Below, piece by piece: positions 1 to 40,833 of a DNA stretch of 40,833 nt. Position 1 is the first letter of the stretch. Each line of letters starts with the position of its first letter. Source of the stretch: Bacteroidales bacterium. GTDB lineage: Bacteria; Bacteroidota; Bacteroidia; Bacteroidales; F082. The stretch covers positions 1 to 40,833 of the forward strand of contig JAFYNK010000029.1 of assembly GCA_017548125.1 (NCBI GenBank), in the 5' to 3' direction. A program made the translations under genes and the position numbers. The notes under the pieces are model-generated. The model was not told the origin of the DNA. It made no database searches and was given only the letters and a program-made list of their open reading frames with translations.

Positions 1-23
1 ATTATATTATATTATATTATATA
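1..23. repeat. AT-only 5-bp tandem repeat
   Basis: The window opens with four ATTAT units followed by ATA. The rest of the stretch up to the first gene is AT-rich spacer and holds nothing else recognisable apart from a promoter element near position 100. The repeat may continue beyond the window edge. Confidence 0.8.
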
Positions 24-95
24 AACCAATAATTTTCAAATAGTTACATTACATTTATTTTTTCCACAAAAGACCATTTATTAAAAAAAATTAAC

Positions 96-103
96 TAATT
101 TTG
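96..103 (+). promoter_or_regulatory. Bacteroidetes -7 promoter element (TAATTTTG)
   Basis: The octamer matches the TAnnTTTG -7 consensus of Bacteroidetes primary-sigma promoters. It lies about 30 bases before the ATG at 134, a suitable distance for a short leader. No clear -33 TTTG was found upstream. Confidence 0.6.
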
Positions 104-133
104 CACTCGCAATTCAAACCATATACTCTTACT

Positions 134-2152
134 ATGAAAAAAAATTTTATCGCATTATTTTTATGCTTTTTTTGCACAGTTTGTTGCCATGCACAAAGTG
201 TGACGATTAATGGTGACGGTTATACATTAACTGCCAAGATTACAAAAAATAATCCACCAGAATGTTCCATCGAATGCGACGATTCACCGACATCACCAAC
301 AACTTTAGTAATTCCAAACAGTGTTACCTATAACGGAAAAGAATATATTGTCACTACTATTCCACAGTCTGCATTTCAAAACGAAAAAAACTTCATAGGC
401 ACTTTGACATTGCCCAATAATATCAGAAGAATAGAACAATCAGCTTTTGAAGGTTGCACTGGATTTACAGGAAACCTTGTATTTCCTGAAACTACAGAAT
501 ACGTAGGCAATAAAGCCTTTAGATATTGCAGTGGATTTACAAGTATGACTATATTAGGAAGTGAAATCAGCGGTCATAATCAATGTCTTTCCGGCTTAAA
601 TGGAATTGAAACGGTTATATCATTGACAGATATAGACAATTTACCTAACGTATTTAAACAATTCATCAATAGTATTTTAGATAAGGGAGGTGTTTTAATA
701 CAACCAGAAGAAGGCGAAAGTTCAATGCCAATATTTTTGGGAGGTGATGCATCTGCACCAAACTCATGGTCAACACCAAAAAACTGGTATCCTGAAGAAG
801 TTCCATCTTCAGATAAAAGCGTAACTATTGCCAACAACCTTACAATTTCATCATCAGAAAGAATTGAAATCAACAGCATCTCTAATGCCGAATCTTCTGC
901 TATTGTCATTGAAGAAGGAGGACAATTAGTCTATAACGAAGGTACTTTGAGCAATGTTAGAATTGAGAAAAACATCACTGGATATAATGACGTAACCAAC
1001 CAGGACGGCTGGTACGTCATTTCATCTCCAATGACAAATAATATTTCCAACGACAACTACAACAATTTGATTGACGAAAACGGATACTACGATTTGTATT
1101 ATTACAATGAAGAAGACTTCCATTGGTATAATTACAAAGACGGCACATTCTCAACGTTCAATTTGAGACAAGGCTACCTTTACGCCAAAAGAAATTCTGC
1201 CACTATTGTATCTGTTGGCAAGCCAAACAACAGTGCTGTCAGCTTCACATTATCAGCAGCAAGCGAATTGACACCGAACGGAAACGACCTCAATGGTTTC
1301 AACCTCGTCGGAAATCCTTTCACTTTCGACATCTGCAAAGGCGACGGATGTGCAATATCTAACGAGTTTTTGGAAGAAGGTTATTATTCACTTTCAACAA
1401 ACGGAACATGGACTGCAAAAAGCGACTCTGAACCAATTAGCGTTTGTGAAGGCATCTTGGTTGAGACAATAGACAGCAGTGCTGACGGCGAAAGTCTTAC
1501 AATCAACAGAATCCCTTATAAGAAAACAAGAAAAGCGGATAACGATGTAATAGCAATTACCGTTTCAAACGAGTTATACGAAGACGTAGCATATATCAAG
1601 TTCGGCGACAGCGAAGGCAACGGACTCAGAAAAATAGCTCACATGAATAACGATATTCAGATGGTTTACATCCCTAAAGACGGCGTAAATTACGCTATCA
1701 CTAACATGGATGAAAATATCAGGGAAATACCGGTTTCGTTCCAAGCATCAACAATGGGCAAATACACAATCAGCATTGACGCTACAAAACATAATAGCGA
1801 CAACATCTACCTTCTCGACAATATCACAGGTGACAAAATCGACATTCTTAATGGAGACTATACATTCATCGCACAATCATCGCATGATGAAGAACGCTTC
1901 ACTTTATTGATAAGCGACAATTCCGGAACAGGCGACGAACACTTTGCTTTTATCAACAATAATAATATTATCATCAATGATATTGAAGGTAGTGCAAACG
2001 TGCAAATTTTTGACGTCACAGGTCGCCAAATCATTGCAAACGAATTCAATGGCAGTGCATGTATTTCCGCAGAAGCATTGAATGACGGCATTTATATTAT
2101 CCGTATGATTGATGACAACGGTATCAAAACACAAAAAATATTAATTCAGTAA
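134..2152 (+). CDS. Secreted BspA-like leucine-rich-repeat protein with T9SS sorting domain
   Basis: Probably a surface or secreted protein exported by Sec and then by the type IX secretion system. The ATG at 134 is preferred over an in-frame TTG at 101, because the protein then starts with a signal peptide (MKK, a hydrophobic core, and CHAQ as cleavage region). The next ~160 residues contain BspA/LRR_5-like repeats, recognisable by phrases such as ITxIPxSAF, IRRIEQSAFEGC and VGNKAFRYC. The middle part is a beta-rich region without a domain I can name. The last ~75 residues form a type A T9SS C-terminal domain, with the pattern VQIFDVTGRQI followed by GIYIIRM and a terminal KILIQ. A small secreted protein follows 24 bases downstream. 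Its ligand is unknown. Confidence 0.85.
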   Translation: MKKNFIALFLCFFCTVCCHAQSVTINGDGYTLTAKITKNNPPECSIECDDSPTSPTTLVIPNSVTYNGKEYIVTTIPQSAFQNEKNFIGTLTLPNNIRRIEQSAFEGCTGFTGNLVFPETTEYVGNKAFRYCSGFTSMTILGSEISGHNQCLSGLNGIETVISLTDIDNLPNVFKQFINSILDKGGVLIQPEEGESSMPIFLGGDASAPNSWSTPKNWYPEEVPSSDKSVTIANNLTISSSERIEINSISNAESSAIVIEEGGQLVYNEGTLSNVRIEKNITGYNDVTNQDGWYVISSPMTNNISNDNYNNLIDENGYYDLYYYNEEDFHWYNYKDGTFSTFNLRQGYLYAKRNSATIVSVGKPNNSAVSFTLSAASELTPNGNDLNGFNLVGNPFTFDICKGDGCAISNEFLEEGYYSLSTNGTWTAKSDSEPISVCEGILVETIDSSADGESLTINRIPYKKTRKADNDVIAITVSNELYEDVAYIKFGDSEGNGLRKIAHMNNDIQMVYIPKDGVNYAITNMDENIREIPVSFQASTMGKYTISIDATKHNSDNIYLLDNITGDKIDILNGDYTFIAQSSHDEERFTLLISDNSGTGDEHFAFINNNNIIINDIEGSANVQIFDVTGRQIIANEFNGSACISAEALNDGIYIIRMIDDNGIKTQKILIQ

Positions 2153-2176
2153 ATAACAAAAAACCAACTTAATAAA

Positions 2177-2500
2177 ATGAAAAATATATTATTCATAATA
2201 GCTTTTACAACCTTATTTTCCAACAATATAGCAATAGCACAAACTGAGGGAACAGGAATACCGAACGAATTAGAGATAACTTTACAGGAGAATATAGGAA
2301 GCACAGACGGATTTTTCTCATATTCTGAAAATTATAATATTAAAAGATTCAGTTCAAGTATAACACCTGTTTTGCCATACGAGCATGAACTCATAGGCAA
2401 ACAATCTGCAGATTCAGCGGTACCTACAGGCTCTGGACTACTGATTCTGACAAGTATAGGAATATGTTATGCAGCACGTAAAAAAAATCGCTCAAAATGA
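2177..2500 (+). CDS. Small secreted protein with C-terminal membrane/sorting-like tail
   Basis: A 107-residue protein of unknown function. It has an N-terminal signal peptide (MKNILFIIAFTT..., cleavage probably after AIAQ), about 55 polar residues, and then a tripartite C-terminus: VPTGSG, a hydrophobic helix (LLILTSIGICYA) and a basic tail (ARKKNRSK). This layout resembles C-terminal sorting signals such as the PID-CTERM type of Bacteroidetes, though it is not an exact match to one I know. It lies 24 bases after the T9SS surface-protein gene and is probably cotranscribed with it. Its last codons overlap the terminator hairpin. The alternative is a plain C-terminal membrane anchor. Confidence 0.7.
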   Translation: MKNILFIIAFTTLFSNNIAIAQTEGTGIPNELEITLQENIGSTDGFFSYSENYNIKRFSSSITPVLPYEHELIGKQSADSAVPTGSGLLILTSIGICYAARKKNRSK

Positions 2501-2515
2501 GTGATTTTTTTTTTT
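2487..2515 (+). terminator. Intrinsic terminator after the surface-protein pair
   Basis: ATCGCTCA and TGAGTGAT form an 8-bp stem (one G-U pair) around an AAA loop, followed by a run of about ten T. The right arm begins with the stop codon of the small secreted protein. Confidence 0.85.
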
Positions 2516-2532
2516 ATTTCAATTTTATTCTT

Positions 2533-2540
2533 TACATTTG
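2533..2540 (+). promoter_or_regulatory. -7 promoter element for kbl (TACATTTG)
   Basis: A perfect TAnnTTTG match 44 bases before the kbl start and just after the preceding terminator. This is the only good promoter candidate in this spacer. Confidence 0.7.
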
Positions 2541-2584
2541 CGTTCTGATAAAATATCATTAAGAATCTATTAACAATTAGTGTT

Positions 2585-3772
2585 ATGTATAATAAATTTC
2601 AAGAATATTTACAAAAGGAATTAGCTCAGATAGAAGCTGATGGTTTGTACAAGAACGAACGTATTATAGAAAGTCCACAAGGAGCAGAGATCATCGTTAA
2701 AGGCAAGAAATGCTTGAACTTCTGCGCCAACAACTACCTCGGATTAGCTGACAATCCACAACTTATTGAAGCAGCTAAGAAAGGTTTAGACGCTCGCGGT
2801 TTTGGTATGGCTTCAGTACGTTTCATCTGCGGTTGCCAAGACTTGCACAAACAACTTGAAGCAAAGATTTCAGAGTTCTTCGGCACAGAAGACACTATTT
2901 TATATGCAGCATGTTTCGACGCTAACGGCGGTGTTTTTGAACCATTGTTAGGCGCAGAAGATGCTATCATCTCAGACGCATTGAACCACGCTTCAATCAT
3001 CGACGGCGTTCGTCTCTGCAAAGCACAACGTTTCCGTTATGCTAACGCTGACATGGCCGACCTCGAAGCACAACTTCAAGCAGCAAAAGACTGCCGTTTC
3101 AAATTAATCGTAACAGACGGCGTTTTCTCAATGGACGGCAACGTTTGTCCTTTGGATAAGATTTACGAACTCGCTCAAAAATATGACGCTATGGTCATGG
3201 TTGACGAAAGTCACTCAGCAGGCGTCGTTGGCGTTACAGGTCGCGGCGTGACAGAACGCTTCAACCTCAAAGGTCAAATCGAAATCATCACAGGCACACT
3301 CGGCAAGGCATTCGGCGGCGCTATGGGCGGTTTCACAACAGGTAAGAAAGAAATCATCGACATGTTACGTCAACGTTCACGTCCTTACTTATTCTCTAAC
3401 TCAATGGCTCCAGGCTTAGTAGCCGCTGGTATCCGCATGTTCGAGATGATGAGCGAGACAAACGAACTTCAAGACAAATTGCACGCTAACACAGAATATT
3501 TCATCAGAGAAATGGTGGCTAAAGGCTTCGACTGCAAACCATCAGAATCAGCTATCTGCGCTGTGATGTTGTACGATGCTCCTCTCTCACAAAAATTTGC
3601 AGCACGCATGCAAGACGAAGGCATCTTCGTGACAGGCTTCTACTATCCAGTAGTTCCAAAGGGACAAGCTCGTATCCGCGTCCAAATCTCAGCAGCACAC
3701 GAAAAAGAACATCTCGACAAATGTATCAACGCATTCGTCAAGATCGGTCAAGAATTAGGAGTTATAAAATAA
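2585..3772 (+). CDS. kbl: Glycine C-acetyltransferase (2-amino-3-ketobutyrate CoA ligase)
   Basis: A PLP enzyme that cleaves 2-amino-3-oxobutyrate with CoA to glycine and acetyl-CoA, the second step of threonine breakdown through threonine dehydrogenase. At 395 residues it has the normal length of this alpha-oxoamine synthase subfamily. Visible features are NFCANNYLG near residue 45, the HASIIDG segment near 135, the DESHSAG motif with the PLP-binding Asp at 207, and TGTLGKAFGG with the Schiff-base Lys at 241. The downstream neighbour is threonine 3-dehydrogenase, so the pair forms a complete pathway. Codon choice is strongly biased, which suggests high expression. A short hairpin lies between the two genes. 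Confidence 0.96.
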   Translation: MYNKFQEYLQKELAQIEADGLYKNERIIESPQGAEIIVKGKKCLNFCANNYLGLADNPQLIEAAKKGLDARGFGMASVRFICGCQDLHKQLEAKISEFFGTEDTILYAACFDANGGVFEPLLGAEDAIISDALNHASIIDGVRLCKAQRFRYANADMADLEAQLQAAKDCRFKLIVTDGVFSMDGNVCPLDKIYELAQKYDAMVMVDESHSAGVVGVTGRGVTERFNLKGQIEIITGTLGKAFGGAMGGFTTGKKEIIDMLRQRSRPYLFSNSMAPGLVAAGIRMFEMMSETNELQDKLHANTEYFIREMVAKGFDCKPSESAICAVMLYDAPLSQKFAARMQDEGIFVTGFYYPVVPKGQARIRVQISAAHEKEHLDKCINAFVKIGQELGVIK

Positions 3773-3781
3773 ATTAACATA

Positions 3782-3808
3782 GGCAGAGGTATTTTATATA
3801 CCCCTGCC
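3782..3808 (+). other. Hairpin between kbl and tdh
   Basis: GGCAGAGGTAT and ATACCCCTGCC form an 11-bp stem with one A-C mismatch and a 5-base loop. It is followed by only a weakly T-rich stretch, so it may act as a partial terminator or an mRNA-processing or stability element that sets the kbl:tdh ratio. Confidence 0.65.
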
Positions 3809-3825
3809 ATTTTAATTTCATTACT

Positions 3826-4776
3826 ATGAAAAAGATATTAATAGTTGGTTCCGGCGGACAAATCGGAACAGAATTAGTGAAGAAGCTTCGTGGCATCTAC
3901 GGCAACGAAAACGTTGTTGCCAGCGACTTACGTCAACTCACAGGAGAAATAGTTGAGACAGGTCCTTTCGAAAGAATCGACTCTACCAACATGATGCAAA
4001 TCATTGAAGTAGTGAAGAAATATAATATCGACACTATCTACAACCTCGCTGCTATCCTTTCAGCGACAGCAGAACTTAACCCAATGTTAGGCTGGAACGT
4101 CGGCATCGGTAGCTTGGTTAACTGTCTCGAAATAGCTCGCGTTTATGGCTGCGCTGTCTTCACACCTTCTTCTATCGGAGCTTTCGGTCCTAACACACCT
4201 AAAGACATGACACCACAGGACACTATCCAACGTCCTAACACAATATACGGTGTAACAAAGGTAACAGGCGAATTATTAAGCGATTACTATTTCACACGTT
4301 TCGGTGTTGACACACGTTCCGTCAGATTCCCTGGCTTGATTTCTAACCTCACATTGCCAGGCGGCGGCACAACAGACTACGCTGTTGAAATTTTCTACTC
4401 CGCTGTTAAAGGCGAGAAATTCATCTGTCCTCTCGAAAAAGGAACATTCATGGATATGATGTATATGCCTGACGCTTTAGACGCTATGGTTAACATCATG
4501 GAAGCCGACCCAAGCAAACTCATCCACCGCAACTCATTCAACGTTACAGCGATGAGCTTCGACCCAGAAATCCTTTACAACACAATCAAGAAATATATTC
4601 CTACATTTGAAATGGAATACAAACCAGAACCTATCAAACAAGCGATTGCCAACTCATGGCCTAACAGCTTAGACGACAGCTGCGCTCGCAACGAATGGGG
4701 ATGGAATCCAAAATACGACCTCGACAAGATGAGCGTCGATATGATTGAGACATTAAGAAAAAAAATGGGACTTTAA
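3826..4776 (+). CDS. tdh: L-threonine 3-dehydrogenase, SDR/epimerase-type
   Basis: NAD-dependent oxidation of L-threonine to 2-amino-3-oxobutyrate, the substrate of the adjacent Kbl. The protein is an extended short-chain dehydrogenase: a Rossmann glycine motif GSGGQIG at residues 8-14, and the catalytic Tyr141 and Lys145 in IYGVTKVTGE. It therefore belongs to the epimerase-like Tdh class and not to the zinc alcohol-dehydrogenase class found in E. coli. The length of 316 residues is normal. Its stop lies inside a strong terminator that also serves the converging gene. Codon bias is as strong as in kbl. Confidence 0.92.
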   Translation: MKKILIVGSGGQIGTELVKKLRGIYGNENVVASDLRQLTGEIVETGPFERIDSTNMMQIIEVVKKYNIDTIYNLAAILSATAELNPMLGWNVGIGSLVNCLEIARVYGCAVFTPSSIGAFGPNTPKDMTPQDTIQRPNTIYGVTKVTGELLSDYYFTRFGVDTRSVRFPGLISNLTLPGGGTTDYAVEIFYSAVKGEKFICPLEKGTFMDMMYMPDALDAMVNIMEADPSKLIHRNSFNVTAMSFDPEILYNTIKKYIPTFEMEYKPEPIKQAIANSWPNSLDDSCARNEWGWNPKYDLDKMSVDMIETLRKKMGL

Positions 4777-4793
4777 AAGTCCCATTTTTTTAT
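4761..4793. terminator. Bidirectional terminator between tdh and the DUF2147 gene
   Basis: A run of A, then TGGGACTTT pairing with AAAGTCCCA, then a run of T. The symmetric arrangement can terminate tdh on the plus strand and the DUF2147 gene on the minus strand. Both reading frames end within it. Confidence 0.88.
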
Positions 4794-5203
4794 TTCTTAT
4801 CTTTGATCCAAGTCTGCGATCTGCCTACCCAGCCTCTCTTATCTAAAGAACCTCTCAGCGTAATAGTGTTGTCTTCTTTATTATAAGAAATCTTGGCGTA
4901 ATAAGTTTTCTTTGACTCTGGTTCATAAATGGTACCGTTCACCAACATGCCGTCTTTTCCTTCCATATCCTTGACAATAACCAAGCCTTTGTTTGGACTG
5001 TTTGGATTTTCTGTACCATTTTTAAAAGCCTTGATAATCTGTCCGTAATAAAGGCCATTGTCACCTTGATATATATTAACGAGAGCCTTCACAGCACCTG
5101 TCTCATCGTCAACGGTGTACCATTCGCCTAAAATCTTGTCAATCTGAGCCGATGCAAACATCGAACTGAATACTAATACTAGCAATAAAAAATACTTTTT
5201 CAT
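4790..5203 (-). CDS. Secreted DUF2147 family protein
   Basis: A 137-residue exported protein whose biochemical function is not known to me. It has a signal peptide (MKKYFLLLVLVF..., cleavage near ASAQ). The mature part shows DUF2147 hallmarks: ILGEWYTVDDETGA at the start, YYGQI, DGMLVNGTIYEPESKKTYYAKI and the terminal LRGSLDKRGWVGRSQTW. The fold is thought to be lipocalin-like, a beta barrel that could bind a small molecule, but no ligand can be read from the sequence. A close paralogue lies just upstream, so the pair arose by tandem duplication. Confidence 0.85.
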   Translation of the reverse strand: MKKYFLLLVLVFSSMFASAQIDKILGEWYTVDDETGAVKALVNIYQGDNGLYYGQIIKAFKNGTENPNSPNKGLVIVKDMEGKDGMLVNGTIYEPESKKTYYAKISYNKEDNTITLRGSLDKRGWVGRSQTWIKDKK

Positions 5204-5248
5204 AGTGTTAAAATTTATGGTTATACAATCAATTTTTCAATTTTCAAT

Positions 5249-5653
5249 TTACTTAACCCAAGTCTGAGAACGACCTATCCAGCCTCTTCTATCCAAAGAA
5301 CCACGCAATGTTATTGTGTTGTCTTCTTTGTTATAATAAATCTTGCCGTAATAATCCTTCTTACCTTCAGGTTCGTAAATGATGCCGTTTTTCAACATGC
5401 CATCATGTTCTTCCATATCCCTGATGACGACCATATTCTCAAAGCCAGTATCTTTCAACTCCTGCCCTTTCCAGAATACCTTTATTATCTTTCCGTAATA
5501 AAGTCCGTTATCGCCTTTATAAAATTCCACGATGCCTTTTGTCTCACCCGTAACATCATCGACGGTACGCCACTCGCCAAGAATCTTCTCTACCTGAGCG
5601 GAAGCACACATAGAAGAAAAAAACAGTAATATTAATAAAAGGTGTTTTTTCAT
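5249..5653 (-). CDS. Secreted DUF2147 family protein (tandem paralogue)
   Basis: A 134-residue paralogue of the next gene downstream, with the same layout: signal peptide ending ASAQ, then ILGEWRTVDDVTGE, YYGKI, DGMLKNGIIYEPEGKKDYYGKI and LRGSLDRRGWIGRSQTW. The two proteins are most alike in the second half; the centre (residues about 55-80) has diverged in sequence and length. A 45-base spacer containing TTTTCAA-like words separates them. Upstream lies an inverted repeat that follows purN. Periplasmic or surface location is inferred from the signal peptide; the function is unknown. Confidence 0.85.
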   Translation of the reverse strand: MKKHLLLILLFFSSMCASAQVEKILGEWRTVDDVTGETKGIVEFYKGDNGLYYGKIIKVFWKGQELKDTGFENMVVIRDMEEHDGMLKNGIIYEPEGKKDYYGKIYYNKEDNTITLRGSLDRRGWIGRSQTWVK

Positions 5654-5668
5654 GAATTATCATTTTTG

Positions 5669-5716
5669 GAGACGCTTCAATGTTTATTTATTTTTTAGGA
5701 ATTATTGAAATGTCTC
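5669..5716. repeat. Dispersed inverted repeat, copy 1 (GAGACnnnTCAAT family)
   Basis: GAGACGCTTCAAT and ATTGAAATGTCTC are imperfect inverse complements (11 of 13 positions) about 22 bases apart, followed by TACATT. A second copy with the same edge, ATTGATATGTCTCTACATT, lies near 25.6 kb. Both copies lie a few bases after the stop codon of a minus-strand gene, here purN. Confidence 0.6.
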
Positions 5717-5727
5717 TACATTCATTC

Positions 5728-6291
5728 CTAATTTTTCAACAACTCTTCAATGACTTCAGGATAGTGTTGATATTCAAGTTTATGAATCTTCGCTGCCAGG
5801 CTGTCAGCGCTCTCTCCTTCTTCCAAAGCGACCTTCGCCTGGAAAATAATTGTTCCGCTGTCGTAACATTCATTAACATAATGAATTGTGATGCCAGAAA
5901 ACTCTTCTTTCGCAGCGACAACAGCTTCATGCACGTGTTCTCCATAGAAACCTTTACCGCCATATTTTGGCAACAATGCAGGATGAATATTGATAATCTT
6001 ATTAGGGAAAGCTTCGATAAGATGCTGCGGTACAAGCCATAAAAATCCTGCCAAAACAATCAAATCGATGTTTTGCTCCAAAAGTTCCTTGCTGAAATCT
6101 TCGCTCTTGAATTCAGCTCTGTTAATAATCTTACATGGAATGCCGAGGTTCTTAGCTCTTTCTATAGCGTATGCATTTGGATTGTTACAAATCACATTTA
6201 CTATCTCAACTTCTGAATTTTCAGCAAAATATTCTGCTATTCTTTGTAGATTTGTTCCGCCTCCTGATACAAATATTGACAATCTCTTCAT
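5728..6291 (-). CDS. purN: Phosphoribosylglycinamide formyltransferase
   Basis: Transfers the formyl group of 10-formyltetrahydrofolate to GAR, the third step of purine synthesis, in the cytoplasm. The N-terminus FVSGGGTNLQRI is the phosphate-binding loop. INIHPALLPKYGGKG contains the catalytic Asn and His, and HYVNECYDSGTII the catalytic Asp, as in the GART family. At 187 residues it is a complete single-domain enzyme. It stands alone without other pur genes. The butyrate-kinase-like gene lies 46 bases upstream on the same strand. Confidence 0.95.
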   Translation of the reverse strand: MKRLSIFVSGGGTNLQRIAEYFAENSEVEIVNVICNNPNAYAIERAKNLGIPCKIINRAEFKSEDFSKELLEQNIDLIVLAGFLWLVPQHLIEAFPNKIINIHPALLPKYGGKGFYGEHVHEAVVAAKEEFSGITIHYVNECYDSGTIIFQAKVALEEGESADSLAAKIHKLEYQHYPEVIEELLKN

Positions 6292-6337
6292 ATTATTTAT
6301 TTTAACTTATTCTAAAATCAAACATTTTTCAGGAAAA

Positions 6338-7411
6338 TCAATCGTACGATTTTATTTCCTTTTCTTTTCTAACGATTTGTAAAACATTGTAAATCATTGC
6401 TTCAAAAGTACAATCGTCGCTTATTGTCATTATCGGAGCAATATCTACAATTCGTTTGGAAATATACTTAAAAAAATGATTGAGTGAGAAAATTTTTCCC
6501 GACAAAATTATGGCGTCTATTTTACCTTCCAAAGTAGCATAATGCGATGCTATTTCCTTGCTGATCTGATAAGCCATAGCTTCCATTATCATCTTAGTTT
6601 TTTTATCGTTATTATTGAACAGCTTCGCTATTTCATCAAAAGAAGCAGTACCAATAAATGAACTAAACGTGCCTTTTTTATTAATAAGTTTTAACACTTC
6701 ATCTTTAGGATAACATTTTGTGAAAAGCATATCCATTATATTTGAAGCAGGCAATGTTCCTATTTCGCAAAATCCCATCGGTCCAAATCCCATAAAAGCC
6801 TGATTCACATCAACCACCTTCCCTTTTTTATGTGCTGCTACAGAAACCGATCTCTCATTTACATGACAGAAGATAATATTAAGGTCTTCATAATTTTTTT
6901 TAACAGACCTAGCGTATTTTCCCGACAAATATTTATGAATCATCACATGATATAACGACTTCTTCTTCAACGAGAGATGAGGCGAAAAAGCCGCCAGGTC
7001 GGAGCGTTCGTCAACGGAAGACGGCTCAACCAGAAACGACTTGACATGAAGGCCATTAGCTATAGTAAAAGCCAACATTCCACCAAGATTGACAATATCA
7101 TCGCCAGCTATCCCATCAATCAAATCGCCTATCATATTTTTATCGATAATATAAACTCCCGACTTGCATGGTCGCAGCAAACCGCCTTCCGCTGCGACAT
7201 ATTCTATGTTTTTAAGATTCACGCCATTCTTACGCAAATCATTCATTATCGCATCACGGCGAAACGGCAACTGTTCTATATTGCTCTCAAACAGGATAAA
7301 ATCCTCGTTTAAATGATTTATCTCCGACTGATAAACGATTTTTTCATCTTCACTTACGGCGATTTTTGTTGAATATAATTCAGGACAAACGGATAAAATT
7401 ATTGTTGGCAT
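6338..7411 (-). CDS. Butyrate kinase-like protein with degenerate active site
   Basis: About 357 residues from the ATG at 7411, preferred over an upstream TTG. The whole protein aligns by eye with butyrate kinase of the ASKHA acetate kinase fold: phrases such as LKNIEYVAAEGGLLRP, DIVNLGGMLA, VAAHKKGKVVDVNQA, MAYQISKEIAS and LEGKIDAIIL are family-like. Yet expected motifs are changed. NPGSTSTK has become CPELYSTK (residues 9-16). GRGGL has become AEGGL, losing an Arg at 75. The HMGGG loop reads HVNERS near 183-188. SPERSGGLP reads GFCEIGTLP near 213-221, losing another Arg. The C-terminal GG(I/L)A reads SGKIF. The frame is intact, so it is probably expressed, but kinase activity is doubtful. 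No phosphotransbutyrylase gene is adjacent. Confidence 0.75.
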   Translation of the reverse strand: MPTIILSVCPELYSTKIAVSEDEKIVYQSEINHLNEDFILFESNIEQLPFRRDAIMNDLRKNGVNLKNIEYVAAEGGLLRPCKSGVYIIDKNMIGDLIDGIAGDDIVNLGGMLAFTIANGLHVKSFLVEPSSVDERSDLAAFSPHLSLKKKSLYHVMIHKYLSGKYARSVKKNYEDLNIIFCHVNERSVSVAAHKKGKVVDVNQAFMGFGPMGFCEIGTLPASNIMDMLFTKCYPKDEVLKLINKKGTFSSFIGTASFDEIAKLFNNNDKKTKMIMEAMAYQISKEIASHYATLEGKIDAIILSGKIFSLNHFFKYISKRIVDIAPIMTISDDCTFEAMIYNVLQIVRKEKEIKSYD

Positions 7412-7460
7412 ATTAGTTTTTTTTAACAACTAATAAACACAATAAGAAACGATTTTGTTC

Positions 7461-7499
7461 TAAAAAAAAAAGACTAAAGCTGTGATGCCTTAGTCTTTT
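7461..7499 (-). terminator. Intrinsic terminator of the dcw operon
   Basis: On the minus strand AAAAGACTAA and TTAGTCTTTT form a 10-bp stem around a 12-base loop, followed by a run of nine or more T. It lies 24 bases after the ftsZ stop and separates the division operon from the butyrate-kinase-like gene. Confidence 0.88.
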
Positions 7500-7522
7500 G
7501 TCTTTATTTTTGCCTTTTGTCA

Positions 7523-9172
7523 TCAATCGACGTTATCGTGAAGGAACGAATTATTTTCGCTTATTCCTTTTCCTTTATTGAAGGAGTAATTTGACAATTC
7601 TTGGTCCTGACTGTCTTGAGACATATTCAAGCCTTTTCTCATATAAGCAGGCTGGTTTTCATATTTTTCTATGTTAGACATAGATCTATAATTCATTGTA
7701 AGAGATGACAAACGTTCACGACGAAGTTTTTCCTGCTGGCTCAAATCATCTTTCTGAACTGTCTTGACATCGTGTTTTACGACTGTCTGTGTTTCCGAGC
7801 TATCTCTTGCAAAAGATTTTATATCAAACACTTCGTCATCGTCATCCTTAGAGAAAGGATTGTTGTGAGAATATTTTTTTACAGTAGGAGTGCTTGGTGA
7901 CGCATCTCTATCAGATGTATTATTTTGTGTAAAATTTTGATTATTGTTAGTATTGCGTTCCAACAAATCATCATCATTTTTTTCATCGAGAGTATGAACA
8001 ATAATTTTCTTATCCTCTTCAGTTTCTTGTTCTATAGGCTTAGGGTCTTCTTTCTTTTTAATGATGACCTGTATCTCTTGTTCTTTTTTAACTTCTGGCG
8101 TTACAACTGGCTCTTGTTTTGGTTCTTCAGTACAATTTTTGGTTTCTGATGCATCTTTATATGCTTCATGAATTTTCTTTGTACGAGTATCGCTTTCATA
8201 TTCATCCAGTTCGTCATAGTCAAAACCTGTTGCGATAAGAGTTACATTAAGTCCATTGCCGAGAGACTCATCGTTGCCGTTACCCCAGATTACTTCAGAG
8301 CAGTTACCTGTAGAATCTTGTACATATTCAACTATTTGAGTTACCTCATCGAGTGACACCTCTTCTGCGCCTGATGTAATATATACGAGGATATTTTTTG
8401 CGCCTCTGATGTCGGAGTCGTCGAGAAGAGGAGAATCGACGGCCATTCTCACGGCTTCTTCAGCTCTATTTTCGCCTTCTGAATATCCGGAGCCCATAAT
8501 AGCCTTACCGCTATTACGCATGACAGTATTAACATCTTGGAAATCAACGTTGACATAGCCTGTCACGGTGATAATTTCCGCAATACCTTTAGCGGCAGTC
8601 TTGAGCACGTCGTCAGCCTTTTTAAAAGCCTGAGTCAGTTTCATGTTACCATGTTCTTGACGGAGTTTATCATTACTTACGACGAGTAGAGAGTCAACAT
8701 GTTTACGCAATTCTGCTATACCTTCGACAGCCTGTTGATGACGGCGTTTGCCTTCGAAAGAGAAAGGCAGTGTGACTATACCTACGGTAAGGATATCGAG
8801 TTCGCGAGCTATTGAAGCCACTATTGGAGCTGCACCTGTTCCTGTTCCGCCGCCCATACCAGCGGTAATGAAAAGCATTTTAGTGTCTTTAGAAAGGATT
8901 TCACGCAATTCCTCTACTGTTTCTAATGCAGCTTTACGACCTTCAGATGGGATATTACCTGCACCGAGGTGTCTTTTGCCAAGATGCACCTTAGTTGCCA
9001 CTGGGCTCTTTTCAAGAGCTTGATGGTCAGTATTACAAAGTATAAAATCGACGCCTTGGATTCCTTCTGTAAACATGTGAGTAACAGCATTGCTACCGCC
9101 GCCGCCAACGCCTAACACCTTGATGAAGTTAGGCATTTCTTCCATAGGATCGAATTTAATCAAATCTGTCAT
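7523..9172 (-). CDS. ftsZ: Cell division protein FtsZ
   Basis: The tubulin-like GTPase that forms the division ring at midcell. The GTPase core occupies about residues 15-325: GVGGGGSNAV near 21, CNTDHQAL at 46, and the tubulin signature GGGTGTG at 107-113. A long, highly charged, low-complexity linker follows (about 330-510), rich in E, K, D, N and Q. Near 515 comes QPAYMRK, and the extreme C-terminus NNSFLHDNVD matches the tail I recall from Bacteroides FtsZ. At 549 residues it is longer than the 380-450 usual for the family, and the excess is in the linker. It is the last gene of the dcw operon, 25 bases after ftsA. Confidence 0.97.
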   Translation of the reverse strand: MTDLIKFDPMEEMPNFIKVLGVGGGGSNAVTHMFTEGIQGVDFILCNTDHQALEKSPVATKVHLGKRHLGAGNIPSEGRKAALETVEELREILSKDTKMLFITAGMGGGTGTGAAPIVASIARELDILTVGIVTLPFSFEGKRRHQQAVEGIAELRKHVDSLLVVSNDKLRQEHGNMKLTQAFKKADDVLKTAAKGIAEIITVTGYVNVDFQDVNTVMRNSGKAIMGSGYSEGENRAEEAVRMAVDSPLLDDSDIRGAKNILVYITSGAEEVSLDEVTQIVEYVQDSTGNCSEVIWGNGNDESLGNGLNVTLIATGFDYDELDEYESDTRTKKIHEAYKDASETKNCTEEPKQEPVVTPEVKKEQEIQVIIKKKEDPKPIEQETEEDKKIIVHTLDEKNDDDLLERNTNNNQNFTQNNTSDRDASPSTPTVKKYSHNNPFSKDDDDEVFDIKSFARDSSETQTVVKHDVKTVQKDDLSQQEKLRRERLSSLTMNYRSMSNIEKYENQPAYMRKGLNMSQDSQDQELSNYSFNKGKGISENNSFLHDNVD

Positions 9173-9197
9173 GTCTTAATTCCTATATTTTTTTGTT

Positions 9198-10550
9198 TTA
9201 TTTATCTAAATTCTCTTGTTTGAAGAAATCTGTAAATCCAGTGATAATTCCTCTGATAGAAAATCCTTCAGACTTTGGTTTTTCCGTTTTGTTATTTTTT
9301 GTTTCTTTTTCTTCAGCTTCTTCATCGTCGCTGACATTTCTTTTAGTGCCAGTGTTTTTATTTTCTTCTGTCACCACACCTCTTGAGACGTCGCTTTCAT
9401 ATTTTGCGAAGCCTTCTATCACGAGGCCGATACCTGTTGAATACATTGGGCTTGACAGATCGTCAGTTGATTTTGCGAGGCTTTCGTTAGGATTGCCGAG
9501 GCGTACTTCCATACCTGTTTTAAACTCAGCGAGTTGTGCGATATGTTTCATCATTGAGCCACCGCCTGTGAGAACGATTCCTGCAATAAGTTTATGGTCG
9601 GAATTGACTTTTTGTATTTCAAAGTTAACCAAATCGAAAATCTCTTCGAGGCGTGACTGTATGATATAAGCCAAGTTTTTAAATGATATTTCCTTAGCTT
9701 CACGTCCGCGCATTCCTGGTATTGAAACCACTTCGTCTTCACTGTTTTCGCTTGCCACTGCAGAACCGAACTTAACCTTGATTTCTTCGGCATGTTTTTT
9801 AAGTATGGAGCAGCCCTGGCGAATATCCTCTGTAATGATATTACCGCCGAAAGGAATGACAGCTGTATGATAAATGATTGAATCATAGAACACGGCGATG
9901 TCTGTTGTACCGCCACCAATATCAACTATAGCGACACCGGCTTCTTTTTCTTCTTCATCAAGCACTGCTGCAGCTGATGCTATAGGTTCGAGGAACATAT
10001 TGTTCATTTCCAAGCCAGCGTGTTCAATACATGTAATGATATTTCTAACGGCAGCAGACTGTCCGATAATGATATGGAAGTTAGCTTCTATTTTATTTCC
10101 GAGCATGCCTTTAGGGCGATGGTTTCCGATAGGTTCGCCATCGATAAAATATTCTTGAGGGATGACATTTACAATCTCTTCACCTGGTGATGTTCCGATT
10201 TTGTACATATCGTCTCTCAGCTTGTTGAGTTCGGCATCTGATATTTCCACATCAGCGTTTTCACGAATCAACATGCCACGATGTTGAAGGCTCTTAATAT
10301 GATGACCTGCTATACCGACGTTGACGCTCTTAATATCAATTTTAGATTGTTCTGATGCCTCTGCCACTGCACGTTTAATAGCTCCAACGGTCTCTTCGAT
10401 ATTGATAACCATACCTCTCTTGACACCCGTTGAATCTGTTTTTCCGTAACCAAGAATCTCTATCTTTCCATTAGGCTTTTTCTCACCTACAATACATGCA
10501 ATTTTTGTTGTTCCAATATCGAGACCAACAATATATACAGGTTCACTCAT
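9198..10550 (-). CDS. ftsA: Cell division protein FtsA
   Basis: Actin-like ATPase that tethers FtsZ to the membrane. The N-terminus VGLDIGTTKIACIVGE is the phosphate-1 loop, VAIVDIGGGTTDIAVF near residue 205 the phosphate-2 loop, and IVLTGGGSMMKHI near 325 the adenosine motif. The SHS2/1C insertion characteristic of FtsA fits the region around 85-160. After an acidic linker (about 400-425) the C-terminal IRGIITGFTDFFKQENLDK is an amphipathic helix suited to membrane attachment. The length of 450 residues is normal for Bacteroidetes. It lies between ftsQ (6-base gap) and ftsZ. Confidence 0.97.
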   Translation of the reverse strand: MSEPVYIVGLDIGTTKIACIVGEKKPNGKIEILGYGKTDSTGVKRGMVINIEETVGAIKRAVAEASEQSKIDIKSVNVGIAGHHIKSLQHRGMLIRENADVEISDAELNKLRDDMYKIGTSPGEEIVNVIPQEYFIDGEPIGNHRPKGMLGNKIEANFHIIIGQSAAVRNIITCIEHAGLEMNNMFLEPIASAAAVLDEEEKEAGVAIVDIGGGTTDIAVFYDSIIYHTAVIPFGGNIITEDIRQGCSILKKHAEEIKVKFGSAVASENSEDEVVSIPGMRGREAKEISFKNLAYIIQSRLEEIFDLVNFEIQKVNSDHKLIAGIVLTGGGSMMKHIAQLAEFKTGMEVRLGNPNESLAKSTDDLSSPMYSTGIGLVIEGFAKYESDVSRGVVTEENKNTGTKRNVSDDEEAEEKETKNNKTEKPKSEGFSIRGIITGFTDFFKQENLDK

Positions 10551-10556
10551 ATTCTT

Positions 10557-11333
10557 TTATTTTTTGGTACAAACTACTTGATTTCTATAATTTAAATTTA
10601 TTTCCTTATACTTATCCAATTCAGGATTTCCTTGCATTTTATCAAAAAAATCCTGCATTTTAGCTAACTTTTCTTTAATATTATTAACATCGCCAAAGAT
10701 AACAATAATATTTGTGTTATTCAAAGAAAAAATATAATTTTTCTTTTTGTTTTTATAAATTTGCTTGACACAACATCTTGAATAATCGTCAGCTAGAACT
10801 TCTTTCATAAGAAGAAACATTTCAGGCAAATCCGTCTTTTCATATATTTCATCATTGACGTTTCCATACATGTCGGAAGGGAAGCTGAGATCGCCGTTAC
10901 CGACTATAAGACGCATCACATAATCGTTGTTTGTCGGGAACACATTTCCTTCAGAATCAAGATAAACCGACTTGCCTTTATTGTTATAGACGCGCATTAT
11001 AGGGTTACATTCCGTTATTTCGATGTCAAGTACAGATTTCAGATTTATTTCTGCATCGACGTTCATTGTCCAGGGATTAGCTTTCAACCTATTGACGACA
11101 GAATCGACAGGAATCATATATATTTGATTATTATTGACGGTATCGCATATTTTCAATATCATTTCACGAGTCTCATCATAATCCACGAAGCCGTCTTCTC
11201 CATTTCTGGCTATTGTAAGATTTATATTTTCAAGATTTTCATGAAAATAATCATAGGCAAGATAAACCGACAGTCCCACGAAGGCTGTCAGTGTAAATAC
11301 CAACAACAATATACTCAACACTTTCCTCATCAT
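10557..11333 (-). CDS. ftsQ: Cell division protein FtsQ
   Basis: A bitopic divisome protein linking early and late division components. It has a short cytoplasmic N-terminus, one membrane segment at about residues 6-27, and a periplasmic part with a POTRA-like region around 35-105 (VNRLKANPWTMNVDAEINLKSVLDIEITE is the recognisable core). The rest resembles the FtsQ beta domain. Its start overlaps the murC stop by four bases, which suggests translational coupling. Sequence conservation in this family is low, so position between murC and ftsA carries much of the assignment. Confidence 0.9.
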   Translation of the reverse strand: MMRKVLSILLLVFTLTAFVGLSVYLAYDYFHENLENINLTIARNGEDGFVDYDETREMILKICDTVNNNQIYMIPVDSVVNRLKANPWTMNVDAEINLKSVLDIEITECNPIMRVYNNKGKSVYLDSEGNVFPTNNDYVMRLIVGNGDLSFPSDMYGNVNDEIYEKTDLPEMFLLMKEVLADDYSRCCVKQIYKNKKKNYIFSLNNTNIIVIFGDVNNIKEKLAKMQDFFDKMQGNPELDKYKEINLNYRNQVVCTKK

Positions 11334-12676
11334 TTCAATAATGTTTCTATTTGTGGCACGAATCTGTCAATATCGCCAGCACCCATTGTCACTATGAGTT
11401 CTGGATTCAGTTCTTTTATTGTATCGAGGAGTTCTTCTTTGCTGCATAATTGTTTTTGTTCACAGCTTATTTTCTGGAGCAGAACAGAAGATGTTATTCC
11501 ATCAATTGGTTTTTCGCGAGCCGGATAAATCTCCATCAAGAGCAATCTGTCGGCGAGTGATAAAGCCTCCGCAAATTCATTCATAAAATCTCGTGTTCTC
11601 GAGAAAAGATGCGGCTGAAAAACAAGTGTAAGTTTCTTATTTGGAAAAATATCACGTACTGCTTTAAGCGAAGCCTTTATTTCTTCAGGATGATGTGCGT
11701 AATCATCTATATAACAAACTCTTTCGTTTTTAAGTCTTATATCGAAACGACGCTGCACCCCTTGAAACGCTGCCAAGCCTTCTCTCAAAGTCTGAATGCC
11801 GACCTGAAGCTGCAAACATGTTATTATTGCCGACAACGCATTCATGACATTATGCTTTCCAAACAGCTGCATCTCAAACTCACCGAATCCCAGCCCTTCT
11901 TTTGTCACGACAGAAAACTTTGTCATTCCGTTTTCTATTCTCACGTCCTGCGCCATCACATCAGCGTCTTCAAATCCGTATGTCAGATGCTTCCTATCTG
12001 TCACCAGCGGCAGGTCCTTATTATAAACCACCACGCCATCCGGCATTGTTTTATCAACAAACTGGCTGAAGCTTTCAAACACCTGTTCCTTATCTCCGTA
12101 AATGTCGAGATGGTCAGCGTCTATTGATGTCACAATGCTTATATAAGGGTTAAGCTGCAAGAAAGAGCGGTCGAATTCATCGGCTTCCATAACGACTATT
12201 TCGTCGTTCTCGTCGCCTATTATCACATTGCTATTGATATTCTTAGCTATTCCTCCGACGAATGCCGACATTTTCTTACCGGCATAATTAAGGATATGTG
12301 TTATCATAGCCGTCACCGTTGTCTTGCCATGGCTTCCCGACACAGCGACGCTTCTGCATTGACGTGATATTTCGCCAAGCACTTCCGCACGTTTTATTAT
12401 CCTGACATTTTTTTCTCTAAGATAATTGAGTTCCAACGAATCGTTTGGTATTGCTGGCGTAAGCACAACGAAATCAACGTTATCTGGAATCAATTCAGGA
12501 TTATCTTCATAATGAATAAGCATGCCTTCTTCCTCAAGTTTTCTTGTCAATGGCGACGGCGTTTTATCATAACCTGTCACAGTACATCCTTTCTGATAGA
12601 AATAACGAGCCAGTGCGCTCATTCCGATGCCACCTATTCCAAGGAAATATATATTTTGCTTGACAATCTTATTCAT
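11330..12676 (-). CDS. murC: UDP-N-acetylmuramate--L-alanine ligase
   Basis: Adds the first amino acid of the peptidoglycan stem to UDP-MurNAc. A complete three-domain Mur ligase of 448 residues: the N-terminal UDP-binding segment YFLGIGGIGMSALARY, the ATP-binding SGSHGKTTVTAMI near residue 110, the central MEADEFDRSF near 165, and DDYAHHPEEIKAS near 318 in the C-terminal part. All three domains are intact, in contrast with the murD remnant in the same operon. It is 12 bases from murG and overlaps ftsQ by 4 bases. Confidence 0.97.
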   Translation of the reverse strand: MNKIVKQNIYFLGIGGIGMSALARYFYQKGCTVTGYDKTPSPLTRKLEEEGMLIHYEDNPELIPDNVDFVVLTPAIPNDSLELNYLREKNVRIIKRAEVLGEISRQCRSVAVSGSHGKTTVTAMITHILNYAGKKMSAFVGGIAKNINSNVIIGDENDEIVVMEADEFDRSFLQLNPYISIVTSIDADHLDIYGDKEQVFESFSQFVDKTMPDGVVVYNKDLPLVTDRKHLTYGFEDADVMAQDVRIENGMTKFSVVTKEGLGFGEFEMQLFGKHNVMNALSAIITCLQLQVGIQTLREGLAAFQGVQRRFDIRLKNERVCYIDDYAHHPEEIKASLKAVRDIFPNKKLTLVFQPHLFSRTRDFMNEFAEALSLADRLLLMEIYPAREKPIDGITSSVLLQKISCEQKQLCSKEELLDTIKELNPELIVTMGAGDIDRFVPQIETLLK

Positions 12677-12688
12677 CTTTTATTTGAT

Positions 12689-13819
12689 TTATTTCTTATT
12701 TATTATCATTTCTATTTGATCTACAATATCTTCTGCCGCATTAGGCTTAGCGAATCTAGCGATATTGTCTCTCATTTCATTTTGCAGCGTCTCATTTTGC
12801 AACAAATTAAACACTACTGGCAAAAGCTCTTTTTCTGTCTTAGAGTTCGTTACCATCAAAGCCGCTTTTTCATTGACAAGGCTCATCGCATTTTTTGTCT
12901 GATGATCTTCAGCAGCTGTAGGCAACGGGACGAAAACTACAGCTTTACGGAGCAATGACAATTCTGAAATTGACATGGCGCCGGCTCGAGAGATAACGAC
13001 ATCTGCCGCCGAATAAGCCATATCCATTCTGTCGATAAAGACAGTACATTTGATTCTGTCTTGAAGTCCGTTTCTCTTCACTTCTTCGAGAGCTTTTTCG
13101 TAATAATGGACGCCAGTCTGCCATATCATTTGGTAATCATTATCTTTAAAAGCATCTATCATTGCCGAGATGCCTTTATTAATACCGAGAGCGCCCTGAC
13201 TTCCTCCGACGAGCAGTATAGTCTTCTTTGAAGCGTCGAGGCCAAAGAATCTCAGGCATTCGTCTTTCTTGTCATCAAGCGATTTTATATTGTTTCTTAG
13301 AGGGTTACCGGTAAGAACGACCTTATCTTTCGGGAACCACTTCTCCATATTTTCGTAAGCCACACAAATCTTAGACGCTTTTTTCGCGACCAATTTATTT
13401 GTCACGCCTGGAAAAGAGTTCTGTTCTTGAATGACGATAGGGATGCCAAGAGAAGAAGCGGTCTTCATTGTCGGGCCGCTTGCGAAGCCACCTACGCCAA
13501 TCACCACGTCAGGCCTGAAGCGTCTGATGATTTTTCTTGCCTTTATCATGCTGCTCATGAGTTTAAAAGGGAAGCTCAGGTTATCGAGCGACAATTCTCT
13601 TTTAAAGCCACTAATCCATAGACCTTCAATAGGATAACCTGCCTTAGGCACTCTATCCATTTCCATTCTGTTCTTGGCACCTATAAACAAGATGTCAGCT
13701 TGAGGGAAACGTTTTTTCAAGCAGTCGGCTATTGCTATGGCAGGAAAGATATGACCTCCAGTGCCACCGCCACTAATTATTATTTTGGGTTGTTTCGAGT
13801 TCATCTCTTTTTTCTTCAT
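12689..13819 (-). CDS. murG: UDP-GlcNAc--lipid I N-acetylglucosaminyltransferase MurG
   Basis: Converts lipid I to lipid II at the inner face of the membrane. It is a GT-B enzyme with GGGTGGHIFPAIAIA as the N-terminal G loop, a second glycine-rich stretch GGFASGP, GGSQGALGIN in the C-terminal domain, and SRAGAMSISEL with LPTAAEDHQTKNA for UDP-GlcNAc binding. The 376 residues are normal. The start is uncertain: the first ATG gives MKKKEMNSKQPK and overlaps ftsW by 47 bases, while the internal Met six codons on (13804) would shorten the overlap to 32. Confidence 0.96.
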   Translation of the reverse strand: MKKKEMNSKQPKIIISGGGTGGHIFPAIAIADCLKKRFPQADILFIGAKNRMEMDRVPKAGYPIEGLWISGFKRELSLDNLSFPFKLMSSMIKARKIIRRFRPDVVIGVGGFASGPTMKTASSLGIPIVIQEQNSFPGVTNKLVAKKASKICVAYENMEKWFPKDKVVLTGNPLRNNIKSLDDKKDECLRFFGLDASKKTILLVGGSQGALGINKGISAMIDAFKDNDYQMIWQTGVHYYEKALEEVKRNGLQDRIKCTVFIDRMDMAYSAADVVISRAGAMSISELSLLRKAVVFVPLPTAAEDHQTKNAMSLVNEKAALMVTNSKTEKELLPVVFNLLQNETLQNEMRDNIARFAKPNAAEDIVDQIEMIINKK

Positions 13820-14981
13820 TATTGATGTCTTTAGATATGCTTAATATTATTCCTATCGCGAAGCCTGTCAGCATTATAGAGCTGCCTCCCATGCTTATCA
13901 TTGGCAGCGGTTGACCTGTCACAGGCAGCAGTCCTACCGCCACGCCCATATTCACCATCGCCTGCATCACGATCATGAAGGCGAGTCCAAATGCCAAGAA
14001 ACCTCCGAACGACTGCGGTCGCACAGCCATTATAGCCACAGCCCGGAAAAGCAGAATCATATATAACATTAGAACAACAATGCCTCCTACCAATCCGTAT
14101 TCTTCAAGAATTATCGCATAGACGAAATCCGAATATGGGTGTGGCAAGAAATTACGTTGTGTACTTCTTCCCGGTCCTTTTCCCAATATTCCGCCGGTAG
14201 CGACAGCTATTTTAGACTGTATAATTTGAAAATCCTCCTCGTTTTCCTGTCTGGCAAGTTCTGCCGCATCTTTCACTTCATCTTTCTTGAACGACTCCAC
14301 ATAACTCACAACACGCTGCACCCACACACCAGTACGTCCCTTGTCTTCAGCGAAATTCATAACAATCAATACGTATATCGTCACTGCGACAAAAACTATC
14401 GCGAAGAATATCATGAGATATTTCATATTTATTCTGCCAACAAAAAGGAGAACCATACAACTTGCAAACAAGATTCCTGCTGTCGAGAAGTTTTCAGGAA
14501 ATATCAGAGCCACAACAACCAACACTGGTAACATCAACGGAATGAAAGCTGTCTTAAAATCTTTGATATTATCCTGTCTCAGTGTCAGTTCCCTTGCAAG
14601 ATAACCGATGAGAGCCACCTTGGCAAAGTCGCTCGACTGAAATGATATCAAACCGAATATCTTAATAGTACGCTGCGCTTCATTGAGATCAGTACCACCT
14701 ATCAACGTATAAATCAACAATGGTATTGACAGAAAGAAAAACAGCCAGAGCAAACGTGAATAATAAGTATATTTAAAGAGATGAGCCACATAGACAGCAC
14801 CTAAACCGACTAATAACCTTACAGCATGTAACAACAAAGTATAAGTGTTATTGCCATTATATTTAACATTGGCGTATGTTCCTGTCGCACTATACACCGC
14901 CAACAACGATGACAATACAAGCAACATGACCACCATCCATATCACTTTATCTCCTTGAAATATCTTATTAGACAACTTCAT
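13773..14981 (-). CDS. ftsW: Lipid II polymerase FtsW (SEDS family)
   Basis: A polytopic SEDS-family glycosyltransferase that polymerises septal peptidoglycan with the FtsI transpeptidase encoded upstream. Around ten membrane segments are evident. The family signature is clear near the C-terminus: VGLLPVTGQPLPMISMGGSS. A soluble stretch around residues 205-260 (DKGRTGVWVQRV and a charged segment) corresponds to the large extracytoplasmic loop. The length of 402 is normal. It lies 6 bases after the murD remnant and overlaps murG. Confidence 0.96.
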   Translation of the reverse strand: MKLSNKIFQGDKVIWMVVMLLVLSSLLAVYSATGTYANVKYNGNNTYTLLLHAVRLLVGLGAVYVAHLFKYTYYSRLLWLFFFLSIPLLIYTLIGGTDLNEAQRTIKIFGLISFQSSDFAKVALIGYLARELTLRQDNIKDFKTAFIPLMLPVLVVVALIFPENFSTAGILFASCMVLLFVGRINMKYLMIFFAIVFVAVTIYVLIVMNFAEDKGRTGVWVQRVVSYVESFKKDEVKDAAELARQENEEDFQIIQSKIAVATGGILGKGPGRSTQRNFLPHPYSDFVYAIILEEYGLVGGIVVLMLYMILLFRAVAIMAVRPQSFGGFLAFGLAFMIVMQAMVNMGVAVGLLPVTGQPLPMISMGGSSIMLTGFAIGIILSISKDINNEEKRDELETTQNNN

Positions 14982-14987
14982 TATGTT

Positions 14988-15536
14988 TTATTTTAAAGAG
15001 CTGACACATTGTTTGAAGAAATCGCCTCTTTCAGCGTATGACGAGAAGTCACCTTTTACAGGTGTTGCAGGAGAGAACAACACGTTGTCGCCCTTTTCAG
15101 CCATTTCGTATGATAATTTTACAGCTTCCTTAACAGATTGGCAGTCAACGATGTTATTATTCACAATATCACCGAATACATCATGTATTCTTTTGGTGTT
15201 ATCACCTATACACACTATAGCTTTAACATATTTTTTCACTTGAGGGATAAGGTCATCGCAATCGAAATTGTCGGCGTATGTTATCCATATCACTGAATCG
15301 TGTATGTTGTCGAATGAAAACCAAGCAGCTTCATTGGAACAAGCTCCAGAATCGTCATAGAAAGTGATGTTTTCTATTGTCTCCACAAATTCGTATCTGT
15401 ATTTTATATTCTCAAAGTCACAAAATGCCTGTTTTATGCTTTCTTTTCTTATCTGACTCATTTTTGAAGAGATAGTCGCCGCTGTTGTCATCGACGATGT
15501 TCTTCTTCCCTGTCTTGCCAATTGTTCTAATGTCAT
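14988..15536 (-). CDS. MurD remnant: C-terminal ligase domain only
   Basis: Sits where murD (UDP-MurNAc-L-Ala--D-Glu ligase, ~450 residues) is expected, between mraY and ftsW, but has only 182 residues. From about residue 10 to the end it matches the end of the MurD central domain plus the C-terminal domain: IRKESIKQAFCDFENIKYRYEFV, KAIVCIG, SVKEAVKLSYEMAEKGDNVLFSPA and YAERGDFFK all have MurD counterparts. The UDP-binding domain and the ATP-binding domain with its GTNGKTT loop are absent. Only 27 bases separate it from mraY, so they are not present in another frame. Family NDSKATN reads DDSGACS (61-67), the G-G-x-x-K segment reads YADNF (88-92), and SPACASFD reads SPATPVKG (155-162). Ligase activity is very unlikely. 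An uninterrupted frame of this length suggests another retained role or a recent loss. Confidence 0.8.
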   Translation of the reverse strand: MTLEQLARQGRRTSSMTTAATISSKMSQIRKESIKQAFCDFENIKYRYEFVETIENITFYDDSGACSNEAAWFSFDNIHDSVIWITYADNFDCDDLIPQVKKYVKAIVCIGDNTKRIHDVFGDIVNNNIVDCQSVKEAVKLSYEMAEKGDNVLFSPATPVKGDFSSYAERGDFFKQCVSSLK

Positions 15537-15563
15537 AATATATGAATGTTTATATGTTAATAA

Positions 15564-16844
15564 TTATCTGATTTTCAATGTTAATATTGCGAATGCTGCG
15601 AGTATGATACTTACAATCCAAAAACGGAATGTTATCTTTGATTCATGATAGAGATGAGGCGAGCCTTTAAACACCACCTTACATCCTGGGTCGTTTTTCT
15701 CCACCAAAGCGAGCGACGTTCTGTAATGGTCGTGAACCGGCGTTCTCTTCCAAAGACGCTGACGGACACCTTTTCTCTTTCCCATTTTGTAATAAGACTT
15801 TTGCAAAATGACAGAAAGGCTTTCCCAAAGAAAGACTCCGCATATCACAGGAAGCAACAATTCTTTATGGATAATAACAGCCGACACAGCGATAATTCCG
15901 CCTATTGTAAGGCTGCCTGTATCGCCCATGAACACCTGCGCTGGATATGAATTATACCACAAGAAGCCTATCAACGCTCCAACAAATGCACACAAGAAAA
16001 CAACGACCTCTTCGCTTCCTGGTATAAACATAATATTAAGATAATCAGCCAAAACAACGTGACTTGACACATACGCCAGCACTGCCAAGGCGACGCCCAT
16101 TATTGCCGAGTTGCCAGCCGCCATTCCGTCCATTCCATCGTTGAGATTTGAGCCATTCGACACCGCTGTGACAGCAAGAATTGTTATCACCACGAAGAAA
16201 ATCCAGCCAGCCCAATATTTGTAAGGCTCGCCAATAAAATTAAATAAATCGGAATAATTCAAGTTGTTATCCTTGACGAAAGGAATCGTTGTACGAGTCG
16301 ATTTAACATCTGGAGTTTTTATAACGACTTCTTTATTATCTTCGATTTTAATATCAACCTTTTCATTCATAACAACTTCTGGACTAAAACGCAATGTCAA
16401 GCCAACGATGAGACCGAGAAGCACTTGCGCAAACACTTTATACCATCCGTTAAGTCCTTCCTTGTTTTTTTTGAATGTTTTGATATAATCATCTGCAAAA
16501 CCCACAGCACCGAGCAGCACCGTTGTAACAAGCATCAATATCATATATACATTCTTGATTTTTCCTATCAAAAGACAAGGAATCAATATTGAAGTAATGA
16601 TGATTATTCCGCCCATTGTAGGCACGCCTTTTTTCTGAGTATTAAATGGGTCGATAGACTCATCTCTCTGCGTCTCAGATATTTGACGTTTCTTTAATAA
16701 TTTTATGAAAAACTCGCCGAATTTTATAGAAATCAACAATGATGCAATTATTGCGAATATTGCACGAAATGTGACGTATGTAAACATTCCTGCTCCAGGA
16801 AAGTCACAGCATTTATCAAGATATTCGAACAAATAGTATAACAT
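15564..16844 (-). CDS. mraY: Phospho-N-acetylmuramoyl-pentapeptide-transferase
   Basis: Transfers phospho-MurNAc-pentapeptide to undecaprenyl phosphate to make lipid I. It is a polytopic membrane enzyme with the expected motifs: GGIIIITSIL after GVPTMGG, LGAVGFADDYIKTFKKNKEG with the catalytic Asp pair, SNGSNLNDGMDGMAAG, FMGDTGSL, and RKGVRQRLWKRTPVHDHYR with the HDH-type cytoplasmic loop. The 426 residues exceed the ~360 of E. coli because of an insertion at about residues 160-205, which I recall as usual for Bacteroidetes. It follows murE by 8 bases. Confidence 0.97.
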   Translation of the reverse strand: MLYYLFEYLDKCCDFPGAGMFTYVTFRAIFAIIASLLISIKFGEFFIKLLKKRQISETQRDESIDPFNTQKKGVPTMGGIIIITSILIPCLLIGKIKNVYMILMLVTTVLLGAVGFADDYIKTFKKNKEGLNGWYKVFAQVLLGLIVGLTLRFSPEVVMNEKVDIKIEDNKEVVIKTPDVKSTRTTIPFVKDNNLNYSDLFNFIGEPYKYWAGWIFFVVITILAVTAVSNGSNLNDGMDGMAAGNSAIMGVALAVLAYVSSHVVLADYLNIMFIPGSEEVVVFLCAFVGALIGFLWYNSYPAQVFMGDTGSLTIGGIIAVSAVIIHKELLLPVICGVFLWESLSVILQKSYYKMGKRKGVRQRLWKRTPVHDHYRTSLALVEKNDPGCKVVFKGSPHLYHESKITFRFWIVSIILAAFAILTLKIR

Positions 16845-16852
16845 AGTTCTAA

Positions 16853-18310
16853 TTATTTTTCATTCAACGCTTTAGATAATTCTTCCACGTCATCAAAATG
16901 ATGGCGTACGCCTTTTATTTCCTGGTAGTTTTCATGGCCTTTGCCTGCCACCAAGATAATATCGCCTTTCTTTGCCAATGCAGCTGCTGTTCTGATAGCC
17001 TCTCTCCTGTCTGATATGCACAGCACCTTATTATAATACTCACCGCCGACACCTTCACGCATCTGTCTGATGATTTCTTCTGGCTCTTCAAAACGAGGAT
17101 TATCGCTGGTGATAATAAGTCTGTCGCTTCTCATCACTGCGGCGGCTGCCATCTCTGGTCTTTTCGCCGCGTCTCTGTTGCCGCCAGCGCCAGCCACTGT
17201 TATAAGTGTCTCATTATGAGTCCTTATCTCATTTATGGTATCAAGTACATTTTTCAATGCATCAGGAGTATGAGCATAATCAACAATTCCAACAACACCT
17301 GAGTCGGAATGCACCATCTGAAAACGGCCAGGAGCGCTTTGCAACTTGCTTATTTCCTTTAACAAATCATCATCGCTCATACCAAGCAAGGAGGCAGCTC
17401 CATAAATAGCTAGCAAATTACTTACATTAAACTTGCCAACCAAAAAAGTAGAAATGTTATTTCTATTGATTTTCAACTCCATACCATCGAAATAACTTTC
17501 CATAACCACACCTTTGAAATCAGCATCGGTTCTCAAAGAATAAGTCTTTTTCGTTGCCTTTGTATTTTGCAGCATAACCATTCCGTTTCTATCGTCGAGG
17601 TTTGTCAGAGCAAAGGCTGAGGATGTAAGATTATCAAAGAATTTCTTTTTCGCATCACGATATGCAGCCACTGTCTTGTGATAATCAAGATGATCGTGAG
17701 TCAGGTTTGTAAATATTCCTCCAACGAAATGAAGTCCTGCAATTCTGTCTTGATCTATAGCATGAGAACTGACTTCCATGAATGCGTATTCGCAGCCTGC
17801 CTCAACCATACGACTCAGCATCTCATTGATTTGCAACTGATCGCCAGTAGTATGAGTAGAAGGAACAACAATATTATTGATTCTGTTTTCTATCGTCGAA
17901 AGCAATCCGCAAGGATAGCCAGCATTGAAAAACAAACGATACAACAAAGTGGCTATTGTCGTTTTTCCGTTTGTGCCGGTAACGCCGACAAGACGAAGCT
18001 TCTCTGATGGTCTGTCATAAAATTCAGACGCTGCATATCCTAAAGCGACAGCACTATCCTCTACAACGTAATATGTCACATCATCGACAATAGCTTCTGG
18101 AAGTCGCTCGCATACAACAACTTTACTTCCCTGCTCAATAGCCTTGCCTATAAAGTCATGGCCATCGACCTGAGTTCCTCTCAATGCGAAAAACGCAATT
18201 CCGTCAGAACATTTGCGCGAATCAAAAGTAAGTCCTGCAACGATTTTACCATCATTGCCAACCACTTCAATAACATTACTTTGCCTTAATATATCGTTTA
18301 TCTTTTTCAT
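16853..18310 (-). CDS. murE: UDP-MurNAc-L-Ala-D-Glu--meso-diaminopimelate ligase
   Basis: Adds the third amino acid to the peptidoglycan stem. All three Mur ligase domains are present: the N-terminal UDP-binding region with FDSRKCSDGIAFFALRG, the ATP loop TGTNGKTT at residues 111-118, the central THDHLDYH and the C-terminal ligase domain. DNPR at 403-406 is the motif associated with meso-diaminopimelate rather than lysine, which agrees with dapD in this window. The start overlaps the ftsI stop by 4 bases. Its substrate is the MurD product, so the missing full-length MurD in the same operon is notable. Confidence 0.97.
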   Translation of the reverse strand: MKKINDILRQSNVIEVVGNDGKIVAGLTFDSRKCSDGIAFFALRGTQVDGHDFIGKAIEQGSKVVVCERLPEAIVDDVTYYVVEDSAVALGYAASEFYDRPSEKLRLVGVTGTNGKTTIATLLYRLFFNAGYPCGLLSTIENRINNIVVPSTHTTGDQLQINEMLSRMVEAGCEYAFMEVSSHAIDQDRIAGLHFVGGIFTNLTHDHLDYHKTVAAYRDAKKKFFDNLTSSAFALTNLDDRNGMVMLQNTKATKKTYSLRTDADFKGVVMESYFDGMELKINRNNISTFLVGKFNVSNLLAIYGAASLLGMSDDDLLKEISKLQSAPGRFQMVHSDSGVVGIVDYAHTPDALKNVLDTINEIRTHNETLITVAGAGGNRDAAKRPEMAAAAVMRSDRLIITSDNPRFEEPEEIIRQMREGVGGEYYNKVLCISDRREAIRTAAALAKKGDIILVAGKGHENYQEIKGVRHHFDDVEELSKALNEK

Positions 18311-20430
18311 TTTGCCTTTAATTCTAAATTGATGATACGACCTTTTTCTAATTGCGTTCCCGCTTTCACAGACTGCGTCTTAACTCTTCCGTAGCCAGTG
18401 AAAGTAACTTTCCAACCCATTGATTCCAAAAGAAATACTGCATCCGTAGCATTCATTCCTTTCACGTCTGGAACACAATTCTCATCCAAAACAACAGGAT
18501 TTACTGATATTTCTTCTTCCGCCACGTCAACTTTAACCCATATATCATTTTCCACGTTGTCATTGAAAGAAATATTTTCATTATTGCAATAATCAAGGAA
18601 ATCGTTGAAATAAACCATAGAAGGAGTGTTAAACGACTGACAGTCTGACTCATACACACCTTCTTCATCTACTATTCCCAAACTTGTCGCATATATTTTT
18701 TCCGCCACTTCCTTAAACACAGGACCAGAAACAGAGCTACCGTAATATTTTCCTCCACGAGGGTTGCTGATGATTACGATACATGAATATTTTGGCTCTT
18801 CAGCAGGGAAATAACCCACGAAACTCGCTGTATAATTCTTTCTATTATAACCAGACGAACCCTGTGATATTCTTGCTGTTCCTGTCTTTCCTGCTACCGA
18901 GAACGGCAATTTGCTAAGATTCTTTGCAGTTCCGTTAACCACAACGCCTCTCAACAATTCCTGCAATGTCTCTATTGTCTTTGCCGATGCTATCGATTCA
19001 TTTATAACTATAGTATCAAACACCTGTTTCACTTCATTGCCATGACGAATTTCCTTAACGAATTGAGGCTTAACCATCACGCCGTCATTGGCAATAGCGT
19101 TATAAAAAGTAAGTATATGTATCGGAGCTAGCGTTGACTCATAACCGAAAGACATCCAAGGCATACTCAGCTTCGACCATGTTTTATCAGAAGGATTTTT
19201 GATATATGGCTTGCCCTCACCTTTTATATCAAGGTTCAAAGGCTCATTTATCTTTGTTTTATAAATAAGCTCAATGAACTTAGCCTGATTGTTTTTAAAC
19301 TCGTCCTCAACGAGCGTAGCAAATGCTATGTTTGACGATTGCTCAAACGCATTACGTATCGTTGTGTATCCTTTTTCGTCTGTAACACGGTGAGAATCAT
19401 GGATAGTTCTGTTATAGAACACCTTATGATCTGTTGTGCCGAGATATATCTTATCATCAACGCTCATCCTTGGATTATTCTCAAGAAGTGTGAGCATTGT
19501 TATCGCCTTAAAAGTAGAACCAGGCTCCACATTATGACTCAAGGCGAAGTTATACATCTCTTCATATTTGGATGTTTTCTCATTATAACTCAACGATGCC
19601 ATCGCTTCAATATAACCCGACTTAACATCCATGAGTATCACGCAGCCCTGCAATGCATCATTCTCGATAAGACATCTTTTAAGCGCATTCTCAGCAACAT
19701 CTTGAATCTCAATATTTATTGACGTGTAAATATCATCGCCATTCACAGGATCAACATTTTCAGGAGACTGCATCGGCATCCAATAATTGTTATTTATCAA
19801 TCTCACAAGCTGTCTTCCATCCTTACCTTTAAGACTCTCATTATAAGCGCCTTCCAGACCGACCATGATATTTTCACTTTCTCTAACGTAACCTATCGTT
19901 CTCGCTGCGAGTTCACCGTACGGAAGCTCTCTAACATAGTTTCTCTCAGCAATAAAACCACCTTTGTTCTTGCCTTCCCTGAAAATAGGAAACTTGCTCA
20001 TCCTCTTATACTCACCCATCGAAACCTTAGTCGCTATTTTAACATAACGTTTATGTTCGGAACGAGCTTTCTTTAATGATGAAATATATTGAGACTTAGA
20101 CTTAATTTTCAACATACGGCTGAGGCTGTCAGAGAGATTAGCTATCTCACTGTCAAACAACTCCTGCTTCACAGATAGAGGGTCGAAATAAATATTATAT
20201 CTCGGCACCGATGTTGCCAAAATACTTCCGTTATTAGAAAACACATTACCCCTATGCGCCTTCTCGTCTCTTATCTTAAGCTCTCTTTTATTCGCTCTTT
20301 CAAGCAGCTCCTCTCCATCTCTAATCTGAATGACAAGAACCTTAACAACCACAGCGACAGCGAATAGCAGCATTATCGTATAAAGCAGATACACCCTCCA
20401 CAACACATCATTCTTAGGATCAATCATCAC
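18307..20430 (-). CDS. ftsI: Penicillin-binding protein / septal transpeptidase FtsI with PASTA domain
   Basis: Class B penicillin-binding protein that crosslinks septal peptidoglycan beside FtsW. One membrane anchor lies at residues 10-32. The pedestal domain follows (RGNVFSNNGSILATSVPRY near 60). The transpeptidase domain has the three active-site motifs: STFK with catalytic Ser305, SSN at 365-367 and KTG at 515-517. The C-terminal ~55 residues (VPDVKGMNATDAVFLLE... to the end) form one PASTA domain. The length of 707 fits the Bacteroidetes form. It overlaps the ftsL-like gene by 11 bases and murE by 4. Confidence 0.96.
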   Translation of the reverse strand: MMIDPKNDVLWRVYLLYTIMLLFAVAVVVKVLVIQIRDGEELLERANKRELKIRDEKAHRGNVFSNNGSILATSVPRYNIYFDPLSVKQELFDSEIANLSDSLSRMLKIKSKSQYISSLKKARSEHKRYVKIATKVSMGEYKRMSKFPIFREGKNKGGFIAERNYVRELPYGELAARTIGYVRESENIMVGLEGAYNESLKGKDGRQLVRLINNNYWMPMQSPENVDPVNGDDIYTSINIEIQDVAENALKRCLIENDALQGCVILMDVKSGYIEAMASLSYNEKTSKYEEMYNFALSHNVEPGSTFKAITMLTLLENNPRMSVDDKIYLGTTDHKVFYNRTIHDSHRVTDEKGYTTIRNAFEQSSNIAFATLVEDEFKNNQAKFIELIYKTKINEPLNLDIKGEGKPYIKNPSDKTWSKLSMPWMSFGYESTLAPIHILTFYNAIANDGVMVKPQFVKEIRHGNEVKQVFDTIVINESIASAKTIETLQELLRGVVVNGTAKNLSKLPFSVAGKTGTARISQGSSGYNRKNYTASFVGYFPAEEPKYSCIVIISNPRGGKYYGSSVSGPVFKEVAEKIYATSLGIVDEEGVYESDCQSFNTPSMVYFNDFLDYCNNENISFNDNVENDIWVKVDVAEEEISVNPVVLDENCVPDVKGMNATDAVFLLESMGWKVTFTGYGRVKTQSVKAGTQLEKGRIINLELKAK

Positions 20431-20854
20431 GACCTCCTTTCTTTTCCACCACTATCCTCTTCAATGGCTCTACCGATTCTTTTATACCTTTATCTTTCAG
20501 CATTCTAGCCATGTTAGATTGTTTAGTAACACTTGTTATTTCTGATTTAAGATAGACATATTCCACATGAAGGTTTTCCGTCTGCGCCTTAAGCCTCGAT
20601 ATTTCCCTATTCACATCCTCTGCCACATAAATATTAGTGATATAAAGCATAGAAAGAGCAACGACATAAATGACAAAAGGGAAGTTTTTGACAAAAACAT
20701 CTTTCGTCAAAATACTGCCACCCATAATATCAGAGATGGCTTTATTAGCCTTACCTCTTTGCTTTTTTCCCTTTTCTGGTTTTGGATCTTCTATTTCAAC
20801 GGTTTCCTCTTCTTGGGCATCAGGTTCTTCTATCATTTTTTCAAGCTTACTCAT
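20420..20854 (-). CDS. FtsL-like bitopic division protein
   Basis: A 144-residue protein between rsmH and ftsI, the usual place of ftsL. It has an acidic, lysine-rich cytoplasmic N-terminus (about 1-55), one membrane segment (FVIYVVALSMLYITNIYVA, about 60-78), and a periplasmic heptad-like coiled-coil stretch (EISRLKAQTENLHVEYVYLKSEIT, about 84-108). This topology fits FtsL, which pairs with FtsB/DivIC to activate FtsWI. Primary sequence is poorly conserved in this family, so the call rests on topology and gene order. It overlaps rsmH by 4 bases (ATGA) and ftsI by 11. Confidence 0.8.
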   Translation of the reverse strand: MSKLEKMIEEPDAQEEETVEIEDPKPEKGKKQRGKANKAISDIMGGSILTKDVFVKNFPFVIYVVALSMLYITNIYVAEDVNREISRLKAQTENLHVEYVYLKSEITSVTKQSNMARMLKDKGIKESVEPLKRIVVEKKGGRDD

Positions 20855-21753
20855 TTAGCTCTCCTTTCTGCCACACGAAGCTTAGCGCTTCTAGCTCTGC
20901 TATTCACCTGAATCTCCTCATCAGAAGGGACAATAGGTTTGCTTGTTATCAATTTATAAGGTGTAAGCTGATTGCCAAAAAAGTCCTTTTCGAGATTACC
21001 GTCAGCATTGCCAGTCTTCATGAAGTTCTTGACTAGTCTATCCTCAAGAGAATGATAAGAAAGCACGACAAGTCGTCCTCCCGGATTCAAGACATCAGCA
21101 CATTGTGTCAGGAACATTTCAAGGACCTTCATTTCTTCGTTCACCTCAATTCTAAGAGCCTGGAAAATCTGTGCGAGCACCTTATTTTCAGAGCCTTTAG
21201 GAAGGAAACGAGCAACGACTTCCTTCAGCTCGTCAGTCGTTTCGATAGGCTGCACCTCACGTGCCATAGAGATAGTCTCAGCTATAGCCCTTGCATTTCT
21301 CAGCTCGCCGTAGCGAGAAAGCACCGACGCAAGAGACGCCACGTCGTAAGTATTGACGACACTGGCAGCGTCAACGGCGCCATTCTGATTCATTCTCATA
21401 TCGAGGCGGCCGTTGTAACGAATCGAGAAGCCTTTTTCCGGAGTGTCGAACTGATAAGAAGAAACACCCAAGTCGGCGATTATTCCATCAACCTTGCCTC
21501 CGCAATAAAGCTGCACGAAGTTTTTCATATAACGGAAATTCTGCTGGATAAAAGTGAAGCGACTATCATCAATCACATTTTTCGCAGCATCTTCATCTTG
21601 ATCAAAAGCAAAGAGACGACCATTCTCATTGAGATACTTCATAATATGACGAGAGTGACCACCGCCGCCAAAAGTAACATCAACATAAGTTCCATCTGGT
21701 TTTATATTCAAAGCGTCAACGCTCTCATTTAACATTACAGGAATATGATACAT
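20851..21753 (-). CDS. rsmH: 16S rRNA (cytosine1402-N4)-methyltransferase RsmH
   Basis: SAM-dependent methyltransferase (MraW) acting on C1402 in the decoding centre of 16S rRNA. The N-terminus YHIPVMLNESVDAL and the SAM loop VDVTFGGGGHSRHI (28-41) are diagnostic, as are IIADLGVSSYQFDTPEKGFS and the C-terminal LVVLSYHSLEDRLVKNF. The length of 300 is normal. It is the second gene of the operon, 17 bases after mraZ, and overlaps the ftsL-like gene. Confidence 0.97.
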   Translation of the reverse strand: MYHIPVMLNESVDALNIKPDGTYVDVTFGGGGHSRHIMKYLNENGRLFAFDQDEDAAKNVIDDSRFTFIQQNFRYMKNFVQLYCGGKVDGIIADLGVSSYQFDTPEKGFSIRYNGRLDMRMNQNGAVDAASVVNTYDVASLASVLSRYGELRNARAIAETISMAREVQPIETTDELKEVVARFLPKGSENKVLAQIFQALRIEVNEEMKVLEMFLTQCADVLNPGGRLVVLSYHSLEDRLVKNFMKTGNADGNLEKDFFGNQLTPYKLITSKPIVPSDEEIQVNSRARSAKLRVAERRAK

Positions 21754-21770
21754 CTCTTTAAATATTTAAG

Positions 21771-22235
21771 TTAACCAATAAAATCGCAATCACCCAACTT
21801 TGCAGTAAGCATCTCTGCAAATTCTTTTTCTGAAATCTTAGAATCTTCAATTTCCTTCATGGTCTTATCCCAGATCTGCATTCTGTCGATCAAGGAAGTC
21901 ATGACGACCTCTTTCACGAGACACGTCTTTTCCATAAGGTCCTTTGGTATCTGAAGACGTCCGTTAGCGTCAACCTTAACCATACGAGCGCCAGCGTTAA
22001 AACGACGAATCAACATCACATTCTCAGCTTTAAAAGGATTCAACTTGCCAAGTTTCTCCTGCATCGCACGCCAATCGCTCATTCCAAAAAGCTCAAGACA
22101 GTCGCCAAAAAGACTTGGACGAAGAACAAATCCCTCTTCAAGCGCAACTCCAAGCTGTTCCTTAAAGCTGCTTGGAAGAAGAAGTCTTCCCTTACTGTCT
22201 AATTTACAATAATATTCGCCAATTGGATAATTCAT
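21771..22235 (-). CDS. mraZ: MraZ, transcriptional regulator of the dcw operon
   Basis: A SpoVT/AbrB-like DNA-binding protein that forms rings and regulates its own operon. Two MraZ repeats are visible: GEYYCKLDSKGRLLLPSSFKEQL near the start and ARMVKVDANGRLQIPKDLME near residue 80. Each carries the conserved D-x-(K/N)-GR-(L)-x-(L/I)-P core. The 154 residues are normal. It is the first gene of the dcw cluster. Regularly spaced AAAGTG boxes lie just upstream, consistent with autoregulation. Confidence 0.95.
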   Translation of the reverse strand: MNYPIGEYYCKLDSKGRLLLPSSFKEQLGVALEEGFVLRPSLFGDCLELFGMSDWRAMQEKLGKLNPFKAENVMLIRRFNAGARMVKVDANGRLQIPKDLMEKTCLVKEVVMTSLIDRMQIWDKTMKEIEDSKISEKEFAEMLTAKLGDCDFIG

Positions 22236-22258
22236 TTCTGATTCAATTTTTCAAGTTG

Positions 22259-22315
22259 TAAAATTAGTGCATTTTTTCCCACTTTCAACCACTTTTTGCT
22301 AAAAATTTTCACTTT
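22259..22315 (-). promoter_or_regulatory. mraZ promoter with MraZ-type operator boxes
   Basis: On the minus strand, AAAGTG boxes occur at 22315-22310, 22295-22290 and 22285-22280, exactly 20 and 10 bp apart, so they sit on one helix face. The two nearest the gene read AAAGTGG. A -7-like TAATTTTA follows at 22266-22259. MraZ is known in other bacteria to bind direct repeats of TGGGN or AAAGTGK type with ~10-bp spacing upstream of its own gene. The boxes overlap the expected -33 position, so repression by blocking polymerase is inferred. Confidence 0.65.
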
Positions 22316-22383
22316 TTTCAAAAAAAGTTATCAACAACATTCCAACACCCAATAAAAACAAGCAATAACAAAAAACCAAAGCT

Positions 22384-22411
22384 ATTGACCATTGACCATT
22401 GACAATTGAAC
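22384..22411. repeat. Four-unit 7-bp micro-array (ATTGACC)
   Basis: ATTGACC, ATTGACC, ATTGACA and ATTGAAC in succession, in the spacer between the divergent mraZ and glsA genes. It lies about 50 bp upstream of the glsA -7 element. It has the same size and unit number as other arrays in the window. Confidence 0.75.
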
Positions 22412-22461
22412 CTTTCACTCCATCACCTCAAAATATTTTTCCAACCATACCAATATTTCAT

Positions 22462-22469
22462 TATATTTG
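22462..22469 (+). promoter_or_regulatory. -7 promoter element for glsA (TATATTTG)
   Basis: A perfect TAnnTTTG match 37 bases before the ATG at 22507. It probably drives glsA-glsB-engB, which have gaps of 6 bases and 1 base. Confidence 0.7.
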
Positions 22470-22506
22470 CAGAGAAAACGAGTTTTTTTTCTAAAATTAT
22501 TTCAAA

Positions 22507-23367
22507 ATGAGTGATAAAGAAGCTTTACAGATAGATATTGAGAAAATTATTGGTGAGAAAGCTCCGAAATTCGCTAATAAAATTCCGCGTTTCGTTTTTA
22601 AATTTTTCAAGAAGATTCTCCATCAGGACGACATCAACGGACTGTTACTCAGAGCCAACGGAATGTCAGGCCTGCCTTTCGTAGCCGAGACGATGAAAGA
22701 GTTCAACACAGGAGTCAATGCTGTAGGTCTAGACCACGTCAAGAAAGAAGGACGTTTCATCGTTGCTGCCAACCACCCTATCGGCGGACTTGACGGCATA
22801 GCGCTCATCGACACAGTGGGCAAGATTCGTCCCGACGTAATAACACCCGTCAACGATTTTTTACTCTTCGTACCTAACTTACGTCCTCTTTTCATCCCTG
22901 TAAACAAATTAGGCAGCAATGCCGACAACATCAAGATTTTCAACGAGACATTCGCCGGCGATAGAACTATTTGCTACTACCCTTTCGGCTTATGTTCAAG
23001 AAAACAAAACGGAAAAATCATCGACTTGGAATGGAAGAAAACCTTCATCACCAAAGCGAGGACATATCAACGCGACATCATACCTGCTCATATCTCAGGA
23101 AGAAACAGCAATTTCTTTTACAACCTTTCCAACATACGTAAAAAATTAGGCATCAAAGCCAATATAGAAATGGCGTTCCTGGTAAATGAATTTTACAAGC
23201 AGAAAAACAAGACTTTAACAATAACATTCGGAAAGCCAATACCTTGGCAGACTTTCGACAACAGATACACAGACAGCGAATGGGCGATGAAGCTTAGAAA
23301 CTTCTCATACAATCTCCCAGGAGACTGCGAACAGACTTTCGACCCTGAAAAAAATTATACAATATAA
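22507..23367 (+). CDS. glsA: Lysophospholipid-type acyltransferase, probable glycine lipid O-acyltransferase GlsA
   Basis: A PlsC-family acyltransferase of 286 residues. The catalytic motif is NHPIGGLDGIA near residue 95 (the H-x4-D motif with a Pro insertion typical of ornithine/glycine lipid O-acyltransferases). Other acyltransferase blocks are FIPVNKLGSN (near 136) and YYPFGLCSRK (near 158). The gene directly downstream encodes a GNAT-type N-acyltransferase. In Bacteroides such a pair (glsA/glsB) makes acyloxyacyl-glycine lipids: GlsB attaches a hydroxy fatty acid to glycine and GlsA esterifies it. The role is inferred from this pairing; a general glycerol acyltransferase is the alternative. 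Confidence 0.75.
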   Translation: MSDKEALQIDIEKIIGEKAPKFANKIPRFVFKFFKKILHQDDINGLLLRANGMSGLPFVAETMKEFNTGVNAVGLDHVKKEGRFIVAANHPIGGLDGIALIDTVGKIRPDVITPVNDFLLFVPNLRPLFIPVNKLGSNADNIKIFNETFAGDRTICYYPFGLCSRKQNGKIIDLEWKKTFITKARTYQRDIIPAHISGRNSNFFYNLSNIRKKLGIKANIEMAFLVNEFYKQKNKTLTITFGKPIPWQTFDNRYTDSEWAMKLRNFSYNLPGDCEQTFDPEKNYTI

Positions 23368-23373
23368 AATATT

Positions 23374-24324
23374 ATGGAAAAAATTATCGAAGCCGTCCCA
23401 ACAGAAGACATCGTCAAAGAACTGACCCCCGAACGTTTTGTCAGAAAAACAAACTACGGCAACAACGACATATACGTCATCAACGCACATAACGCGCCTA
23501 ATACCATGCGCGAAATCGGACGTCTGCGCGAATGGGCATTCCGCGAATCGGGAGGCGGAACAGGAAAAAGCATCGACATCGACGAATTCGACACAAGAGA
23601 CGAAGCTTATTTCGAACAGCTGATAGTATGGGACCCAGTAGAGAAAGAAATTCTCGGAGGCTACCGTTTCATCTTATGCGACAAATTACCTATAAAAAAT
23701 AACGGCCAGGTAGATACCCCAACATCTGAACTGTTCTATTACTCAGACAACTTCATCAAGGATTATCTCCCTTACACAATAGAATTAGGCAGATCATTCG
23801 TACAGCCAAAATATCAATCGACAGGCAACGTAAGAAAGAGCATATTCACATTAGACAACCTTTGGGACGGACTCGGAGCTTTGCTGACATACTATCCTTC
23901 AGCAAAATATTTCTTCGGAAAAGTAACGATGTACTCTCAGTTCGACGAAGCGCTCCGCGACATGATTCTCTTCTTCATGAAGAAATTCTTCCCAGATAAC
24001 GACAAGCTCATCTTCCCTTACCCAGATAAAGCCATCAAAATCAAGGCAAGAAAAGCCATCATGAAATTGAGACTCGACGGAAACAACTACCAGAACAGCT
24101 ACCGCACCTTGAGTAAATACGTGAGAGAACATGGCTCAACGATTCCTCCTTTATTCAACGCCTACATGAGCCTTTCCGCAACAATGAAGATGTTCGGAAC
24201 AGCACTCAACGAACCTTTTGGCAATGTGGAAGAAACAGCTATCTTGATAACTATTGAAGATATTTATCCAGAAAAGATAGAACGACACCTCATTTACAAC
24301 AAAAACGAAAAACTCGAGATTTGA
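23374..24324 (+). CDS. glsB: GNAT-type N-acyltransferase, probable glycine lipid N-acyltransferase GlsB
   Basis: A 316-residue protein of the OlsB/hemolysin-like acyltransferase group. Recognisable parts are [20 protein letters not shown] near residue 45, [16 protein letters not shown] (about 70-85), [12 protein letters not shown], and [14 protein letters not shown] (about 137-150), a hallmark of N-acyltransferases that load hydroxyacyl groups from acyl carrier protein onto an amino acid. The gene follows the PlsC-like gene by 6 bases and ends 1 base before engB. The expected product is N-acyl-3-hydroxyacyl glycine. Another amino acid as acceptor cannot be excluded. Confidence 0.75.
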
Positions 24325-24325
24325 T

Positions 24326-24934
24326 ATGAACATAAAATCCGCAACTTTCCTTCAAAGCAACACCAAGATAGACAAACTTCCGGCAGCCAACAAACCGGAA
24401 TACGCTTTCATCGGACGATCCAACGTCGGCAAATCGTCATTAATCAATATGCTGACCAACAGGAAACAGCTTGCGAAGACATCATCAACGCCAGGAAAGA
24501 CAATCACCATAAACCATTTCCTCATCAATGAGAACTGGTATCTCGTTGACTTGCCAGGCTACGGATTTGCACAACGTTCTAAGAAAGACCGTGAATCATG
24601 GAAGAAAATGCTCGACGATTATATCACAAAAAGAAAAAACCTCGTCTGCATGTTCGTCTTGGTTGACAGCCGCATCGAACCACAAAAAATAGATCTGGAA
24701 TTCATCAACCATCTCGGTGAATTACAGATGCCTTTCTATATAATTTTCACGAAAGTTGATAAGATCAAAGAACTAGAACTACAACGCAACCTTCAAGCAT
24801 ACAAAGAAAAACTCTCAGAACAATGGGAGGAAATTCCAAACATTTTCATCACTTCATCAGAAAAAGAAGTAGGGAAAGACGACGTCTTGAACCTAATCGA
24901 CGGACTTAACGAACAACTGAAAGGAAGCTTTTGA
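24326..24934 (+). CDS. engB: Ribosome biogenesis GTPase EngB (YihA/YsxC)
   Basis: An essential GTPase in 50S subunit assembly. G motifs in order are GRSNVGKSS (G1, near residue 31), SSTPGKT (G2), DLPGYGFA (G3, near 75), FTKVDK (G4, near 143) and TSSEK (G5). The 202 residues match the family. The start lies one base after the glsB stop, so translation is likely coupled. A terminator follows within 60 bases. Confidence 0.96.
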
Positions 24935-24945
24935 TTAGGGATTCA

Positions 24946-25039
24946 GGAGTTCAGGGTTAAGGATTTCAGGTTTTAGAAATACGTATATACAAAAAGAGAT
25001 TGACAAATTTTGCCAATCTCTTTTTTATCCCTGAACTCC
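24946..25039. repeat. Outer inverted repeat around the engB terminator
   Basis: GGAGTTCAGGG at 24946-24956 and its exact inverse complement CCCTGAACTCC at 25029-25039 flank the engB terminator hairpin. The left arm is part of a degenerate word repeat (ATTCAGG, GTTCAGG, TTTCAGG) that begins right after the engB stop. Confidence 0.75.
24991..25026. terminator. Bidirectional terminator after engB
   Basis: AAAAAGAGATTG pairs with CAATCTCTTTTT, giving a 12-bp stem with T runs on both strands. It serves engB on the plus strand and the converging TPR lipoprotein gene on the minus strand. Confidence 0.85.
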
Positions 25040-25044
25040 CAAAA

Positions 25045-25548
25045 TCACTCTTCCTCAAACTGTCTTACCAATTCCTCCAATGGAATGCCGGCATTTTTCA
25101 ATGAAGCCTTGACATCTTCAGCCATCGGATTGTCAGGATATTTTTCAAGGAAATAACGGTATGTCGCTTTAGCGTTTGGAACGTCATTGATACTTTCATA
25201 AACAAAACCTTTGACGAACAAAGCCATAGGAGCAAGATTATGTTCTGGATATTTCTCCACCAACATATCAGCTATTTCCATTGTCTTTTGATGATTGTCG
25301 GCATTTACATTGACAGAAATATCAAGAGCCTTAAAAATCATATCAGGCGATGTTTCCTCTTGTGGATTCTGTTTGGCGTATGCTATATATGCGTCAATCA
25401 ATTCCAAACCAACTTCCTTATTCACAGAGCCATCAGCTCCAATCATCTGAGGCTGAAGTCTCGCAATCTTTTCAGACGGAGTCTCGTTGCTGCAAGAAGC
25501 AAAAAATACTACTACTAATATTGATAATATTGTCAATAACCTTTTCAT
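25045..25548 (-). CDS. TPR-containing lipoprotein
   Basis: A 167-residue exported lipoprotein. The signal peptide ends in the lipobox FASC, with the lipidated Cys at about residue 19, directly followed by SNETPSEK. The mature part is helical and resembles tetratricopeptide repeats: KTMEIADMLVEKYPEHNLAPMALF and NAKATYRYFLEKYPDNPMAEDVKASL are similar TPR-like units, of the kind seen in BamD/YbgF-type proteins. It is shorter than BamD and probably has another scaffolding role in the envelope. It is the last gene of the minus-strand group with def and ruvX but is separated from def by a repeat-containing spacer. Confidence 0.8.
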   Translation of the reverse strand: MKRLLTILSILVVVFFASCSNETPSEKIARLQPQMIGADGSVNKEVGLELIDAYIAYAKQNPQEETSPDMIFKALDISVNVNADNHQKTMEIADMLVEKYPEHNLAPMALFVKGFVYESINDVPNAKATYRYFLEKYPDNPMAEDVKASLKNAGIPLEELVRQFEEE

Positions 25549-25573
25549 AACTTAATTTTAATTATTAAAAAAC

Positions 25574-25618
25574 GGACGCATCAATGAGTGTTTATTATAG
25601 AAAACATTGATATGTCTC
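25574..25618. repeat. Dispersed inverted repeat, copy 2
   Basis: GGACGCATCAATG and CATTGATATGTCTC form an imperfect inverted repeat about 18 bases apart, followed by TACATT. It shares the right edge (ATTGAnATGTCTCTACATT) and overall layout with the copy at 5669-5716. Here it follows the def stop by about 7 bases. Confidence 0.6.
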
Positions 25619-25624
25619 TACATT

Positions 25625-26191
25625 TTATCTTCTTCTTTTTGCTGGGAAAATCATCTTATAATCCACATAGACATTGCCTTCCGAAATATTACGTAACTTA
25701 TTTTTAAGCATCATCTTACGCATTGGAGCGACTCTATCGACATAGACTTTTCCTTCAAGATGGTCAAACTCATGCTGGATTACGCGAGCGCATATTCCGT
25801 CAAATTCCTCTTCGTGTTCAACGAAGTTCTCGTCCAAATAATTGACAGTGATTTTTGATGGACGTACAACGTCTTCATTCATATCAGGAAGACTGAGACA
25901 TCCTTCGCGGAACATCCATGTCTCCTCCGAAACCTCTACGATTTCAGGATTGATGAAAACTTTCTTGAATCCTTTTGCTTCTGGATAATTTTCTTGGAAA
26001 GGATCAGCGTCGATGACGAAGAGTCGTATCGACTTATTGACTTGAGGAGCTGCGAGACCAACACCTTCGGTGTGATACATAGTCTCGAACATATCAGCGA
26101 TAAGCTGTTGCAAACCAGGATAATCCTGATCTATCTCTTCTGCTATTTTCTTTAAAACAGGATGGCCGTAAGCCACTACAGGTAATATCAT
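25625..26191 (-). CDS. def: Peptide deformylase
   Basis: Metallohydrolase that removes the formyl group from nascent proteins. All three family motifs are present: GVGLAAPQV (motif 1, near residue 43), EGCLSLP (motif 2, near 99, with the metal-binding Cys) and QHEFDHLEG (motif 3, near 139, with the two metal His and the catalytic Glu). The 188 residues are normal for a Bacteroidetes enzyme. It lies 10 bases after ruvX and is probably cotranscribed with it. Confidence 0.97.
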   Translation of the reverse strand: MILPVVAYGHPVLKKIAEEIDQDYPGLQQLIADMFETMYHTEGVGLAAPQVNKSIRLFVIDADPFQENYPEAKGFKKVFINPEIVEVSEETWMFREGCLSLPDMNEDVVRPSKITVNYLDENFVEHEEEFDGICARVIQHEFDHLEGKVYVDRVAPMRKMMLKNKLRNISEGNVYVDYKMIFPAKRRR

Positions 26192-26201
26192 AACTTAAAA
26201 T

Positions 26202-26633
26202 TTAAAATCTATTTTTTTTAATTGCTTCCGATTCCATATAAGACTGCAAGATGATGGTAGCGCTGATGGTATCGACGAGCGCCTTGTTCTGACGTTGTTT
26301 CTTGCCGAGACCAGCATCGATCATAGTCTGGAACGCCATCTTTGAAGTGAATCTTTCGTCGTGACGTTTGATGTTCATTTCTGGGAGCGCCTTTTTCAAC
26401 TGACCGATAAAAGGTTCTATGTAACGACTTGATTCAGAAGGATTGTTCTGCATATCTTTTGGTTCTCCGATTACGATAGTCTCAACATTTTCCTTCTTGA
26501 CATAATCCAAAATGAATGTCAACAAATCTTTTGTTGCAACTGTCGTCAATGAATTCGCGATGATCTGCAAAGGGTCGGTCACTGCAATGCCGCAGCGTTT
26601 CCTTCCGTAATCGATTGCCATTATTCTTGCCAT
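26202..26633 (-). CDS. ruvX: RuvX/YqgF family Holliday junction resolvase homologue
   Basis: A 143-residue RNase H-fold protein. RuvX homologues act in pre-16S rRNA 5' end processing and have been proposed as Holliday junction resolvases. Visible motifs are MAIDYGRKRCGIAVTD at the N-terminus with the first catalytic Asp, IVIGEPKDMQNNPS near residue 56, DERFTSKMA near 99, and KALVDTISATIILQSYME at the end with the last acidic residue. The promoter element and an array of short repeats lie upstream. def follows in the same direction. Confidence 0.93.
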   Translation of the reverse strand: MARIMAIDYGRKRCGIAVTDPLQIIANSLTTVATKDLLTFILDYVKKENVETIVIGEPKDMQNNPSESSRYIEPFIGQLKKALPEMNIKRHDERFTSKMAFQTMIDAGLGKKQRQNKALVDTISATIILQSYMESEAIKKNRF

Positions 26634-26650
26634 TTCTTAATTTTTGTTTG

Positions 26651-26658
26651 CAAAGATA
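26651..26658 (-). promoter_or_regulatory. -7 promoter element for ruvX-def (TATCTTTG)
   Basis: On the minus strand the octamer is a perfect TAnnTTTG, 17 bases before the ruvX start. The 18-base context around it is almost identical to that of the hutU promoter. An 8-bp repeat array begins 8 bases further upstream and offers TTG triplets every 8 bp, one of them about 21 bp from the -7 element, where a -33 element is expected. Confidence 0.7.
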
Positions 26659-26666
26659 ATAAAAAA

Positions 26667-26699
26667 GACTACAAGACCACAAGACAACGAGACTACAAG
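26667..26699. repeat. Four-unit 8-bp micro-array (GACTACAA) upstream of the ruvX promoter
   Basis: GACTACAA, GACCACAA, GACAACGA, GACTACAA, then G. The array is a diverged inverse complement (26 of 33 positions) of the one at 27440-27472, so the two flank the unknown gene between them as inverted copies. Confidence 0.85.
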
Positions 26700-26708
26700 T
26701 TTTTTTTA

Positions 26709-26739
26709 ATTAGGAATTAGGAATGAGGAATTAGGAATT
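26709..26739. repeat. Four-unit 7-bp micro-array (ATTAGGA)
   Basis: ATTAGGA, ATTAGGA, ATGAGGA, ATTAGGA, then ATT. The same word in four units recurs at 36492-36519 (opposite strand) and 40746-40773. Here it lies 20 bases from the stop of the unknown minus-strand gene. Confidence 0.85.
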
Positions 26740-26758
26740 GTAGATTATCTAATCGTGA

Positions 26759-27352
26759 CTATAAAACTATTTTGAAAAATAAATTTTCAGTACAAGAAAG
26801 TTTTCTTGCTTCTGCTACAAATACATTTTTACCAATACAAAACATGTTTTCAATAAACCAATCTGGCTTAATGCAATACATTTTTTCCAACCCACTTTTC
26901 GTTTTACGGTATATATTTATCCCAACATATCTGTCACATTCCGGCATATCATACGAAATAATATACTTATCCGAGCAACAATAAAATCGCAATGCTTTTA
27001 CAATATTTCCATTTGATTTGTCTATAAACCATGTCTCATTGTGTGTAAATTTTGTAACATCTAAAACATACACATTCAAATCATCCGAAAAGCCCAAACA
27101 CTTATGTATTATTAAATCAGCGAGATGATCCTCTAACGTATCATTTATAAGTGGTAAAACACCATTATCCAATGGAATATAAATAAAATTATTTTCTTCT
27201 TTTATTGATAGCGATGTATCCAAAGCAATATCTATTTGTTGCTCTTTCAACAAATGATATTCATTTTCTGTTATTGTCTGTATATTTATATTTTGAGCGA
27301 AACCCAAAGAATGACACAAAGACATTATTAAAATTATTATCACCTTCTTCAT
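26759..27352 (-). CDS. Hypothetical secreted protein
   Basis: A 197-residue protein I do not recognise. It starts with a signal peptide (MKKVIIILIMSLCHSLGFAQ) and the mature part begins NINIQTITENEYHLL. It is rich in Cys, Tyr, Ile and Asn, with HKCLGF, FYCCSDKYI, MPECDRYVGI, MYCIKPDW, MFCIGKN and LSCTENL spread along it. No T9SS domain, lipobox or membrane segment follows the signal. The gene is more AT-rich than its neighbours and stands alone between two inverted short-repeat arrays, which could mean it was acquired as a unit. Periplasmic location is inferred from the signal peptide only. Confidence 0.7.
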   Translation of the reverse strand: MKKVIIILIMSLCHSLGFAQNINIQTITENEYHLLKEQQIDIALDTSLSIKEENNFIYIPLDNGVLPLINDTLEDHLADLIIHKCLGFSDDLNVYVLDVTKFTHNETWFIDKSNGNIVKALRFYCCSDKYIISYDMPECDRYVGINIYRKTKSGLEKMYCIKPDWFIENMFCIGKNVFVAEARKLSCTENLFFKIVL

Positions 27353-27439
27353 TCTTGCATTATTTTATTTTTCAGGAGCACAAATTTCACTCTTTTTATT
27401 TTAAAAAACAAATTCCCAACAAATAAATTTTCTGAAAAA

Positions 27440-27472
27440 CTTGTTGACTTGTAGTCTTGTAGTCTTGTTGAC
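27440..27472. repeat. Four-unit 8-bp micro-array (TTGTAGTC) upstream of the dapD promoter
   Basis: Read on the minus strand: GTCAACAA, GACTACAA, GACTACAA, GTCAACAA, then G. It ends 6 bases before the dapD -7 element, and its TTG triplets recur every 8 bp on the plus strand. It is an inverted counterpart of the array at 26667-26699. Confidence 0.85.
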
Positions 27473-27478
27473 TTTTCC

Positions 27479-27486
27479 TATCTTTG
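27479..27486 (+). promoter_or_regulatory. -7 promoter element for dapD (TATCTTTG)
   Basis: A perfect TAnnTTTG 18 bases before the ATG at 27505. TTG at 27457-27459 inside the adjoining repeat array lies 19 bases upstream, the usual -33 to -7 spacing in Bacteroidetes. Confidence 0.75.
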
Positions 27487-27504
27487 CAGATATATAATTT
27501 TATT

Positions 27505-28320
27505 ATGGAAAATTTAAGAAATATCATAGAGAGCGCTTGGGAGAACCGAGCTTTATTGGAAAAAGAAGAAGTTCGTAATGCCATTTGCGATGTCATTGAA
27601 AAGCTAGATAAAGGCGAGTTTCGCATTGCAGAAAAAATTGATGGCGAATGGATCATCAACGAATGGCTGAAGAAAGCAGTCTTGATGTATTTCCCTATCA
27701 ACAAGATGGAAGTCATGGAGAGCGGCGTTTTTGAATACTACGACAAGATGCCTTTGAAAAAAGGATTTGAAGAAGCAGGCGTACGCGTCGTGCCTCCAGC
27801 GACAGCGAGATACGGCGCCTTTATTAATAAAGGTGTTATTTTGATGCCATCGTATGTCAACATCGGAGCATACGTCGATAGCGGCACCATGGTTGACACT
27901 TGGGCTACGGTAGGGTCATGCGCACAGATAGGAAAGAACGTTCACTTGAGCGGCGGCGTTGGAATCGGAGGCGTGCTTGAGCCATTACAGGCAGCACCAG
28001 TCATCATCGAAGACAACTGCTTCATCGGTTCAAGATGCATCGTTGTTGAAGGCGTGAGAATTGAAGAAGAAGCCGTTTTAGGAGCTAACACCGTAATCAC
28101 ATCATCGACAAAAATCATCGACGTCAGCGGAGAAGAAGCTGTTGAATACAAAGGATACGTACCTGCACGTTCCGTCGTGATTCCAGGATCATACACCAAA
28201 CATTTCCCTGCCGGCGACTATAATGTTGCCTGCGCCTTGATCATCGGAAAGAGAAAAGAATCGACAGACAAGAAGACATCTTTGAATGATGTTTTGAGAG
28301 AATACAATCTTTCGGTTTGA
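27505..28320 (+). CDS. dapD: 2,3,4,5-tetrahydropyridine-2,6-dicarboxylate N-succinyltransferase
   Basis: Succinyl-CoA-dependent step of the succinylase branch of lysine and meso-diaminopimelate synthesis. The ATG at 27505 is chosen because it gives MENLRNIIESAWENR, the family N-terminus, and follows the promoter at a proper distance. An upstream in-frame start would lie within the promoter element. The middle and C-terminal parts are left-handed beta-helix hexapeptide repeats (GVILMPSYVNIGAYVDSGTMVDTWATVGSCAQIG, then IEDNCFIGSRCIVVEGVRIEEEAVLGANTVI, shown by their I-G-x4 spacing). Its product feeds MurE. An 8-bp repeat array begins directly after the stop. Confidence 0.95.
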   Translation: MENLRNIIESAWENRALLEKEEVRNAICDVIEKLDKGEFRIAEKIDGEWIINEWLKKAVLMYFPINKMEVMESGVFEYYDKMPLKKGFEEAGVRVVPPATARYGAFINKGVILMPSYVNIGAYVDSGTMVDTWATVGSCAQIGKNVHLSGGVGIGGVLEPLQAAPVIIEDNCFIGSRCIVVEGVRIEEEAVLGANTVITSSTKIIDVSGEEAVEYKGYVPARSVVIPGSYTKHFPAGDYNVACALIIGKRKESTDKKTSLNDVLREYNLSV

Positions 28321-28392
28321 AGTGATGAAGTGATGAAGTGATGGAGTAATGCACATTACTACATTACTGCATTACTTCATTACTATATTACT
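28321..28392. repeat. Dyad 8-bp micro-array after dapD
   Basis: Four units of AGTGATGA type (AGTGATGA, AGTGATGA, AGTGATGG, AGTAATGC) followed by five of inverse type (ACATTACT, ACATTACT, GCATTACT, TCATTACT, ATATTACT). The two halves can pair as one long imperfect hairpin. The array starts at the first base after the dapD stop and ends just before a terminator. Confidence 0.85.
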
Positions 28393-28396
28393 AAAC

Positions 28397-28429
28397 AAAA
28401 AAAGAGGCGATTTTCATCGTCTCTTTTTT
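28397..28429. terminator. Bidirectional terminator between dapD and tRNA-His
   Basis: AAAAAGAGGCGAT and ATCGTCTCTTTTT form a 13-bp stem (one G-U pair) with loop TTTC. A and T runs on each side let it work for dapD on the plus strand and for tRNA-His on the minus strand. Confidence 0.88.
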
Positions 28430-28432
28430 GAG

Positions 28433-28506
28433 GGTGGAAGATGGGACTCGAACCCACGACCCACGGAACCACAATCCGGTACTCTAACCAACTGAGCTAC
28501 ATCCAC
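28433..28506 (-). tRNA. tRNA-His (anticodon GTG)
   Basis: On the minus strand the cloverleaf reads acceptor GTGGATG, D arm GCTC/GAGT, anticodon loop TTGTGGT with anticodon GTG, T arm GTGGG-TTCGAGT-CCCAT, and acceptor CTTCCAC with discriminator C73. A G precedes position 1 and can pair with C73, the tRNA-His identity feature. One U-U mismatch in the acceptor and one C-U at the base of the anticodon stem are seen. CCA is not encoded. Confidence 0.93.
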
Positions 28507-28573
28507 CATCTGATTGCGAGTGCAAAGATACAACTTTTTTCATACAAAAATCAAGTTCGACAATATTTTTTTT

Positions 28574-28581
28574 TATTTTTG
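28574..28581 (+). promoter_or_regulatory. -7 promoter element for the DppC-like permease (TATTTTTG)
   Basis: A TAnnTTTG match 17 bases before the ATG at 28598, in a T-rich stretch, so some matches could arise by chance. Confidence 0.5.
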
Positions 28582-28597
28582 TTTTTCAAAGAAAAAT

Positions 28598-29740
28598 ATG
28601 ATGAATAAAAACAAGATTTTATCACCGAATCAGATTGCAATACAACGTTTCAAGAAAAACGTAACTGGTGTTATATCATTGGTTTTTATATCATTATGCG
28701 CACTCATCGCGATATTTGTTTATTTCATAATTCCCGACAAGGCGCCTTATGCCAACACTCAGATTTTGGAGATAAGCACACAAAAACCGGGATTTGAAGT
28801 CGATATGTTACTCGTCCCGAAACAAAATTCTTCAGAAAAAAGAGGATTTTTCGCACAAATGATGAACGGTCAGCCTTCCTCCTACCGACAAATCCCCTTC
28901 GATTCTATCAATGTTGAAAAAGATAAAACCACCGTTTATATATTCAATCCCGATAAAAACTGCCGGAACAATGCCGAGATTATTTCAAACCAAGAACTGA
29001 CTTCCGGGAAAACATTCTCAACCGAGCAAGAAGCGACACATTATATAAATAATAACTGCGTCGAGCACCGAAGATTCATACTCGGCACCGACCAGTTCGG
29101 CCGCGATTTCTTAAGCAGACTTTTATTAGGAACAAGAATAAGTTTTTCTGTCGGCTTCATCGCTGTTTTTATGAGTATATTAATAGGTATAATCATAGGC
29201 AGTCTAGGCGGTTTTTTCCGCGGCCGCGTTGATGATTTAATGGTATGGCTCATCAATGTTGTATGGTCAATTCCTACATTATTGATTGTCATTGCCATAA
29301 CCTTCGTTCTTGGCAAAGGCGTCGTTCAAGTCTTCATAGCCGTCGGCTTGACGATGTGGGTCGAGGTGGCGCGCGTCACCAGAGGACAGATACTTTCAGT
29401 AAGGGAGACGACATTCATAGAAGCCGGCAAAGCATTAGGATTCAGCAATTTAAGAATCATCTCAAGACACATAATTCCCAATATCATAAATCCTATCATC
29501 GTAATATCGGCAGCCAACTTCGCATCAGCGATTTTGTTGGAGGCAGGATTGAGTTTCTTAGGCATAGGCGTACAGCCTCCAATGCCATCATGGGGCAGCA
29601 TGATTAAAGAAAACTACGCATATATTATCCTCAATGATGCATATCTAGCCATATTGCCAGGCATAGCAATCATGCTTTTAGTATTGGCTTTCATGCTCTT
29701 CGGCAACGCCTTACGCGACGCCTTAGACGTAAAGAAGTAA
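28598..29740 (+). CDS. ABC transporter permease, DppC/OppC type
   Basis: Inner-membrane permease subunit of a peptide-type ABC importer. The start is placed at ATG 28598; the codons upstream run through the promoter region. The N-terminal membrane segment (VISLVFISLCALIAIFVYFII, about 25-45) is followed by a soluble insert of about 110 residues before the DQFGRDFLSRLLLGTRISFSVG entry to the core. The core has five more membrane segments and the EAA-loop ARVTRGQILSVRETTFIEAGKALGFSNLRIISRHIIPN that contacts the ATPase. The C-terminus LSFLGIGVQPPMPSWGSMI is typical of DppC. No partner permease, ATPase or binding protein is adjacent, so the system is split across the genome. Confidence 0.9.
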   Translation: MMNKNKILSPNQIAIQRFKKNVTGVISLVFISLCALIAIFVYFIIPDKAPYANTQILEISTQKPGFEVDMLLVPKQNSSEKRGFFAQMMNGQPSSYRQIPFDSINVEKDKTTVYIFNPDKNCRNNAEIISNQELTSGKTFSTEQEATHYINNNCVEHRRFILGTDQFGRDFLSRLLLGTRISFSVGFIAVFMSILIGIIIGSLGGFFRGRVDDLMVWLINVVWSIPTLLIVIAITFVLGKGVVQVFIAVGLTMWVEVARVTRGQILSVRETTFIEAGKALGFSNLRIISRHIIPNIINPIIVISAANFASAILLEAGLSFLGIGVQPPMPSWGSMIKENYAYIILNDAYLAILPGIAIMLLVLAFMLFGNALRDALDVKK

Positions 29741-29843
29741 CTAAAAACCAGCAAGTTAGTTTTAACAAAAAAATATTTATCTATACCATAAAAATATTTT
29801 TCTGTATTTGCCAAAAATATACAAATAAATCAAAAAAAAATTG

Positions 29844-29851
29844 TATTTTTG
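29844..29851 (+). promoter_or_regulatory. -7 promoter element for tRNA-Leu and perhaps tig (TATTTTTG)
   Basis: A TAnnTTTG match 20 bases before the tRNA 5' end. The trigger factor start lies only 24 bases after the tRNA and shows no promoter of its own, so it may be transcribed from here. Confidence 0.65.
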
Positions 29852-29870
29852 CAACTCCTAAAAAGATTCT

Positions 29871-29952
29871 GCGGATGTGGCGTAATTGGTAGCCGCGTCA
29901 GACTTAGGATCTGATGCCGAGAGGCGTGGGGGTTCGAGTCCCTTCATCCGCA
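29871..29952 (+). tRNA. tRNA-Leu (anticodon TAG)
   Basis: Acceptor GCGGATG pairs with CATCCGC, discriminator A. The anticodon arm is TCAGA-CTTAGGA-TCTGA with anticodon TAG. The variable arm is long (TGCCGAGAGGCGT), as expected of a class II leucine tRNA, and the T arm carries GGTTCGAGTCC. CCA is not encoded. Confidence 0.95.
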
Positions 29953-29976
29953 CAAAAAAAAATAATTTAATATCAA

Positions 29977-31119
29977 ATGAATACTACACAAACATTAAAA
30001 GGCGAACTTCTCGCCGGTATCCAAGTGACTTTAGTTAAAGCTGATTATGAAGCAGAAGTAACAAAAGCTTTAAAAGATTATCAACATAAAGCAACATTGC
30101 CAGGTTTCCGTCAAGGTAAAGTTCCTTTTGGAATGATCAAGAAAATGTACGGCCAAGGCGTTTTAATCGAAAAAATTAACCAAAAAGTTTCTGAAGCTCT
30201 CAATAATCACATCGTTGAAAATAAATTAGACGTTATCGGTTACCCTCTTCCAGATATGGAACAAGGCCAACCTAACGACCTCGACACTCAAGAAGAATTG
30301 AATTTCTACTTTGAAGCAGCTCTTAAACCAGAAATCAATGTTGTTCTCAAAGACCACAAAATCGAAGACTTCAACATCAAAGCTTCAGCAGAAGAAATCG
30401 ACAGAACAATAAAGAGCATTCAAGATAACAATAAAGTTGAAGAACAACCAGCAGAACTTAACGAAGAACTCTTCGGTAAGATTTTCCCAGGTCAAGAAGT
30501 AAAAGACATTGAAACATTCCGCGCAAAAGTTGCTGTCGAAATGGAAAAACAATACGTTCTCGAAGCAGAAAGAATGTTCTACAACAGAGCAGTTGATCAA
30601 TTAGTTGAAGAAATCAAATTCAACTTGCCAGACACATTCCTCAAACGCTGGATCGTTGAAAACAGCGAAGGCAAAATCACTGCTGAAGATGTTGAAAACA
30701 ACTACGACAACTCATACGTCAAGTCTCTCAGATGGCAACTCATCGAAGAAGCTCTCGTAAAACAAAACAACGACCTCATGATTAAAGAAGCTGAAGTACG
30801 CGAATTCGTAAGAAATATGTACTTCGGTCACATGGATGTTGAAACATTAGACGAAGAAACTAAAAAACGCCTCGAAGACATCATCGACGCTATCATTAAA
30901 GACGACAACCAACGTCAAAATATCAACAACCAATTAGCAGACAAAAAATTAACTGCTTACTTAAAAGAAAACATGACAATCAATGTTGTTGATACTGACT
31001 ACGACGGTTTCGTACAAGCAGTTCTTCCTCAAGTTGAATTAGCAGGTGAAGCAAAACCTAAAAAAACTAGAGCAAAGAAAGCTGCAAAAGCAGAAGAAAC
31101 TGAAGAAACAGCAGAATAA
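29977..31119 (+). CDS. tig: Trigger factor lacking the PPIase domain
   Basis: Ribosome-associated chaperone for nascent chains. The N-terminal ribosome-binding domain (about 1-130) contains the signature GFRQGKVP at 43-50. After KASAEEIDRTIKSIQDNN (about 150) the sequence passes through a short KVEEQPAELN link straight into EELFGKIFPGQEVKDIETFRAKVAVEMEKQ, which is the start of the C-terminal substrate-binding domain. The ~90-residue FKBP-type PPIase domain normally found there is missing. The total is 380 residues against roughly 430-450 in relatives. The C-terminus has a lysine/alanine-rich tail (KPKKTRAKKAAKAEE). Codon use is strongly biased, so expression is probably high. clpP and clpX follow. 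Confidence 0.9.
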   Translation: MNTTQTLKGELLAGIQVTLVKADYEAEVTKALKDYQHKATLPGFRQGKVPFGMIKKMYGQGVLIEKINQKVSEALNNHIVENKLDVIGYPLPDMEQGQPNDLDTQEELNFYFEAALKPEINVVLKDHKIEDFNIKASAEEIDRTIKSIQDNNKVEEQPAELNEELFGKIFPGQEVKDIETFRAKVAVEMEKQYVLEAERMFYNRAVDQLVEEIKFNLPDTFLKRWIVENSEGKITAEDVENNYDNSYVKSLRWQLIEEALVKQNNDLMIKEAEVREFVRNMYFGHMDVETLDEETKKRLEDIIDAIIKDDNQRQNINNQLADKKLTAYLKENMTINVVDTDYDGFVQAVLPQVELAGEAKPKKTRAKKAAKAEETEETAE

Positions 31120-31134
31120 TATATAGCTTAAAGT

Positions 31135-31185
31135 ATAAGGTTTAAAGCTTAAGGTAGAATAATTATCTTAAGTTTTAAACCTTAT
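31135..31185 (+). repeat. Long hairpin in the tig-clpP spacer
   Basis: Two 22-base arms (31135-31156 and 31164-31185) are inverse complements at 20 positions, with a 7-base loop. The arms are built from AAGGTTTAAAG/CTTAAGG words. It begins 15 bases after the tig stop. No long T run follows, so it may be an attenuator or an mRNA-processing site. Confidence 0.75.
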
Positions 31186-31255
31186 TTCTTAAAAACAGCT
31201 CTCTAATCTGAAACAAAATATTAATTCGGGAGTTTATAATTAAAAAGAGAACAAA

Positions 31256-31924
31256 ATGAACAACGAATTCTATAAATACGCTACCAAACACTGTGGCATC
31301 AACAGTTTAGCATTGGAGAAATATACTTCAACAGTTACTAATTATATATCTCCTACCATCATCGAAGAACGTCAGCTTAATGTCGCTCAAATGGATGTTT
31401 TCTCAAGACTTATGATGGACCGCATCATCTTCTTGGGCGATGAAATCAACGACTACGTCGCTAACATCATCCAAGCTCAGCTCCTCTTCTTGGAATCATC
31501 AGACCCAAAGAGAGACATTCAGATCTACGTTAACTCTCCTGGTGGCTCAGTATATGCTGGCTTAGGAATTTACGACACAATGCAGTTCATCAGCCCTGAC
31601 GTCGCTACAATATGCACTGGCATCGCCGCTTCAATGGCAGCAGTCTTGTTGTGCGCAGGCGCTAAAGGAAAACGCTCGGCATTGAAACACTCTCGCATCA
31701 TGATTCACCAACCAATGGGCGGAATGCAAGGTCAAGCTTCTGACATCGAAATCACAGCTCGCGAGATCTTAAAACTTAAAAAAGAACTCTACGACATAAT
31801 CGCAACTCACTCAGGACAACCTTTCGACAAAGTATGGGCTGACTCCGACCGCGACTATTGGATGACTTCTCAAGAAGCTAAAGACTATGGCATGATTGAC
31901 GAAGTGCTTATTAAGAAGGTGTAA
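31256..31924 (+). CDS. clpP: ATP-dependent Clp protease proteolytic subunit
   Basis: Serine peptidase that forms the barrel of ClpXP. The catalytic Ser lies in CTGIAASMAAVLLCAG (near residue 125) and the catalytic His in SRIMIHQPMGGMQGQ (near 150); DREYWMT-like DRDYWMTSQEAKDYGMID near the C-terminus carries the acidic member and the handle region. INSPGG-like VNSPGGSVYAGLGI is intact. At 222 residues it has a ~25-residue N-terminal extension that may be removed by self-processing. It is followed by clpX after a 169-base spacer. Confidence 0.97.
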   Translation: MNNEFYKYATKHCGINSLALEKYTSTVTNYISPTIIEERQLNVAQMDVFSRLMMDRIIFLGDEINDYVANIIQAQLLFLESSDPKRDIQIYVNSPGGSVYAGLGIYDTMQFISPDVATICTGIAASMAAVLLCAGAKGKRSALKHSRIMIHQPMGGMQGQASDIEITAREILKLKKELYDIIATHSGQPFDKVWADSDRDYWMTSQEAKDYGMIDEVLIKKV

Positions 31925-31943
31925 TGTTGAAAGTGTAAAGTTC

Positions 31944-32060
31944 AGAGTAGTTTAAAGATAAAAGTAGAAAGTTTGAAAGTTTATTTGTTTATAAATTTTT
32001 AAACTTTTTACTTTAAGAATAATAATTCTAATCACAAACTTCAAACTATAAAACTACTCT
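31944..32060 (+). repeat. Nested inverted words in the clpP-clpX spacer
   Basis: AGAGTAGTTT (31944-31953) and its exact inverse complement AAACTACTCT (32051-32060) enclose further pairs such as GAAAGTTTGAAAGTTT and AAACTTTTTACTTT. The whole 169-base spacer consists of AAGTTT/AAAGTA-like words and their complements, so it can fold as one long imperfect hairpin. No separate promoter match was seen. Confidence 0.6.
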
Positions 32061-32093
32061 CAACTCTAAACAATAAACTATTAACTAAAAAAC

Positions 32094-33311
32094 ATGGCAA
32101 AAAAACAAGAGAACCACTGCTCATTTTGCGGAAAGAGCGATAAAGAAGCTGCGTTGCTTCTCTCAGGAATGTATGGTTTCATCTGCGACGAATGCATCGA
32201 AAGAGGTCATATCGTTGTACAGGAAGAATTGAAACATCTTAAAAAAGCCAACACTCCTGACTTTAAATTATTGAAACCTATCGAGATAAAGTCTTTCCTC
32301 GATCAATATGTCATCGGACAAGATGAAGCAAAGAAAATTCTTGCTGTTGCTGTTTATAACCATTATAAGAGAATCAACCAAGAAAAAGCTGCCGACGAAG
32401 TGGAGATTGAAAAATCTAATATCGTTTTAGTCGGTGAGACTGGTACAGGCAAGACACTCCTCGCCCGCTCCATCGCTAAGATGTTACATGTACCTTTCGC
32501 AATAGCCGATGCAACAGTTCTTACAGAAGCTGGTTATGTTGGCGAAGACGTAGAAAACATCTTAGTCAAGTTGTTACAAGCTGCCGATTATGACGTAGCA
32601 GCTGCTGAAAAAGGCATCGTTTTCATTGACGAAATAGACAAAATTGCACGTAAGAGCGACAACCCAAGCATCACACGCGACGTTTCAGGTGAAGGCGTAC
32701 AACAAGCTATGCTCAAGCTCCTCGAAGGAACTATCGTCAACGTTCCTCCACAAGGCGGCCGCAAGCACCCTGAACAAAAGATGATTCAAGTCAACACCAA
32801 GAACATATTGTTCATCGCAGGCGGCGCATTCGATGGAATAGACAAGATTATCGCTAACAGAGTAGGAAGCAACGCTATCGGTTATGGCAACGACAACAAA
32901 AAACAAATCGACAAGGATAATCTGTTGAGATACATCACTCCTGCCGATATCAAGAGATTCGGCCTCATCCCTGAGATTGTCGGTCGTTTCCCAATATTGA
33001 CATTCCTCAACCCATTGGATAAAGAGTCGTTAGTAAGAATCTTGAAAGAACCTAAGAACGCTATCATCAAGCAGTTCTCAAAACTCTTCGAGATGGACGA
33101 CGTCAAGCTTGAGATTAAAGAAGAAGTTCTTGAATATATCGTTGACAAGAGCATCGAATTCAAGCTCGGCGCTCGTGGATTAAGAGCTATCATCGAAGCG
33201 ATATTGAACGACGCTATGTTCGAGATGCCATCACAAAACGAGAAAAAACTCGTCATAGACCTTAAATACGCAATAGAGAAATTCGAGAAAAACTCTGTGT
33301 TTTTAGGATAG
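32094..33311 (+). CDS. clpX: ATP-dependent Clp protease ATP-binding subunit ClpX
   Basis: AAA+ unfoldase that feeds substrates into ClpP. The N-terminal zinc-binding domain has CSFCGK and CDECIERG (four Cys). The AAA+ domain has Walker A GETGTGKT near residue 118, Walker B FIDEIDKI near 180, the pore-loop region [15 protein letters not shown] near 142, and the sensor/arginine finger segment FIPEIVGR-like [10 protein letters not shown]. The IGF-type ClpP-binding loop region corresponds to [12 protein letters not shown], with IGY in place of IGF. The 405 residues are normal. Confidence 0.97.
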
Positions 33312-33334
33312 AGAAACTGAGGTATAATATAAAG

Positions 33335-33374
33335 AAAAGGTATAGTGGGAGTGAACTCTTTCTATACCTTTTTT
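33335..33374 (+). terminator. Intrinsic terminator after clpX
   Basis: AAAAGGTATAG and CTATACCTTTT form an 11-bp stem around a 16-base loop, with six T at the end. It starts 24 bases after the clpX stop. Confidence 0.85.
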
Positions 33375-33406
33375 AGTTTATTATATTACAACCCTATACT
33401 CCCTCT

Positions 33407-33448
33407 AAAAAGAAAAGAGCTCCTATGCATAGAAGCTCTTTTCTTTTG
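33407..33448 (-). terminator. Intrinsic terminator of the T9SS cargo gene
   Basis: On the minus strand AAAAGAAAAGAGCT and its complement form a 14-bp stem around a 12-base loop. It lies about 34 bases after the stop of the minus-strand gene. CTTTCGT words occupy the gap. Confidence 0.75.
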
Positions 33449-33481
33449 CTTTTAGACTTTCGTCTTTCGTCAATATAACTA

Positions 33482-34213
33482 TTATTTAGAAATAACGAGT
33501 TTGTTTGTTTTAACAGTTTGGTTGTTTACGATTAAGCTGTAGAAGTAAACGCCGTCTGTTAAGTCGCTTACGTTGATGTCTAATCTTGAACCGCCAACGT
33601 TAACATTTTGTCTAACAACTTCTTGACCCATCATGTTGTAGATAGCTACTGATGCCGATTGAGCGTCGAATGGCATGTTGTAGTTGAAGCTAACAACATT
33701 GTTTGCTGGGTTAGGATAAGCGTTGCTGAAGATTTCTACGTTGTTGTAATCTACAACTGATTCGCCTGAATGTTTGAAGTAAACTTCGAAAACGTATTTT
33801 TCTTCTGGATTTCTTTCATCGTAGAATGTATATTCGATTGTGATTTCCATGCCGTAAACTACTTCCCAGTTTTCATCTATTGGCATGAAGTGAGCGCTGA
33901 ATAAAGCAGGAACGCCTGGGTTTGTGATGCAGCTGCCGCTGTCAACATGAGGAGCCATACATGAACCCCAGCAGAAATAGTTGCTACCAACGTTTTCTGA
34001 TTTGATAACTCTGTCGCAAACTACGTTTAAGTCAGCATCACCGAGATTGATAACATTCATTTCAAATGCTAATTCCATCATATCGTTGATTGGTCCAACA
34101 ACACTGTATTTGCCTGGTTGAGCCAATTCGCCTTCATGTTCAAAGAACAATGTTTGTGCAGATGCCATACCAGCAAATGCTAAAAGTACTAAAGAAAGTA
34201 AAAATTTTTTCAT
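33482..34213 (-). CDS. Secreted protein with T9SS type A sorting domain
   Basis: A 243-residue exported protein. It has a signal peptide (MKKFLLSLVLLAFAGMASAQ). The mature part starts with a ~140-residue beta-rich domain containing four Cys (VVCDRV, YFCWGSC, SGSCIT) and a MPIDENWEVVYGMEITIEYTFYDERN segment. I recognise no catalytic site; it resembles small beta-sandwich domains seen in Bacteroidetes cargo. From SNAYPNPANNVVSFNYNMP on, the last ~80 residues are a canonical type A sorting domain (VAIYNMMGQEVVRQ, LTDGVYFYSLIVNNQTVKTNKLVISK). Codon use is restricted to favoured codons, suggesting an abundant product. Confidence 0.85.
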   Translation of the reverse strand: MKKFLLSLVLLAFAGMASAQTLFFEHEGELAQPGKYSVVGPINDMMELAFEMNVINLGDADLNVVCDRVIKSENVGSNYFCWGSCMAPHVDSGSCITNPGVPALFSAHFMPIDENWEVVYGMEITIEYTFYDERNPEEKYVFEVYFKHSGESVVDYNNVEIFSNAYPNPANNVVSFNYNMPFDAQSASVAIYNMMGQEVVRQNVNVGGSRLDINVSDLTDGVYFYSLIVNNQTVKTNKLVISK

Positions 34214-34306
34214 TTTTTAATTTGTAATTTGTTTGTTAATAATAATTTAATTTTTTCCTTTTTAATCTATTCTAAAAAACACAACAATCGTGCTATTTTT
34301 ATTGGT

Positions 34307-34377
34307 TTAAAGTTTAAGGTTTAAAGTTTAAAGTAATTATAACATATCCTTAAACCTTAAGCCTTAAAACTTAAACG
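34307..34377 (-). repeat. Hairpin-forming word repeat between hutU and the T9SS cargo gene
   Basis: GTTTAAAG/TTTAAGG words on the left face CTTAAACC/TTAAGCC words on the right, giving a long imperfect dyad. It begins a few bases after the hutU stop on the minus strand. It uses the same words as the tig-clpP spacer. Confidence 0.65.
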
Positions 34378-34383
34378 AAGTGA

Positions 34384-36378
34384 TTATTTTATAACGTCGT
34401 TAATGATAGCGTCATCAGCGAAGTTAGGCATTGTGACTTTAAGTCTTGGCTCTACTTCCATAGCGCGTCTGATAGCGAACATAGCAGGTTCGTTTCTTGC
34501 CCAGCTTCTACGAGCGATACCGTTGTTAACGTCCCAATGTAACATATTGCGTAATCTTCTGTCAGAGTCGTCGCTTCCGTCGAGTACCATACCGAAGCCG
34601 CCGTTGATAACTTCGCCCCAGCCTACGCCGCCGCCATTGTGGATGCTGACCCATGTAGCGCCTCTAAAACCGTCGCCGATAACATTGTGGATTGCCATGT
34701 CAGCTGTGAATGATGAACCGTCGTAGATGTTAGATGTTTCACGGAATGGAGAGTCGGTGCCTGATACATCGTGGTGGTCTCTACCCAAAACGACTGGTGC
34801 TGAGAGACGACCGTCGGCGATAGCCTTGTTGAATTCAGCAGCGATCTTTGTACGACCTTCGCAGTCAGCGTATAAGATACGAGCTTGTGAACCAACGACC
34901 AATTTGTTAGCGCGAGCGCCTTTGATCCATTGGATGTTGTCGTGCATTTGTTGTTGGATTTCAACTGGAGAGTTCTTAGCGATTTCTTCAAGGACGTTGC
35001 ATGCGATTTCGTCTGTGATAGCGAGATCTTCTTCTTTGCCTGAAGTACAAACCCAACGGAATGGACCGAAACCATAGTCGAAGTACATAGGACCCATGAT
35101 GTCTTGTACGTAAGATGGATAACGGAACTTGCCTTCTGCGTTGAGGATGTCAGCGCCAGCGCGGCTGCTTTCCAATAAGAATGCGTTGCCGTAGTCGAAG
35201 AAGTACATTCCTTTTGCTGTGAGTTTGTTGACAGCAGCAACGTGACGACGCAATGAAGCATAGACAGCGTCTTTGAATTTTTCAGGAGCTTCTGCCATCA
35301 TTTGTTTTGACTCTTCAAATGAATAACCTACAGGATAGTAACCGCCTGCGAATGGGTTATGCAATGAAGTCTGGTCAGAACCTAAGTCAACTTGGATATC
35401 GTGTTCTGCTGCATATTCCCAGAGGTCAACAACGTTGCCTTGGTATGCGAAGGAACGAGCGATCTTGTTAGCGCGAGCTTCATTTACTTTAGCGAACAAT
35501 TCATCGAGGTCGCTATATACTTCGTCAACCCAGCCTTGGCTGTGACGTTTGTCTGTTGCGCTAGGATTTATTTCTGCTGTGATTGAAACAACGCCAGCGA
35601 TGTTGCCTGCTTTAGGCTGAGCGCCTGACATACCGCCGAGACCTGCTGTGATGAACAACTTACCTTCAGGTGTACCGCCTTGTTTTCTTGAAGCGTTCAA
35701 AACAGTGATTGTTGTTCCGTGAACGATGCCTTGAGGTCCGATGTACATATATGAACCAGCTGTCATCTGTCCGTATTGTGTTACGCCCATTGCGTTGAAT
35801 CTTTCCCAATCGTCTGGTTTTGAGTAGTTAGGAATCATCATACCGTTAGTAACGATAACGCGTGGAGCGTCTTTATGTGATGGGAACAATCCCATTGGGT
35901 GACCTGAGTACATAACGAGAGTCTGCTCTTCTGTCATGTTAGCAAGATATTGCATAACGAGACGATATTGAGCCCAGTTTTGGAAGACAGCGCCGTTGCC
36001 ACCGTAAGTAATGAGTTCGTGTGGGTGTTGTGCTACAGCGTGATCCAAGTTGTTTTGAATCATAAGCATGATAGCAGCTGCTTGTCTTGACTTAGCTGGA
36101 TACTCTTCAATTGGACGAGCGTAGATGCTGTAAGAAGGACGGAAACGATACATGTAGATACGACCGTATTTTTCCAATTCTTCTGCAAATTCTGGAGCTA
36201 AAACAGCATGATGCTTAGCTGGGAAATAACGAAGAGCATTTCTTAATGCTAATCTTTTTTCTTCTTTTGTTAAAATGTCTTTACGTTTTGGAGCATGATT
36301 GACTGTTACATCATACTCTTTTACACATGGCAACTCGTCAGGAATACCTGCAAGTATCTCTTTTTGAAAGTCATTCAT
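34384..36378 (-). CDS. hutU: Urocanate hydratase
   Basis: Hydrates urocanate to 4-imidazolone-5-propionate, the second step of histidine degradation, using tightly bound NAD+ as electrophile. The whole 664-residue protein matches the Bacteroidetes form: LRNALRYFPAKHHAVLAPEFAEEL, YGGNGAVFQNWAQYRL, MYSGHPMGLFPSH, NYSKPDDWERFNAMGVTQYGQMTAGSYMYIGPQGIVHGTT, GLGGMSGAQPKA (dinucleotide-binding glycines near residue 250), and GRDHHDVSGTDSPFRET near 530. The other hut genes are not in the window. Codons are strongly optimised, which suggests that histidine is an important nutrient. Confidence 0.96.
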   Translation of the reverse strand: MNDFQKEILAGIPDELPCVKEYDVTVNHAPKRKDILTKEEKRLALRNALRYFPAKHHAVLAPEFAEELEKYGRIYMYRFRPSYSIYARPIEEYPAKSRQAAAIMLMIQNNLDHAVAQHPHELITYGGNGAVFQNWAQYRLVMQYLANMTEEQTLVMYSGHPMGLFPSHKDAPRVIVTNGMMIPNYSKPDDWERFNAMGVTQYGQMTAGSYMYIGPQGIVHGTTITVLNASRKQGGTPEGKLFITAGLGGMSGAQPKAGNIAGVVSITAEINPSATDKRHSQGWVDEVYSDLDELFAKVNEARANKIARSFAYQGNVVDLWEYAAEHDIQVDLGSDQTSLHNPFAGGYYPVGYSFEESKQMMAEAPEKFKDAVYASLRRHVAAVNKLTAKGMYFFDYGNAFLLESSRAGADILNAEGKFRYPSYVQDIMGPMYFDYGFGPFRWVCTSGKEEDLAITDEIACNVLEEIAKNSPVEIQQQMHDNIQWIKGARANKLVVGSQARILYADCEGRTKIAAEFNKAIADGRLSAPVVLGRDHHDVSGTDSPFRETSNIYDGSSFTADMAIHNVIGDGFRGATWVSIHNGGGVGWGEVINGGFGMVLDGSDDSDRRLRNMLHWDVNNGIARRSWARNEPAMFAIRRAMEVEPRLKVTMPNFADDAIINDVIK

Positions 36379-36418
36379 ATATCAATGTGTTTATTTTAAT
36401 GCTTAATTGTACAATGTG

Positions 36419-36426
36419 CAAAGATA
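36419..36426 (-). promoter_or_regulatory. -7 promoter element for hutU (TATCTTTG)
   Basis: A perfect TAnnTTTG on the minus strand, 41 bases before the hutU start. The context TTTTTATTATCTTTGCA is shared with the ruvX promoter, and a TTG-bearing repeat array lies just upstream in both. Confidence 0.72.
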
Positions 36427-36435
36427 ATAAAAAGT

Positions 36436-36463
36436 CAACAGACAACAGACAACAGACAACAGA
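36436..36463. repeat. Four-unit 7-bp micro-array (CAACAGA) upstream of the hutU promoter
   Basis: Four exact copies of CAACAGA (TCTGTTG on the minus strand). It begins 10 bases upstream of the -7 element and supplies a TTG triplet every 7 bp in the -33 region. A T run and the TCCTAAT array follow. Confidence 0.9.
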
Positions 36464-36491
36464 TTTTTTAATTGAAAGTTGAAATTTCAAC

Positions 36492-36519
36492 TCCTAATTC
36501 CTAATTCCTAATTCCTAAT
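36492..36519. repeat. Four-unit 7-bp micro-array (TCCTAAT), next to a 14-bp palindrome
   Basis: Four exact copies of TCCTAAT, the complement of the ATTAGGA arrays at 26709 and 40746. It starts 8 bases after the glycosyltransferase stop on the minus strand. The perfect palindrome GTTGAAATTTCAAC (36478-36491) adjoins it. Confidence 0.9.
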
Positions 36520-36526
36520 TGAACCA

Positions 36527-37687
36527 TCACCATCCTTTAGGTTTTGAAACAGTACTCCAGAATCCTATTACGGTCGTGAAAATCATGAAGAAGCAATCGT
36601 AGATTGGTGTGAATGCCAGTCCCAGATGTTTTTCTCCTAATTGTTTGGCTGATTTATGATAGATTATTACTTGTGTTATATAATGAAGTAACGCAAACAA
36701 TCCTATTATGATGAAATAATATATTTTACCTAAAGAAATCTCGAATGCCAATGGCATAAACAACAATGCCACCAATGTTGGATAATAAAGCAAACGGCTT
36801 CCGAGCAAAAGGCCTAATATTCTGTTGATGTTTGATTTATATTTTATTCCAGTAGAATAATGACGTCTCTTCTGGCGAATCCAAGTACCCCAGCTTCTCT
36901 TAGGCTCCGACTCTACTCTATTGACTGAATCGATATAAACATTTGTATTTTTCTTATTAGCCACCTGACTTATGAACAAATCATCATCGCCAGAAGGTAT
37001 ATTATAATGAGATGTGAAGCCTTTGTTTTTCATAAATGTACTCTTTCTATAAGAGAGATTTCTTCCCACTCCCATATAAGGTTTCTTAGCCAGCGCCAAC
37101 GACAAATACTGCATGGCGATATATAAAGTATCAAAACGGATAAGCTTGTTCAGCAATCCTTTACGTTCAAAATAAGGTCCGTATGCAACAACTATTTCTG
37201 CATTATCATTATAAGCTGCAACCATTTCCTTAATCCATTGGTTTGTAGTTGGAACGCAATCGGCATCAGTAAGGAGAAGCAAATCATGTTTTGCAGATTT
37301 GATTCCCATGCTCAGAGGAAATTTCTTTCCATGGAAAAAGTTAAGATTCTGCGTAAGATTAACCAAATTGATTTTAGGATTATTTCTTGCCAGATCTTTC
37401 AGATATTCTTCAGTGTCGTCTTGGGAGCAATCGTTGACAATAACCAATTCGAAATCAGGATAATCTTGCGACAAGACAGCAGGTATCAAGTCGAGAAGAT
37501 ATTCGTATGAGTCGCGGGTACATACTATCACGGAGACAGGTTCCTGTCTGGTGTTTTTTCCCTTTTTTTTATAAAACGCCAATCGTCTGAATAAAATCCA
37601 ATGATACAACATCTGCACCAACCAAGCCATGACGAACAACACCAAAACGATGAATGACAACTGATTAAAATTGAAACTTATGCTCAC
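36527..37687 (-). CDS. Membrane-anchored family 2 glycosyltransferase
   Basis: A 386-residue GT2 enzyme. One membrane segment lies at residues 10-32. The catalytic GT-A domain follows: VSVIVCTRDSYEYLLDLIPAVLSQDYPDFELVIVNDCSQDDT (nucleotide-binding start near 50), LLLTDADCVPTT with the DxD-type metal motif (near 140), PSGDDDLFI (acceptor/catalytic acidic motif, near 230), and WIRQKRRHYSTG, a Q/R-x-x-R(W/H)-like motif near 268. Three C-terminal hydrophobic segments (about 287-385) complete it. The domain order suits a processive enzyme or one acting on lipid-linked sugars. Sugar and acceptor cannot be told. Confidence 0.88.
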   Translation of the reverse strand: MSISFNFNQLSFIVLVLFVMAWLVQMLYHWILFRRLAFYKKKGKNTRQEPVSVIVCTRDSYEYLLDLIPAVLSQDYPDFELVIVNDCSQDDTEEYLKDLARNNPKINLVNLTQNLNFFHGKKFPLSMGIKSAKHDLLLLTDADCVPTTNQWIKEMVAAYNDNAEIVVAYGPYFERKGLLNKLIRFDTLYIAMQYLSLALAKKPYMGVGRNLSYRKSTFMKNKGFTSHYNIPSGDDDLFISQVANKKNTNVYIDSVNRVESEPKRSWGTWIRQKRRHYSTGIKYKSNINRILGLLLGSRLLYYPTLVALLFMPLAFEISLGKIYYFIIIGLFALLHYITQVIIYHKSAKQLGEKHLGLAFTPIYDCFFMIFTTVIGFWSTVSKPKGW

Positions 37688-37743
37688 GACAATTATTTTT
37701 TTACTACAAAGAATCTTTTATGGAAATCTGTAAAATTTCACTG

Positions 37744-37751
37744 CAAAAGTA
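37744..37751 (-). promoter_or_regulatory. -7 promoter element for the glycosyltransferase (TACTTTTG)
   Basis: A perfect TAnnTTTG on the minus strand, 56 bases before the gene. It is back to back with the tgt promoter. Confidence 0.65.
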
Positions 37752-37775
37752 TGAATTTTTCACAGGAAAAAATAG

Positions 37776-37783
37776 TATATTTG
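37776..37783 (+). promoter_or_regulatory. -7 promoter element for tgt-lptG (TATATTTG)
   Basis: A perfect TAnnTTTG 13 bases before the tgt ATG, implying a very short leader. Confidence 0.7.
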
Positions 37784-37796
37784 CCCAAAAAATTTT

Positions 37797-38927
37797 ATGA
37801 GATTTTCACTTGTCAAAAATGATATTTCGAGCAACGCTCGTGCTGGTGTCTTGACCACCGATCACGGTAATATAGAGACTCCAATTTTCATGCCTGTTGG
37901 AACTGTTGGCAGCGTTAAAGCTACACACATGAGAGAGTTAGAGGAAGAGATACAGGCTCAGATCATTTTAGGCAACACCTATCATCTTTACTTACGTCCA
38001 GGATTAGACGTCTTGAACAAAGCTGGCGGACTACATAAGTTCAACGGATGGAACCGTCCTATACTCACCGACAGCGGCGGTTTTCAGGTCTTTTCACTCA
38101 CAGGCATAAGAAAGATGAAAGAAGAAGGCGTAGTGTTCCAATCTCATATCGACGGATCGCGTCACACCTTCACTCCTGAGAACGTGATGGACATCGAGCG
38201 TACCATCGGAGCCGACATAATCATGGCCTTCGACGAGTGCACTCTTGGGACGGCTGACTTCAGATACGCCAAAGAATCGATGGAGAGAACACATCGCTGG
38301 CTCGACAGATGCTGGAAACGCTTCGACGAGACAGAGCCTCTCTACGGCTATAACCAGTCGCTCTTCCCTATCGTACAAGGCTGCGTTTATCCTGAACTCA
38401 GACGCCGCTCAGCCGAATATATCACCAAACACGAAGCCGACGGATACGCCATAGGCGGTCTCGCTGTGGGCGAACCAACAGAACAGATGTACGAGATGAT
38501 TGAAGTCGTCAACGAGATATTGCCACAAGACAAGCCTCGTTACCTCATGGGCGTAGGCACTCCAGCCAACCTGCTCGAAGCAATATCAAGAGGCATCGAC
38601 ATGTTCGACTGCGTGATGCCTTGCCGCAACGGACGCAACGGAATGCTCTTCACCTCAGAAGGAATCATCAACATCAAAAACGAAAAATGGAAATACGACT
38701 TCTCTCCATTGGACGAAAACGGAACAACTTACGTTGACAGAGACTACACCAAGGCTTATCTGCGACACCTCATCGTATCAAAAGAAATCCTAGGACCAAT
38801 GATAGCCACTGTACACAACCTAGGTTTCTATCTCTGGCTCGTCAAAGAAGCCAGAAAACATATCATCGAAGGCGATTTCGCATCATGGCGCGACATGATG
38901 CTCCCTAAAGTCACACGCAGAATTTGA
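37797..38927 (+). CDS. tgt: tRNA-guanine (queuine) transglycosylase, without the usual zinc cysteines
   Basis: Exchanges guanine 34 of GUN-anticodon tRNAs for the queuosine precursor. The 376-residue barrel has the Asp of TDSGGFQVFSLTG (D92), the substrate-binding IVQGCVYPELRRRSAEYI and AIGGLAVGEP, and the nucleophile region GIDMFDCVMPCRNGRNG. In E. coli the structural zinc is held by three Cys in ECDCYTCRNYS and a His. Here the aligned stretch is DENGTTYVDRDY (306-317), with none of the Cys. The following AYLRHL and IATVHNL are conserved. The gene ends one base before the LptG-like gene, so the two are cotranscribed. Confidence 0.94.
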   Translation: MRFSLVKNDISSNARAGVLTTDHGNIETPIFMPVGTVGSVKATHMRELEEEIQAQIILGNTYHLYLRPGLDVLNKAGGLHKFNGWNRPILTDSGGFQVFSLTGIRKMKEEGVVFQSHIDGSRHTFTPENVMDIERTIGADIIMAFDECTLGTADFRYAKESMERTHRWLDRCWKRFDETEPLYGYNQSLFPIVQGCVYPELRRRSAEYITKHEADGYAIGGLAVGEPTEQMYEMIEVVNEILPQDKPRYLMGVGTPANLLEAISRGIDMFDCVMPCRNGRNGMLFTSEGIINIKNEKWKYDFSPLDENGTTYVDRDYTKAYLRHLIVSKEILGPMIATVHNLGFYLWLVKEARKHIIEGDFASWRDMMLPKVTRRI

Positions 38928-38928
38928 C

Positions 38929-40002
38929 ATGAAGAAATTAGACTGGTACATATTCAAAAAATATATCGGAACGTTCTTCTTTTCTATCAGCTTGCTGATT
39001 ATCATCGTAGTAGTCTTCGACGTTTCTGAAAACATCGACAGCTTCATCAAAAACAACGCAAGCTTCAAGGAAGTGATGCTGCATTACTATGTGCCTTTCA
39101 TACCTTATTTTATTAACCTTTTTATATATCTTTTCGTCTTCATCTCTGTCATTTTCTTCACGTCAAAAATGGCAGGTCACACGGAAATAATCGCAATACT
39201 GAGCAGCGGCATAAGCTTCAAAAGATTCCTATATCCATATATGCTGGCTGGCATGATGCTGGCCATAGGCTCCTTCTACCTAGGCAACTTCTTGATACCC
39301 AAGACCGACACCATCAGAAGAGAGTTCAAAGATAAATATATGGAAAAACTAACCAAGAGCTCTGGCTCCAACATACACGTCCAAATAGAAAGAGGCGTAT
39401 ATGTATATGTGGGCAACTTCGACATCAAAAAGAAAATAGCATACAAATTCGCTTTGGAAAAGATAGAAGATAACAAATTGACATACAAAGTACTGGCCGA
39501 CAAAGCGACATACGACACCGTAAGCGGCAAATGGAACATCAACAACTATGTAGAACGTTATCTCTATCCCGAAGAAAGCATGAACAGAGGCAAATCGAAG
39601 GACACCACCTTGGTTCTCAAGCCTCGCGATTTATACAACATCAAGGAAGAATTCGAGGAAATGAATCTTTTTGAGATTCGCGAACACATACAAAATCTTG
39701 AGTTGAAAGGAGCCGACAACACTCTTCAATACAGAATCGAGATGCACAAACGTATAGCATCGCCTGCTGCCATATTGATTCTGACGGTGATAGGCGCGGC
39801 GCTCTCAAGCCGCAAGGTACGCGGAGGAATGGGACTGCACCTAGGAATAGGGATAGTCATCACATTCTCATACATACTCTTCATGGAGTTTTCACGCGTC
39901 TTCGCACTCTCCGGCGTCTTCTCCCCTTTCATCGCAGCCTGGCTGCCAAACATCATCTTCTCAATAATAGGAATATACTTCTTCGTGAAAGCACCGAAGT
40001 AA
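38929..40002 (+). CDS. LptF/LptG family permease (YjgP/YjgQ)
   Basis: Inner-membrane subunit of the lipopolysaccharide export complex, by family. The 357 residues show three N-terminal membrane segments (about 12-35, 55-85, 103-125), a periplasmic beta-jellyroll domain (about 130-260), and three C-terminal segments (about 280-298, 303-325, 332-353). Family motifs are MKKLDWYIFKKYIGTFFFS at the start, the AILSSGISFKRFLYPY coupling region near residue 90, and HKRIASPAAILILTVIGAALS before the fourth segment. LptF and LptG cannot be told apart safely here; LptG is my first choice. It is coupled to tgt. Confidence 0.88.
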   Translation: MKKLDWYIFKKYIGTFFFSISLLIIIVVVFDVSENIDSFIKNNASFKEVMLHYYVPFIPYFINLFIYLFVFISVIFFTSKMAGHTEIIAILSSGISFKRFLYPYMLAGMMLAIGSFYLGNFLIPKTDTIRREFKDKYMEKLTKSSGSNIHVQIERGVYVYVGNFDIKKKIAYKFALEKIEDNKLTYKVLADKATYDTVSGKWNINNYVERYLYPEESMNRGKSKDTTLVLKPRDLYNIKEEFEEMNLFEIREHIQNLELKGADNTLQYRIEMHKRIASPAAILILTVIGAALSSRKVRGGMGLHLGIGIVITFSYILFMEFSRVFALSGVFSPFIAAWLPNIIFSIIGIYFFVKAPK

Positions 40003-40006
40003 TTCA

Positions 40007-40044
40007 ATTCATAATTCATAATGCATAATTCATAATGCATAATT
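40007..40044. repeat. 7-bp micro-array (ATTCATA/ATGCATA) after the LptG-like gene
   Basis: Five 7-bp units, ATTCATA, ATTCATA, ATGCATA, ATTCATA and ATGCATA, then ATT. It starts within 5 bases of the stop codon. The units contain ATGCAT-like half palindromes. Confidence 0.85.
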
Positions 40045-40068
40045 AAGGAACTCCTAACTAAAAAAAAA

Positions 40069-40113
40069 CTTTTGCCATTAGCCTTTTGTCATTAGCCTTT
40101 TTATTATTTTAGC
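40069..40113 (+). promoter_or_regulatory. Deoxynucleoside kinase promoter region with 14-bp repeats
   Basis: CTTTTGCCATTAGC, CTTTTGTCATTAGC and then CTTTTTATTATTTTAGC follow one another. TTTG at 40085-40088 can serve as -33, and TATTTTAG at 40105-40112 (one mismatch to TAnnTTTG) as -7, with 16 bases between them. The ATG lies 19 bases further. The -7 context resembles TTATTATCTTTGCA of the ruvX and hutU promoters. Confidence 0.6.
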
Positions 40114-40131
40114 AAAAAAAATATTTTCGTT

Positions 40132-40743
40132 ATGCATATAGCTATCGCCGGTAACATCGGCTCAGGAAAGACGACTCTAACTCATTTATTGTCAAAACAT
40201 TTTGGTTGGCAGCCTCATTACGAGGAAGTTGACAACAATCCCTATCTAAGCAGTTTTTATGACGACATGCTGCGTTGGTCGTTCAATCTGCAAATATATT
40301 TTCTCACAAGCAGATTCAAACAGATTATCGACATAAGAAACAGCGGCGTCGATGTGGTACAAGACAGAACAATCTACGAAGACTCATACATCTTCGCTTC
40401 CAATCTTTATGAGATGGGACTTATGTCATCTCGCGACTACGAAAACTATCAATCTCTTTTCGATTTGATGAGTTCTTACATGCAAGCTCCTGATTTGCTT
40501 ATATATCTGAGAGCCGACATCCCTACATTGGTAAGACAGATCGCAAAACGCAACAGAGCCTACGAACAATCCATCCGCCTCGATTATCTCAAAGCACTGA
40601 ACGACAAATATGAAAACTGGATTGCCAATTACGACAAAGGCAAGGTCCTCATCATCGACAGCGACAATCTAGAATTTGAAAACCCAGAAGATTTAAGCAA
40701 AGTAATCGAAAGCGTGAACGCTTCACTGAATGGACTTTTTTGA
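40132..40743 (+). CDS. Deoxynucleoside kinase
   Basis: Phosphorylates deoxynucleosides in salvage; by similarity to the deoxyadenosine/deoxyguanosine kinase group, purine deoxynucleosides are likely substrates. The 203 residues contain the P loop GNIGSGKTT (residues 7-15), the EEVDNNPYL substrate region near 36, DRTIYEDSYIFA near 82 (the D-R-(S/T) motif next to the catalytic Glu/Asp), and the lid region KRNRAYEQSIRLDYLKALNDKYENWI near 140. The gene stands alone behind its own promoter; a 7-bp repeat array follows its stop by 2 bases. Confidence 0.93.
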   Translation: MHIAIAGNIGSGKTTLTHLLSKHFGWQPHYEEVDNNPYLSSFYDDMLRWSFNLQIYFLTSRFKQIIDIRNSGVDVVQDRTIYEDSYIFASNLYEMGLMSSRDYENYQSLFDLMSSYMQAPDLLIYLRADIPTLVRQIAKRNRAYEQSIRLDYLKALNDKYENWIANYDKGKVLIIDSDNLEFENPEDLSKVIESVNASLNGLF

Positions 40744-40745
40744 TA

Positions 40746-40773
40746 ATTAGGAATTAGGAGTTAGGAATTAGGA
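40746..40773. repeat. Four-unit 7-bp micro-array (ATTAGGA) after the deoxynucleoside kinase
   Basis: ATTAGGA, ATTAGGA, GTTAGGA, ATTAGGA, beginning 2 bases after the TGA stop. It is the third occurrence of this word in four units. Confidence 0.88.
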
Positions 40774-40781
40774 ATAAAGGT

Positions 40782-40833
40782 AAAACGCGTACGCGTTTTG
40801 GAATTAAATGCGGGTCGTCGGTGACGCCGACCC
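40782..40833. repeat. GC-rich palindromic element at the window edge
   Basis: AAAACGCGTACGCGTTTT (40782-40799) is a perfect 18-base palindrome. After 12 bases comes a hairpin, GGGTCG paired with CGACCC, with inner CG/CG pairs and a GTGA loop (40812-40833). The composition contrasts sharply with the surrounding AT-rich sequence. The element may continue outside the window. Confidence 0.7.

Follow-up and report, generated by a model that had tools for sequence, protein, structure and literature searches.

A stand-alone C-terminal domain of MurD kept under selection in the dcw cluster of Bacteroidales with a putative MurD2/MurL route

The gene between mraY and ftsW in the dcw cluster of a Bacteroidales bacterium encodes only the last part of MurD, here called MurDc, which is under strong purifying selection at the protein level and probably has a second job beyond ligase catalysis. 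The explanation that we prefer, with moderate confidence, is that a MurD2/MurL system made the catalysis of MurD dispensable and that its C-terminal domain was kept as a non-catalytic protein, most likely as a docking partner in the lipid II/divisome machinery.

The truncated murD and its surroundings

The window, i.e. the whole stretch of DNA that was analysed (40,833 nucleotides), comprises contig C16 in full; the draft genome has 2.73 Mb in 97 contigs. The following features of the window are relevant here:

11330..12676, minus strand: murC, full length (TIGR01082 419.4 bits, over cut-off)
12689..13819, minus strand: murG, full length
13773..14981, minus strand: ftsW, downstream neighbour of MurDc, named by position and by similarity to FtsW of relatives
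14988..15536, minus strand: truncated MurD (MurDc), 182 aa, assigned by ORF, Pfam, TIGR01087 and profile alignments to the C-terminal domain plus ~40 residues at the end of the central domain
15537..15563, minus strand: gap of 27 bases between mraY and MurDc, into which the missing MurD domains do not fit
15564..16844, minus strand: mraY, upstream neighbour of MurDc (Glycos_transf_4; TIGR00445 over cut-off in the window's genome, G000)
16853..18310, minus strand: gene matching NF001126 (595.2 bits, over cut-off)

The reading frame of MurDc starts with ATG and its 182 codons are intact; mraY ends 27 bases before it and ftsW begins 6 bases after it. The surrounding dcw cluster is otherwise ordinary, and both MurE and MurC are encoded in the window. 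Pfam recognised Mur_ligase_C in MurDc with 31.4 bits (cut-off 28.4), and the murD model TIGR01087 matched only at its positions 270-440 of 441, the score of 102.9 bits being below the whole-protein cut-off of 211.95. Scans with Pfam and NCBIfam revealed no N-terminal UDP-binding domain in the ORF or its surroundings, and Mur_ligase_M, the central ATPase domain with the P-loop, is neither present in MurDc nor encoded beside it. These results bear out the original prediction that murD is reduced here to 182 residues of its C-terminal part, that the UDP- and ATP-binding domains are absent and that the short gap to mraY leaves no room for them. One refinement concerns the boundary. A profile made from the fragments of the genus aligned with Bacteroidales MurD over 181 columns, nearly gapless (probability 100, E 1.4e-67), and its match with solved E. 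coli MurD chains begins at residue 260. The C-terminal domain of MurD has been taken to begin at residue 300 (PMC4816537), and MurDc also retains some 40 residues from the end of the central domain.

Among the named relatives, MAGs from ruminants and other guts predominate; they are labelled Bacteroidales, Lentimicrobiaceae and, once, Candidatus Limimorpha caballi; the placement of Candidatus Limimorpha is Bacteroidales incertae sedis.

MurD2, MurL and the supply of D-glutamate

It had been proposed that something else must perform the ligation, namely a second murD elsewhere in the genome, another ligase or a differently made stem peptide. The first of these three options was borne out, as contig C24 of the same genome carries another MurD of full length:

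contig C24, L012 2615-3898: MurD2-type full-length MurD, 427 aa (TIGR01087 319.6 bits over 13-425, over cut-off)
contig C24, L012 3903-5303: MurL homologue (NF041275 E 2.7e-74, model positions 4-398 of 447)

The second murD was thus correctly anticipated, but neither its MurD2-type character beside a MurL homologue nor the recurrence of the truncation across many families had been foreseen. The C24 protein is a full three-domain MurD, the P-loop of which reads GTKGKST, and it sits directly after the MurL homologue. The latter scored 250.3 bits against the curated NF041275 cut-off of 700, a model made for Xanthomonadales and not for Bacteroidales. The order of MurL then MurD2 was found in 11 of 11 further genomes, eight with a truncated and three with a full-length dcw MurD.

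Residue numbers are given for E. coli MurD, in part as in PMC8788868. In Xanthomonas MurD2, exchanging both E197 and R358 (D182 and K348 in E. coli) changes the substrate from L-Glu to D-Glu (PMC8788868). In the family, each of the 19 aligned MurD2 rows, including the window's own, has a Glu at the D182 position and an Arg at the K348 position; this alignment excludes two MurD2 rows that share a frame with MurL. Asp and Lys occupy these positions in 41/41 full-length dcw MurDs from MurL lineages and in 12/12 from racemase-bearing genomes. Judged by these residues, two kinds of MurD coexist in the clade and the C24 enzyme is predicted to use L-Glu. From the residues together with the synteny we infer that in the window's genome L-Glu is probably added first and then epimerised, as in the MurD2/MurL route. 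A search for the glutamate racemase MurI gave no match at 1e-5 in this genome, and no D-amino-acid transaminase was found over cut-off, while class IV transaminases are present. Regarding the supply of D-Glu beside a full-length MurD, TIGR01121 detected sub-cut-off class IV transaminases only (46/46 genomes), and the eight class IV transaminases that were examined are ambiguous among D-amino-acid transaminase, branched-chain transaminase and aminodeoxychorismate lyase.

The window's genome encodes seven central domains of Mur ligases, which belong to MurE, MurC, MurF, FolC, a MurF-Alr fusion, an Mpl/MurC-like protein and the C24 MurD. A split MurD working with a free central-domain partner was dropped as an explanation, because all seven belong to other genes in this survey of central domains. 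The genome contains two MurF-type genes, a stand-alone MurF and the MurF-alanine racemase fusion, at L003 (contig C13) and L008 (contig C87).

At the level of the order, MurL was detected in 123 of 393 sampled genomes. MurI over cut-off occurs in none of these 123 genomes but in 241 of the 270 without MurL (Fisher 2e-74, relatedness ignored); weak sub-cut-off MurI matches exist in 24 MurL-positive genomes, the best with 6.2e-22. The window's family has MurL in 95/100 genomes and its genus in 25/26, whereas a MurL search in 247 sampled genomes of the phylum returned the window's own genome as sole match. MurL was not found in G486, a 97% complete member of the genus with truncated MurD, nor in G398 and G399 of the family; the missing match in G486 may reflect an assembly gap or a real loss. 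Many gut-type Bacteroidales seem to build their cell-wall D-glutamate by another route. MurL alone does not make MurD dispensable, however, since 69 of the 123 MurL-positive genomes keep a competent-looking full-length dcw MurD without MurI over cut-off, with intact catalytic residues in 41/41 aligned proteins.

In some genomes MurL and MurD2 share one open frame of ~880-1005 aa, for example in family f80 (G079, G183, G273, G340) and in G107, G393 and G404, and the MurD2 match lies inside the shared frame at L075, L080 and L222. A MurL-MurD2 fusion protein is the likely product of such a frame.

Distribution and recurrence of the truncation

The first locus set consisted of 101 mraY loci, 89 from MurL lineages (including G486, G398 and G399, in which MurL was not found) and 12 from MurI-positive controls. 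Truncated MurD of 176-199 aa was encoded at 45 loci and full-length MurD at 53 (41 from MurL lineages and the 12 controls); at the remaining three, no MurD followed mraY. In two of these three, G473 and G455 of the window's genus (L044, L045, L203, L205), mraY has been relocated out of the dcw cluster and the fragment was found between murE and ftsW, hence all 26 genomes of the genus carry MurDc. The MraY proteins of this genus, including that encoded at 15564-16844 of the window, diverge more from the family model (E ~1e-43 to 1e-57, best piece) than those of other genera of the same family (mostly E ~1e-70 to 1e-75).

The order sample was extended by 71 further MurL-positive and 80 further MurI-positive genomes. 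Of the 123 MurL-positive genomes, 48 have a truncated and 69 a full-length dcw MurD (two partial at contig edges); in the other six (G077, G181, G129, G020, G236, G160) the search gave no dcw-type MurD domain. All 92 MurI-positive genomes examined have a full-length dcw MurD, truncated forms being found in 0/92, and among the genomes examined the truncation is confined to MurL lineages. Thirteen of the 23 truncated genomes added later were fetched and contained no N-terminal or central MurD domain (mraY of G005 was not visible at a contig end), while the other ten were called by frame length. Outside the genus, the family yielded a match in 69 of 74 genomes; the truncated form occurs in G396 alone, and two are either incomplete or partial at a contig edge. 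In family f78, neither of the two genomes sampled (G077, with L095 and L248, and G181) yielded a dcw-type MurD domain, and mraY of G077 is not followed by ftsW. The MurDc domain may have been lost altogether in f78, and would then not be indispensable everywhere.

Truncated and full-length forms coexist in 11 families (f1, f4, f6, f13, f27, f35, f50, f74, f95, f117, f120) and in five genera (g6, g35, g50, g117, g136), hence the truncation recurred. On a tree built with ten dcw proteins of 21 genomes, the label must change seven times, at least five of these changes being forced by well-supported branches, and a single origin was rejected on this set (AU p 8e-37), for which a quick tree was used. 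The rejection rests on the 21-genome, 10-protein set only: with MraY (part) and FtsW, leaving out seven long-branch truncated rows and most rows of the genus, a single origin was not rejected (p 0.207), and in a 96-row tree the best topology needs ten changes of which well-supported branches force only one. The placement of the window's genus differs as well, it groups with f72 in the 96-row tree and with G396 of its own family in the 10-protein tree. The truncation appears to be recent in genus g117: the fragment and the corresponding domain of a full-length sister share 73% identity, yet the stretch from mraY to the start Met is gone entirely.

Most of the truncations begin at one site, as the first residue falls on one shared alignment column in 38/45 truncated proteins. 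A Met stands at this column in 40/41 full-length MurD rows from MurL lineages versus 8/12 MurI-positive controls (Fisher 0.007); with one row per family the counts are 26/27 versus 8/12 (0.025). The DNA before this Met is A-rich, with a mean within-gene percentile of 0.853 in full-length genes of MurL lineages versus 0.394 in controls. In family f35, the truncated gene begins two codons upstream at ATG AGT, and the full-length sister has the same sequence in frame. These features are suggestive of an internal start that may have made a free C-terminal domain already before the truncation; related rows or a Lys/Asn-rich loop could mimic the signal. It is conceivable, though we regard it as unlikely, that the full-length murD of the MurL clade makes both the ligase and free MurDc from the conserved internal ATG, that this free domain serves the Mur/lipid II machinery in trans, either as its lid or as a docking piece, and that after the takeover by MurD2/MurL murD was repeatedly deleted up to that ATG.

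Residues, selection and the possible role of MurDc

The fragments derive from dcw MurD and not from MurD2, as those of the genus share a mean best identity of 41% with full-length dcw MurD versus 23% with MurD2. The motif changes reported earlier (DDSGACS, YADNF, SPATPVKG) are indeed present in the translation, and D-Glu-binding and catalytic residues are lost. At the positions K319, T321, K348, S415 and F/L416 the window's MurDc has G, C, a gap, V and K, respectively. The His of the GxHN motif is present in 41/41 full-length but in only 1/45 truncated proteins. Among the truncated proteins, K348 is kept in 8/45 (2/24 in the genus), K319 in 16/45 (3/24 in the genus, 13/21 outside) and T321 in 15/45 (0/24 in the genus). 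F416 is kept in none of the 24 genus rows, while S415 and F416 of the SPAxASFD loop are kept in 15/21 truncated rows outside the genus. Other positions are well preserved, namely Asp317 (45/45), His301 (38/45), Arg302 (Arg in 42/45, i.e. 24/24 in the genus and 18/21 elsewhere, with Lys in three) and the SP of the last motif (S 42/45, P 44/45). MurDc cannot be an enzyme by itself.

Comparison of the window's MurDc with its nearest relative (L162) gave a dN/dS of 0.022 (bootstrap 0.007-0.052), based on 11.5 non-synonymous versus 65.5 synonymous changes (dN 0.027, dS 1.24); for the same pair, mraY (0.045) and ftsW (0.132) are both above MurDc. Four genus pairs with dS under 0.6 gave 0.036-0.188 for the fragment, and among the closest 40 of 276 genus pairs its dN/dS reaches up to 0.397 (ftsW 0.431 in the same pair). 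MurG comparisons with L163, L164, L170 and L171 were discarded owing to impossible dN values. Hence, the original prediction that the domain itself was kept stands, the ratio being far from the ~1 expected without retained function. Relative to FtsW, the fragment evolves ~1.5 times faster than the same domain of full-length MurD (median ratios of 1.27 and 1.20 against 0.84), as expected once catalysis no longer constrains the domain.

In the preferred explanation, MurD2/MurL would take over ligation and D-Glu formation. The dcw murD, freed from catalysis, would then lose its UDP-binding and ATP-binding domains, here and repeatedly in other lineages, and the C-terminal domain would survive as stand-alone, non-catalytic MurDc made between mraY and ftsW. 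Its job would be a protein-protein one, namely that of the module docking MurD to the lipid II/divisome machinery, with MraY, MurG, FtsW, MurE and MurD2 as candidate partners. We infer this role by elimination and from the precedent of MurD binding MurG and MreB: MurG of Thermotoga maritima binds MurD, MurE and MurF, and for MurD interactions with both MreB and MurG are listed (PMC6420597). Several points speak against this explanation, namely the 69/123 MurL-positive genomes with intact MurD, the 6/123 in which the domain was not found, the ~1.5-fold faster fragment, the MurL score of 250 of 700 bits and the genomes G486, G398 and G399 in which MurL was not found.

The main rival, which we consider rather improbable, is that MurDc does not scaffold the membrane machinery but covers or regulates, in trans, another Mur ligase, with MurD2 or MurE as first candidates. 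As such a lid or regulator it would still dock on a central ATPase domain via the hinge residues and modulate it. The residues that once faced the lost ATPase domain are partly kept (Arg at the Arg302 position in 42/45, Asp317 in 45/45, His301 in 38/45), and Arg302 of E. coli MurD contacts the ADP phosphate and serves as a handle for domain rotation (PMC4816537). However, the conserved Arg and Asp may merely hold the fold, MurD2 already has its own C-terminal domain, and K319, T321, K348 and the GxHN motif are mostly lost. It also appears improbable that MurDc is a leftover ligand sensor for D-Glu, a nucleotide or UDP-MurNAc peptide that reports the precursor supply. The retention of K319 (13/21) and of S415 and F416 (15/21) outside the genus would fit such a sensor, but the window's genus keeps T321 in 0/24, F416 in 0/24, K348 in 2/24 and K319 in 3/24.

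It is highly improbable that the protein is irrelevant and that the frame persists only because it couples translation, or shapes the transcript, between mraY and ftsW. The spacing is tight, with a median gap to ftsW of 3 bases at the 45 truncated loci and a -4 overlap as commonest value (8/45), but the amino acids are constrained while synonymous sites are free, so that the dN/dS refutes coupling as sole cause; moreover, a mere coupling frame needs no MurD domain, and here the whole domain fold is retained. A neutral pseudogene or an assembly deletion, as might be suspected from the lost catalytic residues and the 97-contig draft, has a negligible probability and was rejected, since the fragment is open in 26/26 genus genomes, none of which shows random stop codons, and in 36/36 named genus loci (15 may repeat sampled genomes, 21 look new), in addition to the dN/dS of 0.022.

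If the preferred explanation is true, evolution has repeatedly carried out a domain dissection on an essential enzyme that is an antibiotic target. A domain thought only to hold glutamate would have been retained each time, pointing to a second, non-catalytic function of the MurD C-terminal domain. MurDc, small and soluble, could then be used to look for the long-suspected Mur/lipid II complex, and the MurD2/MurL route would likely be common in gut-type Bacteroidales.

Pseudoenzymes formed by domain loss represent a general class, and they resemble MurDc in that catalysis is lost while fold and selection are retained; to our knowledge, no such case is known in MurD. Searches of the open-access literature revealed neither a stand-alone MurD C-terminal domain nor a description of MurL in Bacteroidales, and no MurD pseudoenzyme, truncated MurD or murD pseudogene in dcw; the "truncated MurD" in PMC12208494 is a two-hybrid construct of the middle part, unlike MurDc. 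MurD itself and the MurD2/MurL route are already known. With MurD (TIGR01087), MurDc shares the position between mraY and ftsW and the homology of the C-terminal domain over its whole length, but it differs by the absence of the UDP- and ATP-binding domains, by the changed positions of the GxHN His, T321, K348 and F416, and by its score below the family cut-off. The MurD2/MurL pathway of Xanthomonas, Stenotrophomonas, Micromonospora and others (PMC8788868) is resembled by the C24 ligase, with the Glu and Arg of L-Glu specificity, beside a MurL homologue in a genome without MurI match. The differences are the occurrence in Bacteroidales, whereas the accessible sections of that review name proteobacteria and actinobacteria only (PMC8788868), the MurL score of 250 of 700 bits and the combination of MurL and MurD2 in one frame in some genomes; here the pathway is predicted from the genes. 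Finally, the Mur ligase assemblies scaffolded by MurG and MreB concern whole enzymes, with no stand-alone MurD domain described in the accessible part of that source, but they provide the precedent for MurD binding MurG and MreB (PMC6420597).
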